A DNA stretch of 64,000 nucleotides. Source: Synechococcus sp. PCC 7336 (GTDB lineage Bacteria; Cyanobacteriota; Cyanobacteriia; Thermostichales; PCC-7336). Both the position numbers and the translations under genes were made by a program. The DNA is taken from contig NZ_CM001776.1 of the NCBI RefSeq assembly GCF_000332275.1, positions 3,165,737 to 3,229,736 on the forward strand, read 5' to 3'. The first letter of the stretch is position 1, and every line of letters starts with the position of its first letter. The notes under the pieces are model-generated. The model saw nothing but the letters and a program-made list of their open reading frames with translations, had not been told where the DNA came from and made no database searches. Positions 1 to 64,000 of this stretch are shown one piece after another.

Positions 1-525
1 GTGCGCAAACTGTCATTGGGGGAGCGCATGAAGGCGGAGCTGCTGGCGGCACTGTTGCACCAACCCACGGTTCTGTTTCTGGACGAGCCTACGCTGGGTT
101 TGGATGTCAATGCTCAGGTGGCGGTGCGGGATTTTTTGCGTCAGTATAACGAGCGCTATCGGGCCACGATTTTGCTAACCAGCCACTACATGGCGGACAT
201 TACGGCTCTGTGCGATCGCGTTCTCGTCATCTACGAAGGCCAAGCGATCTACGATGGCAGATTGGACAGCCTGCTGGAAAAATTTGCCCCCTACCGCGAA
301 GTCAAGGTGGAGTTGGCCCGCGATTACCCCCGAGCGCAATTGAGCAGCTATGGCGAATTACAGGGGCTAGAGGGGCGGCAGGCTCGATTTGTCCTGCAGC
401 GCGATCGCCTGACTGCCACGGTGGCTCAACTACTGGCAGATTTAGAGGTGGCGGACCTAACCGTGACCGATCCCCCCGTTGAAGAGGTCATCGGTCGGGT
501 GTTTCGAGCGGGAGCCGTGGCATGA
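1..525 (+). CDS. ABC exporter ATP-binding subunit, C-terminal part
   Basis: This is the C-terminal 174 residues of an ABC-2 type exporter ATPase, cut by the left window edge. Visible in order are the signature motif (LSLGERMK, residues 4-11), Walker B with the catalytic glutamate (LFLDEP, residues 25-30), the D-loop (GLD) and the switch histidine (TSHYM, H62). Walker A lies outside the window. The TGA stop overlaps the ATG of the next gene (ATGA), so translation is probably coupled to the two following permeases. The protein would energise export at the inner face of the cytoplasmic membrane. The substrate cannot be read from sequence. Confidence 0.9.
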   Translation: MRKLSLGERMKAELLAALLHQPTVLFLDEPTLGLDVNAQVAVRDFLRQYNERYRATILLTSHYMADITALCDRVLVIYEGQAIYDGRLDSLLEKFAPYREVKVELARDYPRAQLSSYGELQGLEGRQARFVLQRDRLTATVAQLLADLEVADLTVTDPPVEEVIGRVFRAGAVA

Positions 526-1310
526 GGCAGGTGTTGCGCAGGGCGCGCGTCTTGCTGGTGGTGTATTACGCCTACATGCTGGAGTATCGGGCCGAGCTGG
601 TGTTTTGGCTGCTCTCGGGCACACTGCCATTCATTGTTATGGGCATTTGGATGGAGGCGGCTCGAACGGGCAGTTTCCCCCTATCGCCGCTGGAGTTTGC
701 CCGCTATTTTCTTGCGGTCTTCCTAATCCGCCAACTCAGTGTTGTCTGGGTGATTTGGGATTTCGAGAAAGAGATATTAGAGGGCAAGCTCTCTCCCCTC
801 CTGCTGCAGCCAATCGATCCGGTGTGGCGGCATTTTGCCGGACATGCTGCCGAACGTATCGCCCGCACGCCATTCATTGCAATCGCCGTGGGCTTTTTCT
901 TCTGTCTCTATCCTGCAGCCTTTTGGCTGCCAAGGCTCGATCGCCTATTGATGTTTGCGATCGCGGCTGGGGCTGTGTTTGCGATGCGGTTTCTGATTCA
1001 GTACACGCTGGCAATCTCGTCCTTTTGGATCGAACGGTCCACGGCACTGTTCAACTTGTGGTTTCTGTTCTATATTTTCTTGTCGGGCATGATTGCCCCG
1101 CTAGATGTGTTTCCCGAGGCAGTGAGACAGGTGGTGTTGTGGACGCCACTGCCCTATCTGGTGGATTTTCCGGCCAATTTGCTGTTGGGGCGTCCAGTAA
1201 GCATCGGGCAGGCGATCGCGGTGTTTGCCATCTGGGGTGGAGTTCTGCTGGCACTGAATCGCTGGCTGTGGCGGCGGGGGTTGCGGCACTACTCGGCGAT
1301 GGGAGCGTAG
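522..1310 (+). CDS. ABC-2 family permease (PF06182-like), first of a pair
   Basis: This 262-residue protein has about six hydrophobic segments and no ATPase motif. It begins with a short basic tail (MRQVLRRARVLL) followed by a segment containing YRAELVFWLL. The sequence style matches the ABC-2 family transporter proteins of PF06182 (formerly DUF990), which in cyanobacteria usually occur as two permeases behind one ATPase. It overlaps the ATPase gene by 4 bp and is followed after 3 bp by a second, similar permease, so the three form one operon and most likely one exporter. The family assignment is from recalled sequence style; the substrate is unknown. Confidence 0.8.
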   Translation: MRQVLRRARVLLVVYYAYMLEYRAELVFWLLSGTLPFIVMGIWMEAARTGSFPLSPLEFARYFLAVFLIRQLSVVWVIWDFEKEILEGKLSPLLLQPIDPVWRHFAGHAAERIARTPFIAIAVGFFFCLYPAAFWLPRLDRLLMFAIAAGAVFAMRFLIQYTLAISSFWIERSTALFNLWFLFYIFLSGMIAPLDVFPEAVRQVVLWTPLPYLVDFPANLLLGRPVSIGQAIAVFAIWGGVLLALNRWLWRRGLRHYSAMGA

Positions 1311-1313
1311 GGG

Positions 1314-2105
1314 ATGGCAGGGTTGTGGCGCTACCTGCGGGTGCTGGGATTGTTTTGGGGCGCAGCGCTGGCGGCTGAGATGGAATATCGCGCCAATTTT
1401 GTGGTGGCGGCGTTGAGTAGTTTGGGAAATTTGGCGGGCAGTGTGTTCAGCCTGTTTTTGTTTTATCGGACCGGCTATACGTTTCAGGGGTGGAGTTGGG
1501 AAGAGGCGTTGGTGGTATTGGGCATTTTCACGCTGCTGCAGGGCCTTTCCAATACGTTTTTGGCTCCCAATCTCAATAAAATCGTGCGACTGGTTCAAGA
1601 GGGTACACTCGATTTTGTCTTGCTCAAACCGATTAGCAGTCAGTTCCAACTGTCGTTTCGAGCCATGTCCCCTTGGGGATTGCCAGATGTGTTTTTCGGC
1701 AGTGGGATGGTCTTGTTTGCCGGCGATCGTCTCCATCTCTCCCCGGCTGCCTATCTATTCGGTCTTCCCCCTCTTGCCTTTGGCATTCTCAGTCTTTACA
1801 GTCTCTGGTTTATTCTCGGAGCCACCAGTGTTTGGTTTGTCAAAATCTATAACGTGACTGAAGTGTTGCGGGGATTATTGGAAGCCGGTCGCTATCCAAT
1901 TGTGGCCTATCCAGCTATCTATCGATTCTTTTTCACGTTTGTGATTCCCGTCGCTTTTCTCACCAGTGTGCCGGCGGAGGCGGTTGTGGGGCGGGCGCAG
2001 TTGGGCTGGACGTTGGGGGCTGCAGTTTTGGCTGGAGGGTTGTTATGTGCCGCCCATCAGTTTTGGCGGTTTGCGCTGCGGTTTTATACCAGTGCCTCCA
2101 GTTGA
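1314..2105 (+). CDS. ABC-2 family permease (PF06182-like), second of a pair
   Basis: This 263-residue integral membrane protein has about six hydrophobic stretches. Its N-terminal portion contains AEMEYRANFVVAAL, which parallels the YRAELVFWLL region of the preceding permease, so the two are probably paralogous halves of a heterodimeric channel. It starts 3 bp after the previous stop and is the last gene of the operon: the next gene is on the opposite strand with its stop 4 bp away. A loop near residue 110 (KPISSQFQL) matches LQPIDPVWRHF in the partner. Confidence 0.8.
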   Translation: MAGLWRYLRVLGLFWGAALAAEMEYRANFVVAALSSLGNLAGSVFSLFLFYRTGYTFQGWSWEEALVVLGIFTLLQGLSNTFLAPNLNKIVRLVQEGTLDFVLLKPISSQFQLSFRAMSPWGLPDVFFGSGMVLFAGDRLHLSPAAYLFGLPPLAFGILSLYSLWFILGATSVWFVKIYNVTEVLRGLLEAGRYPIVAYPAIYRFFFTFVIPVAFLTSVPAEAVVGRAQLGWTLGAAVLAGGLLCAAHQFWRFALRFYTSASS

Positions 2106-2108
2106 GTT

Positions 2109-2981
2109 TTAGTCATAATCCCAATTTGGATATTGAGGTGGAGCTTCTCCGTGGCGATCGAGTTCTTTGAGATAGCGGTGTTTGGACGCATTCTCATCAA
2201 CACTCTCTAGGCACACCTCAAACTTCCACCAATCGCCAAAATCAAAGATGTAAGTCATGACCTGTCCCACCTGCAGCGGCACTTCGCCGATGCGCACATC
2301 GGAGGTGGATAGGTCGCCGCTGTCCGACCAGGGGTGGGTAATCTCGCGCTGGCGGCCGAGGGCGTCGGCAAACTCAAACATGTCTAAATGGTCGGAGTCG
2401 AAATCCACTGACTTTCGAATGGCATAGGCGAGATCTTCGAGGCTGCGATCGCTAGAAATGGCAATCCGTCTCCAGATGCTGCCGAGGGAGACCTTGAAGG
2501 TGTAGACTCCCTCGCGAGTATCGGGTTGAAGTAGGGCAAAACAGTTTTGCCACTCGGGGAAATAGGGCTGAAAGGTCGATTGCATCTCCCCATAGGGCAC
2601 GGTCACATCTGATTTTGATTCCCAAATATAGTGATTGGCGATCGTGGCTCGCCGAAACAACTCCACTACGGCATCGCCCAAGGGTAGCCGTTTAACCTGC
2701 TTCACGCGCCAACCTTTGCCCTTGCCGGGTTTGCCCGTGGTGACTTGCCAAAACCCAAACAGGTGCAGCAGCGCTACATTATGACCTCCCGGCCAATAAT
2801 TCAGATTCTCCTGTTCTGCATAATTGCGATATCGAGTCCCTTTGGCGGGAGTATTGTCCCAAATCGTGGCGAATCTCGCACCTTCAGTCATGGGGCCGCT
2901 GCGGCGATCGCCCCTTTTGCCCAACCTCGATAAGTTCTGTAAGGTTTGGCTGATTGGCGATCGCTCATTCTTGCCGTTCAC
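2109..2981 (-). CDS. Plasmid pRiA4b ORF-3 family-like protein
   Basis: This is a 290-residue soluble protein. The C-terminal half contains the pattern seen in the plasmid pRiA4b ORF-3 family (PF07929): VYTFKVSLGSIWRRIAIS, then TLEDLAYAI-like and FDFGDWWKFEVCLE segments. The N-terminal third (about 100 residues, with NLNYWPGGHNVALLHLFGF) is not part of that domain and I do not recognise it. Some members of the family ride on mobile elements and the biochemical role is unknown. It converges with the ABC operon on the other strand and has no evident operon partner. Confidence 0.6.
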   Translation of the reverse strand: MNGKNERSPISQTLQNLSRLGKRGDRRSGPMTEGARFATIWDNTPAKGTRYRNYAEQENLNYWPGGHNVALLHLFGFWQVTTGKPGKGKGWRVKQVKRLPLGDAVVELFRRATIANHYIWESKSDVTVPYGEMQSTFQPYFPEWQNCFALLQPDTREGVYTFKVSLGSIWRRIAISSDRSLEDLAYAIRKSVDFDSDHLDMFEFADALGRQREITHPWSDSGDLSTSDVRIGEVPLQVGQVMTYIFDFGDWWKFEVCLESVDENASKHRYLKELDRHGEAPPQYPNWDYD

Positions 2982-3129
2982 TCAGGCCGGAGAGGCGATC
3001 GCCACCCTGTTATAAAACATCAGTAAATTTCCATCGAGATCCTATCTTTTGACTTTTATTGTCTCTGTATATACCTCTATCGATCTAAACTTGTTAATAA
3101 TATAGCATTAACGCTAAAACTAGATGCTT

Positions 3130-3268
3130 GAGGGCACCTCGAAAAATTGACTATCCCGGCCAAGTAGTGAGATCGTGGGATATCACTTAATGAGGTCTAA
3201 GGTGATGGGTCAGCAAGGCTTTTGGGATTGGAAAGAGCGCCATGAAAAGCTGAGCAGTAAAAAGCCAT
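3130..3268 (+). mobile_element. Left-end remnant of an IS (IS5-like transposase start)
   Basis: The stretch starts with GAGGGCACCTCGAAAAATTG, which looks like a left inverted repeat. At 3205 it continues into an ATG reading MGQQGFWDWKERHEKLSSKK, the characteristic opening of a group of IS5-type transposases (MG.xGFWD...R...LS.K). Homology stops after about 20 codons, where the sequence meets the end of the neighbouring permease gene; no right end or remaining transposase is present. It is therefore a truncated, dead insertion. The family call is from recognition of the N-terminus only. Confidence 0.5.
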
Positions 3269-3271
3269 TAC

Positions 3272-4435
3272 CTAATCGGGGTAAGTACTGTCCTTACGAT
3301 CGGGGGTTATGGGATTAGAGTCTATACGTTTACTTTCTCCGCCATCCGTCTTCCGGGCTAACAAGGGTGTAGCGTCCGAGAAGGCGGGTACGACCTCAAA
3401 GCTCTTGGGTTCGAGACCATCGCTGTGCCAGCGATCGAGTACATCCACAATCACCACCTCCCGCAGCCAAACCTGCAAAACCGCCGCCAGCGGCAAGGCC
3501 AAAAATAGTCCGAGAAAACCGAAGAAGCTGGCGAAGAATAATTGTGCCAACAAAATCAGCCCGGGCAGCAACGACACCTGACGGGCCATCACCAACGGCG
3601 TCAAAACCCCCGTTTCGATGTTTTGCAAAATGATATAGAGAACAATGACCCCCAACGCTTTGAGTGGGTCTACTGTCAAAGCTACGATCAGGGGGGGCAA
3701 AACACTTAGGGTAGGGCCAATATTCGGGATAAAGTTGAGCAACCCGGCGATGGTGGCATGGGCGAGCACCAGCGGCACGCCGAGAGCCCACAACCCCAAG
3801 CCGCTCAAGATGGCAATAAATAAGGAGTTAATCACAATGCCCACCACCCAGCCGCGTAAAGAGCGATCGCAACGATGGAGAATATAGCGAATTCGAGGGC
3901 GATAGAAGGCAGGAAAGATGCGCACGAAGGCGCTGGTGTAGGAGGCGGGATCGAGCAGCAGCAGAATGGTAAGGATGCCCACCAAGAAAATGCCGATGAC
4001 AATATTGAGGGAGCTGTTCAGAAACATCAGCGACTGGCCGATCAGTCGAGTGGTTTGGGGCGTAATGGTATTGAATAGCTCCAGTAAATTAGGTAGCTCT
4101 ACCCGGTCTGACAGACGAGAGATCGCTTCTTCTGCCAGATTTTCCAATTCACGCAACGCATCGGGGATCAAAGCAGTGAGGTCTGCAATTTGGTCCACCA
4201 ATGGAGGCACCACCAACAGTCCCAATACTGTCAAACCGACCAGCACCGTCAAGATGGCGATCGCCAGTGCAGGTCCTCGCTTAATGCCATACCGTTGCGG
4301 AACGCGGGCCAAGGTATCTAGCGCCACCGACAGCACAATCCCGGCAAACAGCAGCATCGCGAGCTGCCGTACTTGCCACAGCAGAAACACTATTGCACAG
4401 AGTGCAATCAATCCGGCCCACTGGGCGATTTTCAT
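3272..4435 (-). CDS. AI-2E family (PerM-like) membrane transporter
   Basis: The 387-residue polytopic protein is typical of the AI-2E/PerM family (PF01594): two or three N-terminal transmembrane helices (residues 5-85), a long soluble insert rich in LIPDALRELENLAEEAISRL, then a C-terminal block of helices containing GLLNFIPNIGPTLSVLPP, the family's conserved NFIPxIGP motif (around residue 230). The hydrophilic tail (about 50 residues) is variable in the family. Members are trimeric to pentameric transporters of uncertain substrate. The gene stands alone, with a truncated IS end abutting its stop codon. Confidence 0.85.
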   Translation of the reverse strand: MKIAQWAGLIALCAIVFLLWQVRQLAMLLFAGIVLSVALDTLARVPQRYGIKRGPALAIAILTVLVGLTVLGLLVVPPLVDQIADLTALIPDALRELENLAEEAISRLSDRVELPNLLELFNTITPQTTRLIGQSLMFLNSSLNIVIGIFLVGILTILLLLDPASYTSAFVRIFPAFYRPRIRYILHRCDRSLRGWVVGIVINSLFIAILSGLGLWALGVPLVLAHATIAGLLNFIPNIGPTLSVLPPLIVALTVDPLKALGVIVLYIILQNIETGVLTPLVMARQVSLLPGLILLAQLFFASFFGFLGLFLALPLAAVLQVWLREVVIVDVLDRWHSDGLEPKSFEVVPAFSDATPLLARKTDGGESKRIDSNPITPDRKDSTYPD

Positions 4436-4543
4436 AAACGGGCGGCCCCCATCTGCAACCTGTTACGGTCAGTTGTATCAAGCTTGGGGGGATTGGAAAA
4501 GGTGCGGGCGGGAGAATAACAGCAGTGGTGGGGGCGATCGCCT

Positions 4544-5203
4544 TTAAGGCTGAGGTTCAAAACCTTCAGGAAAAAGCTTGTCTAACTGGATCTCCAAACC
4601 CACTAAGACCGCTTCGCCGGACAAGACTTGGGGCGATTTGAGTCGCTCGACAGGGCGATCGCCTCGATAAATTTCCACCCATCCCGTACGCGGATCGATC
4701 GACCATCCCAGCCGACAGCCATTGTCGATATATTCCTGCATCTTGTCCCGCAGTTCCTCAATATCGTCTGTTTCAGAAGCCAGTTCCAAGACAAAATCGG
4801 GACAAATGGGTGCAAATCCCTTCCGTTGCTGTGGAGGTAGTGCATCCCAACGAGACTGCTCGATCCAAGCCACATCGGGGGAGCGAATGGCTCCATTGGG
4901 TAGCGTAAACCCCGTAGAAGAATCAAAAATTTCTCCTGCGCGACTGGTTAAAGCCCAGTTTCCGATCGCGATCGTCAATCTGGCATTCTGGCGTCCCCCC
5001 TCACTCCCAGTGGGCGACATGACTATCAATCTCCCTGCTGCTGTCAACTCCAGTCTCAGCTCTGGATTTGCTGCCGCCAAGTGCTCGAATTGTTCTGGAG
5101 TTACCGTGCAGCTAGGCGGCACCTTCACTAGCATTCCAGTCATCGCAATTGCCTCCCACTGGTCTTCGAGATTGCCCTCAGTTTCGACTGCTACAGGTTT
5201 CAA
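4544..5203 (-). CDS. Uma2 family (DUF820) protein, distal copy of a tandem pair
   Basis: The 219-residue Uma2 protein (PF05685, a PD-(D/E)XK nuclease-like fold of unknown role, greatly expanded in cyanobacteria) shows the usual core: LRLELTAAGRLIVMSPTG, then IRSPDVAWI and CPDFVLELASETD, with the acidic residues and the E/D of the nuclease-like site. It starts 3 bp after the stop of an upstream paralog on the same strand (5207-5821), so the two are cotranscribed. The C-terminal halves are almost identical while the N-terminal and extreme C-terminal parts differ. The first 20 residues are longer than in the paralog; an internal ATG in AIAMTGMLVKV is an alternative start. Confidence 0.85.
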   Translation of the reverse strand: MKPVAVETEGNLEDQWEAIAMTGMLVKVPPSCTVTPEQFEHLAAANPELRLELTAAGRLIVMSPTGSEGGRQNARLTIAIGNWALTSRAGEIFDSSTGFTLPNGAIRSPDVAWIEQSRWDALPPQQRKGFAPICPDFVLELASETDDIEELRDKMQEYIDNGCRLGWSIDPRTGWVEIYRGDRPVERLKSPQVLSGEAVLVGLEIQLDKLFPEGFEPQP

Positions 5204-5206
5204 ATT

Positions 5207-5821
5207 TCAGTGCGATCGCCCAAACCCCTTGGGGAAAATAGCCTTCAGATCGAGGGTTAACCCCGGTAAAATCGCTTCGTCGGACAGAGTTTGGGGCGAT
5301 TTGAGTCGCTCGACAGGGCGATCGCCTCGATAAATTTCCACCCATCCCGTACGCGGATCGATCGACCATCCCAGCCGACAGCCGTTGTCGATATATTCCT
5401 GCATCTCGTCCCGCAGTTCCCCAATATCGTCTGTTTCGGAAGCCAGTTCCAAGACAAAATCGGGACAAATGGGTGCAAATCCCTTCCGTTGCTGCAGAGT
5501 TAGGGCATCCCAACGAGACTGCTCGATCCAAGCCACATCGGGGGAGCGAATGGCTCCATTGGGCAGCGTAAACCCCGTAGAAGAGTCGAATACTTTCCCC
5601 AGGCGCGCGCGGCGATTCCAGATCGCAACGTCAGCTGTCAGCTCGGCATTGTAACCGCCGCTTTCCGTTCCTGTCGGGGGCATCGCAATCAATTGTCCTT
5701 CAGCCGTCAACTCCAGCCGCAGATCGGGATTCGCTACCGCCAACTGCTCGAATTGCTCTGGGGTCACTGTGATGCTAGACGGCACCTTCACTAACACTCC
5801 AACCATCGCAATTGCCCCCAC
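5207..5821 (-). CDS. Uma2 family (DUF820) protein, proximal copy of a tandem pair
   Basis: This 204-residue Uma2 protein is the upstream member of a tandem pair. Landmarks are LRLELTAEGQLIAMPPTG, IRSPDVAWI, CPDFVLELASETD and EYIDNGCRLGWSIDP. The central to C-terminal block matches the downstream copy at nearly every base, whereas the ends (KAIFPKGFGRSH versus DKLFPEGFEPQP) have diverged. The gene begins shortly after gcvT on the same strand. The function of the family is not established; annotation as an endonuclease rests on fold only. Confidence 0.85.
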   Translation of the reverse strand: MGAIAMVGVLVKVPSSITVTPEQFEQLAVANPDLRLELTAEGQLIAMPPTGTESGGYNAELTADVAIWNRRARLGKVFDSSTGFTLPNGAIRSPDVAWIEQSRWDALTLQQRKGFAPICPDFVLELASETDDIGELRDEMQEYIDNGCRLGWSIDPRTGWVEIYRGDRPVERLKSPQTLSDEAILPGLTLDLKAIFPKGFGRSH

Positions 5822-5851
5822 AGAGCACAGATGCTTTTAGCCTAACTCTAT

Positions 5852-6961
5852 CTACTGAGGATAGAACGGACGCTTCACCACCGTTGCCGGACAGTGCTTG
5901 CCCCGAATGGCGATCTCAATCTTTGTCCCCGACTTGGCCAGCGCAGGAGGTAAATAGGCGATCGCAATCCCCTTGCCCAACATCGGCGACTTTGTGCCAC
6001 TCACCACTGTGCCAACTGTGCTGCCGTCCACCATGACGTCATAACCCGGGCGGGCAATTTCGCGACCGTCCATCGTTACCCAAGCCAGCTTGCGAGGGAG
6101 TCCTTCAGCCTTTTGCCGCTCCAGCACGGACCTGCCGATAAACTCCCCTTTGCGCTTCCAATGCACCAGCCAACCTAAGGAAGCCTCTAACGGCGTGGTG
6201 TCGTCATCCATATCCTGGCCGTAGAGATGTAGCGACGCTTCCAATCGCAGCGTATCCCGCGAGCCCAAGCCGCAAGGGGTCACGCCAGCATCGAGCAGCC
6301 GATCCCACAATTGCACGCCTGCCGCAATGGGCAGCATGACCTCAAAACCGTCTTCCCCCGTGTATCCCGTTCGAGCCACAAAAGCGAAGTCCTCGCTGTT
6401 TTTGAGGGCAACTGTGGCGTGACCGAAGCGGGCGATCGCCCCCAGATCGTCCCGCACCAACGGCTGAAATGCTGCCTCAGCCTCAGGCCCCTGGATCGCT
6501 AAAAGACTCTGCTCGGCAGAGCGATCGCGCAACTCTACCTCCTCCAAATGCTGCAGCAGCCAGTCCTTATCCTTCTGGGTAGTGGCCGCATTCACAATAA
6601 CCGCCCAAACCTCCCATCCCGCCCGCTCGGGATCGCCTCCGCCACAATAGAAAATTAAGTCATCCACAATGCCGCCCCTCTCGTTCAGCAGCACCGTGTA
6701 GCGCCCCTGCCCCTTCTCTAGATCCGCCAAACTACTGGGCACCAAGCGCTCCAATTGCGATCGCACCTGCGCTCCCCGCAGCAGAAACTTGCCCATGTGG
6801 GAAATGTCGAATACCCCCACTTGCGATCGCACGGCACGGTGTTCGGCCAGCGTGCCGGAGTATTGTAGGGGCATCTCCCAGCCACTAAAGGGAACCATGC
6901 GGGCACCGAGGGCAACATGGCGATCGTAAAGGGGGGTGCGGAGCAAAGAGTCTGCAGACAT
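5852..6961 (-). CDS. gcvT: Glycine cleavage system T protein (aminomethyltransferase)
   Basis: GcvT transfers the methylene group from the aminomethyl-lipoyl H protein to tetrahydrofolate, releasing ammonia; in cyanobacteria this is part of photorespiratory glycine metabolism. The 369-residue length is normal. The N-terminus LRTPLYDRHVALGARMVPF is followed by SGWEMPLQYSG and VGVFDISHMGKF. The folate-binding region (YTGEDGFEVMLP) and GLGSRDTLRLEA also match the family. The C-terminal barrel (YDVMVDGSTVGTVVSGTKSP) is complete. It is divergent from gloA with a short gap of about 120 bp. Confidence 0.95.
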   Translation of the reverse strand: MSADSLLRTPLYDRHVALGARMVPFSGWEMPLQYSGTLAEHRAVRSQVGVFDISHMGKFLLRGAQVRSQLERLVPSSLADLEKGQGRYTVLLNERGGIVDDLIFYCGGGDPERAGWEVWAVIVNAATTQKDKDWLLQHLEEVELRDRSAEQSLLAIQGPEAEAAFQPLVRDDLGAIARFGHATVALKNSEDFAFVARTGYTGEDGFEVMLPIAAGVQLWDRLLDAGVTPCGLGSRDTLRLEASLHLYGQDMDDDTTPLEASLGWLVHWKRKGEFIGRSVLERQKAEGLPRKLAWVTMDGREIARPGYDVMVDGSTVGTVVSGTKSPMLGKGIAIAYLPPALAKSGTKIEIAIRGKHCPATVVKRPFYPQ

Positions 6962-7083
6962 AACGAGGGCTCGGGTACGGAAACTGGAGTCAAGCTAACA
7001 TGACAGGTGTCACTGGCTCGCACTTGTCGAACGAGTTGTCGCTGTCAGGTGTACATTCATTTTCGAAGCCGTTAGGAGGGGAC

Positions 7084-7512
7084 ATGCGAATTTTGCATAC
7101 GATGCTGAGGGTGGGAGATCTCGATCGCTCTTTGCAGTTCTATTGCGATGTGCTGGGTATGACGCTTCTGCGCAAAAAGGACTATCCGGGCGGCGAGTTT
7201 ACCTTGGCATTTGTGGGTTACGGTCCCGAGTCGGAGGGGGCAGTTATCGAGTTGACCTACAACTGGGGGGTAGATAGCTACGATTTAGGGGATGCCTACG
7301 GCCACATTGCGCTCGGGGTTGAAGATATTTATGGCACTTGCGATGCCATCAAAGCGCGGGGTGGCGAAGTGGTGCGCGAACCCGGTCCAATGAAGCACGG
7401 CTCGACGGTGATTGCCTTTGTGAAAGATCCCGATGGCTACAAGATCGAGCTGATTCAGCGGCAGGAAGCTGGCGATCGTGCCCCTGAAGTGGCCGCAACG
7501 GCAGCCAGTTAA
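7084..7512 (+). CDS. gloA: Glyoxalase I (lactoylglutathione lyase)
   Basis: GloA converts the hemithioacetal of methylglyoxal and glutathione to S-lactoylglutathione. The 142-residue protein carries the four metal ligands at the positions found in the E. coli enzyme: H5, E56, H74 and E122. The short length without the eukaryotic inserts suggests a Ni/Co-type bacterial enzyme. I chose the ATG at 7084 because TAGGAGG lies just upstream and the product then begins [16 protein letters not shown] as in the family; an in-frame ATG at 7000 would add 28 unconserved residues. About 20 residues at the C-terminus are variable. Confidence 0.93.
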
Positions 7513-7570
7513 TTGGGTCGAGCCAACGCAAGGCGATCGCGTACCATCGCTATTGTGAAGAGGGTGCCCC

Positions 7571-7921
7571 CTACGGTCGAGGAGCCCCGAATGTCGGTAT
7601 CCCCTCCGTTGACTCGCGGAACGGCAAAGACTCTTCCGTATAGTCGATGGGCAAAATCGCCACCACATTCTCGTGAGGGCGGGGCACAATCACCCACGAT
7701 TCCAGAGAACCGCCAGGGGCATTCTCCACCGCTGCAACACCAGCATCCATCGCGATTTTAACTTCGGACACATCGCCGCGAATAACAATGAAGAACCGCG
7801 CACTACCGGCACGGCTGTAGAAGGTCAACGTGACCCGACCTGCCTTAACCATGGCATCGGCAGCCGCCAGAATACCGGGAAACCCTTTCGTTTCAATCGA
7901 GCCTACTGCTTTTTGCGTCAT
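7571..7921 (-). CDS. ccmK4: Carboxysome shell protein CcmK4
   Basis: This single-BMC-domain protein of 116 residues forms hexagonal facets of the beta-carboxysome shell. AVGSIETKGFPGILAAADAM opens the domain, GSARFFIVIRGDV forms the middle strand, and WVIVPRPHENVVAILPID closes it, as in known CcmK4 proteins. The start at 7921 (ATG) is preferred over a TTG at 7933: AGGAG lies 12 bases before the ATG and directly abuts the TTG. It follows ccmK3 on the same strand with a 42-bp gap, the usual ccmK3-ccmK4 satellite arrangement away from the main ccm operon. The tail (PFRESTEGIPTFGAPRP) is slightly long. Confidence 0.92.
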   Translation of the reverse strand: MTQKAVGSIETKGFPGILAAADAMVKAGRVTLTFYSRAGSARFFIVIRGDVSEVKIAMDAGVAAVENAPGGSLESWVIVPRPHENVVAILPIDYTEESLPFRESTEGIPTFGAPRP

Positions 7922-7963
7922 TACGAATTTCAACTCCTGTGGACTGGGTGAGGGAACGGGCGT

Positions 7964-8272
7964 TTAGCGGAAAGGCTCGTCCGCTTCTGTGTATTCGAGG
8001 GGCAAGACCGAAACGATATTCTCCGGCGGATTGGCCACGATGTAGTGGTTGAGCACTGATGCCCCCACCGCCTGATTTTCAACCGCATCTAATCCCGCTG
8101 CCATGGCCTGCTCGACCTCGGATATACTGCCGCGAATTGCAACAAAATACTGACCGCTCTCGGCCCCTGCATAGGTTACGAGGGTCACTTCAGCCCCCTT
8201 CACCATCGCATCCGCAGCAGCCAAAACACCGGGGAATCCAATTGTTTGGACGACGCCTACAGCATCGGGCAT
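7964..8272 (-). CDS. ccmK3: Carboxysome shell protein CcmK3
   Basis: This is a 102-residue BMC-domain shell protein. It differs from CcmK4 in the segments used to tell the two apart: AVGVVQTIGFPGVLAAADAM, AESGQYFVAIRGSISEVE around the pore region, and HYIVANPPENIVSVLPLEYT, all matching CcmK3. CcmK3 is thought to form mixed hexamers with CcmK4 rather than homohexamers, which fits translation of the two from one transcript. A spaced GGAG (CAGGAGCCCGCTATG) lies before the start. The 170 bp upstream, rich in A/T, probably hold the promoter. Confidence 0.92.
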   Translation of the reverse strand: MPDAVGVVQTIGFPGVLAAADAMVKGAEVTLVTYAGAESGQYFVAIRGSISEVEQAMAAGLDAVENQAVGASVLNHYIVANPPENIVSVLPLEYTEADEPFR

Positions 8273-8446
8273 AGCGGGCTCCTGTGGAGGGTGGGGAGGA
8301 ATTATACGCAGATTGATTCAGTTTCGCTGAGGCGGGGAGAATCGTGACGTACCCCCACCGTTATCTGAATTTTCTAGCTACTCTGTCAAGACAATTTTTG
8401 TTATCGATTTGTTTAGTTTTTTTATGAGACTGAGTTGTTTTCTCGG

Positions 8447-9034
8447 TCAGACCTTGACGGAGCTGGGTTCGTTAACCGCTGCAATGACGCGATCGCAGCC
8501 CGATTCGGGCCTAGCCCAGTCGCAATGACACTCTTCCGGCTTGCCCCAACACAGGCCCAGATACAGCTCGGTGCGAGCGGCATCGAGGATAGCCCATTCC
8601 GCTCGGTCGATCCGATCTCGTACATCGCTAGAAGCGATCGCCAAAGGAAATTCCCCCGGCAGCCAAAACTGCATCGCAGTCGTTAACCCTTGCCAAAAGT
8701 CGATAACGGAGGACTTGGCCGCCATCAAAATCTCTTTATCCCCCTCAATCGCCACCAGATGATTGTGCAATTCGGGTAGGTGCAACTCCCGACCGTCAAA
8801 CCGACAGGTCCTCCAGACAATGCCCGAGACCTTGTGTTCTCGTTGATAGGCATGAATTTGGGCGCGAAAATCTCGGTAGGCAAAGACCTTGCTCAATTTA
8901 TCGGGGTCGAGCGCTTTGGCGATCGCCGGATTGTTAATTCGTTGTGCGGGAGATAGCAGCACGCGCTCCCCTTTCCAGTTGGCCCGCAGCTCCTGGTCCA
9001 AAAATTGAATCAGTTGTGCAGTGGTGTAGGTCAT
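8447..9034 (-). CDS. Conserved cyanobacterial protein of unknown function
   Basis: The 195-residue soluble protein begins MTYTTAQLIQFLDQELRANW and ends with CDRVIAAVNEPSSVKV. It has no signal peptide or membrane segment. The N-terminal region (SPAQRINNPAIAKAL, KVFAYRDFRAQIHAYQ) and a cysteine/histidine-containing C-terminal stretch (LGLCWGKPEECHCDWARPESGC) look well conserved among cyanobacteria from memory, but I know no function for it. The C-rich patch could bind metal; that is a guess. It is divergent from nothing and lies upstream of ccmK3 on the same strand with a 174-bp gap, so it is probably transcribed separately. Confidence 0.75.
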   Translation of the reverse strand: MTYTTAQLIQFLDQELRANWKGERVLLSPAQRINNPAIAKALDPDKLSKVFAYRDFRAQIHAYQREHKVSGIVWRTCRFDGRELHLPELHNHLVAIEGDKEILMAAKSSVIDFWQGLTTAMQFWLPGEFPLAIASSDVRDRIDRAEWAILDAARTELYLGLCWGKPEECHCDWARPESGCDRVIAAVNEPSSVKV

Positions 9035-9139
9035 CCAGTGGGTTGGGGGGCGGGAGTCAGAGTTCGGGCACTAGAGAGAATTCACCGCTAAACGAGTCTC
9101 TAATATCCGCGATCGATCTCGGCCAACAGATGGCGCTCT

Positions 9140-9337
9140 TCAGTCTAGATAACCCATCACAGCATCTTCCCCTTTGGCTTCATTGGAGGCAATGGGGCGA
9201 TTGCCGATAAAGGTTTTGGCGGGCGGGATCGCTAAGTCCTTGCGATCGCCTTTGGTGGGGACGGGGGCGTCGGCAGATCCATTCGATCGATTGGAGGCTG
9301 CAGTCAAGTTTTCCTCTGCCACGGGCAAATATCTCAC
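9140..9337 (-). CDS. Small conserved cyanobacterial protein with NRPIASN-GYLD tail
   Basis: This is a 65-residue hydrophilic protein. Its C-terminal 22 residues contain FIGNRPIASNEAKGEDAVMG followed by YLD. This GNRPVASN...MGYLD pattern recurs, sometimes as repeats, at the C-termini of small cyanobacterial proteins, which is why I accept this short reading frame as real. The start at the ATG (MRYLPVAEEN) is the only good one. The function is unknown. It sits alone between the preceding hypothetical and the TIR-TPR gene. Confidence 0.6.
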   Translation of the reverse strand: MRYLPVAEENLTAASNRSNGSADAPVPTKGDRKDLAIPPAKTFIGNRPIASNEAKGEDAVMGYLD

Positions 9338-9486
9338 GCTATAGGCTTCCTAGCTATCATATCAGTCCAGTCGATCGGGAAGGCTAACCCTTCGCGGTAC
9401 GATACCGATGCTGCGTTTCCTGCTGCCTGAGGAGGCGAGTCGAATCGGATAGACTGGGGGCAATCAATGGCAGAGTCTAACCCAGT

Positions 9487-11616
9487 ATGCGTCCTGGATC
9501 TGACTATAAGTACGATATTTTTTTGCGCTACCATCGCGCTCAAGCCCGCTGGACTCGCCAGTTGGCAGAACGGCTCGATCGCGACGGCTGCAAGGTGTGG
9601 TTCGATCGCTGGATGCTGCAGCCGGGAGACAACCGCAAGGTGGAATTGCGGCGGGCGATCGATGACTGTCGCTTCATCGCGATAATTCTGTCCGAAAACT
9701 TTGTCAGCAATCCTTGGCCGAAAGACGAGCTCTACTGCGGTTTTCCCCATGCCCCCGAGAGTCAAAATCAACGCTTGCTGCCGCTGCTGTACGAACCCTG
9801 CGAGCTGCCTCGCCCCCTGCGGCATCTCCCCCCCATCAATTTTGTCGGCGCGGAAGAAGACCCAATTCTATTTGAATTCCAATCACAGCAGCTAATCGCC
9901 CGACTCAAGCCAGGCTTTGAGGCTCCCAAAGACTTACAGCGATTTCGGCTGCAAAGCCAAATTACGCAACAGTTTACCGAGACCGATGACGAGGTCAAGG
10001 GCTTTCAGGCTTTTGTACGGGGCATCCAACAGCTGATCGCTCAAATTATTGGTCAGGAGGAGGGTACCCCCTCCGAAGAAGGCACCCGCCAAATTGCCCT
10101 CCTGCAGTTTATTCAGCGGTTGTTTCAGTGGAATACCGCCGATATTCAGTTCGACAAGGGGCAAGAGTTTTTCAATCGCGGCAAGTTCGAGAAGGCTTTG
10201 GACGCCTACGATCGCGCCCTCAACATCGACCCCAATTTCGCGGCGGCTTGGAGTCGTAGGGGGGATAGCCTAGTTGCCCTGCGGCGCTATCGAGAGGCGA
10301 TCGACAGCTATAACGGCTCTCTCTCGATCAACTCCTACGACGAAGAGGTGCGCCTGACTCTAGCCCTGATTCTGGGGCGGATGCGCCGCTTTAAGGCGGC
10401 AGTGGTCAATTATGACAAAGTGCTCGAGAGCGATCCGGAACAAGCGGTGGCTTGGCACAATCGCGGCATTCGCTTGGCTCAGTTGGGGCGCAAAAATCTC
10501 GCCCTCAAGAGCTTCGACAGCGCCTTAAAATACGCCCCCAATTGCTGCGAAACCTGGATGGCTAAGGGCTATCTACTGCGATCGCTGCGCCGCTATCGAG
10601 AGGCCCTCGCTTGCTTCACCAAAGCTCTGGAACTGCGTCCGAAAACTGCCCGTCTCTGGCGGGCTCAAGGGAATGCCTTGCTCTCCATCAATCGGAGCCG
10701 CAAAGCGTTGATCGCCTACAACACTGCCCTCAAGTTGCAACCGCGATCGGCAGCCTCCTGGCACAATCGCGGCCTACTGCTCCTGCGCCTGCGCCGCTAT
10801 CGCGATGCGGTCAATAGCTTCGATCGCGCCTATCGAATTCACCCCGACAGCCACAAAACTTGGCACGCGCGCGGGATGGCTTTTCAAGCATTGGGGTTGT
10901 GGAACGATGCCGCAGTTCACTACGAAGAAGCTCTGCGCATCCAGCCGGATTACGCTCCTGCCCTTTACGCCCAAGCCGTTGCACTGAGTGAAGCGGGCAA
11001 GTTCGGAACTGCCGTCAAAGGCTTCGATCGCTTCTTGCAGCAGCAACCTAAAAACGGCACGGCACTGTACGGCAAAGCTGCTGCCCTGCGCCGTCTGGGT
11101 AAATGGAAAGAGGCGATCGCCACCGCCCGACGCATGCTGGAAATCGATGACAAAGTGCCCTTGGCCTGGTTTGGCCTCGCCATTGCCCAAAGCGATGCAG
11201 GCCAATTAGAGGAAGCTCTCGACAGCTACGATCGCGTCCTTCAACTCGCCCCCCAAGACCCGATCGCCCTCAACAATCGAGCCTGGGTGTTATGCCGTCT
11301 GGAGCGATATGCCGAAGCAGAAACCTTTGCCCTGAAAGCCACCGAACTCGCCCCCGACACCCCCAGTTTTTGGCACACGCTGGGTACCGCTCGAGCGGGC
11401 TCCGATCGGGTAGATGAGGCGATCGCCGATTACAGTCGGGTCTTAGAGCTCGATCCCGACTTTGCCCCAGCTCGGACAGCGATAGAGCAATTGCGCAAGC
11501 TGATTTCCGATCGGTCTCTGGCCGATTTGGCCCAACTCGACCGCGACAGTACCGATACTGAGCCAGTGCCTGCAGACCCCCCCTCCACTGCTGAATGGTC
11601 TGGGTCGATCGGGTAG
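9487..11616 (+). CDS. TIR domain - tetratricopeptide repeat protein
   Basis: The 709-residue protein combines an N-terminal TIR domain (about residues 8-135, beginning YDIFLRYHR) with a linker and about a dozen TPRs (about 225-680), many with the A..Y..AL..DP spacing. In the TIR domain, the glutamate aligned with the catalytic residue of NADase TIRs is present (LQPGDNRKVELRRAI, E53), so NAD cleavage is possible. TIR-TPR proteins occur in bacterial immune and signalling systems, with the TPRs as a ligand or partner platform. No obvious partner gene adjoins it, so a signalling role unrelated to defence is equally open. Confidence 0.85.
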   Translation: MRPGSDYKYDIFLRYHRAQARWTRQLAERLDRDGCKVWFDRWMLQPGDNRKVELRRAIDDCRFIAIILSENFVSNPWPKDELYCGFPHAPESQNQRLLPLLYEPCELPRPLRHLPPINFVGAEEDPILFEFQSQQLIARLKPGFEAPKDLQRFRLQSQITQQFTETDDEVKGFQAFVRGIQQLIAQIIGQEEGTPSEEGTRQIALLQFIQRLFQWNTADIQFDKGQEFFNRGKFEKALDAYDRALNIDPNFAAAWSRRGDSLVALRRYREAIDSYNGSLSINSYDEEVRLTLALILGRMRRFKAAVVNYDKVLESDPEQAVAWHNRGIRLAQLGRKNLALKSFDSALKYAPNCCETWMAKGYLLRSLRRYREALACFTKALELRPKTARLWRAQGNALLSINRSRKALIAYNTALKLQPRSAASWHNRGLLLLRLRRYRDAVNSFDRAYRIHPDSHKTWHARGMAFQALGLWNDAAVHYEEALRIQPDYAPALYAQAVALSEAGKFGTAVKGFDRFLQQQPKNGTALYGKAAALRRLGKWKEAIATARRMLEIDDKVPLAWFGLAIAQSDAGQLEEALDSYDRVLQLAPQDPIALNNRAWVLCRLERYAEAETFALKATELAPDTPSFWHTLGTARAGSDRVDEAIADYSRVLELDPDFAPARTAIEQLRKLISDRSLADLAQLDRDSTDTEPVPADPPSTAEWSGSIG

Positions 11617-11688
11617 TTCTACAACTTCAACGGGATTGTTTCTCTAAGGGGAGATCCATCCCGATAGACAGTAGTGAGTCATTGTCCG

Positions 11689-12291
11689 ATGACATCTGCG
11701 AGCACCAAAACTCAAATTCTCGACATCGCTCAAGAACTCATGCAGCGGCGAGGCGTGAATGCTGTGAGTTATGCCGATATCAGCGCCGCAGTCGGGATTC
11801 GCAAAGCCAGTATTCACTATTACTTCCCCCATAAAGCCGATCTGGTGGTCGCAGTGCTGCAGCGCTACAGTAGCAGCTTCTTTGACTTGCTGGATCGCAC
11901 GCTGGCCACCTCTGTAGCCCCCGAAGTCAAACTGCGTCGGTATTGCGATCTATATGCGGCCACCCTCGGCAGCGGCGATCGCGATAAAGCCTGTCTGTGC
12001 GGCATGTTAGGGGCTGCTCTCACGACTCTCGATCCGATCTCTGCCCAATTGGTCCAGGCGTTTTATCGCGGCAATCTACAGCGCTTGGAGCAGATTCTCG
12101 AGCAGGGTCTGGGGGCGGGCGAGTTTCAGTTTGTGGGGAGTGTCACTGCTATGGCAACCGCGATCTTCGCCTTTCTCGAAGGAGGACAGATCGTGGCCCG
12201 CGCGGACGGCGGCATCGAACAGTATCGAGACAGCATCGAGCAAATTTTGAGGCTGACTAGGGGAAGTGCTGCTAAGCCTCGATCGACCTGA
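11689..12291 (+). CDS. TetR family transcriptional regulator
   Basis: This 200-residue protein has an N-terminal TetR helix-turn-helix: TQILDIAQELMQRRGVNAVS, then YADISAAVGIRKASIHYYFP (residues 30-50), the recognition helix and the typical YYFPHKADL. The ligand domain contains CDLYAATLGSGDRDKACLCG, with two neighbouring cysteines as in the AcrR/YxaF-like subgroup. I use the ATG at 11689 (MTSASTKTQ); a GTG at 11674 would add five residues. It lies 72 bp after the TIR-TPR gene and is followed by a divergent sequence style, so its target is not apparent. Confidence 0.88.
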   Translation: MTSASTKTQILDIAQELMQRRGVNAVSYADISAAVGIRKASIHYYFPHKADLVVAVLQRYSSSFFDLLDRTLATSVAPEVKLRRYCDLYAATLGSGDRDKACLCGMLGAALTTLDPISAQLVQAFYRGNLQRLEQILEQGLGAGEFQFVGSVTAMATAIFAFLEGGQIVARADGGIEQYRDSIEQILRLTRGSAAKPRST

Positions 12292-12443
12292 CTCACCTGA
12301 CTCGACCAACCTTCCTCGAGCTCGATCGATGGCGATCGCTATTTAATAGTATTCTCAGCGAAATTTTCTGTTAACCTGTTACTAGGATCTGTAGTTTTAT
12401 TCTCATATAAAGAGATGCAAGAGTAATATTTTCTATTCAGTGT

Positions 12444-14324
12444 GTGTGGCGGATGGATTTCAATCGCAAGCTTCAATTTGTCTGGCCTTTTTCCCAGACT
12501 AGAGTAAAAAAAGTTACTAGAAATCAATCAAGGCATTTACTCGCTGCTGCGATCGTCGCTGCTGTGGCGTTCGCAGCAGCGGGTAGCTATCGCACCCTCT
12601 CGAAGACAGTGCGGTTGGGCTTGGACGATCGTGCCCGAGGGCTCGCTCGCGAGACAGCCTTACAAGTGGATAGTTGGCTGGCGGTTCGTAAAGCTGAAAT
12701 TGCGGCCTTGGCTCTCAACCCTGCGGTGCGATCGCTCCAATGGGAGCAGGCGGAACCCCACCTGCAACTCTCGCTCGACTCAATGCCCGAGTTCGAACAA
12801 TTTTCCCTCACCCACCTAGACGGCTCTGCTCGAGTGACCCAAACGATGGGAGCGGAAATCGCGCCTCGGGGAATACCCCCGTTAGAGTATTGGCAGCCCG
12901 CGATGCGGGGGAATGTTTATGTGTCGTACCCATCGCGAACGACTGGAGGAGAGGTGTGGCGAGTGGCGATCGCAGCTCCAGTCTGGTCTTGGCCACCCCT
13001 CAACCATGCTGAATTTCGCTCTCCCGAACACCTGCAAACCCGCCAAATCAGTCTGGAGAGATTGCAAATGGAACAGGTAGATCCAGCCCAAGCTCCCTAC
13101 CCTGCCGGAGTCTTAGCGGGTTCCGTCTCGTTTCGCCGCTTGGCCGATACCCTGAATCCCGACTTAATGGGCCAGTTCAGCAGTCTGCTATTGCTCCACC
13201 CGCAACAACCCTCGCTCGCACTGACCGCGACTCCAGCAGGGATCGCTGCAGAGGGTATTGCGGTAGATCGCTCCGGCTCTCAACTGGAGGCGATCGCCGC
13301 TTCAGCGATCGATGGATCGGTGCAATTGCTGCGGAGGAAGGGGGAGCCTGCTGTCTATATTGTTTCTGCCTCCCTCGAAGAAGCGCCCAATTGGTCGCTG
13401 GCGATCGCTATCCCTCAGACCGAATTCGAACGCCCCCTGCGGGAACTAGAGTGGCTGGCGGGGTGGATGGGATTAGCCGTTTTTGCCTCTGTGGCACTGC
13501 TGGCCCGATCCATCTGGACCCAGCGGCAGGCCCTCAAACAGGAGCGCGAATTGAGCGAACTGCACCGCCACCTACTAGAGAAGGGGCAGCAGCTAGCGGC
13601 TCTGCAACAAACCACGATCGAAACCGTGTCCCATCAGATGGAAGGCCCTTTGAGCACCTTACAGCAGGGCTTGGCCCTGATGCGAGACTTTGGCGAAGCT
13701 GCTCGAAAGGAACAAAAACGACACTATCTCGATGCCATGCAGCAGGCGGTTCGCCGCTTGGGATTGACCCTGGATCGAATCGTCAGTCTGCGCAATGCAG
13801 AATGTCAACTCGAACTCCATCCCGCCCCTGTGGATCTGCCGCAGTTGTGTGTCGATCTGATCGAGGACTGTACAGCAGCTTCTCAACGGACGATCGAATT
13901 GAATTTTCGCGGTCCTTGCGGCACCGTCTATCTCGATAGCCATCTGGTTGCCCTCACCCTACGGCCCATCCTGCTCAACGCCATCAAATATTCCACCGCT
14001 CACCCCGAACTGCTCCCGATCCAATTCGATGTAGATTGTCGCTGTGCCGAGCGGATCCAGTTTATCGTCCGCGATATGGGCATCGGCATTCCCGAAAACG
14101 AGATGCATTCCATTTGCGAGCCCTTCGTACGCGGCAGCAATGCCATCAGCACTCCCGGTGCCGGCATGGGGCTAGCGATCGCCAAGCGAGCGATCGCCCT
14201 GCAGAATGGCGAACTATCCATTTACAGCCAATACGGACAGGGCACCAGCTTCACTGTGTCAATTCCTATTATTGCTCGTTCGATCTCGGAGACTCGACCC
14301 ATCTCCCGTGCCAACGGAGAGTAA
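12444..14324 (+). CDS. Sensor histidine kinase with extracytoplasmic dCache-like domain
   Basis: The protein is about 626 residues. A transmembrane helix at residues 33-50 is followed by a periplasmic domain of about 250 residues that resembles dCache sensors (SWLAVRKAEIAALALNPAVR at its start), a second helix near 335-360, and a cytoplasmic kinase core. The H-box reads ETVSHQMEGPLSTL instead of the usual SHELRTPL, keeping the histidine. ATPase boxes are intact: N (LNAIKYS), G1 (DMGIGIP), G2 (GAGMGLAIAK). No response regulator is adjacent. Start codon is uncertain (GTG at 12444 or ATG at 12453). It converges with a second kinase gene. Confidence 0.88.
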   Translation: MWRMDFNRKLQFVWPFSQTRVKKVTRNQSRHLLAAAIVAAVAFAAAGSYRTLSKTVRLGLDDRARGLARETALQVDSWLAVRKAEIAALALNPAVRSLQWEQAEPHLQLSLDSMPEFEQFSLTHLDGSARVTQTMGAEIAPRGIPPLEYWQPAMRGNVYVSYPSRTTGGEVWRVAIAAPVWSWPPLNHAEFRSPEHLQTRQISLERLQMEQVDPAQAPYPAGVLAGSVSFRRLADTLNPDLMGQFSSLLLLHPQQPSLALTATPAGIAAEGIAVDRSGSQLEAIAASAIDGSVQLLRRKGEPAVYIVSASLEEAPNWSLAIAIPQTEFERPLRELEWLAGWMGLAVFASVALLARSIWTQRQALKQERELSELHRHLLEKGQQLAALQQTTIETVSHQMEGPLSTLQQGLALMRDFGEAARKEQKRHYLDAMQQAVRRLGLTLDRIVSLRNAECQLELHPAPVDLPQLCVDLIEDCTAASQRTIELNFRGPCGTVYLDSHLVALTLRPILLNAIKYSTAHPELLPIQFDVDCRCAERIQFIVRDMGIGIPENEMHSICEPFVRGSNAISTPGAGMGLAIAKRAIALQNGELSIYSQYGQGTSFTVSIPIIARSISETRPISRANGE

Positions 14325-14367
14325 CTGGGAACTGGCGAACAGCTCGAAAAACTCAAAAGCTCGAATG

Positions 14368-16005
14368 CTACGGCTTTAAGGGCAACTTGACCACAAATGT
14401 CGTCCCCTGCCCCTCTTGACTCACAAATGTCACCTGTCCGTGATGGTGGTTGACGCAATGCTTGACGATCGCCAACCCCAATCCCGTGCCGCGAATGGCT
14501 CCCACATTGCGGGCGCGGTGGAATGACTTGAATAAATGCGGCTGGTCGGCCACGGGAATTCCAATACCGCGATCGCGAATTTCGAAAACTGCCATCAGAT
14601 CGATGCAAAACAGTTCGATCTCGACGGTGGATCCGGCAGGCGAATATTTAATTGCATTAAACAAGAGATTGCTCAAAATAATGCGCAGTAATTTCGGGTC
14701 CATCACAGTTTCTTCGCCTCCTCCGTGCCATGCGAAGGTAAGGGTATGATTGGACTGAACGTTGACGCGAATCTCTTCAATCAACTCTCGGCAATATTTG
14801 GCTAGCTCGAGCGGCACCGGTTCGAAATCTAATTTGCCAGCTTCGGCTTTTCCCGCCACCAAGACATCGTCAATCAGTTGCGCCATATTCTGAATGGCTC
14901 CCCGAATGCGCTGGTAATATTCCTCTTGCTTTGCCTCTGACAGGCGATCGCTATAATGTTCCAATAATTCAGTTGAAGTTCGTACCACTGTCAGCGGCGT
15001 GCGCAGTTCGTGGGAAACCATCGACACAAAGCGGGAGGTGAGCTCGTTGAGTTCGCGCTCTTCTTCTAAGGCATGGCGCATCTCGTCTTCGGTTTGTTTG
15101 ACCTCGCGGATTAATTGCTCGCGGGTGCGAATGCGATCGATGGTGGTATCAAACACCTCCGCCAGTGTATCCAGTTCGTCGGGAAAGCTACTGGGGCGAT
15201 CGAATCCCACATCAATATCGTAATTGCCAGTCCCGATCAGGCGAGCCGAGCGCGTCAAATGGGTGAGTTTGCTCGTGAGCACCCCCGAGAGCCAATAAAT
15301 CAGCAGAAACAGCGAACCATAGGCTGCGGTAAACCAGCGCAGCGTTCCCACTAAAATTCCCTGCTGGACCGTTCGGACATAGTCCATCTCAATATCAATA
15401 CCAATGCCAGCCACCACATTGCCCGCACTGTCAAATAGGGGAGCATAAGCACTGATCCAGTTGCCCCAAAAATCGGTGTAGGGCTCCGGGCGCTGCATCA
15501 ATTGTCCGGTTTCCAGGCTCTGGGCCATCCAGCGGCTTGCGGAATAGGATTCCAAAAATTTGGCCGCTTTCTCCGCTTCCCGCTCGGCCCACAGATCCAC
15601 TAAAAAGATGACTTCGTAACCCGTCGCCGGCTCGCCAATGCGACGAACGCTCTCCCGATTGCCGGGAATGTAGGTATACAGCCAAGCACGGGGTTCGATG
15701 CTTTGGACCAATTCTAACCAGTCCAACTGATTTTCAAAGCGCGGATCGTCCGAAAATTGCTCGCTATTGGGTTCTCCTTCAGCATATAAGTCCATCAACT
15801 CTTCTACATCGACCCCCGCCGCTGCCCCCAGCAATGTAACCTCCATATCCTCCCTCAGGCGCTCCATTGCTTTATCGGTCGAATACCGATAGGAGCGAAT
15901 GAATACCATTGCAAAGATCGCGGTAAACACAATGCTGAAGGCAATCAGCAACTTGAACCGCAGACTGATAAATCGGCCCTGCTGTCTGGCGATCGGTAGC
16001 TTCAT
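14368..16005 (-). CDS. Sensor histidine kinase (extracytoplasmic sensor, HAMP, HisKA, HATPase)
   Basis: This 545-residue orphan kinase has an N-terminal transmembrane helix (residues 17-36), an extracytoplasmic sensor of about 200 residues, a second helix (LFLLIYWLSGVL), a HAMP linker (LTRSARLIGTGNYDIDV), a dimerisation helix with SMVSHELRTPLTVV, and N, G1 and G2 boxes (LFNAIKYS, DRGIGIP, GTGLGLAIVK). I place the start at the ATG at 16005 (MKLPIARQQGRF); the reading frame is open 33 codons further upstream but that stretch is unlike a protein N-terminus. It converges with the other sensor kinase; neither has an adjacent regulator. Confidence 0.9.
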   Translation of the reverse strand: MKLPIARQQGRFISLRFKLLIAFSIVFTAIFAMVFIRSYRYSTDKAMERLREDMEVTLLGAAAGVDVEELMDLYAEGEPNSEQFSDDPRFENQLDWLELVQSIEPRAWLYTYIPGNRESVRRIGEPATGYEVIFLVDLWAEREAEKAAKFLESYSASRWMAQSLETGQLMQRPEPYTDFWGNWISAYAPLFDSAGNVVAGIGIDIEMDYVRTVQQGILVGTLRWFTAAYGSLFLLIYWLSGVLTSKLTHLTRSARLIGTGNYDIDVGFDRPSSFPDELDTLAEVFDTTIDRIRTREQLIREVKQTEDEMRHALEEERELNELTSRFVSMVSHELRTPLTVVRTSTELLEHYSDRLSEAKQEEYYQRIRGAIQNMAQLIDDVLVAGKAEAGKLDFEPVPLELAKYCRELIEEIRVNVQSNHTLTFAWHGGGEETVMDPKLLRIILSNLLFNAIKYSPAGSTVEIELFCIDLMAVFEIRDRGIGIPVADQPHLFKSFHRARNVGAIRGTGLGLAIVKHCVNHHHGQVTFVSQEGQGTTFVVKLPLKP

Positions 16006-16351
16006 GCTGGAGTGTTGGAGAATTAAGGGTAGAAGAGGAGTAGAGGTCACTCGCGAACGAAAGATAGAACATCCAGACAACCTCAGGCTACCCAAGAATG
16101 GCATTGGGAGGGCAACAAAAATCTATAAAAAGTATAGACTTTACTTCTTAACCTCTGGCCCACTGATGTTGTTTTATTATGGCAGCTTCTAGTTAGATCT
16201 GCTGAATAGCAGCTTCTTGTTATATATGCCACTCGCGCTCAAACATAACGAACTCAACAAACGCCCGCTCGATGGTCGATTTGCAGACAGAGTATGAATG
16301 GAAAGAGGTCGCAATTGAGGCTAGCAGTTGCGTCCCCCGGGTAGAGTCGTT
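16006..16351. other. Intergenic region between kinase and Tic20 genes
   Basis: A region of 346 bp with no convincing gene. It is A/T-rich toward the kinase end. The nonamer GCAGCTTCT occurs twice in direct orientation (16182-16190 and 16209-16217). It must hold the promoter of the kinase gene on the minus strand and the terminator of the tic20-like gene, but I see no clear hairpin. Confidence 0.5.
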
Positions 16352-16837
16352 TCAAGCCGAAAGCGCTTTTGCCGCATCGGAGACGTAGTTAAATTCAGGC
16401 AGGCGACCTCGGGCAACCTGAAATAGGGAAACCAGGCATAGCCCGTAAGTAGCTAAGTAGATTGCCATGAAGATCGCAGAGTTTCCGCTACTCGTCACCA
16501 CGATATTTAATAGGCTGAGCACAGCCAAAAGGAGGTGAATCCCAATCCCAATAGCCAGGGCTTGAGCAGCGTTAAATCGCAGGAAGTATGCATAGCGGCG
16601 ATTGCGCACCACGAAGAAAAAAATCGCGAACAGGCCAATCGAGGGCCAAAAGCTCCCCGATAGGCCAATTAACCGACTGATCGCGATCGCCACAGACCCT
16701 CGATAAGCATCTGGAAACCATTCGATCGCGGCCAAATATAGCGCTATTCCAAATCGAAAAGCCAGCAGCATTGGCAATAGGTAGGGCAAGCCAGCTAGCA
16801 CTCTATCTTTTGCCGAAGTTGCTCGATTGACAACCAT
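16352..16837 (-). CDS. Tic20-like membrane protein
   Basis: The 161-residue protein has four predicted transmembrane helices and resembles cyanobacterial Tic20 (Ycf60-like): DRVLAGLPYLLPMLLAFRFG at the N-terminus, a long second helix (SFWPSIGLFAIFFFVV), then RNRRYAYFLRFNAAQALAIG, the most characteristic stretch, and a final helix pair. In chloroplasts Tic20 is part of the inner-envelope import channel; the bacterial role is unknown. It lies alone upstream of gap with both genes on the minus strand and about 200 bp between them. Confidence 0.75.
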   Translation of the reverse strand: MVVNRATSAKDRVLAGLPYLLPMLLAFRFGIALYLAAIEWFPDAYRGSVAIAISRLIGLSGSFWPSIGLFAIFFFVVRNRRYAYFLRFNAAQALAIGIGIHLLLAVLSLLNIVVTSSGNSAIFMAIYLATYGLCLVSLFQVARGRLPEFNYVSDAAKALSA

Positions 16838-17033
16838 GCTGTGTCCCCTCGTCTCGAATCAATAGGTTGTAATGCCGATTTTGCCATTCTAGCTCTGCCA
16901 CAAGCAGTGCTAGGGTCGCTGGCGATCGATGCCTGCAGAAACAGCAACGGAATTTGAGGGTGGCGTCCCCCAGTCACTTGAATTGAAGCGACTACAGCAA
17001 CCGCAGGATCTCGAACTCATTTATCGCGATGGG

Positions 17034-18059
17034 TTATGCCACCAATACCGGCAGCTTAGCTCCGATCTTCTGGGCCAAATCCTTCACCCGCGAGGCATAT
17101 CCGACCTCGTTGTCATACCAAGACAAAATCTTCGCTGTGTACTCTCCCAGTACCATCGTGGAGTTTAGGTCCACAATCGACGAGAGAGGATTGCCAATCA
17201 TATCTGTCGAGACTGCATGAGGGTGGGCAATCCCCAAGATCCCAGCCATCGACCCTTCAGCTGCAGACCGAAACGCAGCATTGAGGGAGGCAACCGTCAC
17301 TGGCTTCTCCGTGCGCACCACAAAATCCACCACTGAACCAGTCGGGGTCGGCACCCGTAACGCCATCCCATCCAGCTTGCCCTGCAATTCGGGAATCACC
17401 TTGGCCACAGCCGTCGCGGCCCCCGTGCTGGAGGGCACAATCGACAGTGAAGCAGCGCGACCGCGACGGAAATCTTTTTTGTCCGGGCGATCGATTAGGC
17501 CCTGGGTTGCCGTAAAGGCATGAGTCGTGGTCAAAAATCCCGTCTCGATGCCAAAGGTATCTAGAATTACTTTGGCTACGGGGGCTAGGCAGTTCGTGGT
17601 ACAGGAGGCATTCGAAATAATGTCGTGCCGCTCGGGGTCGTAGTCTCCGTCATTCACCCCCATCACTAGCGTCAGATCGGCATCTTTAGAGGGAGCCGAA
17701 ACGATCGCCTTCTTGGCCCCCGCCTGTAGGTGTTTGGCCGCCCCCACCCGCTGGGTGAAAAAGCCTGTCGCTTCGATCGCAATGTCTACATTCATGTCCT
17801 GCCAAGGTAGGGCGGCAGGGTCGCGCTCGGCCAAAACCCGTATTTGCTTGCCCGCAATCTCAAAGCCTGCGTCATTCACCGATACATCTGTCCCCAGCGC
17901 CCCTTGAGACGAGTCGTAGGCAAGCAGGTAGGCCAAGTTTTCTTTGTCAGCCAAATCGTTAATAGCCACCACTTCTAGATCCCCTGGCGCTTGTAGCACA
18001 CTGCGTAAAAACATGCGGCCAATGCGGCCAAATCCATTGATGGCAACTCGAGTCGTCAT
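17034..18059 (-). CDS. gap: Glyceraldehyde-3-phosphate dehydrogenase, type I
   Basis: The 341-residue enzyme oxidises or reduces between glyceraldehyde-3-phosphate and 1,3-bisphosphoglycerate. The Rossmann motif INGFGRIGR starts at residue 7, the catalytic cysteine is C153 (SNASCTTNC) and the histidine lies in TTTHAFT. The residues after the second strand (VVAINDLAD) keep the aspartate that favours NAD, so this is probably a glycolytic form and not the NADP-using Calvin-cycle Gap2; this is inference. The start at 18059 has a strong GGAGGAAG just upstream. The frame is open for another 61 codons upstream but those residues are not family-like. Confidence 0.92.
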   Translation of the reverse strand: MTTRVAINGFGRIGRMFLRSVLQAPGDLEVVAINDLADKENLAYLLAYDSSQGALGTDVSVNDAGFEIAGKQIRVLAERDPAALPWQDMNVDIAIEATGFFTQRVGAAKHLQAGAKKAIVSAPSKDADLTLVMGVNDGDYDPERHDIISNASCTTNCLAPVAKVILDTFGIETGFLTTTHAFTATQGLIDRPDKKDFRRGRAASLSIVPSSTGAATAVAKVIPELQGKLDGMALRVPTPTGSVVDFVVRTEKPVTVASLNAAFRSAAEGSMAGILGIAHPHAVSTDMIGNPLSSIVDLNSTMVLGEYTAKILSWYDNEVGYASRVKDLAQKIGAKLPVLVA

Positions 18060-18131
18060 GGCTTCCTCCTTTCTACTTGCACTCGGGCATATCTTTGTTA
18101 TTTGGGATGAGTCTTGAGGATGAATCTCGGC

Positions 18132-18155
18132 ATCGATCGCCGATCGGCGATCGAT
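18132..18155. promoter_or_regulatory. 24-bp perfect palindrome upstream of gap
   Basis: The sequence is a perfect inverted repeat: the half-site ATCGATCGCCGA is followed immediately by its complement. It starts 73 bp upstream of the gap start codon, in the likely leader or promoter. It includes two overlapping CGATCG cores of the HIP1 type, so chance amplification of that motif is a possible origin. It could be an operator or a stem structure in the leader RNA. Confidence 0.4.
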
Positions 18156-18351
18156 CGCACTCCTCAACACGATTGCGCCAGCTTCAGGGGAGAGCCCCAA
18201 GCTTAAAGGTGATTCTATATTCATGCTGCGGGATCGATACATCCCGAGCGCCCTCTTTATATTTCTTAAAATTACTTAGGCTGTCGAGAATGGGAGCCTC
18301 TGGAGTGATAGCCTATAGGCACGTTCGTTGTGCGTTCTCAAAAGCGGATTT

Positions 18352-18456
18352 ATGGAAACCAATTATCTGGGCCTGCTGGGGTTTATCTTGGTAGTCTTCG
18401 TGCCCGCCATTTTCTTAGTCATTCTCTACGTCCAAACTGCAAGTCAGGGCAAGTAG
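18352..18456 (+). CDS. psbM: Photosystem II reaction center protein M
   Basis: This 34-residue single-helix protein was found by reading the sequence, as it is too short for most gene tracks. It starts [15 protein letters not shown] and ends [13 protein letters not shown]. The N-terminal MxxNxLG and the helix exit LxILYxQT are diagnostic of PsbM. PsbM sits at the interface of the two monomers of photosystem II in the thylakoid membrane. It is a single gene divergent from gap. A hairpin with a T-run follows at 18508-18545. Confidence 0.9.
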
Positions 18457-18507
18457 ACTGTCTCGGGCACATGCCCTCAGACATCCCTCGCGTCTAGACT
18501 TGTGTTG

Positions 18508-18545
18508 AAAAAGCAGTCTCCCCCGCTGGAGAGGCTGCTTTTTTG
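18508..18545 (+). terminator. Rho-independent terminator after psbM
   Basis: AAAAAGCAG followed by TCTC pairs with GAGAGG and CTGCTTTTTT across a loop of about 9 bases, giving a GC-containing stem with a T-run of six. It lies 52 bp after the psbM stop. The A-run on the other side means it may also stop transcription from the ferredoxin gene on the minus strand (its stop is at 18617). Confidence 0.75.
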
Positions 18546-18616
18546 TTGGGGCGATCGCCGGGTTCAATCGCGATCGACTACTGTATGCTTTGTCAGGACT
18601 CAATCTCGCCTGCGCT

Positions 18617-18988
18617 CTATTCCTCGTCGAGGGGTAACCCCGCTCGCACTCTACCTTTGCCGAAATAGCGCCCGAATTGCAGTTCGTAGACTTCGTCTTC
18701 AGCCTGGGTTTCCACCTCCAGCTCGGAGCGCGCATAGCTGACGCAGAGTAGCGCGTATCCCTGCGCCTTTAAGTCGCGGGAGAGTCCCATTGCTTCTGGC
18801 TGAAATACTTCTCCAGACTGAATGCGCACAGCACAGGCGGTACAGGCTCCATTCCGACAGGAAAAGGGCAGTTCTGCCCCTTGCTCCTCTGCAGTCTGCA
18901 AAATATAGCGATCGCGCGGCACTTCAACGGTGTAATGGCGATCGGTTTGGCGATGGTAAATGCGGACGGTATGGGTATCGGCAGACAT
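18617..18988 (-). CDS. 2Fe-2S ferredoxin with C-terminal extension (FdC2-like)
   Basis: This 123-residue plant-type ferredoxin has cluster ligands C44, C49, C52 (CRNGACTAC) and C82. After the usual fold a conserved extension of about 25 residues follows (DEVYELQFGRYFGKGRVRAG), longer than in PetF. Such C-terminally extended ferredoxins (FdC2 type) are conserved in cyanobacteria and plastids and tend to have higher redox potential. The start at 18988 (MSADTHTVRIYH) is preferred; an upstream ATG at 19024 adds 12 residues rich in proline. It converges with psbM and probably shares its terminator. Confidence 0.85.
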   Translation of the reverse strand: MSADTHTVRIYHRQTDRHYTVEVPRDRYILQTAEEQGAELPFSCRNGACTACAVRIQSGEVFQPEAMGLSRDLKAQGYALLCVSYARSELEVETQAEDEVYELQFGRYFGKGRVRAGLPLDEE

Positions 18989-19187
18989 GTTGGAAAACCC
19001 CAGAGGTGGCGGCAATTGCGGCATAGTGACCTTATTCAGCCTAAGCTAAGTCGGCAGATACGCTGTAATTGCATCGATCGCTCTCGATCGCTACTGCTGA
19101 ATCCGTTGCGGGTGCAAAATTTTTCTCCGGCTTCACTGAGGCGATCGCTCCAGCCGCAAGCGCTTCAAGTTCCGTCAAGCCTATGAC

Positions 19188-19219
19188 AACGTCAGTTCGA
19201 CGGGTGTCTGGCCCTCAGG
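19188..19219 (-). repeat. Solo end of the dispersed hairpin repeat
   Basis: The reverse complement of this 32-bp stretch begins CCTGAGGGCCAGACAC and ends GAACTGACGTT. It matches 41865-41896 with one or two differences and the right end of the full repeat at 34591-34616. The rest of the element is absent here. Confidence 0.65.
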
Positions 19220-19333
19220 TATGACAGTATTGGGGTTGCGGTTCTTCAATCGCGGTCGTTAAGATCGGACCAACGCGATTCAGCAAATCGGAGCGTGTCG
19301 TTCGGTTGTGACTCCAGCGACATTGAATAAAGG

Positions 19334-19401
19334 CTACATCTGAATAACAGTTACATCTGAATAACAGTTACATCTAAATAGCAGTTACATCTAAATAGCA
19401 G
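19334..19401 (+). repeat. Four tandem copies of a 17-bp repeat
   Basis: The unit is TTACATCTGAATAACAG or TTACATCTAAATAGCAG. Units lie at 19334-19350, 19351-19367, 19368-19384 and 19385-19401; the first two share one variant and the last two share the other. A partial fifth copy (TTATATCG) follows. The array ends 36 bp before the start codon of the pterin dehydratase gene, so it lies in the promoter or leader. Confidence 0.9.
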
Positions 19402-19436
19402 TTATATCGTCTGTTGCTCGCACAGGAGATAGAGCA

Positions 19437-19784
19437 ATGGCAGTACTGGCACAGCAAACTTGCATTCCTTGCCGAGGGGATATGCCCCCTGCGAGCGCGG
19501 CAGAGATTGCCGCACTCGCCCCTCAAGTTCCCGACTGGAACATCGTCAAATCCAATGGCGAAGATCGTCTCGAGCGCACTTATCTCTTTGCCGATTTCAA
19601 ATCTGCTCTAGCATTTAGCCAGCGGGTGGGCGAAGCAGCAGACCGAGTCGGCCATCATCCCGCCATTCTGACGGAGTGGGGCAAGGTTACGGTGACCTGG
19701 TGGACCCATGCCATCCACGGGTTACATCGCAATGATTTTATTATGGCGGCCCGCACTGATGAAATCGCCCGAGCGTTTAGCTAG
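19437..19784 (+). CDS. Pterin-4a-carbinolamine dehydratase (PhhB/DCoH family)
   Basis: This 115-residue protein matches the family: WNIVKSNGEDRLERTYLF, then FSQRVGEAADRVGHHPAIL with the active-site histidine pair HH, and WGKVTVTWWTHAIHGLHRND near the C-terminus. It recycles pterin cofactors by dehydrating 4a-hydroxytetrahydropterin; in cyanobacteria the broader role is unclear. AGGAG lies 8 bp before the ATG. The N-terminus carries two cysteines (CIPC) typical of cyanobacterial members. Confidence 0.9.
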   Translation: MAVLAQQTCIPCRGDMPPASAAEIAALAPQVPDWNIVKSNGEDRLERTYLFADFKSALAFSQRVGEAADRVGHHPAILTEWGKVTVTWWTHAIHGLHRNDFIMAARTDEIARAFS

Positions 19785-19969
19785 CACAACTCGGGTTTGA
19801 AGAGAGCTTGTCAGTGGCAGCGGGCGATCGCCTCAAAACCGCCAGCGTCGAATTGAGCATTATCCCCTTCTGCCCTGGGTGGGAGGGAAGACTGCGCCCA
19901 TCAAATCCTGCCATTGGCAACGACAACAACTTGATGTGAGGACGAGATGAATCATTTGGGAGGTTGAAT

Positions 19970-20542
19970 ATGAACGTGCGCGAATTTTTGAACCATTACA
20001 GTCACGGCCAAAGGAAGTATGTCGGCATCAGACTGCATGCCGCCGATTTAAAAGGAGCCAGTCTGTCGCCCATCGATTTGAGCCGTGCCGATCTGAGCCA
20101 TGCCGATCTGAGCTATGCCGATTTGAGGGATGCCCGACTGGAACATGCCAATTTGACTAACGCCGATTTGAGTTGGGCCAATTTAGCTGGAGCAAATCTA
20201 GTGGATATTAACCTGATTGGAGCGGAATTATCTGAGGCCAATTTGGCCGGGGTCGATCTGAGCCGGGGAGATCTGCGCTGCGCCCAGCTTCAAGGGGCGA
20301 ATTTAGAAGGGGTCAACTTCAAGAATGCCGATCTAGAGGGGGTCAGCCTCCAACGGGCCAACCTCAGAAACACCAAGTTTGAGGGGGCAGACTTAGCGGG
20401 GGCAGACTTGACTGGAGCCGATATTGCGGGCAGCGACTTAAAACCCGGCGAGATTCCTGAAAATCCTCATGTCGCCAGCCATTGTTGGGTCACTTGGGCA
20501 GGCGATCGGGGCGAAGTTTCGGGCTCGTCGGCTACCGTTTAA
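19970..20542 (+). CDS. Pentapeptide repeat protein
   Basis: This 190-residue protein is made almost entirely of A(D/N)LxX pentapeptide repeats from residue 25 (ADLKGASLSPIDLSRADL) to residue 165, giving a right-handed quadrilateral beta-helix. An N-terminal segment (MNVREFLNHYSHGQRKYVG) and a C-terminal tail of about 25 residues lie outside it. Such proteins are very frequent in cyanobacteria, and function is mostly unknown. The ATG at 19970 is chosen because GGGAGG lies 6 bases before it. A terminator-like hairpin follows at 20572. Confidence 0.92.
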   Translation: MNVREFLNHYSHGQRKYVGIRLHAADLKGASLSPIDLSRADLSHADLSYADLRDARLEHANLTNADLSWANLAGANLVDINLIGAELSEANLAGVDLSRGDLRCAQLQGANLEGVNFKNADLEGVSLQRANLRNTKFEGADLAGADLTGADIAGSDLKPGEIPENPHVASHCWVTWAGDRGEVSGSSATV

Positions 20543-20845
20543 GCGACTTGGGACTTTTCCCCTCCTTTGACACTAGACCGGGTTCACTGCGGACTCGGTC
20601 TAGTTTGTTCTTCCACAGCGACCGAAACTCTTCCGGTCCATTTGTTATCTCTTCTCTGGCTGCAAGCAATCCTGATGCGAAGCAAATGGCGTACCGGAAT
20701 ATACATTGACTCAATAATGCATAAATATAACTGCGAAGCTAATATGCGATTGCTCCTGGAAATGTCGCTATGCTGACTCGTATTGAGTTGGGAATAGCGG
20801 TTGGTGGCATTCAGCTCAGTTTTGGCGATCGGGGGGTGTTGATGG
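20543..20845. other. Intergenic region before the NACHT gene
   Basis: These 303 bp hold the terminator-like hairpin at 20572-20604 and, further downstream, an A/T-richer stretch (ACATTGACTCAATAATGC and around) likely to include the NACHT promoter. No further gene is seen. Confidence 0.5.
20572..20604 (+). terminator. Terminator-like hairpin after pentapeptide gene
   Basis: ACTAGACCG (20572-20580) is the exact reverse complement of CGGTCTAGT (20596-20604) with a 15-base loop; TTTGTTC follows. It lies 30 bp after the pentapeptide protein stop codon. Confidence 0.6.
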
Positions 20846-22774
20846 ATGGGTCTTGTGAAGTGGGTGGAGGCTGCAGAAAAGCTGCTCAAAGGTCTTGTGA
20901 ATATCGTCAGAAGCTGGCGGGAGTTAGGTGGGTTGTTGTCTCCGACACCGGAGGAGTTGCAGCAGGCTCGCAAGGCTTTGTTGGATGCAGTGACGGTGGA
21001 GGTGACGCAGCGGTGGCAGGATTCTTTGCACCATGAAGAGCTGATTCCGGTTGAGTTTGCGGCGAATAATGAGGCGGTGGGGCGACGCAAGCCGCTGGAG
21101 ATTGTGCCCGATCGCCGTTTGCAAGTGCGCGATCGCCCTGAGGTGGCGTTAGAGGCAAGGGAAACGGTTGTTGAGGTGTTCGATCGCGTGGATGTGAAGG
21201 GGCGGTTGTTGATTTTGGGACAGCCGGGGTCGGGTAAGACCACGATGTTGCTGGAGTTGGCGAAAGATTTGTTGGAGCGGGCGGCGACAAGCGATGGCGA
21301 TCCGGTACCAGTAATTTTTGAATTGTCGGCTTGGAAGGATAGTAACCAAACAATTGCGGCTTGGTTGGTGGGGCAGTTGAAGGGACTCTACAACTTGCCG
21401 GTGCAGAAGGGGGGGATGTGGGTAAAGCAGAATGCGATTTTGCCGCTGTTGGATGGGTTGGATGAGTTGGGGATGGAGCGGCAGGTGGAGTGTGTGGCGG
21501 CGATTAATGAGTTTTTGCAAGAGGATGTGCGGCGGCAGGGGGTGGTGTGCTGTCGCAAGGAGGAGTTCGATCGGGGTGGGGTAACGCTGGCTCGGTTGAA
21601 TGGGGCGATTTATTTGCAGCCGCTGTCGGATCGGCAGATTCGGGATTATTTAGGGGTTTTGGAGCGATCGGGGCTGTGGCCTTTGTTGGAGGGCGATCGC
21701 GAGTTGATGGCGCTGGCAAGGGCTCCATTTTTGCTGACGATTATGGTGGCGTCTTATCGAGGAAAGCCCATTCGAAATCGTCAGGAGCTGTTTGAAGCTT
21801 ATATTGACGTACAGTTTGACCGAGATTTAAAAGATAGTGGGTATTCAGGCGGTGAAGCTCCCGGTCGAGAGCAGACTCGATTGTGGTTGGCTCGTTTGGC
21901 TCGACAACTTAGATATGAGTCAAAAACTTCATTTTTGATCGAACAGATGCAACCCAACCTTTGGCTAAAAAGCGCCAGGATAAAACTTCTTTACAGACTG
22001 ATCTTTGGGTTCTTCTTGGTGTTAATTCTAGCACCGCTCGGAGCACTCGTTGTAGCACTCGCTGGAAGTCAAAACTGGATGCTAGCTACTGGACTAATTG
22101 GAGGATCAATTTGGGGACTATCTAAACAGCTAAACATCAGACCTCTAGAATCACTTCATCTCAGTAAGATTAATTTTAGAAAAAGTTTATTTTGGAAGAA
22201 GCTAGGCTTCGGACTGACTCTAGGAATTTCATTGGCGCTGCTCTTGGAGCTGTTTTTAGGATTCACGACAGGATCGGAGTGGGGCCTGTTTCCAAGATCG
22301 ATACTGTTATTGAGCTTAGGACTAAGCTTTGGACTGGTTATAGGGATGATTTTGGGGTTGGAGTCATTAATTGAATATCGAACTAGTTCTAATCAAGGAG
22401 TTTTTAATTCGGCTAAAAATATACTGTATATTTCTCTGTTTTCCTGGCCTTTTGGCTTGCTAATTATACTCATTTTTGGTTTTCCCTATCAAGAGGAATT
22501 GGCTTTTAGATGGGTGAATCTTATTATGGCAGGATTTGGAGTCAGTCTGATGTTTGGAGTTATCTTTAGTGGTGCTCCCGTTATCCAACATGTATTGCTG
22601 CGTCTATTCCTTTGGCTCAATGGTTCTGTGCCCTGGAACTATGCCCGCTTTCTCAACTATGCAACCCAACTCAGATTCATGCAGCGCATTGGCGGTCAAT
22701 ACCGCTTTATGCACGACTTACTCCGCGAGCATTTTGCCACCTACGAGCCACCCGTAGATAATAGAACCAGCTAG
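20846..22774 (+). CDS. Membrane-anchored NACHT-type NTPase
   Basis: The 642-residue protein has an N-terminal helical region (1-110), then a NACHT NTPase with Walker A GQPGSGKTTM (125-134) and Walker B LLDGLDEL (201-208), and a sensor region (VVCCRKEEFDR). After about residue 380 it changes to a block of six to eight hydrophobic helices, ending with a short cytoplasmic tail (FMHDLLREHFATYEP). NACHT ATPases of the STAND class switch between closed and oligomeric states; some bacterial members are antiphage effectors, with the membrane segment as the killing part. That role is inference. It is followed by a Uma2 gene 11 bp downstream on the same strand. Confidence 0.85.
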   Translation: MGLVKWVEAAEKLLKGLVNIVRSWRELGGLLSPTPEELQQARKALLDAVTVEVTQRWQDSLHHEELIPVEFAANNEAVGRRKPLEIVPDRRLQVRDRPEVALEARETVVEVFDRVDVKGRLLILGQPGSGKTTMLLELAKDLLERAATSDGDPVPVIFELSAWKDSNQTIAAWLVGQLKGLYNLPVQKGGMWVKQNAILPLLDGLDELGMERQVECVAAINEFLQEDVRRQGVVCCRKEEFDRGGVTLARLNGAIYLQPLSDRQIRDYLGVLERSGLWPLLEGDRELMALARAPFLLTIMVASYRGKPIRNRQELFEAYIDVQFDRDLKDSGYSGGEAPGREQTRLWLARLARQLRYESKTSFLIEQMQPNLWLKSARIKLLYRLIFGFFLVLILAPLGALVVALAGSQNWMLATGLIGGSIWGLSKQLNIRPLESLHLSKINFRKSLFWKKLGFGLTLGISLALLLELFLGFTTGSEWGLFPRSILLLSLGLSFGLVIGMILGLESLIEYRTSSNQGVFNSAKNILYISLFSWPFGLLIILIFGFPYQEELAFRWVNLIMAGFGVSLMFGVIFSGAPVIQHVLLRLFLWLNGSVPWNYARFLNYATQLRFMQRIGGQYRFMHDLLREHFATYEPPVDNRTS

Positions 22775-22785
22775 AGAACACTGTC

Positions 22786-23409
22786 ATGGTTGCCCTCCAA
22801 TCCCCCAAGCTAACTGCCGCAGAATACCTAGACTGGGAAGCCCGCCAAGAACTGCGCCACGAATACATCGACGGCGACATCATCGCCATGACCGGCGGCT
22901 CCATCCCCCACAACTTCATCTACCTCAACTTCTACCGAGCCCTCTACCCCCACCTCAACCAACGGGGCTGCTACGCCTACACGTCAGATGTTAAATGCCA
23001 ACTCGGTCCTCAAGGCCCCTACTTCTACCCCGACCTAATGGCAAGCTGCGACGATCGCGACAAAACCGCCACCCAATTCGTCCAATTCCCCAAACTCATC
23101 GTCGAAGTCCTTTCCCCCAGCACAGAAGCCTACGACCGAGGCGAAAAATTCTCCCACTACCGCAAACTCCCCTCCCTGCAAGAATACGTCCTCATCCAAT
23201 CCGAACGCATCGGCGTCGAATGCTTCCGCCGCACCAACGGCAACCTCTGGCTCTTCCAAGCCTACGGCCCCGGAGACACGATCGCCCTCGAAAGCCTGGA
23301 CTTCAGTTGCCCGATCGCCCTCATCTACGAAAACGTCCAATTGCCATCACAAGACCCCGCGATCGCCCCGACAGAACCGCGCTCTCAAGACTCCAGCTCG
23401 ACTGACTGA
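22786..23409 (+). CDS. Uma2 family (DUF820) protein
   Basis: This 207-residue protein is a second type of Uma2, distinct from the tandem pair at 4544-5821: LTAAEYLDWEARQELRHEYI at the start, DGDIIAMTGGSIPHNFIYLN, then FYPDLMASC and PKLIVEVLSPSTEAYDRGEK. The acidic pair (PD, and E in IVEVLS) and the lysine of the PD-(D/E)XK-like site are recognisable. It is 11 bp after the NACHT gene, so the two are probably cotranscribed. Its base composition is very C-rich, unlike the G-rich NACHT gene before it. Confidence 0.85.
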   Translation: MVALQSPKLTAAEYLDWEARQELRHEYIDGDIIAMTGGSIPHNFIYLNFYRALYPHLNQRGCYAYTSDVKCQLGPQGPYFYPDLMASCDDRDKTATQFVQFPKLIVEVLSPSTEAYDRGEKFSHYRKLPSLQEYVLIQSERIGVECFRRTNGNLWLFQAYGPGDTIALESLDFSCPIALIYENVQLPSQDPAIAPTEPRSQDSSSTD

Positions 23410-24095
23410 GGGCGATCGCCTGGACGCCACCTCATCAACAACCACCCCAAACCACTCAACAGATCCCGCAACAGCGGACTTTCAGCACTGTCAAACTCGT
23501 CCAACGTCTCTAAAACCTGCCTTTCACTCAACGCAATCGTAGGCGCTGCGGGATAAGTCAACCGACGCTTCAGGCAAGAAATGGGGCTTTCCTCCAGACT
23601 GGAGTTATAGACTTTGGCAACCTCGTTAAAGCTTTTGCACTCGCGATGCAGGCGATCGCGGGCATTGTTCACCTGTTGCTTCAATTGCAAATAGACGGGC
23701 AGATCTCTAAAATCCGGCTGTTCCTCCAAAATCGCGATCGCCTCTCTCGATAGGCGATCGACCATCAGAATCGAAGCTGCGTATAAAGGCGCTTCCTCTG
23801 CAAACGAAGGCACCACCTCGGCAAGCTGGCCCAAATCGTCATACTGAATCGCCACCTCGAAGAGGCGATCGGCCAACTCGATCCGCCCTTCAAAACTTTG
23901 GCGAAAGTACTCGCGCCCCTGCTTCACCGCTTTTAAGCGGCGGTTGACACCGTCGCAGCGCACCGCAATCCACCCAACCGCCAGCGCGATCGCCCCAAAT
24001 AGCAGCAACGCCAGCCCCGTCTCCACCAGCCAAGCCAACACCAGAGCGCCGAACAGCCCCACAAACATGAAGACATAAAACTTGGAGTGAGTCAT
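23385..24095 (-). CDS. LemA-like membrane protein
   Basis: This 236-residue protein has two closely spaced N-terminal hydrophobic segments (VFMFVGLFGALVLAWLVETG and LALLLFGAIALAVGWIAV) followed by a helical cytoplasmic part. The stretch NARDRLHRECKSFNEVAKVY with NSSLEESPISCL resembles the LemA family pattern (R..YN..V..YN...E.FP). LemA proteins are coiled-coil membrane proteins of unknown function. Its last 25 bp overlap the 3' end of the Uma2 gene on the other strand. The start (ATG at 24095) is 170 bp from the pcrA start, in divergent orientation. Confidence 0.55.
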   Translation of the reverse strand: MTHSKFYVFMFVGLFGALVLAWLVETGLALLLFGAIALAVGWIAVRCDGVNRRLKAVKQGREYFRQSFEGRIELADRLFEVAIQYDDLGQLAEVVPSFAEEAPLYAASILMVDRLSREAIAILEEQPDFRDLPVYLQLKQQVNNARDRLHRECKSFNEVAKVYNSSLEESPISCLKRRLTYPAAPTIALSERQVLETLDEFDSAESPLLRDLLSGLGWLLMRWRPGDRPQSVELES

Positions 24096-24264
24096 GGCAA
24101 CGCTCAAAGCCGCGCTTGAGGCTGGGGGAGACAGCGACTATTTTGCCTCAACTTTAGGGAGCGGCGATCGGTCAACCCACAATCCAACAATCCCATTACG
24201 CCACAACGATTTCAGAAACCGCACATACTATAGTGCAAGAGATCTGTATTCCTCATTGGTTTCC

Positions 24265-26637
24265 ATGCCCATTACCTCCAGCCTGGACTTAAGTCACCTA
24301 AACGACGCTCAGCGGCGGGCTGCCGCCCATTACGAAGGACCGTTGCTGGTGGTGGCAGGGGCAGGTTCGGGCAAAACACGCACCCTCACCTATCGCATTG
24401 CCAGCCTCGTCCTCAACCATCGGGTCAACCCCGAACACATCCTGGCGGTCACCTTTACGAACAAAGCCGCGCGGGAAATGAAGCAGCGCATCGAGCAGCT
24501 CTTTGCCGATCGCCGAGCAGAAGAGCAGTTTGGCAAAGCCTTTCAAGACCTCGCGCCACTGGAACAGACCCGCTTGCGATCGCAAGTCTACAAAAACCTC
24601 ATCAAGCCCATGTGGATCGGCACCTTCCACAGCTTGTGCTCGCGCATCTTGCGCTTCGACATCGAGAAATTTAAAGACGAACGCGGACGACAGTGGCAGC
24701 GCAATTTCTCCATTTTTGACGATTCCGACTCGAACGATGCCGTCAAAAAGATCGTCGTCAGGGATCTGGAACTAGACGATCGCAAATTCAACCCCCGCTC
24801 CGTCCGCTACGCCATCAGTAACGCCAAAAACCAAGGGCTCACCCCCTCCCAATTTGAACAACAGGAACCCAACTTTCGCGGACGCAATATCGCCGAAGTC
24901 TACCGCCGCTATCAAGATGTCTTGGCCCAAAACAACGCCCTCGACTTCGACGACCTGATTTGGGTGCCCATGCTGCTGTTCAAGCAAAACGAAGCCGTGC
25001 TCGATTACTGGCACCGCCAGTTCCGCCACATTCTCGTGGACGAATACCAAGACACCAACCACACCCAATACGAACTGGTACGACTGCTGACCACCAACGA
25101 TCGCCTCCGCACCGATTGGGACTGGCGCGATCGCTCTGTCTTTGCCGTCGGCGACGGCGACCAATCCATCTACGCCTTTCGCGGTGCCGACTATCGCATT
25201 CTGATGGGCTTTCAAGACAACTTTGGCGACGGGCAGCCCGACGATCGCACCCAAACCCTGGTGAAGTTAGAGGAAAATTACCGCTCCAGCGCCAATATTT
25301 TGCAAGTGGCCAACGCCCTAATCCAACGCAACACCGAACGCATCGATAAAGTCTTGCGCCCCACCCGCCCCGAAGGGGACGCCATTCGCTACTATCGGGC
25401 CGAACACGAGCAGGACGAAGCCAATTTTGCGATCGGTCAAATCCGCGCCCTGATGCAACAAGACGAGATATCGCGCTCCTACGGCGATTTCGCCATTCTC
25501 TACCGCACCAACGCCCAATCCCGCCCCTTCGAAGACCAACTGTTGCGTTGGGGCTTGCCCTACACTGTTGTGGGGGGCCTGCGCTTTTACGATCGCAAAG
25601 AAATCAAAGATATCCTGGCCTATCTCAAAGTCATCCACAACTCCGCCGACACCCTCAGCATTACTCGCATTATCAACACTCCCCGGCGCGGCATCGGCTC
25701 TTCCACCGTTGCCAAATTACAGGATGCAGCGCAGCAGTTGGGTATGCCCCTGTGGGAGATTCTGTCGGACGAAACCTCGGTCAAAAGCTTGGTCGGTCGC
25801 AGCAGTAGCAAGGTGATTCAGTTTGCCCAAATGGTAGATAATTGGCGATCGCAAGCCGAAACCCTCACCGTTCTGAGGCTGCTGGAAATTGTGGCAGACG
25901 AATCGGGCTACGTGCGAGAGTTGAAATTGCAAAATAACGATGAATCGGAAAGTCGCCTGGAAAACATTCAAGAACTGTTCAACGCCGTTCAACAATTTCA
26001 AGAAGAAAGCGACGATCCCACCCTATCGGCTTACCTCTCCCAAGCCTCCCTCAGCAGCAACCTCGAAGACTTACAGAAGGAAGAAAAGAGCATCTCTCTG
26101 ATGACGCTGCACAGTGCCAAAGGTTTGGAATTCCCAGTCGTGTTCTTAGTGGGCCTGGAACAGGGACTGTTCCCCCATTTCCGCTCGCAGGACGATGCCG
26201 AAGCAATGGAAGAGGAGCGCCGCCTCTGCTATGTCGGCATCACCCGCGCTGAAGAACAGCTCTACATCACCCATGCCGAAGCCCGCCGCCTCTACGGTCG
26301 CCGCGAGTTGGCCTTGCCGTCCCCCTTCCTGACTGAATTGCCCCAAGCTGCCTTACTGCCCCTGTCTGACTCCGCCCTGCCGACTCAAAAGAAAGAACCG
26401 GCACTGATGCGCAAGAGTATTCGCGATGCCGAGCAACAGAAGCCTACCCCTCGGGTAAAAACTCAGACGGTGGCGAATTGGAAAGTGGGCGATCGCCTGG
26501 AACACAGTCAATTCGGTCAAGGGCAAATCACCCACGTCTTTGGTGTGGGGAATAAGGTCTCCATTGCGGTCAAATTTATTGGTTTGGGCCAGCAAAAGAT
26601 TCTCGATCCCCGCTTGGCTCCGATTGAAAAGTTGTAG
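24265..26637 (+). CDS. pcrA: ATP-dependent DNA helicase PcrA/UvrD
   Basis: This 790-residue superfamily 1 helicase acts 3' to 5' in DNA repair and in removal of protein roadblocks. Walker A is VVAGAGSGKT (residues 29-38), motif II DEYQDTN, motif III GDGDQSIYAFRGA, and motif VI contains the arginine finger (CYVGITRAEEQLYITHA). The C-terminus (WKVGDRLEHSQFGQGQITHV) is the RNA polymerase-binding Tudor-like domain. I start at the ATG at 24265 (MPITSSLDLSHLNDAQRRA), where similarity to the family begins; the frame is open 57 codons further upstream over the divergent promoter region. Confidence 0.94.
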   Translation: MPITSSLDLSHLNDAQRRAAAHYEGPLLVVAGAGSGKTRTLTYRIASLVLNHRVNPEHILAVTFTNKAAREMKQRIEQLFADRRAEEQFGKAFQDLAPLEQTRLRSQVYKNLIKPMWIGTFHSLCSRILRFDIEKFKDERGRQWQRNFSIFDDSDSNDAVKKIVVRDLELDDRKFNPRSVRYAISNAKNQGLTPSQFEQQEPNFRGRNIAEVYRRYQDVLAQNNALDFDDLIWVPMLLFKQNEAVLDYWHRQFRHILVDEYQDTNHTQYELVRLLTTNDRLRTDWDWRDRSVFAVGDGDQSIYAFRGADYRILMGFQDNFGDGQPDDRTQTLVKLEENYRSSANILQVANALIQRNTERIDKVLRPTRPEGDAIRYYRAEHEQDEANFAIGQIRALMQQDEISRSYGDFAILYRTNAQSRPFEDQLLRWGLPYTVVGGLRFYDRKEIKDILAYLKVIHNSADTLSITRIINTPRRGIGSSTVAKLQDAAQQLGMPLWEILSDETSVKSLVGRSSSKVIQFAQMVDNWRSQAETLTVLRLLEIVADESGYVRELKLQNNDESESRLENIQELFNAVQQFQEESDDPTLSAYLSQASLSSNLEDLQKEEKSISLMTLHSAKGLEFPVVFLVGLEQGLFPHFRSQDDAEAMEEERRLCYVGITRAEEQLYITHAEARRLYGRRELALPSPFLTELPQAALLPLSDSALPTQKKEPALMRKSIRDAEQQKPTPRVKTQTVANWKVGDRLEHSQFGQGQITHVFGVGNKVSIAVKFIGLGQQKILDPRLAPIEKL

Positions 26638-26687
26638 ATTAGATTGCTTGCAACAGGCTGAGGCGAGAGTGCAGCAGTGTCCGAACT

Positions 26688-26720
26688 GCCTGATTCCTTC
26701 GATCGCCTCCAGAATCAGGC
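26688..26720 (+). terminator. Hairpin after pcrA
   Basis: GCCTGATTC and GAATCAGGC form a perfect 9-bp stem around a 15-base loop, 50 bp after the pcrA stop. A clear T-run is lacking, so its role as a terminator is uncertain. Confidence 0.4.
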
Positions 26721-26833
26721 CAAAACTACGATTGAGAGCAAGGCATTCAGTAGATCCGACGAAATTGTGCAGGCAAAGTTACTGCTGAGTGAAATAATGG
26801 CGGCTATCGTAACCCTGTAGCTCGGACACAGTC

Positions 26834-28006
26834 ATGGCATCGCAATTGCAGGCAGAAACCCACGCCCGTCCCCCTTGGTGGCGAGACGAACAGACCCTTA
26901 AAGTGGTCTTGCAAGTCCTGTTTATCATCGCGATCGCCCTTGTGGCAGGGGTGCTGTACCGCAATATGCGGATTGGCCTGGATGAATTGGGCCTCAGCTT
27001 TGGCTTTCAGTTTTTGAGCAACACCGCTAACTTTGGTATTGGCGAAGGCATTCCCTACACCCCCTCCGACAGCTATCTCAAGGCGATACTGGTGGGCGCG
27101 ATCAATACGATGTGGGTGTCATTTTTTAGCATTCTGCTAGCCACAGTTATGGGACTGTTGCTGGGCATGGCCCGCCTCTCCAGCAATTGGTTGGCCGAGA
27201 AGCTAGCCGGGGTGGTGACGGAGGTGTTTCGCAACATTCCCGTCCTGCTGATTATCATTTTTTGGTATCAGGGGGTGTTGCTGCAGTTGCCCCGAGTGCG
27301 CAGCAGTATTTCGCTGTTCGATGTGGTGTTTTTGAGCAATCGCGGCCTCAACTTTCCCAGCTTGACCCCCAGCTTGTGGCTGATTCCCACCCTGATTGTG
27401 GCGGCAGCAGTGCTCTGGGCTGTCCCCAAGCTGTTGAAAGATCGTCCCAATTTCCCGACGATCGGTATACCCGTGCTGGCGGGCTGGCTTGGGTTTGTCC
27501 TAGTCTGTGCGGGGTTTTGGAACTTTGCTCCCGAGACGCCGCTGGCGGTGGATGTGCCCGTGCTGGGGGGCTTTAACTATCGGGGGGGATGGAAATTCTC
27601 TGTGGAGTTTCTGGCGGTGATGATGGGGCTGGTGACCTATACGGGAGCTTATATTGCGGAAGTGGTGCGGGGGGCATTTTTGGCGGTGCCGCGCGGTCAG
27701 TGGGAAGCTTCGCGCGCGATTGGCTTGTCAGAATTGAATACTTTTCGGCTGGTGATTGTGCCGCAGGCATTGCGGATTATGTTGCCATCTTTAAACACGC
27801 AGTTTCTGACGCTAATTAAGAATTCCAGCTTGGCGATCGCCGTGGGTTACTCCGATCTGTTCAACATCGGCAGCACAGTGATTAACCAATCGGGGCGATC
27901 CGTGGAGGTATTTGCCATTGTTATGGTGTCTTATTTGTCGATGAACCTAGGGGTGTCCTATTTCATGAACTGGCTCAACAATCGCGTCAAACTGGTGGAG
28001 CGTTAA
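26834..28006 (+). CDS. Polar amino-acid ABC transporter permease (NatG/AapQ-like)
   Basis: The 390-residue protein is longer than a typical His/Glu/Gln permease because of an insert between the first helix and the transport domain, as in the AapQ/NatG group. The EAA loop is visible at EASRAIGLSELNTFRLVIVP (about 290-310), followed by PQALRIMLPSLNTQF. The N-terminal domain motif GAINTMWVSFFSILLAT is present. It lies 3 bp upstream of a second, similar permease; together they would form the membrane channel of a neutral or acidic amino-acid uptake system such as Nat-II of Synechocystis. The ATP-binding and binding proteins are not in this window. Confidence 0.88.
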   Translation: MASQLQAETHARPPWWRDEQTLKVVLQVLFIIAIALVAGVLYRNMRIGLDELGLSFGFQFLSNTANFGIGEGIPYTPSDSYLKAILVGAINTMWVSFFSILLATVMGLLLGMARLSSNWLAEKLAGVVTEVFRNIPVLLIIIFWYQGVLLQLPRVRSSISLFDVVFLSNRGLNFPSLTPSLWLIPTLIVAAAVLWAVPKLLKDRPNFPTIGIPVLAGWLGFVLVCAGFWNFAPETPLAVDVPVLGGFNYRGGWKFSVEFLAVMMGLVTYTGAYIAEVVRGAFLAVPRGQWEASRAIGLSELNTFRLVIVPQALRIMLPSLNTQFLTLIKNSSLAIAVGYSDLFNIGSTVINQSGRSVEVFAIVMVSYLSMNLGVSYFMNWLNNRVKLVER

Positions 28007-28009
28007 GGT

Positions 28010-29203
28010 ATGACGACCATTGCATCCAATCCCGAGACAGCCAAACCTCCCGAGCGCAAACTCAGCCCTGCCGAGTGGCTGCGGCAGAATCTATTTGATT
28101 CTTGGTTCAACACTATCCTGACCCTGCTGTCGGTGGCGATCGTGGTGTGGGTCGTGTGGGGATTTTGGCATTGGGCGTTTGACGAACAAACCCGCTGGGG
28201 CGTCATTTCCGCTAATTTCAAACTGTTTGCCAGCGGCACTTATCCTGCCGACCAACTGTGGCGGGTGTGGTTGGTCTTTGGCCTCGTGATGGCGGTGCTG
28301 GGCATTGCTGGCGGGGCGTGGCAGGGGCTGTTGATGGTCTATGTCGCTTGCACGGGGGGATTTTTGGGGCTACTGGCCTTTGTTCCCTTCGGGGCGGCAC
28401 AGCCGCTGTTGGCTGCGGTCTGCGGCGCTACGTTTGCAGGCTTAATCCTGGGATGGAAGCGCAGTTGGCTGCAAATTGCCTCTTTGGCCAGTTGGCTGGC
28501 GGTATTGCCGCTTGTCTTTCTCATCCTCGTGAGTGGATTGTGGGGGTTGCAACCGCTGAATACACAGGTCATCACGGGTTTGTTGTTGACCTTGATTTTG
28601 GCCGCAGCTTCCTTGGTTTCGGCGTTTCCCATCGGCGTCTTGCTGGCCTTGGGGCGCAATAATGATGACTTGCCAGTGGTGAAGTGGTTTTGCACGCTGG
28701 CGATCGAACTGATTCGAGGGATTCCTCTCACGATTCTCCTGTTTGCGGCTTGGCTGATGGTGCCGATTTTTTTGGCGGGAATTTCGGTAGACCTGCTCAT
28801 CCGCGCCATCATTGGTTTTATCCTGTTTACGGCTGTCTACGTGGCGGAAGACATTCGCGGCGGCTTGCAGTCCATCTCTCGCGGACAGGTGGAAGCAGCG
28901 CGGGCATTGGGCCTCAACCCATTTCAAATTACGATGTTAGTGATTTTGCCGCAGGCGTTGCGGGCGGCGCTACCGGCGATTGTGAACGAGTTTCTCACCC
29001 TGTTTAAAGACACTTCACTCGTTTTCATTGTGGGGATGGTGGAGCTGTTGGGGGCAACCCGTTTGGTATACAACCAGCCCGAGTGGCTGGGCACGCAGCA
29101 GGAAGCACTGGTGTTTGCGGCCATTATTTATTTTGTGTTTTGCTACGGCATGGCCTTTGCCGCCAAGCGAGTGGAACAATCGTTGAGTCTCGGGGAGCGC
29201 TAG
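28010..29203 (+). CDS. Polar amino-acid ABC transporter permease (NatH/AapM-like)
   Basis: This 397-residue permease is the partner of the preceding gene. The EAA loop is VEAARALGLNPFQITMLVIL (about 295-315) with PQALRAALPAIVNEFLTLFK after it. An extended N-terminal region holds four hydrophobic helices before the transport domain, as in AapM/NatH. The gap to the previous gene is 3 bp, so they are cotranscribed; the RidA gene starts 6 bp after this stop and belongs to the same operon. Confidence 0.88.
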   Translation: MTTIASNPETAKPPERKLSPAEWLRQNLFDSWFNTILTLLSVAIVVWVVWGFWHWAFDEQTRWGVISANFKLFASGTYPADQLWRVWLVFGLVMAVLGIAGGAWQGLLMVYVACTGGFLGLLAFVPFGAAQPLLAAVCGATFAGLILGWKRSWLQIASLASWLAVLPLVFLILVSGLWGLQPLNTQVITGLLLTLILAAASLVSAFPIGVLLALGRNNDDLPVVKWFCTLAIELIRGIPLTILLFAAWLMVPIFLAGISVDLLIRAIIGFILFTAVYVAEDIRGGLQSISRGQVEAARALGLNPFQITMLVILPQALRAALPAIVNEFLTLFKDTSLVFIVGMVELLGATRLVYNQPEWLGTQQEALVFAAIIYFVFCYGMAFAAKRVEQSLSLGER

Positions 29204-29209
29204 CCGATC

Positions 29210-29599
29210 GTGTTGGAATACATCACCTTGCCGCAGGGGCAGCTACCCCCGGTTGCCCCTTACTCCCATGCCGTCCGGGCTGGAGAGTTTCTGTTTGTGA
29301 CGGGGCAGCTCTCGGAAGTGCCCGAGACAGGGGAGATGGCATTGGGGGCGATCGCCGCGCAAACCCGACGGGTGATGGAAAACCTCCGCCTCGTTTTAGA
29401 ACATGCGGGAACGGGGTTTGACAAAGTGGTGATGGTGCGAATCTTTCTGACGGATTTTCGCGATTACGATGTGGCAAATCAGGTGTATGCCTCCTATTTC
29501 GAGCCCGGTCGCTTGCCCTGCCGCACCACGGTTGGAGTGCTGGGCTTAGCGGGGCAGGGCAATGTCGAAATCGACCTGATTGTCTATTGCGGCGAGTAG
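29210..29599 (+). CDS. ridA: RidA family (YjgF/YER057c/UK114) protein
   Basis: The 129-residue protein belongs to the RidA family, which hydrolyses reactive enamine/imine intermediates formed by PLP enzymes such as threonine dehydratase. PYSHAVRAGEFLFVTGQLSE is the usual N-terminal part, and the arginine of the active site appears in LPCRTTVGV. QTRRVMENLRLVLEHAGTGF is also typical. The start is a GTG at 29210, 6 bp after the permease stop, so it is translated from the same message. An ilvA gene lies in this window at 59798, not linked. Confidence 0.88.
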   Translation: MLEYITLPQGQLPPVAPYSHAVRAGEFLFVTGQLSEVPETGEMALGAIAAQTRRVMENLRLVLEHAGTGFDKVVMVRIFLTDFRDYDVANQVYASYFEPGRLPCRTTVGVLGLAGQGNVEIDLIVYCGE

Positions 29600-29713
29600 A
29601 GCTGCATCCCAATCGGGAAGCCAGACTTGCGTCCCACTCGCGATCGCATCCCTCAAATCCCCTTACCCCATTCTCTCGGCTACTCTAACTTCAAGCCTAC
29701 GAGACACCCATCC

Positions 29714-30085
29714 ATGACTCGCCTCCATCCCATCGGCCTCGCCACCCTTGCGATCGCCCTGCTCGCGACTCTAATCCCCTCAGCGACAGCGACCCCCATC
29801 CAACAGGGCACAGCCTCCTGGTATGGCACACAATACAGCGGTCGCCCCACCGCCAGCGGCGAACCCTTCAACCCCAACGCCCTCACTGCCGCCCATCCCC
29901 AACTCCCCTTCGGTAGCGAAGTCAAAGTCACCCACCAACAAACCGGACAGGCGATCGAAGTTCGCATCAACGATCGCATGCCCCCCCACAGCGATCGCAT
30001 CATCGACCTCTCTAGAGCCGCTGCCGAAGCGATTGGTATCCTTCGCGCCGGCCTCGGTCCTGTCCAGCTCGAACTACTGGACTAG
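29714..30085 (+). CDS. rlpA: RlpA-like double-psi beta-barrel protein
   Basis: This 123-residue secreted protein has an N-terminal signal peptide (HPIGLATLAIALLATLIPSA) and a DPBB domain: GTASWYGTQYSGRPTASGEP, where the tyrosine and glycine pattern is typical, ITAAH-like ALTAAHPQLPFGSEVKVTH, then VRINDRMPPHSDRIIDLSRA with the catalytic-type aspartate (ND) seen in RlpA lytic transglycosylases. No SPOR domain is present, which is common in cyanobacteria. I place the start at 29714, the first ATG giving a signal peptide; the frame is open 29 codons upstream. Confidence 0.85.
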   Translation: MTRLHPIGLATLAIALLATLIPSATATPIQQGTASWYGTQYSGRPTASGEPFNPNALTAAHPQLPFGSEVKVTHQQTGQAIEVRINDRMPPHSDRIIDLSRAAAEAIGILRAGLGPVQLELLD

Positions 30086-30380
30086 CAACCCTCGTACTGG
30101 AATTCTCAAAAGGCGATCGCTGTTTGCTTGCACAGCTCCGCACAAGCGCTCATCTCTCCAACCTCCACAATCGCCTTTGCCTGATTCACAAAGCTTTCAC
30201 ATGGGAACACTAACCTCGCATATAAGGAGGGTAGTTGCAGCAATCTCCCTCCACTGCCTTGCCGATTTGGTTATATTTTTCCCCGAATGAAGATGCTAAG
30301 TGGTGTCCGATACACCTCCTTGCGGCACAGCGATTCTTATCTGCACTCCAGAATCTAGTTTCCTTGGAATGGTTGGACCG

Positions 30381-30602
30381 ATGTCAGACAATCCTCAACT
30401 CGAAGCCAGTCTGCTGGAACTGTTGGAAGAGCACAATCTCGAAGAGATTTTGTTTGCCCTCTATCGCTATGCCGACACCCAAGCCCGACTGGCTGGGGCA
30501 ATTCAAGAACAGCCCGCTCGCGATGTTTGGGAACATAAGGCCTGTGCCGTCGATATCGCCTGCGAAGTGCTCGATACTGCCAATCGCGGCGACGAAGACT
30601 AA
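30381..30602 (+). CDS. Small conserved hypothetical protein
   Basis: This 73-residue acidic, leucine-rich helical protein begins MSDNPQLEASLLELLEEHNL and contains EILFALYRYADTQARLAG. There is no signal peptide, membrane segment or recognised motif. It resembles short conserved cyanobacterial proteins from memory but I cannot name a family. The ATG at 30381 is preferred (an ATG at 30369 gives MVGPMSDN). It converges with the SLH protein gene. Confidence 0.6.
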   Translation: MSDNPQLEASLLELLEEHNLEEILFALYRYADTQARLAGAIQEQPARDVWEHKACAVDIACEVLDTANRGDED

Positions 30603-30679
30603 CCAACTCCAGCAGAAATTGAGCGGATAGGTCCGGCGCTGCAACCGCGAACGGATGCCTGCGCCGAACACCCCATGCA

Positions 30680-31963
30680 CTATTGAAATGCGCCCTCAAA
30701 CCCTTGCGTGAGACGCAACTCGATGGGGTCTTCGGGATCGATGACCACCACGCGGGGAGCAGTAATGTTGCCGATCGCCGCTCCGGCAACTCCCCCCGCC
30801 AACACTTCTTCGGTGGCAATGGCGCGATCGCCCGCCACCCCCGCCAGGACCGCTCCCACCGCAGCACCAATGGCAGCATCTTGAACCACCTGCACTGTGC
30901 CGGTTTGACGCGGGTCTTTGACATCGTGCAGGATGCTGGATTGAGCCGCAAAGGGATAAATCTGGTTATCGATCGCGATCGTCTCGGCCACAAACCTCAC
31001 GCCGCCAGGGGCTGACTCGAACCGACCGTCAATGCGAGCCCCGTAGGGAATGGCAATCTCGCTGCGATCGTTGCGCACGCTATCGAAGGCAAAGATGGAG
31101 AAGGGACGGGTTTCGTCAGGATCGAGGAAGAGGCGCTCTGCTGCCAGCGTGGCACTGGGGAAACGGGTACCTGCCGCCAGTCCCGAAGACACTTGTAGAT
31201 CGAATTGAGGATTGTTGGAGCGGGACTGGGGACTGTTTGCACGAGGGGGGAGCTGTGCGACGGCTGTTGGCCCAGTAGGGGCGAAACTGGCGAGGGGGGC
31301 GATCGCCCCTTGGCTGACCAGCGTCTGATAGGCAAAGGCCGCCACTTCTGCGCGGGAGGCCGATCGGTTGGGGGCCAGTAGGGCGGGATCGGGATAGTTG
31401 GCGGGCAAATTCAACTGGGCGGCGGTGGCGAGGGAACTCGCTGCCCAGGCCGGGACGACAGCACCGTCGCGATATTGACTCAACAGACCATTGGTTTCGG
31501 CAACGGGCACGGTCGGCACTTGCAGGCCATTCACCATAACGACTAGCGACTGAGCCCGCGTCACGTTGAGATCGGGTTGAAAGCTGCCATCGGGAAAGCC
31601 TGCCACCAGTCCGCTGGCGTTGGCGGCAGCAATATTGGCGCTCGCCCAGTGGCTGCGGGGCACATCTAGAAAGGGAGCCGCGCTCGAGGGAACAGAGCCT
31701 GCAGCCGCCTGTCGTTGAAACACTTGGTTGGCGATCGTGGCAAATTGGGCCCGCGTCACCCGCTCGTTCGGTCGAAACGTGCCATCGGGAAAGCCCCCCA
31801 GAATACCCATATCGGACAGGATATCGATGTAGGGCTCGGCCCAGTGGCCGCTGGTATCGCGAAAGTCGATCGCCGCAACTTCGCCAGTACTGCAGGCCAG
31901 TGCTCCGAGGGCGAGGGCCGTACCCAATAAGGTGGAGCGTCGAAGTGGGAATACAGAGTTCAT
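30680..31963 (-). CDS. S-layer homology (SLH) domain protein
   Basis: The 427-residue envelope protein has an N-terminal signal sequence (RRSTLLGTALALGALACSTG) and three SLH-type modules: FRDTSGHWAEPYIDILSDMG (about 30-90), FLDVPRSHWASANIAAANAS and a third, degenerate module with ASRAEVAAFAYQTLVSQGAI. A region of low complexity follows, then a domain of about 180 residues with a glycine-zipper-like stretch (AIGAAVGAVLAGVAGDRAI). SLH modules anchor proteins to the cell wall, and many cyanobacterial SLH proteins are in or near the outer membrane. I use the ATG at 31963 as start since the signal sequence follows it directly. Confidence 0.85.
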   Translation of the reverse strand: MNSVFPLRRSTLLGTALALGALACSTGEVAAIDFRDTSGHWAEPYIDILSDMGILGGFPDGTFRPNERVTRAQFATIANQVFQRQAAAGSVPSSAAPFLDVPRSHWASANIAAANASGLVAGFPDGSFQPDLNVTRAQSLVVMVNGLQVPTVPVAETNGLLSQYRDGAVVPAWAASSLATAAQLNLPANYPDPALLAPNRSASRAEVAAFAYQTLVSQGAIAPLASFAPTGPTAVAQLPPRANSPQSRSNNPQFDLQVSSGLAAGTRFPSATLAAERLFLDPDETRPFSIFAFDSVRNDRSEIAIPYGARIDGRFESAPGGVRFVAETIAIDNQIYPFAAQSSILHDVKDPRQTGTVQVVQDAAIGAAVGAVLAGVAGDRAIATEEVLAGGVAGAAIGNITAPRVVVIDPEDPIELRLTQGFEGAFQ

Positions 31964-32227
31964 AAGAAGTACCCTGCTAAACAACTTATCGTTGGTTTGC
32001 AGGCCCATCTTGGCCGCGATCGCCCTTGCTTGAAAAGGGCTCAACCCCTTGAAAAACATAGTTTTTCAGTCTTACACCCCGATCTTTGCTCGCCCTCGCA
32101 TCCGGTCTCGCCCGCAGGCGCGATCGCCTCTACGCGAACGCTATAGCAGCCACCTCCAACGAGCGCAGTTCCCCTTCGAACCACCCCAATGTCTGAGTCC
32201 TACCATCCCTCTAACCGGGTGTGCCTA

Positions 32228-32824
32228 TCAGTCATTGCAGGGATCTCGCGACCAGACCCAGTCTAAATTCAGGACGAAACCCGGCAAAATATCTTCACCA
32301 GAAAGCCGATCGGGAGATTGCAAAACCTCAACTGCACGATCGGGGCGATAGATTTCCACAGTGCGACTGTGGCGATCGAGCAGCCAGCCCAGTTGCACGC
32401 CGCTGTCGATATACTCTTGCAGTTTGGCTCGAATGGTTGGGAGGCGATCGCTGGGCGAGAGCAGTTCTAAGACGAAGTCTGGGGCAAGGGGAGGGAATTT
32501 TTCTCGCTGTTGGGGGGTCAGTGCATCCCAACGCTCCTGACAGACCCAGGCTACGTCGGGGGAGCGGTCTGCACCATTGGGCAGTTTGAAACCTGTGGAA
32601 GAGTCGAAGAGCGTGCCGAGTTTCGCTTGACGATTCCAGATGACGAAGTCAGCAGCAATTTCAATGTTGACCTTGCCGGTTTCTCCACCCGTTGGCGGCA
32701 TGATAATCAGTTCTCCTTGGGGATTGCGCTCGAACTTGATATCTGGATTCGCCCGACAGAGATCGTAGAACTGATCGTCTGACAGTTCTAAAACGGGCTT
32801 GAGATTCACGGTGAGAGCGTTCAT
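32228..32824 (-). CDS. Uma2 family (DUF820) protein
   Basis: This 198-residue Uma2 protein has FYDLCRANPDIKFERNPQGE, LIIMPPTGGETGKVN, then SPDVAWVCQERWDAL and PDFVLELLSPSDRLPTIRAK. The pattern of the first half resembles the tandem pair at 4544-5821 (same LIIMPPTG and STGFKLPNGA-SPDVAW blocks) but the overall sequence is clearly separate. It is divergent from ccmP across 149 bp. The role is unknown. Confidence 0.85.
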   Translation of the reverse strand: MNALTVNLKPVLELSDDQFYDLCRANPDIKFERNPQGELIIMPPTGGETGKVNIEIAADFVIWNRQAKLGTLFDSSTGFKLPNGADRSPDVAWVCQERWDALTPQQREKFPPLAPDFVLELLSPSDRLPTIRAKLQEYIDSGVQLGWLLDRHSRTVEIYRPDRAVEVLQSPDRLSGEDILPGFVLNLDWVWSRDPCND

Positions 32825-32973
32825 ATCGGAGAGTTGCGACGCTTCAGCAATAGTTTATCGCGATCGCCATTTTCGTTACTTCTGCGAGATCGCCCTCTCT
32901 CTCCCACCCTCCGACGACACGGTACACTCAGGTGGCGTTTACATTTCGCAACTGACCGAACGGAGCCACCACA

Positions 32974-33615
32974 TTGGGAATTGAACTGCGCAGCTACGTC
33001 TACATTGACAGTCTGCAATCGCAACATGCCGCCTATATGGGCACCGTCTCCGTTGGTTTCTTGCCCCTTCCAGGCGACACCTCCCTCTGGATCGAAATCT
33101 CCCCCGGCATCGAAATCAATCGCATTACCGATGTAGCTGTCAAAGCCGCCGTCGTTCGCCCCGGCATCCAAGTGGTAGAACGCCTCTACGGCCTGCTCGA
33201 AATCCATGCCAGCAGTCAGGCAGAAGTGCGCGTCGCCGGAGAAGCCATCCTCAATGCTCTCGGCGTCCGCCGCCAAGACTGCCTCAAACCCCGCCTCGTC
33301 TCCAGCCAAATCATCCGCAACGTCGATCCCCACCACGCCCAACTGGTCAATCGCACCCGCCGAGGCAATATGTTACTGACCGGTCAAGCCCTCTATGTGA
33401 TGGAAGTGGAACCCGCCGCTTACGCCGCCTTAGCGGCCAATGAAGCCGAAAAAGCCGCTTCCATCAACATCCTGCAGGTCTCCGCTGTCGGTAGCTTCGG
33501 TCGTCTTTACCTGGGCGGCCCCGAACGAGAAATTGTTGCGGCCTCGCGAGCCACTGTGGACGCCATTGAAAACCAATCGGGGCGATCGACCTTTAGCGAG
33601 CGCCGCTTCGAATAA
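32974..33615 (+). CDS. ccmP: Carboxysome shell protein CcmP (tandem BMC)
   Basis: The 213-residue protein contains two BMC domains in tandem: the first starts [20 protein letters not shown], the second near residue 110 after [20 protein letters not shown]. CcmP forms stacked pseudohexameric trimers with a large gated pore, thought to pass larger metabolites such as RuBP or 3PGA across the beta-carboxysome shell. [16 protein letters not shown] and the C-terminal [20 protein letters not shown] match CcmP from memory. The start codon is TTG at 32974 with CGGAG a few bases upstream. CcmP is normally encoded away from the ccm operon, as here. Confidence 0.9.
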
Positions 33616-33639
33616 CAGATTCTGCATAAGTTCCAAAAT

Positions 33640-34167
33640 TCAAGGTGCGATCTCCGCTTCAACAGTTTGGAAAAACTCTTCCACATCGCGAGGAGATTGA
33701 AGGTGATAGACCCTCTTCGTTTGCTTTGCTGTATTCACATACTCGCGGTATTTAGGAGTTAGTTTCTTGTGGCACAGCCAAACGGTGTAATAACTATTTA
33801 GCGTGCCTTGCAACAGCGGGCTATGCTCGGGCCAACCTTCGGGCGGAACAACCAGACCTTTCAAGCATCGCTTAGTGACCCACCAATAATGTCGGAGAAC
33901 TGGCATATCTAGATAGATGAGGGTATCTGCAACGTCTAGTCGCGTCCAGACTGTCTCTAATGACCCGTATCCATCAACAATCCATCGCTCTTGCTGGAGG
34001 AGTTCGTTGTGGGCTACCTTATACTCTTCGTCGGGAACTTCTCCACCGCCGGGCCTGTACTTCAGCAGGTCTAAAGCAATCAAAGGCAATCCTGTCATTG
34101 TCGCCAAACGCTTGCTCAGAGTCGACTTTCCTCCTCCAGAATTGCCAAATACAGCGACTTTTTTCAC
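33640..34167 (-). CDS. P-loop adenylate-kinase-like protein (FlaR-type)
   Basis: This 175-residue P-loop protein begins MKKVAVFGNSGGGKSTLSKR, with a Walker A of the form GNSGGGKST (8-16). LPLIALDLLKYRPGG, WIVDGYGSLETVW and DTLIYLDMPVLRHYWWVTKR then follow the pattern of the DNA topology modulation (FlaR)-related kinase group. The substrate is unknown. It lies upstream of broken genes and is transcribed away from them. Confidence 0.75.
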   Translation of the reverse strand: MKKVAVFGNSGGGKSTLSKRLATMTGLPLIALDLLKYRPGGGEVPDEEYKVAHNELLQQERWIVDGYGSLETVWTRLDVADTLIYLDMPVLRHYWWVTKRCLKGLVVPPEGWPEHSPLLQGTLNSYYTVWLCHKKLTPKYREYVNTAKQTKRVYHLQSPRDVEEFFQTVEAEIAP

Positions 34168-34301
34168 AGGTGTTTCCTCTAGCCTCCAAGCTAGTGAGTT
34201 GATGGGTGGCGCTTCGTCCCTTCAGACCAACAACTGCAAGCAACAGACTAGCCGCAGCGGGTCCTAAAAAAGCTGCCATAAACCACGGATTTATTACCGC
34301 G

Positions 34302-34424
34302 ATGAAGCGGTTGTTAAAACAAACCGATCGCCGCATTGTGGCAGTTGCTTTGGATTGTGGGTTTAACAGTCACAGCCATTTGAGCAAGCAGTTCCGACAA
34401 TTTACAGGTATGACACCCAAGGAA
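34302..34424 (+). pseudogene. AraC-type regulator fragment cut by a repeat
   Basis: About 41 codons remain of an AraC-family C-terminal helix-turn-helix: MKRLLKQTDRRIVAVALDCG, then FNSHSHLSKQFRQFTGMTPK ending in E. In intact proteins P.EYR continues; here the next bases are CCTGAGTTCGATG, the end of the dispersed repeat, so translation runs into repeat sequence. The N-terminal domain is absent. It is a remnant, probably cut by the repeat or by a deletion at the repeat end. Confidence 0.7.
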
Positions 34425-34425
34425 C

Positions 34426-34616
34426 CTGAGTTCGATGACTCTGCATTGCCCTCACCCCCAGCCCCTCTCCCAAATTTGGGAGAGGGGAGAAACGGCCTCA
34501 AGTCCTTCATCTACCGTTCTGTTCCCCTTCCCCCAAAATTACGGCTGACGCCACGCTTCGGCGGGGGGGGGGGAGGGGTTAGGGGATGGGGGCCAGACAG
34601 TTGTCGAACTGACGTT
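34426..34616 (+). repeat. Full-length double-hairpin dispersed repeat (191 bp)
   Basis: The element starts with CTGAGTTCGATGACTCTG, followed by a first stem of CCCTCACCCCCAGCCCCTC and GAGAGGGG around a CAAATTTG loop (34449-34487), then GAGAAACGGCC. A second stem has CCCCTTCCCCC and a G-run followed by AGGGGTTAGGGGATGGGGGC. It ends with CAGACAGTTGTCGAACTGAC. The outer ends form an imperfect inverted repeat (both contain AGTTCGA when read inward). Partial copies are at 19188, 41865, 55627, 62603 and 62856. An extra block (ACGGCTGACGCCACGCTTCG) sits in the second hairpin. Confidence 0.75.
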
Positions 34617-34654
34617 TATTCAACTATCAAACCCCGATGCTGCTCTCGACAGTC

Positions 34655-34777
34655 AGTCTAGAAAAAGCAATCCAGCTTGAACCCAAAATGATTTGTGAAT
34701 GGGCAAGCAATAATGCTGCTTTTGAAGATTTGCGATCGCACCCCCGCTTCCAGTCCCTCGTCTATGGCGAAGGCAAA
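34655..34777 (+). pseudogene. TPR-protein C-terminal fragment
   Basis: Reading from 34655, LEKAIQLEPKMICEWA is followed by AAFEDLRSHPRFQSLVYGE. This is the usual C-terminal end of bacterial TPR proteins (AI.L.P......A....F..LR..P.FQ.L). The body of the protein is missing, as the upstream sequence belongs to the repeat region. It is a remnant. Confidence 0.55.
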
Positions 34778-34856
34778 CCCCCCGCTGCAGAAACGCGATC
34801 GGGAAAATCTCAACCGCGTCCACATTGAGACTGGAGTTTCTGAAATGTTGCACTCG

Positions 34857-35010
34857 GCCCCCTAAATCCCCCACCAGTGGGGGACTTGTGAGAGGCTATT
34901 GGCTTCGTTCTACAACTTTAATGACCGCTGATTCGCCGGTTCGTCTTCCTCGTCTCCCAATCCCAGCTAGCACTGTCGCCAAGTCCCCCAGAATGGGGGA
35001 TTTAGGGGGC
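34857..35010. repeat. 154-bp element with 31-bp inverted ends
   Basis: The left end (34857-34888) begins GCCCCCTAAATCCCCCA and continues through TGGGGGACTTG. The right end (34980-35010) is its inverted counterpart, starting CAAGTCCCCCAG and ending GGGGGATTTAGGGGGC. The 91 bp between have no coding content. Each arm is itself palindromic (CCCCCA...TGGGGG). Such arms are common as dispersed repeats in cyanobacteria. Confidence 0.75.
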
Positions 35011-35138
35011 GAATGCAGCGATCGACAGCGCTAGTGAGAGGGACTAATAGATGTCTTATCAAAACTACGGGTTTCAGACTAGACTCGGTTTATCAACATC
35101 CAGCTCGTTGTGTGCCGTGTATGCCGAGGACGATTCCC

Positions 35139-36719
35139 CTACACCGACAGCTTTAAACTCTCCGGCTGCCCCCAATCGCCCGCCAACACTCGGACGCGAT
35201 CGTTCGCAGCCAAGTGCCGCAAAATCTGATAGCAAGTTTCGATCGCCTCATCCCCACCCACAGCCGCCGCCAACTGCTCCAAACTCATCCCGTCACTGCC
35301 AGCCAGCGCCTGCATCACCTGCTGCTGCAACTCCAACACCGTCGCCGCCGCCTTTTTCCCCGCCTCCACACCCGGCTGGTGGTAGGCATTGATATTGATC
35401 AACGAGGCATAGAACCCCACCGCCCGCTCGTAGAGGGCAATCAGAGCTCCCACCCTGCGAGCATCGGCACGAGGAATGGCGATTGTAATGGAATCGCGAT
35501 GCTTGTCGTGCAGTGCTTTGCGGGTGCCTAACAAAAAGCCTGTCAAATAATCTCCCGAAGTGATCCCTGGCTCCAACTCCACCGCAGGCTGGCTGCGATC
35601 CTCCAGTACCTCGATGAAGGTGGCAAAAAAGTTATTCACCCCCTCCCGCAACTGCTGCACGTAAGCATGCTGGTCGGTCGAGCCCTTATTGCCATAAACG
35701 GCAATCCCTTGATTGACAACATTGCCCGCTCGATCCAGTTCCTTGCCCAGCGACTCCATAATTAGCTGCTGCAAGTAACGGCTAAACAGCATCAGACGAT
35801 CTTTGTAGGGCAATACCACCATGTCCTTCTGACCCTTGCCGTCCCCCGTCCAATACCAACAGGCCGCTAACAACGCTGCTGGATTCTGCTTTAACTCGCG
35901 ACTGCGGGTGGCCTCGTCCATTTCTTTGGCCCCTGCCAGCATGGCCCGAATCTCGACCCCCTGCAGCGCCGCCGGCACCAGACCCACTGCCGAAAACTCA
36001 GAGGTGCGTCCCCCCACCCAATCATCCATCGGGAAGGTGGCCAACCACCCTTCAGCCTGGGCCAATTGTTCTAGCTTGCTGTTTTCGCCCGTAATGGCAA
36101 CTGCATGGGCGGCGAAGTCCAAACCGACATTGGCAAACGCGGCCTTGACCTCTTTCATGCCGTTGCGGGGCTCGGGGGTGCCGCCGGACTTGGAGGTGAC
36201 CGTCACGAGGGTGGTGCTCAGACGATTGTCTAATTGGTTCAAGACGCGATCGATGCCATCGGGGTCGCTGTTGTCGATGAAATGAATAGCGAGAGGAGGG
36301 CGATCGGGAGCCAGAGCCACTGAGACGAATTGAGGGCCGAGGGCAGAACCGCCAATCCCGATCGCGAGTAAATCTGTAAACTTGCCGCCCGTAGGGGGAA
36401 AGATCTGGCCGCTATGAACCCGTTCGACAAAAGCTTCGATATCGGCGATGGTTTGCTCGATGCCGGCGGCGATCTCTTGCGTGGGGGCCAGCTCGGGAGC
36501 CCGCAACCAGTAATGGCCCACCATGCGTTGCTCGTCGGGGTTGGCGATCGCCCCCCCCTCCAACTGGTCCATCTCGTCATAGGCAACGACCAGTTTGGGG
36601 GCGATCGAAGCCATGAATTCGTCAGTAAAGCGCACCCGACTGATATCTAGATAAAGCCCCAAGCCAGGATGGAAATAGAGCCACTCTCGATAGCGCTGCC
36701 ACAGTTGTGCTGCCGTCAT
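35139..36719 (-). CDS. pgi: Glucose-6-phosphate isomerase
   Basis: This 526-residue enzyme interconverts glucose-6-phosphate and fructose-6-phosphate. It shows [40 protein letters not shown] (sugar-phosphate loop), [20 protein letters not shown] (signature), and the C-terminal active-site lysine context VEAGKKAA. Length is shorter than the 550-residue enteric form but usual for cyanobacteria. It is divergent from the DUF2470 gene, with about 105 bp between starts; the stop codon abuts the repeat-rich relic region. Confidence 0.93.
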
Positions 36720-36824
36720 AGACTGTCGCGAATCTCCGCCACAACTTCTCGAACAGGCTACCGCAAAAGTGTGAATGGGACGTTAAAACTAAAGATGAGT
36801 CTTGCATTTAAGGTTTCTCGATCT

Positions 36825-37115
36825 ATGGCCGACCCCATCACCCCCGCAATTAGCGATCGCATCTGCCAACACATGAACGACGATCACGCCGAGGCGATCG
36901 CCCTCTACGCCACCGTCTACGGCGGTGTTGCTAATGTGAGTGCCGCCCACTTAGAGGCGATCGATCCTCAGGGGATGGACATCACCGCCACCGTCAACGG
37001 CAGGGCCACCTCAGTACGGGTGGCGTTCGATCGCCAGTTGAAAGACTCTGAAGACGCCCACCAAACTCTGATTGCGATGGTGCGTCAAGCCAGAACGCAA
37101 GGAACTGCTGGGTAA
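36825..37115 (+). CDS. DUF2470 (heme-iron utilization-like) protein
   Basis: This 96-residue protein begins MADPITPAISDRICQHMNDD and continues with HAEAIALYATVYGGVANVSA, the DUF2470 pattern (HMNDDH.EA). The domain is the C-terminal part of HugZ-type heme-degrading proteins and also occurs alone in cyanobacteria. Its nearness to heme oxygenase, 370 bp downstream on the same strand, fits a heme or iron theme, but the function is unproven. The ATG at 36825 starts the domain; an ATG at 36795 would add 10 residues. Confidence 0.8.
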   Translation: MADPITPAISDRICQHMNDDHAEAIALYATVYGGVANVSAAHLEAIDPQGMDITATVNGRATSVRVAFDRQLKDSEDAHQTLIAMVRQARTQGTAG

Positions 37116-37485
37116 TTCCGCCAGCTTCTGGCGGGGAGCCGCTCCACATTGGCGTGAATGATTTGCGGTATACTGCAAATTATTCTCATTAAGGATGCAG
37201 GGATATGGTTCAATTCAAGCGATCGCCGTGCAGGGACAAGTTGTGCGGGAGACTACCGGCAAGCGGGGTTCCTGTCATGGAAAGCAGATAACGAAAGTTT
37301 AAGATTATTAATGTACGGTCGCGTTTAGCCCCATTATTCTATGTAGGAGTCAGAGCAATATGTCCCTCAAAGCTACTTGTGGCAGGACGTATACATTTTT
37401 TAAGGTTATTTTATTTACCATTCTTCAAGCCTGAATCAACACCTGTTTTTCATTGCATCTGAATTAGAAGAGATTAGGAGGCCGA
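37116..37485. other. Intergenic region upstream of heme oxygenase
   Basis: A 370-bp stretch between the DUF2470 and ho1 genes. An A/T-rich element near 37163-37190 (TGCAAATTATTCTCATTAAG) has a loose resemblance to Fur boxes. A 56-codon reading frame runs 37158-37328 (M...WFNSSDRRAG...LLMYGRV) but has no ribosome site and no recognised family, and is not annotated as a gene. An AT-rich block at 37390-37450 precedes ho1 and probably contains its promoter. Confidence 0.4.
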
Positions 37486-38214
37486 GTGAGTCATCAACTA
37501 GCAACCCTCTTGCGGGAAGGGACGAAGGAGTCCCATACGATGGCGGAAAACGTCGGATTTATCAAGAGTTTTTTAGCTGGCGTTGTCGAGAAAAGATCTT
37601 ATCGCAAGCTGGTTGGGAATTTTTATTTCATTTACGCCGCGATCGAGGCTGAATTCGAGCGCCATCGCGATCACCCCGTCCTCAGTAAGCTCTACTTTCC
37701 CGAGCTGTGGCGAGAAGGCACCTTGGAAGAAGATTTGGCCTTCTACTACGGCCAAAACTGGCGCGACGAAGTCAAGCCTTCTCCCGCTTGCGTCGAGTAT
37801 CTAGACTGCATTAAGAAAGTGTCGGACGAGCAGCCCGAATTGCTAGTGGCTCACGCTTACACTCGCTATCTGGGCGATTTGTCTGGCGGTCAGATCCTCA
37901 AAAATATTGCCAAGCGCGCCATGGGTTTGGAAGATGGACGCGGCTTGAATTTCTACGAGTTTGAGGCGATTCCCAATCCCGGTCCGTTTAAGAACAAGTA
38001 CCGTGCGGCAATGGATAGTTTGCCGGTCAGCGAGGCAATGGCCCAGAAAATTGTGGCTGAAGCCAACCACAGCTTCCACCTCAACATGAAGCTGTTTAAA
38101 GAGCTCGAGGGGAACTGGTTCCTCAGCCTCCTGCGCATCACCTGGAGCACTCTGGTGAGTCGTCTGCAAGGGATGTTTGCGAAGAAGAGCAAGCCTGCGT
38201 CTCAAGCGAGCTAG
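37486..38214 (+). CDS. ho1: Heme oxygenase 1 (biliverdin-forming)
   Basis: The 242-residue enzyme opens heme to biliverdin IX-alpha, CO and iron, the first step toward phycocyanobilin. The proximal histidine is H17 (GTKESHTMAENV). YTRYLGDLSGGQILKNIAKR (about residues 125-145) is the distal helix signature. ANHSFHLNMKLFKELEGN follows near the C-terminus, with a short tail. The start is GTG with AGGAGG 6 bases upstream. It ends in a strong hairpin at 38257. Soluble, cytoplasmic, ferredoxin-dependent. Confidence 0.95.
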   Translation: MSHQLATLLREGTKESHTMAENVGFIKSFLAGVVEKRSYRKLVGNFYFIYAAIEAEFERHRDHPVLSKLYFPELWREGTLEEDLAFYYGQNWRDEVKPSPACVEYLDCIKKVSDEQPELLVAHAYTRYLGDLSGGQILKNIAKRAMGLEDGRGLNFYEFEAIPNPGPFKNKYRAAMDSLPVSEAMAQKIVAEANHSFHLNMKLFKELEGNWFLSLLRITWSTLVSRLQGMFAKKSKPASQAS

Positions 38215-38256
38215 GGCGTTCTGGGGCAGGTAGTTGTCCGCCGCCATATTGACGAA

Positions 38257-38285
38257 AGAAGCCTCGGGCGTGCCCGAGGCTTCTT
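38257..38285 (+). terminator. Terminator hairpin after ho1
   Basis: AGAAGCCTCGGGC pairs perfectly with GCCCGAGGCTTCT around a 3-base loop, 42 bp after the ho1 stop, with CTATTGGG after it. Very stable; the T-run is weak, and since the stem is symmetric it could also serve the gene converging from 38355. Confidence 0.8.
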
Positions 38286-38354
38286 CTATTGGGACAGGTT
38301 GAGAGCTGTGGGTCGAGCTCGACGCTCGGCAAACTGGCAGCATCCCCAACGGTT

Positions 38355-38603
38355 TTATTGCCCAGATTCTTGACGCGCTTCTTCCACGAGCTCGGCGGTG
38401 ACAATATCCACATCGCGCTTGCGGGCGAGGGCTTCAATGCGCTGCCGCGCTTGAGTGCGCACGAAAAAGGGGATTTTCCGAAACTTTTCCTGGGCTTCGT
38501 CCGTCCACTCTAGGAGGTCGTCAAATTCGCTCAATGGTCGGTCCTCGCACGATCGCCGTCTGTCACTCTCTCCACCTGCAGCATTGACCCCAACCCCCCC
38601 CAC
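38355..38603 (-). CDS. Small PCP_red-domain protein
   Basis: This protein of up to 82 residues carries a C-terminal domain [20 protein letters not shown] followed by [20 protein letters not shown], which matches the PCP_red domain (PF08369) found at the C-terminus of ChlB and in stand-alone small cyanobacterial proteins. Stand-alone members are linked to photosystem assembly or chlorophyll metabolism, but the function of this one is unknown. The start is unclear: a GTG at 38603 opens into a low-quality glycine-rich stretch; a TTG at 38534 would give a 59-residue protein covering the domain. It sits just upstream of DUF3352. Confidence 0.75.
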
Positions 38604-38616
38604 GCCGGTAAGGAGC

Positions 38617-40320
38617 TTAGTTCGGTTTTATAACTATTTTGGCATTTTGCACAACTGGCACAGCACCCGTTTTGAGGGGAACAACCTCCGAGGCTTCGGG
38701 AGCGATCGCCGTTTCGGCCAGAGCCAGCAGCACCGCTTCTAGGCGATCGGTAAAGGGAATCGGCGCGATCGCCTCTTCCCAGTTCGGTTTCTGTCTAGCC
38801 AGCTCCGCCCCGCGAGCGTAGAGATAGCCGCGATCGCTGCGGGGAAGGCTGCGAGCCAATGATTTAAATTCGGGGCTGCGGCTTAAAGAAGGGCGAGAGA
38901 GGGCCTGCTCGATCGCGCTGAGGGATGGCGAGAGATAGACCGTATTGCCCCGCTGCAAGCGATAGGCGATCGCAGTTGCGGCATTCGACGTTGCCTCTCT
39001 AGAGGATGAGTCGGACTCTCCCTCGAAATCTGGCACGGGTACCCAGGCGATCGCCTCTCCCCATTTGGAGTTGCTCAGCGGTACAGAGATCGGCTGAATG
39101 CCCAAATCGCGCAATTTTGCCTCGAAGGCCGCGATCGCGGCAGGGTTGGCCCGATCGATATCGGCGGCGAGCAGCCAGGTGTAATGGTTGCCGCTGGGTA
39201 AAAGGGCGATCGCAAACGCTTGACGCATCCAGCTAAACAGATCCTGCTGCCAATCGAGCTGGGTCTCGGCTTCTAGAGGGGCAAGACTCTGGACCAGAGG
39301 ATTGGGCAGGGGGCTAGCGTCAAAACTGTATTGCAGCGATCGCCAAGCCTGTTGTAAGTCGTATCCGATTACAGCAGCCAGAGTATTGTCGGGCAAGGCC
39401 GAAAATGTCGAGAGCGAGGAGTTCTCGGTTTTGTCGCGAGGCGCAATTGTCTTTGGAACTGTAGCGTGAAGGGAGGTTTCGAGAACTAGCCCTTGCCGTT
39501 CGATACCCAGCCCCAAGGCCAATCCGCTCAGTGGGCCATTCGGCGTATTCCATGCGGGCCAGAAATCGGTGGCTTGGGCGATCGCCGCTAGGTTGAGATA
39601 GGCCAACCCCACCCGATCGCCCTCTAACTGGGCCACGGTGGCTCGATATTGAGGGTTACTGACAATGGATAAACGGGGCACTTGCCAACTGTCGATCGCC
39701 TCGCGCACCCCCCGAGCTGAAGTGGCAAATAGTACATAGCGATCGCCCACTGCGGCGACTGCCCACGACCGGTCTCCGTCAGTCACCGTCAAGATCTGAA
39801 CGCCCTTATAAGTTTCAATCGGGTCCGTTGCCCGTTGGAGATATTGGCGCTGCCATAGGAGATTGAGCAGGAAATTGGACCGATCGAGATCCCGGGTGGA
39901 CAGGGCGATCGCATAGTCAGGGCGCTCCGAGCTAGCCTCAAGTCCCATGACTAACGATTCATCTCCGAGCCAAGGCAGAATTTCGCGATCGAAATCCACC
40001 TGCGCCGCCTGCAAAAATTCAGCCAGTGGTCCCTGGCCTGCAGCGGAGAAGTAGCGCTGCCATTCGCGACGGGCGCGACGGCGATCGCCCAAAGGGGTGG
40101 CAAACCGGCGCAATCGCTCCAAACGCGGCAGCGGCGCAGCCAGGGCTACAAACCCGATCGACTGACGGGGGACCAACTGCACGATCTCGGGCAGGGTGGC
40201 TGACTGGTGCAGCAATCCCAAGGGGCTCAAACGCAACAACCAGATTGCAGCAACGGTCAGCAGCACCACCACAGCGGTACTCGCTGCGGCAAAACCTTTC
40301 AGGAGCGATCGGGGCTGCAT
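38617..40320 (-). CDS. DUF3352 domain protein
   Basis: This 567-residue protein has one N-terminal membrane anchor ([20 protein letters not shown], residues 7-30) and an extracytoplasmic domain. [40 protein letters not shown] and [20 protein letters not shown] match DUF3352 of cyanobacteria. The function is unknown, and cyanobacteria usually have one or two paralogs. The stop is 14 bp from the start of the PCP_red gene on the same strand. Divergent from gltA. Confidence 0.8.
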
Positions 40321-40611
40321 CGGCGCCTCTATACCAGTGAAGAACTCGTGACAATCTTACCTGTCAGGCCGCAGTTCCCTCGGCTCCCGCTCATCGTTCT
40401 TAGCATTCGGCTCATCTCGCACAGCATACGGCGGAGTTACCCGCTTGAGACTTTTGCCAGGACAACGCTAGGCTTAACATGCACTAGTGGATTCCCGTGC
40501 GGTAGGCATAGAATCCGATCGTCGCAGTTGGATTTCCATCGGATAGCGTTGGCAACCGACAGCATAAAGGCCCTGCCGTGCAGCCACTTTGTCCACACAC
40601 AGGGAGCAATC

Positions 40612-41751
40612 ATGTCAGAAGGCGCTTACAAACCCGGTTTAGAAGGCGTTCCCGCAACTCGCTCCAACATTAGCTTTATTGACGGGAATCAGGGCATTCT
40701 CGAATATCGCGGCATCGGCATCGAGCAGCTCACCGCCCACAGCACATTTATTGAAACAGCTTATCTGCTGATCTTTGGCGCATTGCCCACAGCCTCAGAG
40801 CTGAAAGAGTTTGACGAAACCATCCGCATTCACCGCCGAGTTAAATATCGCATCCGCGACATGATCAAGTGCTTTCCCGAGTCGGGGCACCCGATGGATG
40901 CCCTGCAAACCTGCGTGGCCGGATTGGGATTGTTCTACCCCATCAGCGATTTTAACGACGACTACGTTCACGGCACGGTTGTGCGCCTCTTGGCTAAATT
41001 CCCCACCCTGGTGGCGGCGTTTCACCAAATGCGGCAGGGGAACGATCCCATCGACCCCCGCGACGATCTCGACCATGCCAGTAATTTTCTCTATATGATG
41101 ACCGGTCGCGTCCCCAAACCTTGGGAAGCCCGCATCTTCGATGTCTGCCTGATTCTGCACGCCGAACATACGGTCAATGCGTCTACATTCTCTACGTTGG
41201 TGACCTCTTCGACGCTGGCCGATCCCTACACGGCGATCGCCGCTGCCGTCGGAACTCTTTCCGGTTCTCTGCACGGCGGTGCCAACGAACAGGTGATGCA
41301 AATGCTGCGTAAGATTGGCACCGTGGCAAACGCCCGCCCCTATGTGGAAGAAAGTCTAGCCCGCAAAGAGCGCATTATGGGGGTGGGGCACCGCGTCTAC
41401 AAGATCAAAGATCCGCGTGCCGAGGTCTTGCACAAGCTAGCCGAAGACTTGTTCGATCGCCTCGGCCACGACAAAACTTACGACATTGCCATTGAGGTGG
41501 AAGCGGTTTGCGAAGAGTTATTGGGAGCCAAAGGCATCTACCCCAATGTGGACTTCTATTCCGGCTTGGTCTACACCAAATTAGGCATTCCCGAAGATGT
41601 TTTCACCCCCGTCTTCGCGATCGCGAGGGTGGCGGGTTGGCTGGCTCACTGGCGCGAACAGCTTTCAAACAACCGCTTATTCCGCCCCACGCAGGAATAC
41701 ACGGGCGAACGCAATGTCGATTACGTACCGCTATCCGAACGGGGGGAATGA
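40612..41751 (+). CDS. gltA: Citrate synthase
   Basis: The 379-residue protein condenses oxaloacetate and acetyl-CoA. FIDGNQGILEYRGIGIEQLT is at the N-terminus; the catalytic histidines lie in ILHAEHTVNASTFS and GSLHGGANEQVMQM, and the aspartate in YPNVDFYSGLVYTKLGIP. The short length and FIDGxxGxLxYRG match the bacterial/cyanobacterial type. The ATG at 40612 follows AGGGAG; a much longer open frame upstream (from 40207) lies over DUF3352 and is not family-like. About 290 bp upstream holds the divergent promoters. Confidence 0.93.
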   Translation: MSEGAYKPGLEGVPATRSNISFIDGNQGILEYRGIGIEQLTAHSTFIETAYLLIFGALPTASELKEFDETIRIHRRVKYRIRDMIKCFPESGHPMDALQTCVAGLGLFYPISDFNDDYVHGTVVRLLAKFPTLVAAFHQMRQGNDPIDPRDDLDHASNFLYMMTGRVPKPWEARIFDVCLILHAEHTVNASTFSTLVTSSTLADPYTAIAAAVGTLSGSLHGGANEQVMQMLRKIGTVANARPYVEESLARKERIMGVGHRVYKIKDPRAEVLHKLAEDLFDRLGHDKTYDIAIEVEAVCEELLGAKGIYPNVDFYSGLVYTKLGIPEDVFTPVFAIARVAGWLAHWREQLSNNRLFRPTQEYTGERNVDYVPLSERGE

Positions 41752-41791
41752 GGGTTGAGTTTGTCTTGGCGGTGCTGAATTAAGGCTCGAT

Positions 41792-41867
41792 CTTTGCGCC
41801 GTTTGCAGGTATTTGCGCCGTTTGCAGGTATTTGCGCCGTTTGCAGGTATTTGCTCCGTTTGCAGCC
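41792..41867 (+). repeat. Four tandem copies of a 19-bp repeat
   Basis: The unit TTTGCGCCGTTTGCAGGTA occurs three times exactly (41792-41810, 41811-41829, 41830-41848) and once degenerate (41849-41867, CTCC in place of CGCC and ending CAGCCT). It lies 40 bp after the gltA stop and abuts the solo repeat end at 41865. Each unit contains two GTTTGCAG/TTTGCGCC cores. No coding role is apparent. Confidence 0.9.
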
Positions 41868-41896
41868 TGAGGGCCAGACACTTGTCGAACTGACGT
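41865..41896 (+). repeat. Solo end of the dispersed hairpin repeat
   Basis: This copy reads CCTGAGGGCCAGACAC then TTGTCGAACTGACGTT. It matches 19188-19219 in reverse complement and the right end of the full element at 34591-34616. Confidence 0.65.
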
Positions 41897-41922
41897 TTTG
41901 CAGGCAGCAGTGGCCAAGTAAC

Positions 41923-42606
41923 TCAAACCAATCCTTCTCGCATTGCACACACGGCTGCCTGAGTGCGATCGCGGACGCCCATTTTGCGCAGAATGCGCAC
42001 AATATGAGACTTAATCGTGCTTTCAGCGACCGCTAGAGTGGTGGCAATTTCGCGATTGCTCTTGCCCGCAGTTAACTCCCGCAGCACTTGGCGCTCGCGA
42101 TTGGACAGTTGCAGCGAGCGATGGGGAAAGGTCGGAGCCGCTTGGCGGTAGCGATCGCCCCAACTCGGTTGAGCATCATTGAGTTCTAGATCCATCCAAC
42201 AGGTGTTGGAGGCGATCGCAGAGAGTGCTTGCAAAATATGGGAGACAGGCTTGGATTTGAGACAGCATCCCTGCACGCCGCTGTTCACCAAAGCAGCCGC
42301 CTGCGAGCGGGCAGCATCGCCTACGTCCAATAATGCCAAGATGCGTACGCGCGTATTGGACTGTTGCAATTGACGGACAAAATTGAGACTGCGGCCAATA
42401 TCCGGTATCGCCGGACTCATGAGCAACACATCCGGCAAGCGATCTTCAAACAGGCCCCGCTGCAATAAAGCCAGCGCCATATTCGCCGAGTCTGCCACAG
42501 CCCAAATCTGAAATTGTGCTTGTTCTTCTAACATGCGAACCAACCCCAACTGAACGAGGGGATGGGCTTCCAGAATCAGAACATCGATGGCCACTGTTGC
42601 ACCCAA
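41923..42606 (-). CDS. LuxR-type regulator with degenerate receiver domain
   Basis: The 227-residue protein has an N-terminal receiver-like fold and a C-terminal LuxR/GerE helix-turn-helix (LSNRERQVLRELTAGKSNRE, then IATTLAVAESTIKSHIVRIL). In the receiver, the phosphoacceptor aspartate is replaced: the strand-3 motif PDVLLMSPAIPD has serine (S64) where PDVVLMDxxMP is expected, and the acidic pocket has ILEAHP with no DD pair. It is therefore likely to work without phosphorylation, as in NarL-type atypical regulators. The start is uncertain: TTG at 42606 or GTG at 42594. Confidence 0.85.
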   Translation of the reverse strand: MGATVAIDVLILEAHPLVQLGLVRMLEEQAQFQIWAVADSANMALALLQRGLFEDRLPDVLLMSPAIPDIGRSLNFVRQLQQSNTRVRILALLDVGDAARSQAAALVNSGVQGCCLKSKPVSHILQALSAIASNTCWMDLELNDAQPSWGDRYRQAAPTFPHRSLQLSNRERQVLRELTAGKSNREIATTLAVAESTIKSHIVRILRKMGVRDRTQAAVCAMREGLV

Positions 42607-42976
42607 ATAGATGAGTGAAATTGACTGCCGCCCGCAGATTCAATCTCGCGATCGAGCTCGAAACGATGTTCTGCCAGCGGTTGCAATCGTGCAAGTGCAA
42701 AAGGCTGCGATTCAACAAGAGTGTGTAGCGTTCATAGTAGTTCTACTTGTACCGCTACCTGCAAGATGTCAACAAATCTATAAAAGTGATACGCAGCAAC
42801 CCCTCCGCCACAGCAGTGCTTTGGCTGCGCTGACAGCGATCGCGCCTCGGGCAAGCAAAGCGATCGCAGGATCGAGCTATAACAGAGAAGACATTGTAGC
42901 TTTGGCAATCCGCTGTATCCTAGCCTCTAACTGCTAAGCGCCATTTGAAACTGCCCCCCTACACTGCAACACTGGA
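42607..42976. other. Intergenic region
   Basis: A 370-bp divergent promoter region between the LuxR-type regulator and the next gene. I see no gene, hairpin or repeat in it. An A/T-rich patch around 42770-42800 (CAAATCTATAAAAGTG) may carry a promoter. Confidence 0.4.
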
Positions 42977-43756
42977 ATGTACGAACTCGACAATTTCGAT
43001 CGCCTGGTCAACTTTTTGCCGTACGAAATCCGGCCCGATGTCGCGCTCGAAGTGGGCACTGAAGAGCAAAGCCGGGTATTACAGCCATTGTGGCGATTTC
43101 CTTGGCAAGACCAATCTCGGTTTGCGATCGATTTAGCTCGCTGGCGTCAGCTCTCTGGCGATCAGCAAAAACTGTATTTTCTGCGGGAAGCCAGTTTGGC
43201 GACTGAAGCAGCTATGGGCAATAACTGGGCAGCCCTGTTGCTCTATCCCGCACTGTTGGGGGCAGGGACGACGGGTTTGTTGGTGGAAATGCAGATGTCT
43301 GATGGCTTGGGCATTGGCTTGGCCGGTGCTCTAGCAGTGCTGGCCTTCCTACTGTTGCGTCGCTCCGAGAAAGGCCAGAAAGCACAGGTGGCAGCCGACG
43401 AATATGCCATTCGGCACGCTTCCCAAAATGGCTATACCGAGCAGCAGGCGGCATCGCTGTTGCTAGATGCTTGGCAAAAGGTCCGTCAATTGGAAGGCCG
43501 CACTAAAATCAATTACGACACCACCATTCGCCAGCGCAATTTGGAATATGTCGGTGCGAAAGGGCTATCGTCTTCGGCGCTGTCTGCGATTGGACCGCAG
43601 GATAAGTCGAGTGTCCGGGAAACGACTCCGCAGCCTCCCAATCGCAATTACGGCACTTACGATCGCTATGACGATCGGCCCAATGAAGAGCGGCGCCACG
43701 GCGATCGCCAATACGGTCGGCGCTACGACGAAGGTCAATACGGCGATCGCCGCTAG
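42977..43756 (+). CDS. Conserved cyanobacterial membrane protein
   Basis: This 259-residue protein begins MYELDNFDRLVNFLPYEIRP followed by DVALEVGTEEQSRVLQPLWR. Two hydrophobic segments lie around residues 83-125 (LLLYPALLGAGTTGLLVEMQ, then a second with LAGALAVLAFLLL), so both ends face the cytoplasm or lumen. The C-terminal 50 residues are low complexity (DDRPNEERRHGDRQYGRRYD), with Y/D/R/G repeats likely to be disordered. DUF3318-like sequences in cyanobacteria look similar, but I am not certain of this family. No partner is evident. Confidence 0.65.
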   Translation: MYELDNFDRLVNFLPYEIRPDVALEVGTEEQSRVLQPLWRFPWQDQSRFAIDLARWRQLSGDQQKLYFLREASLATEAAMGNNWAALLLYPALLGAGTTGLLVEMQMSDGLGIGLAGALAVLAFLLLRRSEKGQKAQVAADEYAIRHASQNGYTEQQAASLLLDAWQKVRQLEGRTKINYDTTIRQRNLEYVGAKGLSSSALSAIGPQDKSSVRETTPQPPNRNYGTYDRYDDRPNEERRHGDRQYGRRYDEGQYGDRR

Positions 43757-43827
43757 CAAGCTGGGATTGCAGTTCAACAGCAGAATTGTGGCTGCAAACG
43801 GGCATTCTCGGCAGATCTTGGGGTGCG

Positions 43828-46137
43828 TTAAGACTGCTCCTCTTCCTCCTCATACACTTTGCCGCCCCCCACAACGCCGAGATCGATCTGGCGGCGGTAA
43901 TAATCCACCCCTTTGACTTCAACCTCAATCCGATCGCCCAGCTGAAACTGCTGGCGACTCTTGCGTCCGACCAATGCCTGCTGGCGATTGCGATATTCGT
44001 ACCAATCATCCTTGAGGGAACTGACGTGAACTAACCCTTCCGCTAAAACCGGATCGGTCAACACGAAGATGCCGTAGTTCTGTACTCCGACAATTAGACC
44101 CGAAACCGTCTCGCCAATATGCTTTTGCATATACCCCGAACGTTTCAGACCGGCCAATTCGGTTTCTGCTTCTCGCACCAGGGCTTGGCGATCGTTCAAA
44201 TGCTCTACACTGTACTCCACCAAGTCTGCCCACTCTTTCTGGCGTTTAGGGGTTAACACATTCCAGTTAATCTGACCGTGACAGGTGCTGCTGCCAATAT
44301 CCACCCCCGTTTTGACCCGAGAAGAACGGCGATCGCGTCCGCGAGTCAAGACGTCATGCAGCAACCGCTGATTCATCAAATCCACGTAGCGCACTAGGGG
44401 GGCAGTCGCGTGACAGTAGGGCTGCAGCCCCAATCCGGCATGGAGGACAGGCTCTGCTTGTTCGGTGGAGACGGGGAGGGTGGCAGTGAGTTGTTGAGCC
44501 AGGTGGGGGATGCAGTTTTGGTCAGCAATATCGGCAGCACTGATGCGATCGGCAAACCGTTGCAAATCTGCCACCGTTACCGTTTCGGGGTCGGCTAATT
44601 CTAAGCCCAGTCCCATATTCTCTGCCAGCCGCAAGAAAGACAGCATGGCTTCGGGGCTTGGAGCCGCACAGGTACGAAAAAGGGCCGGAACCCCCAATTC
44701 TTTCAGATGGCAGGCGATGGTGTGGTTGGCCAACACTTGCAGCTCGCTCGCTAAGACCTCTAGTGGCTGCTGCGGATCGAGTCCCAAGACCGAGCCATTC
44801 CCTTCATCTGCTGTTATTCGAGAGCTAGACAAGGCCACATCCCAGCCCCCTTTCTCGTGACGCTGCTGCCTTAACACAGGCTGCAAGGCTAAAAGCTGTT
44901 TGAGCAAGCGCGCCGCATCCGACATTGACGATTCGTCGGCGGCCTCCAGTAGCGATTGAGCCTGACCGTAGGTCAGCCGAGTGTCACAATTTACTGAAGT
45001 GAGGCGAATCTCAAATGATTTAATCGTTCCGTCGGCTGCAATGTTATAGATAGCGGAGATCGCTGGGCGCTCGGTCCCAGCGGCAAAACTGCATTGTTGC
45101 AGGACGCGACTGGGAAATAAAGGAAGGGTGGTCTCTTCTAGGTGGGTGGCCAGACCGCGTTCCTGAGCTTCTAAGTCGACTGGGTGATCTGCTAGCAGGG
45201 CGTGGGCCACATCAGTAATGTGAATGCCCAGCCGCCAAGTGGAATTGATTTTCTGATCTAAACTCAGGGCCATTTGGGCGGGTTCTCCGTCCCCACTGAG
45301 GGCAAGCATGTACCAGTTGCGGCAATCTTGCCGTTTTTTTAGATCGGTTTTAGTGAGCTTGCCCTTCACTTTGACTGCTGCCGTTTCAAGCGATTCGGGA
45401 AACTCCTGCGGCAAATCGTGCTTGCAGCAAACCAAATCGATATCCATCGACGTGCCGCTCTCGCTCCCCAGCACTTTTCGCACTAGACCGAGGGGGGGGA
45501 TTTGCGCCAGGGGATAGCGTTCGACTTCTACATAGACAAACTTGCCCGCTTCTGCTTCTGGCGGTAGGTGGGTACTAGAGGAGGTCTCGGCAGCCTCTGT
45601 CGCCGGTTCGGGGGGGGGAAAGGTCAAATCCAATTCGAACAGGAGGCGATCGTCGAGAGGGACCCCTTTAAACCCCTTCTCCGTCTGTTTCAACTGAGCC
45701 ACAACGGTGGGATTGACCCGCTCGATCACCGCAGCAACTTGGCCTTCGGGGCTGCGGCGGCGGTTGCCGTCTTTAATCACTCGGGCCAGGACGCGATCGC
45801 CATTCCAGGCCCCATTCAGATTGCTGCCGTGAATGTAAACATCGTCGCCCCCCGGTTCGTTGCGGATGGCAAAACAAAACCCCTTACTGGAGCAGCGCAA
45901 CTGTCCCTCCACCAGCTTGTCATTATTGCTGAGGCAATAGGTTGTGGCGTCTCCAGCCTTACTCTCGATGTAGCCAATCCGCATCAGCGCATTGAGGGCA
46001 ATATCCAATTCCTCAGCTTGAGCGGGAGTGGCGATGTCGAGGGCGCGATCGAGGTCGCTGCGGGTCAGAAGGGGAGGGGTCGCGTCGTCAGGAATCGGTT
46101 GAAATTGCGCGAACAGTTGAGCAACAGAAAATTCCAT
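43828..46137 (-). CDS. zam: RNB-domain ribonuclease family protein (Zam-like)
   Basis: This 769-residue protein has an N-terminal winged-helix part, a cold-shock-like domain (LRCSSKGFCFAIRNEPGGDD, about 80-100), an RNB domain (about 270-620) and a C-terminal S1 domain (VSGLIVGVQNYGIFVLTDPV). Its opening MEFSVAQLFAQF and overall layout match Zam of cyanobacteria. The catalytic DxxxxxxDxDDALS site of RNB nucleases reads SGDGEPAQMALS at about 281-292, so the metal-binding aspartates are missing although WRLGIHITDV follows normally. RNase activity is therefore doubtful. The ATG at 46137 gives the family N-terminus; the frame extends 20 codons upstream. Confidence 0.8.
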   Translation of the reverse strand: MEFSVAQLFAQFQPIPDDATPPLLTRSDLDRALDIATPAQAEELDIALNALMRIGYIESKAGDATTYCLSNNDKLVEGQLRCSSKGFCFAIRNEPGGDDVYIHGSNLNGAWNGDRVLARVIKDGNRRRSPEGQVAAVIERVNPTVVAQLKQTEKGFKGVPLDDRLLFELDLTFPPPEPATEAAETSSSTHLPPEAEAGKFVYVEVERYPLAQIPPLGLVRKVLGSESGTSMDIDLVCCKHDLPQEFPESLETAAVKVKGKLTKTDLKKRQDCRNWYMLALSGDGEPAQMALSLDQKINSTWRLGIHITDVAHALLADHPVDLEAQERGLATHLEETTLPLFPSRVLQQCSFAAGTERPAISAIYNIAADGTIKSFEIRLTSVNCDTRLTYGQAQSLLEAADESSMSDAARLLKQLLALQPVLRQQRHEKGGWDVALSSSRITADEGNGSVLGLDPQQPLEVLASELQVLANHTIACHLKELGVPALFRTCAAPSPEAMLSFLRLAENMGLGLELADPETVTVADLQRFADRISAADIADQNCIPHLAQQLTATLPVSTEQAEPVLHAGLGLQPYCHATAPLVRYVDLMNQRLLHDVLTRGRDRRSSRVKTGVDIGSSTCHGQINWNVLTPKRQKEWADLVEYSVEHLNDRQALVREAETELAGLKRSGYMQKHIGETVSGLIVGVQNYGIFVLTDPVLAEGLVHVSSLKDDWYEYRNRQQALVGRKSRQQFQLGDRIEVEVKGVDYYRRQIDLGVVGGGKVYEEEEEQS

Positions 46138-46225
46138 GAAGGCAATCGTCGAATGGGTGGGAGAGAGGATTTGGATCGGGAGCGGAGACAAGACCAAATT
46201 GCGTTAGCGAAAGTCCTACGAAGGC

Positions 46226-46867
46226 TTACTGGCGAGATCCAGTCACAACGTAAGCGACCCGCTGACCGATGTTCGTGGCGTGATCGGCCATTCTTTCCAG
46301 ATGGCGAATCATCAATAGCACGAGCATATAGGGTTCGAGGGGGCCTCGGACATCCGACCGTTGGGCCAGCGAAGTATAGAGGCTGTCGTAGTCGTCATCC
46401 ACTGCATCGTCCTGCTCTTTAATCTGCAAGCCCAACTCGGCATCGAGGTTGGTCAGGGCTGCCAGACTGTGGCTGAGCATGAGCCGACATCGCTGGGTCA
46501 TCACCTGAACGCGGTCCAGATCCTCTAAAGGGGGATAGGCAGCTAACCGCATTGCTAACTCGCCTAGATCTTTAGCATAGTCGCCAATGCGCTCCAAATC
46601 TCGGATCGCTTGCATGAGAGTACTCACCAACCGCAGATCCTGCGCTACGGGAGACTGTAGTGCAATTACTCGAATGCAGTCCACTTCGATTTGACGGTAG
46701 TAGCGATCGATTTCTTTATCTTGGACTGCAATCTGTGCTGCTGCAGCCAAGTTATCTTCGAATAATCCTTGGTAGGCCAGTAACACAGACGATTCGACGA
46801 GTGCCCCCATGCGCAGTACGTCCTGTTGCAGTTGCTTGAGTTGCAAGTCGAAGTCAAGTCGGGACAT
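46226..46867 (-). CDS. phoU: Phosphate signalling protein PhoU
   Basis: This 213-residue protein has two three-helix PhoU repeats. LDFDLQLKQLQQDVLRMGAL begins the first; the metal-binding acidic clusters are ERIGDYAKDLGE in the first repeat and ERMADHATNIGQ in the second. PhoU restrains the phosphate ABC transporter and its kinase when phosphate is plentiful. I start at the ATG at 46867; the frame is open 25 codons further without family similarity. It stands 88 bp upstream of zam on the same strand. Confidence 0.9.
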   Translation of the reverse strand: MSRLDFDLQLKQLQQDVLRMGALVESSVLLAYQGLFEDNLAAAAQIAVQDKEIDRYYRQIEVDCIRVIALQSPVAQDLRLVSTLMQAIRDLERIGDYAKDLGELAMRLAAYPPLEDLDRVQVMTQRCRLMLSHSLAALTNLDAELGLQIKEQDDAVDDDYDSLYTSLAQRSDVRGPLEPYMLVLLMIRHLERMADHATNIGQRVAYVVTGSRQ

Positions 46868-47167
46868 AGTAGCCCCCCAGAGCGAATGCGGTTGGAACTG
46901 GGTGCGCGTGCAGGTCTGGATAGGAGGGAAGTACAAGGCCACTAGCCAGCCTTAGATGTGCCACATAATGTCACAGCTCGCAAGAAATCATCGAACTATT
47001 TAGCCATGGCTTTCAGCGGTTCAATGTCGAGTATCTTGCCGTCTGGCGATCGCCTCGCTATCCCTCGGCACAGTACACTGTCTGCGGTAACCTTCCCAGT
47101 TTCTCGATTCTATATCGCTTCCAGACCGGGATTGGCTCGATGCTGCTATTTTTTACCCATCAGACCC

Positions 47168-47809
47168 ATGCCTCGACAGCGCGAACCGTTCCACAATTTA
47201 GTGCTCTACCACTTGTTTAAGTGGCTGGTGGTAAGCCCCACCTTGCATATTATCTATCGCGGCAGGATCTACGGTGCCGATCGCGTCCCCAAACAGGGAC
47301 CGCTAGTGGTCGTGAGCAACCACGCCAGCCTCTTCGACCCGCCATTTCTCTCGAATTGCGTCGGGCGTCCCGTGGCATTTATGGCCAAAGCAGAACTCTT
47401 TAACGTGCCGGTTCTCAAGCAAGCCATCCGCCTCTATGGAGCCTACCCGGTCAGACGGGGAGGGGCGGATCGCAGGGCTTTGCTCGCAGCCCGACAAGCA
47501 TTAGATAATGGTTGGGCAGTAGGGATATTTTTGAACGGCACCCGCAGCACCGACGGACGCATCCACAAGCCTTATTTGGGGGCTGCGGCGATCGCGGCCA
47601 AGGCTCGCGTCCCTATGCTGCCCGTTGCCTTGTGGGGTACCCAGAATATTTTGCCGCAGGGCAAGCGTCTGCCACGCGGCTGTACCCCCGTGACGGTGAG
47701 AATTGGGCGCGTTTTGCCGCCGCCAGCATCGGGCGATCGGGCAGATTTGCAGGCGACCGCGCAAGCCTGTACCGACGCCATTCACGCACTACTGGATCTG
47801 GGGCGCTGA
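47168..47809 (+). CDS. plsC: 1-acyl-glycerol-3-phosphate acyltransferase (PlsC-like)
   Basis: This 213-residue acyltransferase acts on lysophosphatidate at the membrane. Block I is NHASLFDPPF with the catalytic H and D; block II reads IFLNGTRSTDG, where the expected glutamate of FPEGTRS is asparagine; block III is VPMLPVALWGTQN. The glutamate normally binds glycerol-3-phosphate or the acyl donor, so substrate use may differ. The ATG at 47168 starts the family-like sequence (MPRQREPFHNLVLYHLFKWL); the frame is open 70 codons upstream over low-quality sequence. Confidence 0.87.
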   Translation: MPRQREPFHNLVLYHLFKWLVVSPTLHIIYRGRIYGADRVPKQGPLVVVSNHASLFDPPFLSNCVGRPVAFMAKAELFNVPVLKQAIRLYGAYPVRRGGADRRALLAARQALDNGWAVGIFLNGTRSTDGRIHKPYLGAAAIAAKARVPMLPVALWGTQNILPQGKRLPRGCTPVTVRIGRVLPPPASGDRADLQATAQACTDAIHALLDLGR

Positions 47810-47946
47810 TGGCCCCCCTACAGACAGTCGAGGGACGCGATTGCCGATATCTGTCTTACAATAGCGGGGCAGGACCACTGCTTGTCCGCGATGGATTCAG
47901 CGCTGAATTTCAGAGCTGAGTTGGTCAGCTATAGTTGCACCTTGGT

Positions 47947-48033
47947 GGAGAGGTGGCAGAGTGGTTGAATGCGGCGGTCTCGAAAACCGTTAACGGGTTA
48001 AACCGTTCGGGGGTTCGAATCCCCCCCTCTCCG
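47947..48033 (+). tRNA. tRNA-Ser (CGA)
   Basis: The acceptor strands GGAGAGG and CCTCTCC pair perfectly, with G as discriminator base and no encoded CCA. The anticodon stem GCGGT/ACCGT encloses the loop CTCGAAA, giving anticodon CGA, which reads UCG. A long variable arm (TAACGGGTTAAACCGTT) identifies a class II serine tRNA, and the T-arm is GGGGGTTCGAATCCCCC. The 87-nt length is normal. Its 3' half is overlapped by the end of the coaX reading frame on the minus strand. Confidence 0.93.
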
Positions 48034-48772
48034 TTCGATTCAGCTCTCGACAAGCTGCGATTCCTTGCAGCACGAGGGTGGGGTCGCAATAACTATTGCC
48101 CAACGCCAATGCCTGCTGGAGAAGCTGACCGTCTCCCCCCAAGAACGCAATCGGACTATTGGGATAGCGCAGCCGCCAGTCGAGACAATAGTCTCGCACT
48201 GCCGCGATCGCCGAGTAGAGAATGCCGCTGCAAATCGCATCCCCAGTGGAGGTCGCCCAGCGCTCGGGCAAGGGCAACTGACTGTGCTCAAACGTCACTA
48301 GCGGCAGTGCAGCCGTAGCTTGATGGAGCGATCGCCCCTGCAGGCTCAAACCGGGCCAGATGGCTCCCCCTGCAAACCTACCTGCCGCATCGGCAGCAGA
48401 GATCGTTAAAGCAGTTCCCCCATCCACCGCCAACACCGGCCATCCCACCCGTCGAGCTGCCCCCACCAAGGCCAAGGCGCGATCGAGGCCGAGGGTTTCG
48501 TAGGTGCCTGCCAGTGGCACCTCTGCCAGCGTCAGGTGATGGACTTGGCATCTCTGCCGATTCTGAAGGCGATCGCTTTGTCCCACAACCGCCAGCCACA
48601 GTTCCGTATTCGCCGTAGCCCAACTGGGGAATTCATCCAGCGCACACCACTGCCACTGCTGCAGGCTAAGGCCCAAAAATTGGCCCCACAGACAGCGGCT
48701 ATTGCCTAACGCCAGCGCCAGCCATTGTTGAGGGCGATCGACAGAAGAAAAAGGGGTTCTGGGTGCAGACAT
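47990..48772 (-). CDS. coaX: Type III pantothenate kinase
   Basis: CoaX phosphorylates pantothenate in the first step of CoA synthesis. The 260-residue protein shows WLALALGNSRCLWGQF at the N-terminus, GLDRALALVGAARRVGWPVL in the middle, VDGGTALTIS (phosphate-binding), and FAGGAIWPGLSLQGRSL. The frame runs 44 bp into the tRNA-Ser gene, and its last residues (GGFEPPNGLTR) are the antisense reading of the tRNA, so the natural C-terminus is probably near ACRELN (48035). The ATG at 48772 is preferred over an upstream TTG/ATG at 48790. Confidence 0.85.
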   Translation of the reverse strand: MSAPRTPFSSVDRPQQWLALALGNSRCLWGQFLGLSLQQWQWCALDEFPSWATANTELWLAVVGQSDRLQNRQRCQVHHLTLAEVPLAGTYETLGLDRALALVGAARRVGWPVLAVDGGTALTISAADAAGRFAGGAIWPGLSLQGRSLHQATAALPLVTFEHSQLPLPERWATSTGDAICSGILYSAIAAVRDYCLDWRLRYPNSPIAFLGGDGQLLQQALALGNSYCDPTLVLQGIAACRELNRTERGGFEPPNGLTR

Positions 48773-48864
48773 TTTGCCGTAATATCTCAAAAGCAGTGCT
48801 GCGGTTGCTCCTACAGGACTTCTGCCGCTCTCAAAATTTAATCATCGTCAAGGGAAGCATTCAT

Positions 48865-49059
48865 ATGATCCGTGTTGGGGATAAAGTCAAAGTCAACTCC
48901 CTTGCAGATCCCGGTGAATCGGAAGTTGCCGATCGGGTGGGTGCCATCGGCATTGTCAAGGGCAACCGCATTGTGGACGGTAGCGACATTGGCTATCTAG
49001 TAGAGTTCGACGACAAAACCGTGGCTTGGTTCTTTGCCAAAGAGCTTGCCGCAGTCTAG
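48865..49059 (+). CDS. DUF2862-type small protein
   Basis: This 64-residue protein begins MIRVGDKVKVNSLADPGESE and ends VEFDDKTVAWFFAKELAAV. The KOW/SH3-like beta pattern (IGIVKGNRIVDGSDIGYLVE) matches small cyanobacterial proteins of the DUF2862 type. GGAAG lies 9 bases before the ATG at 48865; an open frame extends 34 codons upstream but is not conserved. The function is unknown. It is divergent from coaX. Confidence 0.75.
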   Translation: MIRVGDKVKVNSLADPGESEVADRVGAIGIVKGNRIVDGSDIGYLVEFDDKTVAWFFAKELAAV

Positions 49060-49126
49060 CGCCTCGCTTCTCACCCCCATTGCCAGCAATCTCGTTCGTC
49101 TCCATTCGCCCATTCCTGGCCTAGCT

Positions 49127-49480
49127 ATGAACCGACGTACATTGGCTCGTCAAGTGGCCGAGCAGGTGGATGGCTTATCCATTCGGCTGGCGTCAGCGGC
49201 TGTGGATGCGGCCTGCGAAGCGATCGCCGCTGCTCTGGCCGACAACGAGTCCGTCACCCTGAGCGGTTTCGGCACCTTCAAAACCCGCTATCGCAACCCT
49301 CGCCAAACCTGGCATCCTCGCACCCGCCAACCCGTCATCATCCCGGCGGCATTCGTGCCCAGCTTCGTGCCCAGTACCGAGTTGCAGCAGCGGGTGAAGC
49401 AGGCACTGCTCTCGCAGTTGCCCTCAGAAGAGCGGGGCGAAAGCTCTGGGGAGAGCGATCGCGCCGATGGCCCCTGCTAG
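49127..49480 (+). CDS. HU/IHF-like DNA-binding protein
   Basis: This 117-residue protein has the HU fold: MNRRTLARQVAEQVDGLSIR, then DAACEAIAAALADNESVTLS with the dimer helix, GFGTFKTRYRNPRQTWHPRT as the DNA-binding arm, and a proline in the tip (RQPVIIPA). Compared with canonical HU the conserved NPxTG of the arm is altered (NPRQTWHP). A C-terminal tail of about 20 residues is extra and rich in E/S. The ATG at 49127 is chosen because the HU helix begins there. Confidence 0.85.
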   Translation: MNRRTLARQVAEQVDGLSIRLASAAVDAACEAIAAALADNESVTLSGFGTFKTRYRNPRQTWHPRTRQPVIIPAAFVPSFVPSTELQQRVKQALLSQLPSEERGESSGESDRADGPC

Positions 49481-49544
49481 CCCTGCGACAACCGTTCGAG
49501 CCGGTGACAGGATAAGGTAGCGATCTCCAATCTGCAATTGCACT

Positions 49545-50645
49545 ATGAGTCAAATCCTTACATTTTTGGGTAAAGGCGGCACGGGCAAAACCATTGCCGC
49601 GATCGCCGCTGCTAAAGCCTCTGCCCAGCAGGGACAGCGCACGTTGTTGGTGGGGCAGCAGGAGGGTCTGGCCCTGGAACTGTTGTTGGGCATGCCCATT
49701 GCCTCCGAGCCAACGGCGATCGCCGACAACCTCTGGGCGATGCAGTTTCGGGGCACCCAAATGGTGAAAGACGGCTGGGCAATGGTGAAGGAGTTGGAAG
49801 CCCAGTACATTCGCACGCCTTTTTTCAAAGAAATCTACGCCCAGGAAATTCCCATCCTGCCCGGAATGGAAGCGGGGCTGCTGCTGTCGGCCCTGCGCAG
49901 TTTTGATGCCAGTGGCGATTATGACGTTTTAATCTATGACGGTGCGGGAGATCTCGCCACCCTACGCACCTTCGGCATCCCCGAGGTGGGCGGTTGGTAC
50001 CAGCGCCGCACCTCCAAAGCATTTCTCGAATCGGATTTATACAAAACCTTGAAGCCGTTTGTCGACCCGCTCTTGCAAGCGGTGATGCCCGGCTCTCCCT
50101 CGTCCGACCAGTTGGCAGCCGAGTGGCGAGAGCGCGGCAGCGATCTACTGGGGGAGGGCAAACAGGCGATCGCCGATCCGGGTCGCGTGCGGGCTTATGT
50201 TGTCACCACTCAGGACAAAGCGGCGATCGCCACTGCGCGGTTTTTGTGGGGCAGCGCTCAGATGGTGGGGCTGACGGTGGGCGGCGCACTGATAGCGCCC
50301 CACGGCAATGCTAATACCGCAGAACTTCAATTCGCACCGCTGCCCGCGATCGAGCTCCCTCTATTCCAGCCGGGTCAGTGGTCGGCAATAGTAGAGGCGA
50401 TCGCGCCCGTGCTTCAGACCCCTGACGTGCCCCCTCCCCTCGCGATCGACATTGGCGCTCGGACCGTCCGCCTGTTTATTCCCGGCTTTAGCAGGGAGCA
50501 AATTGGGCTGAGCCAGTCCGGTCCCGAATTGACGGTCACGGCAGGCGATCAGCGACGCAATTTATTTCTGCCGGACGGCTTGGCCGGTCGGCAGGTGACG
50601 GGAGCCAAGTTTGAAGAACCCTTCCTCACGGTTCGACTGGCTTAG
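49545..50645 (+). CDS. ArsA-type (Get3-like) ATPase
   Basis: The 366-residue protein has the deviant Walker A of ArsA/Get3 (FLGKGGTGKTI, residues 7-17), a Walker B region around DVLIYDGAGD (about 125-135) and a C-terminal beta-rich domain of about 75 residues of the HSP20-like type (VRLFIPGFSREQIGLSQSGP, then PFLTVRLA). Single-domain cyanobacterial proteins of this kind have been studied as ArsA homologs with a possible chaperone or membrane-protein targeting role. No ars genes adjoin it, so arsenite export is unlikely. It follows the HU-like gene by 64 bp. Confidence 0.85.
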   Translation: MSQILTFLGKGGTGKTIAAIAAAKASAQQGQRTLLVGQQEGLALELLLGMPIASEPTAIADNLWAMQFRGTQMVKDGWAMVKELEAQYIRTPFFKEIYAQEIPILPGMEAGLLLSALRSFDASGDYDVLIYDGAGDLATLRTFGIPEVGGWYQRRTSKAFLESDLYKTLKPFVDPLLQAVMPGSPSSDQLAAEWRERGSDLLGEGKQAIADPGRVRAYVVTTQDKAAIATARFLWGSAQMVGLTVGGALIAPHGNANTAELQFAPLPAIELPLFQPGQWSAIVEAIAPVLQTPDVPPPLAIDIGARTVRLFIPGFSREQIGLSQSGPELTVTAGDQRRNLFLPDGLAGRQVTGAKFEEPFLTVRLA

Positions 50646-50762
50646 CCTGAATGATTTACTGGGATTTAGACTCAGTCTCGGTTCCTTAGACCGGTTAGAC
50701 GATGCGCCAAGGACAGCCCTTACACTGGATTTACATCCTCTATCGCTCCAGAGGTCATCATC

Positions 50763-51350
50763 ATGACCGTCACCACCCGAAAATTCACCTTCGAGGAATA
50801 CTTAGCTTATGACGACAATACTGGAAATCGCTTCGAGCTGGTAGACGGAGAGCTCGTAGCAATGGGTATTGGGACAGGACTGCACGGTGCGATCGCTGAA
50901 TGCCTTAATGACCAATTCAAAGCAGCGGCACAGCAGACCGGCCAACCCCAGACGGCAAAAGACATGCGCATTGGTATTCGGTCTCCCCGCAGTACCAGAT
51001 GGGATACCTCCCGCATTCCAGATATCGTGGTGCTCCCAACTGAACAGTGGGAAGCAATGCAGACGCAAGCAGCCATTATTAAACTGCACGACCCACCCCC
51101 CCTACTTGTGGTAGAAGTCGTCAGCGAATCGACCGTATCGACTGACTATCGTGCTAAGCACAGTGAATACAGCGTTTTGGAAATCCCAGAGTATTGGATT
51201 GTGGATCCCATCCGGCAACAGGTAACAATTTGCCTACTCCAGGCTGGGCGCTACGATGACACAGTCTTTAAAGGAGCGACAGCGATTCGCTCCCAGATTT
51301 TTCCATCTCTAAGCCTGACAGCCGATCGCATTCTGGCTGCAAAACTCTAG
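50763..51350 (+). CDS. Uma2 family (DUF820) protein
   Basis: This 195-residue Uma2 protein begins MTVTTRKFTFEEYLAYDDNT, with NRFELVDGELVAMGIGTGLH, RIPDIVVLPTEQWE and PPPLLVVEVVSESTVSTDYR as the nuclease-like core. It is closer to the canonical Uma2 form than the others in this window, and the N-terminal fragment at 63571 is of this type. It is convergent with nrdJ (18 bp between stops). Confidence 0.86.
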   Translation: MTVTTRKFTFEEYLAYDDNTGNRFELVDGELVAMGIGTGLHGAIAECLNDQFKAAAQQTGQPQTAKDMRIGIRSPRSTRWDTSRIPDIVVLPTEQWEAMQTQAAIIKLHDPPPLLVVEVVSESTVSTDYRAKHSEYSVLEIPEYWIVDPIRQQVTICLLQAGRYDDTVFKGATAIRSQIFPSLSLTADRILAAKL

Positions 51351-51368
51351 CAGTCTTAGATTAAATCG

Positions 51369-54300
51369 CTACCGAACGGGACAAGCCCCGCCAACACAAT
51401 CCGCCTCTAGATCCACCGCATCGGGGTCGTCCATCAGGCGCTCGTAAAAGGCAAGGCGATCGAAGTCCACCGAAAACACCGCACTCCTGGCCCGCTGCTC
51501 GTACTCAGCCTCCGAGATCGCCTGATAGGGCAATAGTGGATAGACATCGTCTGCCGACTTGGGCAAGAAAGAAATGCCGACAAAATCCTCCCAGTTGTCG
51601 TACACCCAATCCACCACATCGTCCCACTCGTCATCCGCCACCGTAATCGTCACGCTGGCATTGTGGTCGCAATAGTATTTCGCCGTGCAGCGATAGTTCT
51701 CCAACTGCTCGATCGCGGACACATCGCTACTTTTGCGCCGCGCCGCCGTCTTCACCGGAAACTCCAACACCCAAGTATCGGACTTCTCCAAAACGCGATC
51801 GCGCGCTTCAGCCGGAAGATTGCGATACCAGTCCAACTTCTCCCAAATAGTCTCCCCCCGAGCCTCGGGCAGCCCATCCAACACAAACGACTCGGGATAA
51901 ATCGGCACTCCCTTATCCCGTAAAGTCAGAGCCAGAGCATCGGTACGACTCATGCGCACCCGGCGCAGGTAGAAAGGAGCATAAGGCCAGTGCAGCCCCG
52001 AGGCGATCGTATTGAGTTGCGCATAAGTGCCGTTGGGCTTGTTGGTGGTCACCAACAGCGGGCGCGGTACCCCCAGCACTTCGGCATAGCGAGTCGCCTC
52101 GTCGTTGGCAATGTCGTGGCACCACTTGCGCAACCAGTTGGCTTCGTCCGAATCTACACCCCAACCGAGCTTGTCGAACAATTCCACCCAACCGCAGCAA
52201 TCCACCCCCAGCAAACGCTCTTGCTTCTGGGTCATATCCCATAGCGGCAGACTGATCTCCACACAAGTTTGGCGCAGGCCAATCCGAGTAATCAGCCGCA
52301 GCGAAATTTCCAGTTCTTCATAATCGACCTCGCAACCCCCCTCAGCCTTCTCCTTCACAAATACTGGTAGGGGCAGTGCTGTCAGGTTGCAGAAGGAGCC
52401 AGCTTTCTCGCCCCCATAGCCAGAGCTGAGCAGAATTTCCGCGCAGTTGTGGACCACGATGCCATTGGCATCAAAGCGAGCGGGGCCGGGGACCGTACAG
52501 TCGTACACCGCCTCAACGCCAGCGGGAACCACCTCCGCCACCGTTGCGGTAAACCGCTCGCGATAGGGAGTTCTGCGATAGTTCGACAGCAGTTGCGTCA
52601 GCTTATCTGCCTTTGCAGGCTCTTGGAAGCCAACCGCAGCAGCATATTCCTGCAAATTATCTTTGGCAATGACCAACTCGTGGGTAGCGCGACACTCAAA
52701 CAGCGCATAACCCCCTTTCCCGTCAGGCAAGCGGCGCTCTCCCGCCGGATGGCGATCGCAATAAATCTGCGAAGCAATCCCCAACCGAGCCAACATCCGC
52801 TGGGCTGCCTTCAGCAGTGGCAAGTTGGCCTGGGTCAAGCGAACGCTGACCCCTTTTTCCTGGCTGCCCTGCACGCTGCCATCCGCATCGAACAGTCCTC
52901 GCAAGAAGCCTCGATGAAAGTCGTAGGAGGATTGTTCCACTTCTGGTGCAATCGTCTTGTGGCCCGCACGAATGCCAAAGTCGGCAGCTAATTCCGCCAG
53001 TCCCTTGGAAGCAATACTCGTATATCCGTTAGCCGCATTCTCAACCGTGCCCAAATCGGATCGGTGTTTGACAGTGGCTTTCACCATCGTCAATGCCTGT
53101 TGGCTAACGCGATCGCGATCCTCCCCCCAATAGCGCAAGTGAGCTAGCGGAGCTTTGTTGGGACTGGATTGAACATCGTGAGAGAAGGTTCCATCACCCA
53201 CCAAATTGCCCAGCAGCCAGCCTTCCTCGAACGTGCCGGAACCATCCCAAGGCTGAAGCCCGCGATGGTTGTGCAGCGCAATGCGATCGCCCGGCTGCAA
53301 CTGACCGGCCTCTACCCATTCAGTGTATTGATGCGATCGCGTTTGAGCGGCGACCTTGAGAACTTGGTGATTGTCCGTCAGCCGCAGCTCGTATCCCTCT
53401 TCCGTTTTGAGGGCGAGGACTGGCTTCGTTCCTGTCTGCCAGAAGCCTTGCGATGTTGTGCTGAACAGCTCTCCATTGACATAAGTACTGTGTTGGACGC
53501 CAATCAGATCGCGCACTTGACGCGGTCCCTCGCCGGTATGAATCCAAGTATCGGCGGTCACACAAGGGTTGGTGAGGCCGGCGTTATCGACGTAGTTTGA
53601 AGCAGGCTCGTCAGGACGCCATTGCTGTGCCGCTGCCAGACGGCGGCTCTTGTGACCTGCACCGTTAATGAATCCAGGTTCCCCTTCGTAGCGAATCACC
53701 TGGAACAGTTCCCGCAAAAAACTCTTCTCGGGCCGCTCGAAATAGACGCCAGAATTATTCGACATCGACCGATAGCGCTTGTGGGCCAACTTCTCATCCG
53801 TCCACAAACCGCGCTTGGCATTAGCCGTTTCAGTGTCGCTGGGGTCGAACAGGCAAATCTCGGCACTGCGCCGCACATTACCCGCCACCACGCAATTGCC
53901 AATACAGCACATGATATCCATAGCGTCGATCGGTCGCAGTTGCGGACTGGGGGCGCTGCAGATGATATTGCTCGCCTCCAGCAGCATTTTTTGTAAGGGA
54001 GTGTAGCCGCTGGCAGTGCCGCCAAAGCCCTTGATACGATCGCCATAGGGTCGTACGTGATTGAAGTTATATTCAATCGATTCGAACTCGCTGTTCTCGC
54101 TGGCAAGCTCGAGCAATAAGCCTAAAGCATCTACCCACCCCTGACGGGAATCTCCCACAGTCACGCGAGCCACGGGACCGTCCAATTCCAGCGTGGTGCT
54201 CTCCTGACGCTCTGCTGCCGGACGCAGCTCGACTGGCAGCGACTCAACCTTAAAGTCCTGACGGAATTGGGGCAATTGTTCCACATCGGTTGGCAGAACG

Positions 54301-54707
54301 CGGAAGCCCACACCACAGCCCAACATCAGCAGGTGAAAAGCTTCGGTAAACGAGGCCAAGCGGTCCACCGCCAGCGCACTGCAGTTAAAACAGGCTTCTG
54401 GCACCGTATCGGTAATTTTGGTGCCGCCGATCCAAGCGACGCGACCCGAGGCCCAAGCCTTGAGTTGATTGAAGCGATCGAACATGAGCTCGGCTTCCGC
54501 CTGTAACTCCCCCTCCGACTGCATTCCGATCGCCAAGCTGATGTTGTAGTTGGTCACCCGCGCATTGCGCTCCCAAGGGGTTTCGCGGCGCTGCTGCTCG
54601 GGCAAGTAGCGCAGGTAGGTGCGCGTGTCTACCACAGCCCCCAATGGACCGTAAGGAACGGGGGTTTGGCTGGCGCGATCGATCTGCTCTGGTGTGATGA
54701 ATTCCAT
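51369..54707 (-). CDS. nrdJ: Class II ribonucleotide reductase with intein
   Basis: The precursor is 1112 residues, of which 739 are the adenosylcobalamin-dependent, monomeric-type reductase and 373 an intein (residues 382-754). Landmarks are the N-terminal PWERNARVTNYNISLAIG, FNCSALAVDRLASFTEAFHL, NCVVAGNVRRSAEI, and the C-terminal redox cysteines in CVGGACPVR. The thiyl-radical cysteine (C in CAEILLSSG) is at position 755, directly after the intein, and so doubles as the C+1 nucleophile of splicing. The start at 54707 (MEFITPEQID) is preferred; a TTG 21 bp upstream is possible. It converts ribonucleotides to deoxyribonucleotides without oxygen dependence. Followed by dut on the same strand. 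Confidence 0.92.
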   Translation of the reverse strand: MEFITPEQIDRASQTPVPYGPLGAVVDTRTYLRYLPEQQRRETPWERNARVTNYNISLAIGMQSEGELQAEAELMFDRFNQLKAWASGRVAWIGGTKITDTVPEACFNCSALAVDRLASFTEAFHLLMLGCGVGFRVLPTDVEQLPQFRQDFKVESLPVELRPAAERQESTTLELDGPVARVTVGDSRQGWVDALGLLLELASENSEFESIEYNFNHVRPYGDRIKGFGGTASGYTPLQKMLLEASNIICSAPSPQLRPIDAMDIMCCIGNCVVAGNVRRSAEICLFDPSDTETANAKRGLWTDEKLAHKRYRSMSNNSGVYFERPEKSFLRELFQVIRYEGEPGFINGAGHKSRRLAAAQQWRPDEPASNYVDNAGLTNPCVTADTWIHTGEGPRQVRDLIGVQHSTYVNGELFSTTSQGFWQTGTKPVLALKTEEGYELRLTDNHQVLKVAAQTRSHQYTEWVEAGQLQPGDRIALHNHRGLQPWDGSGTFEEGWLLGNLVGDGTFSHDVQSSPNKAPLAHLRYWGEDRDRVSQQALTMVKATVKHRSDLGTVENAANGYTSIASKGLAELAADFGIRAGHKTIAPEVEQSSYDFHRGFLRGLFDADGSVQGSQEKGVSVRLTQANLPLLKAAQRMLARLGIASQIYCDRHPAGERRLPDGKGGYALFECRATHELVIAKDNLQEYAAAVGFQEPAKADKLTQLLSNYRRTPYRERFTATVAEVVPAGVEAVYDCTVPGPARFDANGIVVHNCAEILLSSGYGGEKAGSFCNLTALPLPVFVKEKAEGGCEVDYEELEISLRLITRIGLRQTCVEISLPLWDMTQKQERLLGVDCCGWVELFDKLGWGVDSDEANWLRKWCHDIANDEATRYAEVLGVPRPLLVTTNKPNGTYAQLNTIASGLHWPYAPFYLRRVRMSRTDALALTLRDKGVPIYPESFVLDGLPEARGETIWEKLDWYRNLPAEARDRVLEKSDTWVLEFPVKTAARRKSSDVSAIEQLENYRCTAKYYCDHNASVTITVADDEWDDVVDWVYDNWEDFVGISFLPKSADDVYPLLPYQAISEAEYEQRARSAVFSVDFDRLAFYERLMDDPDAVDLEADCVGGACPVR
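52446..53564 (-). mobile_element. LAGLIDADG intein inside NrdJ
   Basis: This 373-residue intein is in frame with the host. Splice block A is CVTADTWIHTGEGPRQV with C1; block B is ELRLTDNHQVLKV with the TxNH; the endonuclease has two LAGLIDADG-type motifs (WLLGNLVGDGTF and FLRGLFDADGSV); block F is VYDCTVPGPARFDANGIV; the C-terminus is VVHN followed by Cys+1. All splicing residues (C1, the block B histidine, penultimate His, terminal Asn, Cys+1) and both catalytic aspartates are present, so it should splice and may still be a homing endonuclease. Confidence 0.93.
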
Positions 54708-54791
54708 ATGAGCCCCAAAAAAATGCAAGCGGGTTAACCAGGATAGGCGAAAGTGGCGAACGTGCGTTCTCGAAGTCTCGAATGTCGGTTG

Positions 54792-55244
54792 CTAAACCCC
54801 CGTGCTGCCAAACCCACCCGCGCCGCGAGCGGTGACAGACAGTTCCTCGGCTTGCTGCCAGTGAACCTCGGGAACGGGTAAAAAGACGAGCTGGCAGATG
54901 CGATCGCCGCGACGGATCGTAAAGGGTTCGTCACTCAAATTGGAAACCAAGGCGCAGACCGGCCCCCGGTAGGAGGCATCGATCAGGCCGGGAGAATTGC
55001 TCAAGGTAATGCCGCGCGAGGCCAGCCCCGATCGCGGCAACAGCATCACCGCCCACTGTGGGGGAATCTCTAGCGAAAAGCCCAGCGACACTTTGCCGAT
55101 CGTGCGGGGTAGCAGCAGGCTATCTCCTGCAGCGTAGCAATCCCAGCCAGCATCTTGGCGATCGCGGCGGGAAGGCAAAGCATAACAGGTATTCAATCGT
55201 TGAATCTTGACAGATAACACGGGCGCTGGCCTCAAACACATCAA
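54792..55244 (-). CDS. dut: dUTP diphosphatase
   Basis: The 150-residue enzyme hydrolyses dUTP to dUMP, limiting uracil in DNA. The five motifs are visible: AGWDCYAAGDSLL, PRSGLASRGI, SNSPGLIDASYRGP, RGDRICQLVFLPV and, at the C-terminus, ARGAGGFGSTGV. The C-terminal motif V is intact. The start is uncertain among nearby codons (55244 gives MMCLRPAPVLSVKIQRLN). It lies 84 bp from nrdJ on the same strand, a sensible pairing for deoxynucleotide supply. Confidence 0.92.
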   Translation of the reverse strand: MMCLRPAPVLSVKIQRLNTCYALPSRRDRQDAGWDCYAAGDSLLLPRTIGKVSLGFSLEIPPQWAVMLLPRSGLASRGITLSNSPGLIDASYRGPVCALVSNLSDEPFTIRRGDRICQLVFLPVPEVHWQQAEELSVTARGAGGFGSTGV

Positions 55245-55779
55245 AACTCAAATACACCGCAATAGGGGCGATCGAAGCTTGAAAACGATCCGGATCGATT
55301 CAACAATTTCTCTGCGGGCTAACACTACCCGTAGAGTCTAAAAGCTATGGCGAGCACTATATCACGACATTCCGGTTCGAGATTTGCCCGATGGCTACCT
55401 TTGTCTGGGGGGGCAATCCCCTCGAAGGCGCATGGGAATTTCGTTTGCTCCCGATTTGGAGAGAACTATTAAGATTTTTGGGTGACTGCAATGTCTCGTC
55501 ACACTATTCGTGGAGGCTGTGGTGGCAAATTGAGCCAAAGTCAACTAGGGATGGGGATCGGCCGGAGGCGGGGGGGGGAATTGCTGGGGAGCTCGCCTCC
55601 GACAGCGTAGAACAATCTGAGTTTGGCCCTCTCCCCCAGCCCCTCTCCCCAGGGAGAGGGCCATGCAGAGCTATCGAACTCAGATCGATCCCCACAAGCT
55701 GACAGTGAACTATGCTACGAGAGCAACGTTTGCATTCCGTCCGGCTGGCGTCGATCGCCCGCATACCTTCCCTAGCTGC
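55245..55779. other. Long intergenic region with a repeat copy
   Basis: These 535 bp carry no convincing gene. A frame of 103 codons at 55391-55702 runs through the repeat and is rejected. The repeat copy at 55627-55683 is the only landmark. The first 100 bp are A/T-rich and probably hold the dut promoter. Confidence 0.5.
55627..55683 (-). repeat. Partial copy of the dispersed hairpin repeat
   Basis: Read on the minus strand this copy begins CTGAGTTCGATAGCTCTGC, then ATGGCCCTCTCCC and a stem with GGGGAGAGG. It matches the first hairpin and left end of the full element at 34426 but lacks the second hairpin. A glycosyltransferase gene starts about 100 bp downstream. Confidence 0.7.
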
Positions 55780-57600
55780 ATGAGTATCCCTGTCGATCGC
55801 GATCGCCTCGATCTGCCACTTGCCTATTTTTTGAAAGACCGACCGCTGTTGAGTTGGGGATTGCTGGGGGTTGTACTGGCTGCGATCGGCGGGCTGGCAT
55901 TTTTGTGGAAACTGGGGCAGTTTGGCCTGGTGGATGAAACCGAGCCATTATTTGCCGAGGCTGCCCGCCAGATGGTGGTGACGGGGGATTGGATTACCCC
56001 CTATTTCAATGGCGAAACTCGGTTCGATAAACCGCCGTTAATTTACTGGCTGATGGCGATCGCCTACCGCATTGTGGGGGTAAACGAATGGGGGGCGCGG
56101 CTGCCGTCGGCCCTCTCGGCGATCGGTTTGATGGCGATCTCTTTACCGGTCGTGAGGCGATACGGGATCTCGACGTTAGGACCGGGGCAAGAATCTGCTG
56201 GCGATCGCCACATTCAAAGATGGCTCGCTGCGGCCTTGGCGATCGCCCTGATGGGCCTCACCCCTTTGATGGTGGCGTGGGGTCGCACGGGGGTTTCCGA
56301 CATGCTGCTGACAGGCTGTATTGGCAGCGGCATGTTTTGCTTTTTTGCTGCCTATGCGGCGGAGGCATCCGCTGCAAAAACCCGCTGGTATTTGGCCTTT
56401 TATACCTGCATCGGCTTGGGGATTTTGGCTAAAGGACCGGTGGCGCTCGTGCTGCCGGGGTTGGGGATTGGGCTATTTTTGCTCTACACGAACCGATTTT
56501 GGCCAGTCTTGCGCGAAGCGCGGCTCTTGTGGGGCCTGCTTTTGATGGGGGCGATCGCCGTCCCTTGGTTTGTGCTGGTTACTCTGGCTAACGGATCGGC
56601 ATATATCGACTCGTTTTTTGGCTATCACAACTTCGAGCGCTTCACGAGCGTAGTCAATCGCCACTCGGCACCCTGGTATTTCTATTTTGCGATCGTGCTG
56701 CTGGGGTTCTTGCCGTTTTCCATTCACTTGCCCTTGGCGATCGCCCGCCTGCGCCCGTGGCGCATTCAGCAATGGCGCCAGCAACCCCGCTCGGCCCACC
56801 TCGCTCCCTTTGCGCTCTGCTGGTTTGTGGCAATCTTTGGCTTCTTCTCCATTGCCGTCACCAAACTGCCCAGCTACGTCCTGCCCCTGATGCCTGCGGC
56901 GGCAGTGTTGGTGGCGCTGATGTGGAGCGAGTTTTTGACAGAAGCACTGGCGGGTTCGAAAGGGCGATCGCCCCTCGGAGCCCAGGTAACGGGCTGGCTG
57001 AATGTGGTCTTTTTCGGGCTGTTAGCCACCGCTTGCGGTCTGCTGCCGCGACTGTTGGGACCGGATAGCGCTGCCCCAGATTTGCCCGCAGCAATTGTGC
57101 GGGCGCAATTGCCGCTGATGGGGGTGCTGGTGTGGGCGATCGCTGCAGTCTTAGCCGTTTTGTTGCTGCTGACCGGGCGCGATCGCTGGCTGGGGGCAGT
57201 GAATGTGGTGGCGGCGATCGCATTTATTGCCCTTGCGGTGTCAGTCGTCTTGCCCCTGCTCGATAATCAACGGCAACAACCGATCCGCGAATTGGCCTTG
57301 CTAGCGGTGGAGGAGCAACGTCCGTCGGAACCTACGCTTTCCATCGGCTTTGCCAAGCCCAGCATTACCTTCTACATGCGCCAGACAGTGTATTACACCG
57401 ACAGTCGCCAGCGGCTCGGCGAAACTTTGACTGAGATTCAAACGAACGGTCAACCTACAGCTTTGGTGCTGGGGGCGATCGGCGAGTTTGCCGAGCTAGG
57501 TCTCAAGCCCAACGATCGCCGCGATAGGCTCGGTAAGATTGGTGCCTATCAATTGGTGCGAGTGGATGTGGCCGATATACTGGGGTCTCTAGCCAAATGA
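55780..57600 (+). CDS. GT83-like membrane glycosyltransferase (ArnT-like)
   Basis: This 606-residue polytopic protein has about 11 to 12 hydrophobic helices. The N-terminal part after the first helix contains GLVDETEPLFAEAARQMVVT, then NGETRFDKPPLIYWLMAIAY, the pattern of ArnT/PMT-type enzymes (DE.RYAE..R.M..TGDW). The DE at the start of the first loop is the expected catalytic pair. Such enzymes transfer a sugar from a polyprenyl phosphate to a lipid or protein acceptor at the periplasmic face; the acceptor here is unknown. The ATG at 55780 gives the family start. Confidence 0.82.
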   Translation: MSIPVDRDRLDLPLAYFLKDRPLLSWGLLGVVLAAIGGLAFLWKLGQFGLVDETEPLFAEAARQMVVTGDWITPYFNGETRFDKPPLIYWLMAIAYRIVGVNEWGARLPSALSAIGLMAISLPVVRRYGISTLGPGQESAGDRHIQRWLAAALAIALMGLTPLMVAWGRTGVSDMLLTGCIGSGMFCFFAAYAAEASAAKTRWYLAFYTCIGLGILAKGPVALVLPGLGIGLFLLYTNRFWPVLREARLLWGLLLMGAIAVPWFVLVTLANGSAYIDSFFGYHNFERFTSVVNRHSAPWYFYFAIVLLGFLPFSIHLPLAIARLRPWRIQQWRQQPRSAHLAPFALCWFVAIFGFFSIAVTKLPSYVLPLMPAAAVLVALMWSEFLTEALAGSKGRSPLGAQVTGWLNVVFFGLLATACGLLPRLLGPDSAAPDLPAAIVRAQLPLMGVLVWAIAAVLAVLLLLTGRDRWLGAVNVVAAIAFIALAVSVVLPLLDNQRQQPIRELALLAVEEQRPSEPTLSIGFAKPSITFYMRQTVYYTDSRQRLGETLTEIQTNGQPTALVLGAIGEFAELGLKPNDRRDRLGKIGAYQLVRVDVADILGSLAK

Positions 57601-57686
57601 CCGATCGGCAATTTGGAGGTTCCCGATAGGGGGGAATCGTAGTTTATCAGAACGAGAGTGCGGCCCGCTGGCGTACCTTAGAAAAA

Positions 57687-57706
57687 CTGCAAACTATAGT
57701 TTGCAG
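57687..57706. promoter_or_regulatory. Perfect 20-bp palindrome before a toxin-antitoxin pair
   Basis: CTGCAAACTATAGTTTGCAG is a perfect inverted repeat (10-bp half-site). It lies 19 bp before the GTG start of the toxin gene and is a likely operator for autoregulation by the antitoxin, which has a helix-turn-helix. The role is inferred from position and symmetry. Confidence 0.7.
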
Positions 57707-57725
57707 TGATAGGCTACGATCTTAC

Positions 57726-58114
57726 GTGGCAAAAGATATTCACCCAAAGCGGCTTATTTTCTATCGAGACTCTGCAGGGAAGGAGTCCTTCAGCCGATGG
57801 TTCGAGGCTCTCCGCGATCCGAAGACTAGACGACGTATTTTACAACGGGTGTTTCGTATCCAAACAGGTCATTATGGCGACTGTAAGTCGTTAGAGGAGG
57901 GTATCTTCAAGCTTCGATTAATTATGGCGACTGTAAGTCGTTGGAGAAGGGTATCTTCGAGCTTCGATTGATGTTTGGCCCTGGATACCGAGTGTATTTT
58001 GCTGAAGAGGGAGACGAAATTGTTGTTCTCCTGTGTGGGGGCGATAAGTCAACCCAGAGCAGCGATATTGAGCGGGCAAAAGCCTACTGGAAGGAGCATC
58101 GACGCAATGAGTGA
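57726..58114 (+). pseudogene. RelE/HigB-type toxin, frameshifted by a 50-bp duplication
   Basis: The 5' part reads MAKDIHPKRLIFYRDSAGKE and RIQTGHYGDCKSLEEGIF in frame 1. The 3' part reads LRLMFGPGYRVYFAEEGDEI and LLCGGDKSTQSSDIERAKAY in another frame, the classic end of phage Gp49-like/HigB addiction-module toxins. The change of frame is due to a tandem duplication: 57871-57920 and 57921-57970 are 46 of 50 identical. Removing one copy restores a 112-residue toxin exactly. As it stands the product would end shortly after the first copy. The toxin 3' end overlaps the antitoxin start by 8 bp. Confidence 0.88.
57871..57970 (+). repeat. 50-bp tandem duplication inside the toxin gene
   Basis: Two adjacent 50-bp copies (57871-57920 and 57921-57970) start ATTATGGCGACTGTAAGTCG and differ at four positions. 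Since 50 is not a multiple of three the reading frame shifts in the second copy. The differences show that the duplication is not of the very last generations. Confidence 0.93.
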
Positions 58115-58424
58115 TTATAGAACTCTGGAAGAATTTACCGAGGAGTATTTTCGGGAGCATCCCGAGGAAATTGAGGCGTTTCTAACCGAGAGCTTTGCTG
58201 AATACGCGCGCGATGGCGACGGGACGGCTTTACTCTCGCAACTGCGTATTATTGCCCGCGTTCGAGGCATATCTGCCATTGCAGAGGAGGCGGGTATTAC
58301 CCGCCAGGGCTTGCAGAAAGCCTTATCAGAAAAGGGCAATCCACGCCTGGATACCATCAATTCAATTATGCAGACGATGGGCTATTATCTGATGCCGCAG
58401 AAGATGGATATGCATATGGAGTGA
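58107..58424 (+). CDS. Addiction-module antitoxin (HigA-like)
   Basis: This 105-residue protein is a putative antitoxin with a C-terminal helix-turn-helix: VRGISAIAEEAGITRQGLQK, ALSEKGNPRLDTINSIM. The N-terminal part (MSDYRTLEEFTEEYFREHPE) is an acidic helix likely to bind the toxin. The start (ATG 58107) overlaps the toxin's 3' end by 8 bp. This toxin-first order is typical of HigBA-like systems. The intact antitoxin next to a broken toxin is the expected outcome of decay. Confidence 0.85.
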   Translation: MSDYRTLEEFTEEYFREHPEEIEAFLTESFAEYARDGDGTALLSQLRIIARVRGISAIAEEAGITRQGLQKALSEKGNPRLDTINSIMQTMGYYLMPQKMDMHME

Positions 58425-58596
58425 GACGACGCTTCTATACCCTTTTATTTCCTCGGCGGTACAACCTTCGTTGGCGAAATTTTTGATACACTATAATGTC
58501 ACTATATTGTATCTAATCGAGCGATCGCCTCTCTAGACCTCGCCTTACAATCAAGTCAGTCGATCCTTCCGTTCCCCTTCCATCGAACTCCTACTT

Positions 58597-58890
58597 ATGG
58601 ATACACTCACCCTTGCCATCTGGATTCTCAATCCCCTGCTAGCCCTATATATCCTGTTATTTATCCTGCGCATTCCCCTATCTTGGTATCCCCAAATTGA
58701 CACCTCCCGCTTTCCGTACATTTTGGCGATCGCACCTACAGAGGGTGTTTTAAAGCTGACCCGCAAAGTGATTCCGACAATGGGTGGGGTGGATATGACC
58801 CCAGTCGTCTGGGTTGGGATCGTGTCGTTTGTGCGGGAAATTCTGTTGGGGCAGCAAGGGTTGCTGACAATGGCTGCCCAAGTTCACTAG
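58597..58890 (+). CDS. YggT family membrane protein
   Basis: This 97-residue protein has two hydrophobic segments (LLALYILLFILRIPLSWYPQ and VVWVGIVSFVREILLG). The linker APTEGVLKLTRKVIPTMGGV has the PT..LL...R...P..GG(x)D pattern of YggT, a family needed for photosystem or chloroplast division factor CcmA/YlmG in plants and cyanobacteria. Short, and probably monocistronic; there is 172 bp of upstream non-coding DNA. Confidence 0.85.
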   Translation: MDTLTLAIWILNPLLALYILLFILRIPLSWYPQIDTSRFPYILAIAPTEGVLKLTRKVIPTMGGVDMTPVVWVGIVSFVREILLGQQGLLTMAAQVH

Positions 58891-59009
58891 CGTTTTTGAA
58901 TCGGGATGTGGGCGATCGCTTTGCAGCTACGTCACCCATCACGCCCCCTGTGCGGTCTTCATTCTCAACTGACTCTCGGATAACGAATGAGATTGACATC
59001 TCTGACATC

Positions 59010-59471
59010 TTATTCGTTACGTGCAGTTAAGATAAACGCACCCACCGTACCGGCTGGACTTCCGCCAAGCTCTACTGTTGGGTCGCTATTAGGACCTCGG
59101 ATGCTTAAGACTGAGCCCCGAAAAGTGACCGATTCTCCCGTCTTTGGCGAAGTGGGAACAACCCATCCATTGATGATGTAAACTGCACCCTCAGTCGATC
59201 CTTCAAATCCTTCCCCTTTAGCATTGATAGATGCAGGGACTGAGCCATCGGCAGGTATAATTTTACCTATAACCTCGAGCGTAACACCAGGTGCAAAAAC
59301 CAACTCTCCTCGGAACTCTGGCTTGCTGTCCTCAGGCACAATCAGTTGACCCATTGCCCATTTTTCGCATGGTATTGGAGTCTTTGGCGGCTTGCTAAAT
59401 TGTTCTGCTGTCGGCAAGACTAAAAAGCTTTGATAATCCCATGCCCCTTTGAGGTTGTCGATCGATACCAT
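59010..59471 (-). CDS. Hypothetical protein
   Basis: The 153-residue protein (from the ATG at 59471, MVSIDNLKGAWDYQSFLVLP) contains FRGELVFAPGVTLEVIGKII, SVPASINAKGEGFEGSTEGA, and ELGGSPAGTVGAFILT. It lacks a signal peptide or membrane segment and is beta-rich by pattern. I do not recognise a family; a lipocalin-like fold is possible from pattern alone. I chose 59471 because GGAGGAAG lies 6 bases before that ATG; the ATG at 59486 encodes only this GGAGGAAG-bearing leader. The upstream 326 bp on the other side show no gene. Confidence 0.55.
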   Translation of the reverse strand: MVSIDNLKGAWDYQSFLVLPTAEQFSKPPKTPIPCEKWAMGQLIVPEDSKPEFRGELVFAPGVTLEVIGKIIPADGSVPASINAKGEGFEGSTEGAVYIINGWVVPTSPKTGESVTFRGSVLSIRGPNSDPTVELGGSPAGTVGAFILTARNE

Positions 59472-59797
59472 TTGGTCTTCCTCCATAAAATTGGATAGAG
59501 ATTGGTAACCTTATAGTAAGGATGGTAGAGTCACAACCTACTAAAATGTTGAGTTGCTTTCAGATATTGAGAATGTCAGTTTAATTGGTGTCATTTCTGG
59601 AACTTCTATTCAATGACGATGTCTTTCTGCTTGAAATACTTTGTTGTACTTTCATGCAACCCATCGTCGATCGGCTTACTTAAAGTTTGATTGCGTTTGT
59701 GCGATCGCAGGTGTTTGTCCTCAGAAATTTCATCTTTGCTCCACTGGTGAGAGACAGTAGCGTAAAATAGACCCCCATCGTTCCCTTCTCCCCCTTC
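59472..59797. other. Intergenic region before ilvA
   Basis: These 326 bp are A/T-rich (for example 59600-59660) and hold the divergent promoters of the hypothetical protein and ilvA. I see no gene or repeat. Confidence 0.4.
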
Positions 59798-61309
59798 ATG
59801 CCCTCCGACTACCTCACCCGCATTTTGACTGCCCGCGTCTATGACGTAGCGCAAGAATCGCCGCTGGAACTGGCCCCCAATCTCTCCGCCCGCCTGCACA
59901 ACAAAGTGTTGCTCAAACGGGAAGATTTGCAGTCCGTGTTCTCGTTTAAGTTGCGGGGAGCCTACAACAAAATGGCTCATTTGCCTCCCGAACGGCTGCA
60001 GCGGGGGGCGATCGCCGCTTCGGCGGGCAACCACGCGCAAGGGGTGGCTTTAGCGGCCAGCCGGTTGGGTACGCGGGCGATTATTGTCATGCCAGTAACG
60101 ACTCCATCAATGAAGGTTGAAGCAGTCAAGGCGCGAGGGGGCGAGGTGGTGTTGTTTGGCGATACCTATGACGATGCCTATACTTACGCCCGCCAACTGG
60201 AGCGGGACAAAGGACTGACGTTCGTGCATCCCTTTGACGACCCGGATGTGATTGCCGGTCAGGGGACGATTGGGATGGAAATTTTGCGGCAGTGCCAGCA
60301 GCCCATTCACGCGATTTTTGTGGCGATCGGCGGCGGCGGGCTAATTGCAGGAATTGCGGCCTATGTCAAACAGGTGCGGCCCGAGATTGCCGTGATTGGG
60401 GTGGAGCCAGTGGATGCGGATGCGATGTCGCGATCGCTGGCGGCAGGCAAGCGGGTGCGGTTGGAGCAGGTGGGCCTGTTTGCAGATGGCGTGGCGGTGC
60501 GTCAGGTGGGAAAGGAAACGTTCCGGTTGTGTCGGGAATATGTGGACGAGGTTGTGTTGGTGGGAACCGACGACACCTGTGCGGCGATTAAGGATGTGTT
60601 TGAAGACACGCGATCGATTGTGGAGCCTGCGGGGGCGCTGGCGATCGCCGGGGCAAAAGCTTATGTGGAACGGACGGGAATTGAGGGGGAGACGCTAGTG
60701 GCGCTGGCTTGCGGGGCCAATATGAATTTCGATCGCCTCCGCTTTGTTGCCGAGCGGGCGGAGTTGGGGGAACGGCGGGAGGCGATTTTTGCGGTGACGA
60801 TTCCCGAGCAGCCGGGAAGTTTGCGCCGGTTTTGCGAGTGTATTGGCAGGCGCAATTTGACGGAGTTTAACTATCGCATTGCCGATCGCACTGTTGCCCA
60901 TATTTTTGTGGGGTTGCAAATTCAAGATCGGGCCGATGCGGCTCAGATGCAGGAAACGTTCGAGCGGAATGAGTTCGAGACGGTGGATCTGACGGATGAC
61001 GAGCTGGCGAAGATGCACATTCGCCATATGGTGGGGGGGCGATCGCCGTTGGCCCATAACGAGTTGCTCTACCGGTTTGAATTTCCCGAGCGTCCGGGGG
61101 CCTTGATGAAGTTTGTGGGGGCGATGAGTCCGAATTGGAATATCAGTTTGTTCCACTATCGCAATCATGGGGCAGATTACGGTCGCATTGTGGTGGGGAT
61201 GCAGGTGCCGCCGGAGGAGATGCAGGAATGGCAGGCGTTTTTGGATACGTTGGGATATCGGTATTGGGATGAGAATAACAATCCGGCCTACAAGCTGTTT
61301 TTGGCTTAG
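59798..61309 (+). CDS. ilvA: Threonine ammonia-lyase, biosynthetic
   Basis: The 503-residue PLP enzyme deaminates threonine to 2-oxobutyrate, the first step of isoleucine synthesis. The PLP lysine is K51 in SFKLRGAYNKM. SAGNHAQGVALAASRLGTRA and the glycine-rich phosphate loop (AIGGGGLIAGIAAYVKQVRP) follow. The C-terminus contains two ACT-like regulatory domains (FAVTIPEQPGSLRRFCECIG near 330 and YRFEFPERPGALMKFVGAM near 425), which mediate isoleucine feedback inhibition. Full length; no operon partner. Confidence 0.94.
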   Translation: MPSDYLTRILTARVYDVAQESPLELAPNLSARLHNKVLLKREDLQSVFSFKLRGAYNKMAHLPPERLQRGAIAASAGNHAQGVALAASRLGTRAIIVMPVTTPSMKVEAVKARGGEVVLFGDTYDDAYTYARQLERDKGLTFVHPFDDPDVIAGQGTIGMEILRQCQQPIHAIFVAIGGGGLIAGIAAYVKQVRPEIAVIGVEPVDADAMSRSLAAGKRVRLEQVGLFADGVAVRQVGKETFRLCREYVDEVVLVGTDDTCAAIKDVFEDTRSIVEPAGALAIAGAKAYVERTGIEGETLVALACGANMNFDRLRFVAERAELGERREAIFAVTIPEQPGSLRRFCECIGRRNLTEFNYRIADRTVAHIFVGLQIQDRADAAQMQETFERNEFETVDLTDDELAKMHIRHMVGGRSPLAHNELLYRFEFPERPGALMKFVGAMSPNWNISLFHYRNHGADYGRIVVGMQVPPEEMQEWQAFLDTLGYRYWDENNNPAYKLFLA

Positions 61310-61349
61310 AGAAAATTCTTAAGATGGAGGCAACGTCTGGAGAACCGCA

Positions 61350-61769
61350 ATGCGAGTTCGAGAATCGCAGCTCTTGCGCATTGGCGAGTTAAAAACTGAA
61401 ACGGGTTTGCCGGTCAAAACGCTGCGCTACTACGAAGAACTGGGACTGATTCGAGCTGTCAAGCGCACCGCTGGAGGGTTCCGGCTGTTTTCACCGGCAG
61501 TGGTACCCCGTCTGGCGTTTATCAAACGGGCTCAGCACTTGGGCTTCAAGTTGCAGGAGATTCACCACATTTTGCAGATCCACGATCGCGGCGAACTGCC
61601 CTGTCGCGAGGTTAAAAGCGGTCTCGAAACTAAAATTGCCGCTCTCGATCGCCAAATCGAGCAGTTACAGACTTTGAAAGCGGAGTTGCGATCGCTGGTC
61701 GATATTTCTGAAGATTCCCCTGCTCGCAAGCAGGGTATTATTTGCCCGATTATTCAGCTGGATAGTTGA
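61350..61769 (+). CDS. MerR family transcriptional regulator
   Basis: The 139-residue protein has an N-terminal winged helix (LLRIGELKTETGLPVKTLRY then YEELGLIRAVKRTAGGFRLF), a coiled-coil dimerisation helix (LETKIAALDRQIEQLQTLKA), and a C-terminal CPIIQ. Two cysteines, in GELPCREV and GIICPIIQ, are close to where metal-sensing MerR proteins bind metal, but the third is absent, so metal sensing is only possible. It lies 40 bp after ilvA; its target is unknown. Confidence 0.85.
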   Translation: MRVRESQLLRIGELKTETGLPVKTLRYYEELGLIRAVKRTAGGFRLFSPAVVPRLAFIKRAQHLGFKLQEIHHILQIHDRGELPCREVKSGLETKIAALDRQIEQLQTLKAELRSLVDISEDSPARKQGIICPIIQLDS

Positions 61770-61804
61770 CGGGGCGATTATTTTGGGATAGGTGTTTTCG
61801 CGAG

Positions 61805-62005
61805 CTAGAGCGTATTTGGATCGATTCCCCTCTGTCGAAGTTTCTCCAATAGTTGTTCGCGCAACTGTCGTTCCTGCTGGCGCAACTGTCGTTCTCGTTC
61901 GGCCCGCTGGCTTTCCCGCTCTGCGACCTCTGCAGGAGCTGTCAGTCGATTCCTCTCGCGGTCGTACCAATTAAGAACTCGCTTGCCAGGAGGGCCATCT
62001 GGCAT
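61805..62005 (-). pseudogene. Uma2 C-terminal fragment
   Basis: Of a Uma2-type protein only the C-terminal 66 residues remain: NWYDRERNRLTAPAEVAERE followed by a charged helix and LREQLLEKLRQRGIDPNTL. The coiled-coil with an ending GIDPN is usual for Uma2 proteins in cyanobacteria. The nuclease-like core is missing, so it is a relic. Confidence 0.55.
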
Positions 62006-62055
62006 CTGTCGTAGGCTGAGCGCTGCTCAGCTAGCCACAATCTAGAAAAAAAGGG

Positions 62056-62103
62056 TGTGGCTGAATGACTCTTCGGAGGTTCCTACCAAGCTATTCAGCC
62101 ACA
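62056..62103 (+). terminator. Terminator-like hairpin
   Basis: TGTGGCTGAAT (62056-62066) and ATTCAGCCACA (62093-62103) form an 11-bp stem with a loop of 26 bases; A-runs lie on the left and T-runs on the right, so termination could be in both directions. Confidence 0.4.
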
Positions 62104-62177
62104 AGGGATTTTTGGATGCTTGTGCATCGCCAGAATGGGTCTGGACTCTTCGCGCACTCCCAACTGATTCTCACCAG

Positions 62178-62348
62178 TCAGTTCTGACCTTGAAGAGTAC
62201 AACTCCTTCGGAGTCGCTTCGCGAACGGAGACTCGCACACGACACGAAAACCAACATTGTTGTTGAAGTTGTCGCGCGTATTGTTGTTGCGAGAAGCAGA
62301 CCGGCAATTCTCTGGATTGTTGTTCCACGAACCGCTCCGCAGCAGCTT
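62178..62348 (-). repeat. DGR template-repeat-like, FGE-type C-terminal fragment
   Basis: On the minus strand the segment reads AMKLLRSGSWNNNPENCRSA, then SRNNNTRDNFNNNVGFRVVC. This is the end of formylglycine-generating-enzyme/C-type-lectin-fold proteins used as variable proteins in DGRs. Nearly all positions that are mutable in DGRs are AAC or AAT here, as expected for a template repeat (TR) or an unmutated variable repeat. The core is 62232-62335. It directly follows the reverse-transcriptase-like fragment on the same strand. The hairpin CTCCTTCGGAG after it resembles structures found near IMH sites. No body of an FGE gene is present. Confidence 0.6.
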
Positions 62349-62570
62349 CATTGCCCGCCCCGCTGTAACTCTAGCGGATTTGGCAAGCCGAGTTCCGCAA
62401 AGATTTTCTACCGCAGTCGCCAAGTATCGCCGTGGGCGAGGTGGGCATTCCAGCTTTGTAGACTTTGGACAACGTCGTGCTCGGAACGCCTGCCGCTGGT
62501 GTAGTCGGCTTCCAACTGCTTGAGGCGCTAGGGGGTTTTTGACGAAGCGATCGAAGCTGCTCATAGTCAT
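62348..62570 (-). pseudogene. Reverse transcriptase C-terminal fragment (DGR-type)
   Basis: In one minus-strand frame the sequence reads RLKQLEADYTSGRRSEHDVV, then QSLQSWNAHLAHGDTWRLR, a TAG stop, and KIFAELGLPNPLELQRGGQ before a TGA. The pattern (RL..L..Y..G......V..S.QSW..H..HGDT..LR) is that of the C-terminal end of DGR/retron-type reverse transcriptases. An earlier part (MSSFDRFVKN) is in a different frame. The polymerase domain with its catalytic YxDD is absent. The gene is broken by truncation, a frameshift and a stop. Confidence 0.55.
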
Positions 62571-62602
62571 TCTTATTAATGCTTAATGCTGCGACGATCT
62601 GG

Positions 62603-62637
62603 CCCTCACCCCCAACCCCTCTCCCCAGGGAGAGGGG
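62603..62637 (+). repeat. Partial copy of the dispersed hairpin repeat
   Basis: CCCTCACCCCCAACCCCTCT followed by CCCCAGGGAGAGGGG forms the first hairpin of the repeat. The left end (CTGAGTTCGAT...) is missing in this copy. It lies between the reverse-transcriptase fragment and the tandem array at 62637. Confidence 0.7.
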
Positions 62638-62712
62638 AGCTTGAGGAGCTAGGGGGGGTTGAGGAGCTAGGGGAGCTTGAGGAGCTAGGGGAGTTTGAGG
62701 AGCTTGAGCTTT
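62637..62712 (+). repeat. Low-complexity array of about 18-bp units
   Basis: The unit GAGCTTGAGGAGCTAGGG and variants occur about four times, ending with GAGGAGCTTGAGC. In both strands it is translatable to simple repeats (ELEELG; LAPQAP), so it is not evidence of a protein. It extends one arm of the hairpin at 62603. Confidence 0.75.
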
Positions 62713-62855
62713 GTTCTCCTTCCCCCAACATTGACACTGCTGGCAAAATTCATATTCGGCAACATTGGCCATTTGGTAAATGTCAGTGGCTCGCTTTCCC
62801 ACCAACTTTGGGAACACGGGAATCCACGCCTATCAAGACACTCGTGGCTGTTTCT

Positions 62856-62913
62856 CCCCTCTCCCCAGGGAGAGGGGCCGGGGGTGAGTGCAATGCAGAG
62901 CCACACAACTCAG
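62856..62913 (-). repeat. Partial copy of the dispersed hairpin repeat ending hicA
   Basis: Read on the minus strand it begins CCTGAGTTGTGTGGCTCTGC, followed by ATTGCACTCACCCCC and the first hairpin. It then continues with GGGAGAGGGGAGAAAC, as does the full element at 34426. The truncated hicA reading frame stops at this repeat (62915). Confidence 0.7.
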
Positions 62914-62914
62914 G

Positions 62915-62968
62915 TTATTCCAGAGCTCGGATGAGCTGCTTTCCCGTTACGTTTGGTTGTGGTGGCAT
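62915..62968 (-). pseudogene. hicA fragment (17 codons) truncated at a repeat
   Basis: Downstream of hicB, separated by 2 bases, an ATG at 62968 starts MPPQPNVTGKQLIRALE, the opening of HicA mRNA-interferase toxins (P.....GK.L...LE..GF). The frame ends in TAA immediately followed by CCTGAG, the end of the dispersed repeat. The rest of HicA is absent. The short peptide lacks the catalytic histidine, so no toxin is made. Confidence 0.6.
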
Positions 62969-62970
62969 CG

Positions 62971-63186
62971 TTAAATGACTATTTTTTGGATGCCGACAAA
63001 CTCTGAGCTGCTTTCTGGGCCTTCATCTTCGAGGCACAGGGCAATGACTTCGCGAATGTTATCGAGCAACTCGCCGAGGATCTCTCCCTGGCTGTAACAG
63101 GCGTTCAGTTGCGGGACTTCGCCGACGTAATAGCCGTCTTCGTCCCGCTCAATCAGCACGTAGAATTCCTGCGCTTTCTCGGTCAC
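62971..63186 (-). CDS. HicB-like antitoxin
   Basis: This 71-residue protein of the HicB family reads FYVLIERDEDGYYVGEVPQL, NACYSQGEILGELLDNIREV. It has the typical RNase-H-like degenerate fold but no C-terminal helix-turn-helix, as in short HicB forms. hicB comes first, followed by hicA on the same strand, which is here truncated to 17 codons, leaving an orphan antitoxin. The reading frame itself is intact. Confidence 0.8.
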   Translation of the reverse strand: MTEKAQEFYVLIERDEDGYYVGEVPQLNACYSQGEILGELLDNIREVIALCLEDEGPESSSEFVGIQKIVI

Positions 63187-63224
63187 GTCGATCGCTGGCC
63201 TTTCGCGTTTTGCTCAATCTATCA

Positions 63225-63528
63225 TTAGCTGGCTTTCTGCTGGCCGACCCAGCCGCTCAACTGGCGGCCTAATTCGTCGATGAGGCCACTGGCATACTCA
63301 TAGCGCTTTAGCTCGATAAGCTCGAAGTCGAGCAGGAGCCGCGTTTGGTATTGGAGGATGTCCAATTTGCCACTCAGCGGTTGCAAGCGGTCCAGTTTGT
63401 TGCGCGCCTAGCGGGCCAAGATGAGTCCTTACTGAGACATCGTAAAGTCCAGATACCATGCGATCGCCCAAATCCTCTTGCAGGAACTGGTTTGTACCCT
63501 TATAGCTATAATTTTGCCACGACCCCAT
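63225..63528 (-). pseudogene. Avd-like four-helix protein, broken
   Basis: One minus-strand frame reads YKGTNQFLQEDLGDRMVSGL as its start; another, from about 63410, reads NKLDRLQPLSGKLDILQYQT, RLLLDFELIELKRYEYASGL and IDELGRQLSGWVGQQKAS before TAA. The end of this second part (RYEY...DELGR.L.GW) is the pattern of the DGR accessory variability determinant Avd, though the 23S rRNA intervening-sequence four-helix family is similar. Stops and a frame change break it. It lies upstream of the RT fragment on the same strand, the order seen in DGRs. Confidence 0.5.
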
Positions 63529-63570
63529 TTGCAGAGAGAACCCGCCCCAAGTCTATTCGCGGACGCGATC

Positions 63571-63654
63571 GTGACTCAAACCACTGCCCCCCAATCAAAG
63601 ATTTTCACCTTCGAGCAATATCTGGCCTATGTCGAACAAATTTTTATCGCTTAA
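63571..63654 (+). pseudogene. Uma2 N-terminal fragment
   Basis: From a GTG at 63571 the frame reads VTQTTAPQSKIFTFEQYLAY and VEQIFIA before TAA. The FTFE(E/Q)YLAY segment is the opening of Uma2 proteins such as the one at 50763. Only 27 codons remain, so it is a relic. The remaining body is absent. Confidence 0.6.
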
Positions 63655-63657
63655 CCT

Positions 63658-64000
63658 TCAGTTCTCTGCAGGCGAGCTCCCCCGGTTCAATTCCTCCAGC
63701 ATATGAGGCGGTCCCAGGTTCTCTAGCGAGTATCCCTCGGGATAAGTACGGTGGGAGGCATCCACATAAAAGTGTCCGGTTTCCCTCGGGGGGAGTTGGC
63801 GCACCAAGCGACCTCGCAATTTCAGACAATTGGCGATCGCCCATCGCAGTGGGGCAGATGCCCTCGGAAACCCTAAAGCCCCCAACATGGCATCGTCTAG
63901 AAACGCATGAACGCCCGGGCGAACCAAGGGTCGCAATGGAGCAGGGAACCAACTGAGGAACATGGTGCGGGTGGACTCGCCGATGTGCTGGTTGGAGAGA
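63658..64000 (-). CDS. MpaB/DUF2236-like protein, C-terminal part
   Basis: The last 114 residues of a protein, open to the right edge of the window. ESTRTMFLSWFPAPLRPLVR, then PGVHAFLDDAMLGALGFPRA, and HFYVDASHRTYPEGYSL are visible. The pattern resembles the C-terminal half of the MpaB/DUF2236 family (putative oxygenases that bind heme-like cofactor), but the conserved histidine region lies upstream, outside the window. A short ATG-started version from 63963 would not be complete, since the frame continues upstream without stop to the edge. Confidence 0.5.
   Translation of the reverse strand, partial: LSNQHIGESTRTMFLSWFPAPLRPLVRPGVHAFLDDAMLGALGFPRASAPLRWAIANCLKLRGRLVRQLPPRETGHFYVDASHRTYPEGYSLENLGPPHMLEELNRGSSPAEN

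Follow-up and report, generated by a model that had tools for sequence, protein, structure and literature searches.

Anatomy of the Locus

The window, i.e., the whole analysed stretch of 64,000 nucleotides from Synechococcus sp. PCC 7336, holds on its minus strand, between 63471 and 62053, what is left of one element. These are, in order, the C-terminus of an Avd accessory protein, the tail of a reverse transcriptase (RT), a template repeat (TR), and a structured RNA (Table 1). This is the usual order of cyanobacterial diversity-generating retroelements (DGRs), and upon locus comparison the same order, with nearly the same RT-TR-RNA spacing, is seen in the intact relatives L070 to L086. The nearest relatives of the individual pieces are in each case the same two intact DGR loci, L070 and L071, to which DNA similarity (blastn) extends over 63416/63471-63237 and 62528/62479-62053. 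Past 62053 that similarity falls to background, with about half of the bases there differing.

Table 1. Features of the remnant and of DNA found within it (window positions).
Feature	Position	Strand	Evidence
Avd remnant, C-terminal half	63225..63407	-	NCBIfam NF033474, Pfam bAvd, identity to L070/L071
HicB-like ORF, 71 aa, non-DGR	62971..63186	-	Pfam PF15919; no RT similarity
MITE-like dispersed repeat	62602..62891		inverted repeat and minisatellite; genome-wide copies
Remnant of a DGR RT (last 53 codons)	62369..62527	-	identity to L070 RT; class-wide matches
Template repeat (TR), AAC/AAT-rich	62232..62345	-	identity to TRs of L071 and L072; conserved adenines
Dispersed cyanobacterial repeat, short insertion	62201..62228	-	alignment with L070/L071; match elsewhere in G091
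Structured RNA domain (Sp-like), complete	62053..62200	-	covariance model R1; pairing; fold z-score

An earlier note on this DNA had viewed positions 62178-62570 as a decayed DGR in which an RT C-terminus is followed by a TR. Similarity searches and the loci of relatives bear that view out, with both fragments matching far beyond chance. The extent given was correct as to those two fragments but too small for the element, as the Avd upstream and the RNA reaching to 62053 both were missed. Nor does the open reading frame at 62178-62570 represent a gene; the RT and TR parts are in different frames. The locus as a whole is very probably a cyanobacterial DGR, of the type with FGE targets, which has recently been inactivated and which originally consisted of Avd, RT, TR, and structured RNA (and VP). 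Since the locus lacks the VP as well as the N-terminus and catalytic core of the RT, that original full set can be reconstructed from relatives only.

A group II intron identity was considered and rejected, with an Rfam scan of 61900-63500 returning no group II intron match and with the RT tail matching DGR RTs. A phage origin was similarly set aside, phage RT matches being weak only. Just past the RNA domain, at 61805-62005, is a small ORF (MPDGPPGKRVLNWYDRERNRLTAPAEVAERE...) which has no Pfam match above cut-off and which we take to resemble the C-terminal tail of Uma2-type proteins.

Remnants of Avd and of the Reverse Transcriptase

The Avd remnant corresponds to profile positions 51-103 of 104 (DivGenRetAVD, 2.1e-14; Pfam bAvd, 6.4e-7) and is 76-80% identical to the Avd of L070/L071. 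As this is half of a protein only, i.e., the C-terminal half, it falls below the 80-bit DivGenRetAVD cut-off. Similarity to L071 at the DNA level (blastn) nevertheless reaches 63471, out of frame.

The RT tail is 75% identical to residues 304-356 of the intact DGR RT of L070 (E-values of 1.2e-23 when searched locally and of 6.1e-21 genome-wide), and within the class it has matches in 69 of the 390 genomes. The tail had been described as broken by both a TAG and a frame change. The former, at 62410-62408, is indeed a true nonsense change, given that the nearest intact RTs have Gln at that position. The latter is no defect, as it falls between RT and TR and the TR is non-coding. Also missing is the natural RT stop, which would lie immediately ahead of the TR. 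That the RT catalytic domain is gone stands as previously stated, with only those last 53 codons, nonsense codon included, remaining. A DGR-type RT with catalytic core (the YVDD and GLPIGNLTSQ motifs) is found neither at the locus nor elsewhere in the genome. RT-tail-only remnants preceding an intact TR and RNA domain are seen as well in L129 (G042:C280) and L154 (G253:C42), and it may be that a TR promoter, or instead the 5' portion of the template RNA, lies in the RT 3' end.

Between the Avd and RT remnants nothing recognisable as RT is found upstream of those last 53 codons. What is present there is approximately 0.7 kb that is unrelated to DGRs and that holds two things. At the position expected for the RT N-terminus is the HicB-like ORF (PF15919, 4.1e-6). 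The other is the MITE-like repeat, whose terminal inverted repeats are each 38 nt long (87%) and which has a 9/18-bp minisatellite in its interior. Dozens of similar dispersed copies of this repeat exist across the genome.

Differences between the window and L070/L071 lie mostly at third codon positions in both tails (against L070, 28 of 48 in the RT tail and 35 of 53 in the Avd tail). Divergence from relatives thus was mostly gathered while the genes still worked, which argues for a recent death of the element.

A Template Repeat Rather than a Variable Region

Together with sequence downstream (62345-62200), the TR has DNA-level matches in 103 of the 390 genomes, the best at 88%, and the TR itself displays 85-88% DNA identity to the TRs of L071 and L072. 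Read through, it encodes an FGE C-terminus (SGSWNNNPENCRSASRNNNTRDNFNNNVGFRVVC). An FGE-type segment with AAC/AAT codons, as had been proposed, thus is present, though with a profile match to the FGE-sulfatase C-terminus that is weak if positive (Pfam, 2.6e-4, below cut-off). That weakness is what might be cited for these being chance neighbours, that is, a fragment of an FGE pseudogene which happens to lie beside a fragment of an unrelated RT. Such a view is almost certainly incorrect: It is refuted by synteny, the same neighbours occurring in the same order and with much the same spacing at many loci in other genomes, and against it as well are the conservation of TR adenines and the presence of an RNA domain at the expected place.

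Relative to the TR of L071, the window TR is changed at 4 of 32 adenines and at 16 of 103 other bases, and relative to that of L081 at 2 of 27 and 22 of 82, respectively. It agrees with relatives' TRs, that is, at least as well at adenines as at other bases. The previous suggestion that this is a TR and not a variable region (VR) holds up on that basis, the adenines being kept, and judging from its sequence the segment is indeed a TR. Separating it from the RNA domain is the short insertion, where relatives have instead about 10 nt and for which there is a 28-nt, 96% match elsewhere in G091.

The Structured RNA Domain

The 148 nt found 3' of the TR match covariance model R1 over all 153 of its positions (127.4 bits, E 2.8e-35), with a fold z-score of -3.8 for 62240-62045. 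The underlying alignment consists of 36 cyanobacterial sequences, the window included, each of about 150 nt and located downstream of a TR or variable region, with invariant blocks. In the consensus a long-range helix encloses one hairpin, and a further hairpin and a long terminal stem are present as well. Compensatory changes are seen in 29 of its 40 pairs, and 95.3% of alignment cells are paired versus 82.4% in shuffles, a level reached by none of 500 shuffles. With partners slid, pairing drops to 28-44% (40-44% if slid by a single column). The domain is found by model search in 107 of 390 cyanobacterial genomes of the class, and of the 69 loci inspected nearly all have it adjoining a TR or a variable region. 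The family has no match in Rfam 15, nor was a description of it found in the searchable literature, outside of which many journals lie, so that its novelty is provisional.

The window copy forms 38 of the 40 consensus pairs and differs from that of L070 by three compensatory double changes. That intactness, along with a last stem which in this genome is followed directly by a run of T, could be read as selection subsequent to RT loss, i.e., as the TR-RNA having been kept for some other role, as a regulatory RNA or as a terminator for a neighbouring gene. We consider this hardly likely. The element as a whole is little decayed, as seen in the codon-position pattern of the RT and Avd tails, and intactness therefore needs no selection, the divergence from relatives fitting recent death and residual selection on the TR-RNA alike. 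In addition, L070 and L071, in which Avd, RT, and TR are present, share the same two imperfect pairs.

As this cyanobacterial RNA holds the place that corresponds to that of the BPP-1 spacer (Sp), the simplest inference by analogy is of an Sp-like role, with the domain presumably recruiting RT-Avd and priming cDNA synthesis.

Search for Partners within the Same Genome

The earlier note had also suggested that a related RT, encoded elsewhere in the genome, might make use of the TR. The genome is a single contig, 100% complete. A full, intact DGR RT as query finds in it the above tail plus two RTs at 25-28% identity only. The genome's three RVT_1 genes were rejected as DGR RTs, as they carry SPQG, TPQG, and APQG motifs, which are of group II intron type; the DGR motif, GLP(I/M)GNLTSQ, is seen in 15 of 15 relatives checked. 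Nor is there a second copy of the TR in the genome at E <= 0.001, and hence no A-biased copy, i.e., no VR whose differences from the TR lie wholly or chiefly at adenines. Use of the TR by a related RT is therefore not supported here, and with neither a DGR-type RT nor an A-biased TR copy present, the element is dead. Of the signs looked for, RT and FGE profile similarity and matches across the class thus were found (that to FGE below cut-off), while A-biased repeat variants and a complete RT in the genome were not.

Two divergent FGE-domain homologues are left in the genome, L005 (C1:1240786) and L006 (C1:2978845), with up to 62-63% and up to 57% identity, respectively, to DGR VPs, identities among VPs being approximately 59-72%. 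L005, the better homologue, differs from the TR at 19 of 27 adenines and at 23 of 84 other bases, and the L006 C-terminus at 27 of 80 non-adenine bases, which is too many non-adenine differences for recent copies. These genes were rejected as living targets for that reason and are, at most, old VPs or targets. A more distant FGE gene, L007, was rejected as well. A transposase-like ORF (L005 648-1430, G000:C1:1239933-1240715) ends directly before the L005 FGE gene, whose open frame begins inside that ORF; an insertion may have truncated this VP-like gene or moved it.

Cassettes Lacking an RT

In intact relatives, which serve as positive controls, TR-VR differences are confined to adenines: 14 of 25 versus 0 of 94 other bases in L070, 17 of 27 versus 0 of 91 in L073, and 13 of 29 versus 0 of 91 in L076. 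The model was used to fetch 30 RNA loci, of which ten have no RT within 1.5 kb, nor was one found in wider stretches of up to approximately 7 kb to each side. The RT-less loci are mostly VP-TR-RNA cassettes. In several of these the TR-VR differences are similarly restricted, as seen with L121 (10 of 27 adenines versus 0 of 92 other bases), L155 (13 of 25 versus 0 of 99), and L145 (17 of 31 versus 1 of 96). Given differences that lie wholly or almost wholly at adenines, such RT-less cassettes in other cyanobacteria seem, from their sequences, to be served in trans by a distant RT. Use of a TR in trans thus is sound in principle, if without support from the present genome, and such cassettes make trans-acting DGRs testable.

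From a different perspective, the window itself might be viewed as a satellite, that is, as a TR-RNA cassette which here never possessed its own RT and which was used in trans by an RT located elsewhere. The cassettes just described are consistent with this, as are the RT-tail-only pieces found beside TR-RNA in L129 and L154. The Avd remnant, however, lies upstream and in the right order, and the genome holds neither a DGR RT nor an A-biased target, making a satellite origin very improbable next to that of an inactivated, once complete DGR.

Other arrangements also exist. In about 14 loci (L120, L123, L144, L147, L149, L165, L166, L168, L170, L172, L174, L177, L178, and L183) the RNA domain is found directly behind a VP variable region, without a separate TR. 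Adenines in these are depleted, with at most half of TR adenines kept. The L149 arrangement is Avd-RT-VP-RNA. Self-templating by the RNA-linked VR, as tested in L149, L144, and L123, is not supported, since the VR differences do not fit (17 of 121 non-adenine bases in L149). L151 (3343-4063) and L160 (3930-4636), by comparison, are full-length VP genes, with approximately 620 and 258 codons open upstream, respectively, and with 3' ends that are TR-like (Asn-rich) and then followed by the RNA domain, i.e., with the template inside of a complete gene.

Proposed History

In the working ancestor, going by relatives and by BPP-1, a transcript spanning the TR and the 3' structured RNA would have been bound, via the RNA domain, by RT-Avd. 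Reverse transcription would then have been primed within that domain, with the TR copied so as to place random bases opposite adenines, and the resulting cDNA would have taken the place of the corresponding 3' end in a target gene with an FGE domain. A deletion or replacement would subsequently have removed the N-terminal 85% of the RT along with part of Avd, the gap then presumably having been filled by the HicB-like ORF and the MITE-like repeat. The RT tail would have gained its nonsense codon, and the target gene would have been lost or moved. This order of loss we infer rather than observe. The TR and RNA probably remain intact because the loss was recent, with nothing in the genome which can use either.

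The remnant itself is ordinary, being of a well-known cyanobacterial DGR type, and it is the RNA family instead which is worth attention. On balance we lean toward the following: The 148-nt RNA may be viewed as representing a distinct, undescribed RNA family which, in the template RNAs of cyanobacterial DGRs, would serve for both recognition by RT-Avd and priming. This RNA, and not linkage to an RT, would be what defines a template, such that TR-RNA cassettes could disperse beside targets while being served in trans by one RT, with the window then representing a template left over after the death of its RT. The domain offers direct access to the question of template recognition by DGR RTs as well as a sequence-based way of finding templates that are far from any RT.

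Comparison with Known Systems

Bordetella phage BPP-1 likewise has a structured RNA directly 3' to its TR. This spacer (‘sp’) adopts a fold, and it both recruits bRT-Avd and serves to prime cDNA synthesis (PMC12875486), with Avd and RT as partners there as well. The two systems differ in order, which is Avd-TR-Sp-RT in BPP-1 versus Avd-RT-TR-RNA here, and in target, which in BPP-1 is the phage tail protein Mtd but here an FGE-domain cellular protein. A relationship between the two RNAs by sequence or model was considered and rejected, model R1 giving no detectable match to the BPP-1 spacer.

In Thiohalocapsa PB-PSB1, the RT genes of DGRs 4 and 5 have been replaced by MITE-like repeats (PMC10907252), much as a MITE-like repeat is found in place of RT sequence in the window. 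That organism, however, keeps further DGRs in the same genome, whereas Synechococcus sp. PCC 7336 is without any DGR RT.

Also close are the cyanobacterial FGE-type DGRs, i.e., those of Nostoc punctiforme (Npun_F4889-F4892), Nodularia spumigena (DGR1), and Anabaena 7120 (Alr3495/3497), which have the same FGE-domain targets and combine Avd with RT at a single locus. For Nodularia, a non-coding transcript has a strong start 199 nt past the RT gene on its downstream side (PMC3610870; see also PMC12691664). Among the cyanobacterial loci fetched here the TR directly follows the RT. Relative to these systems, the window copy is one which has lost most of its RT, part of its Avd, and any adjacent target.
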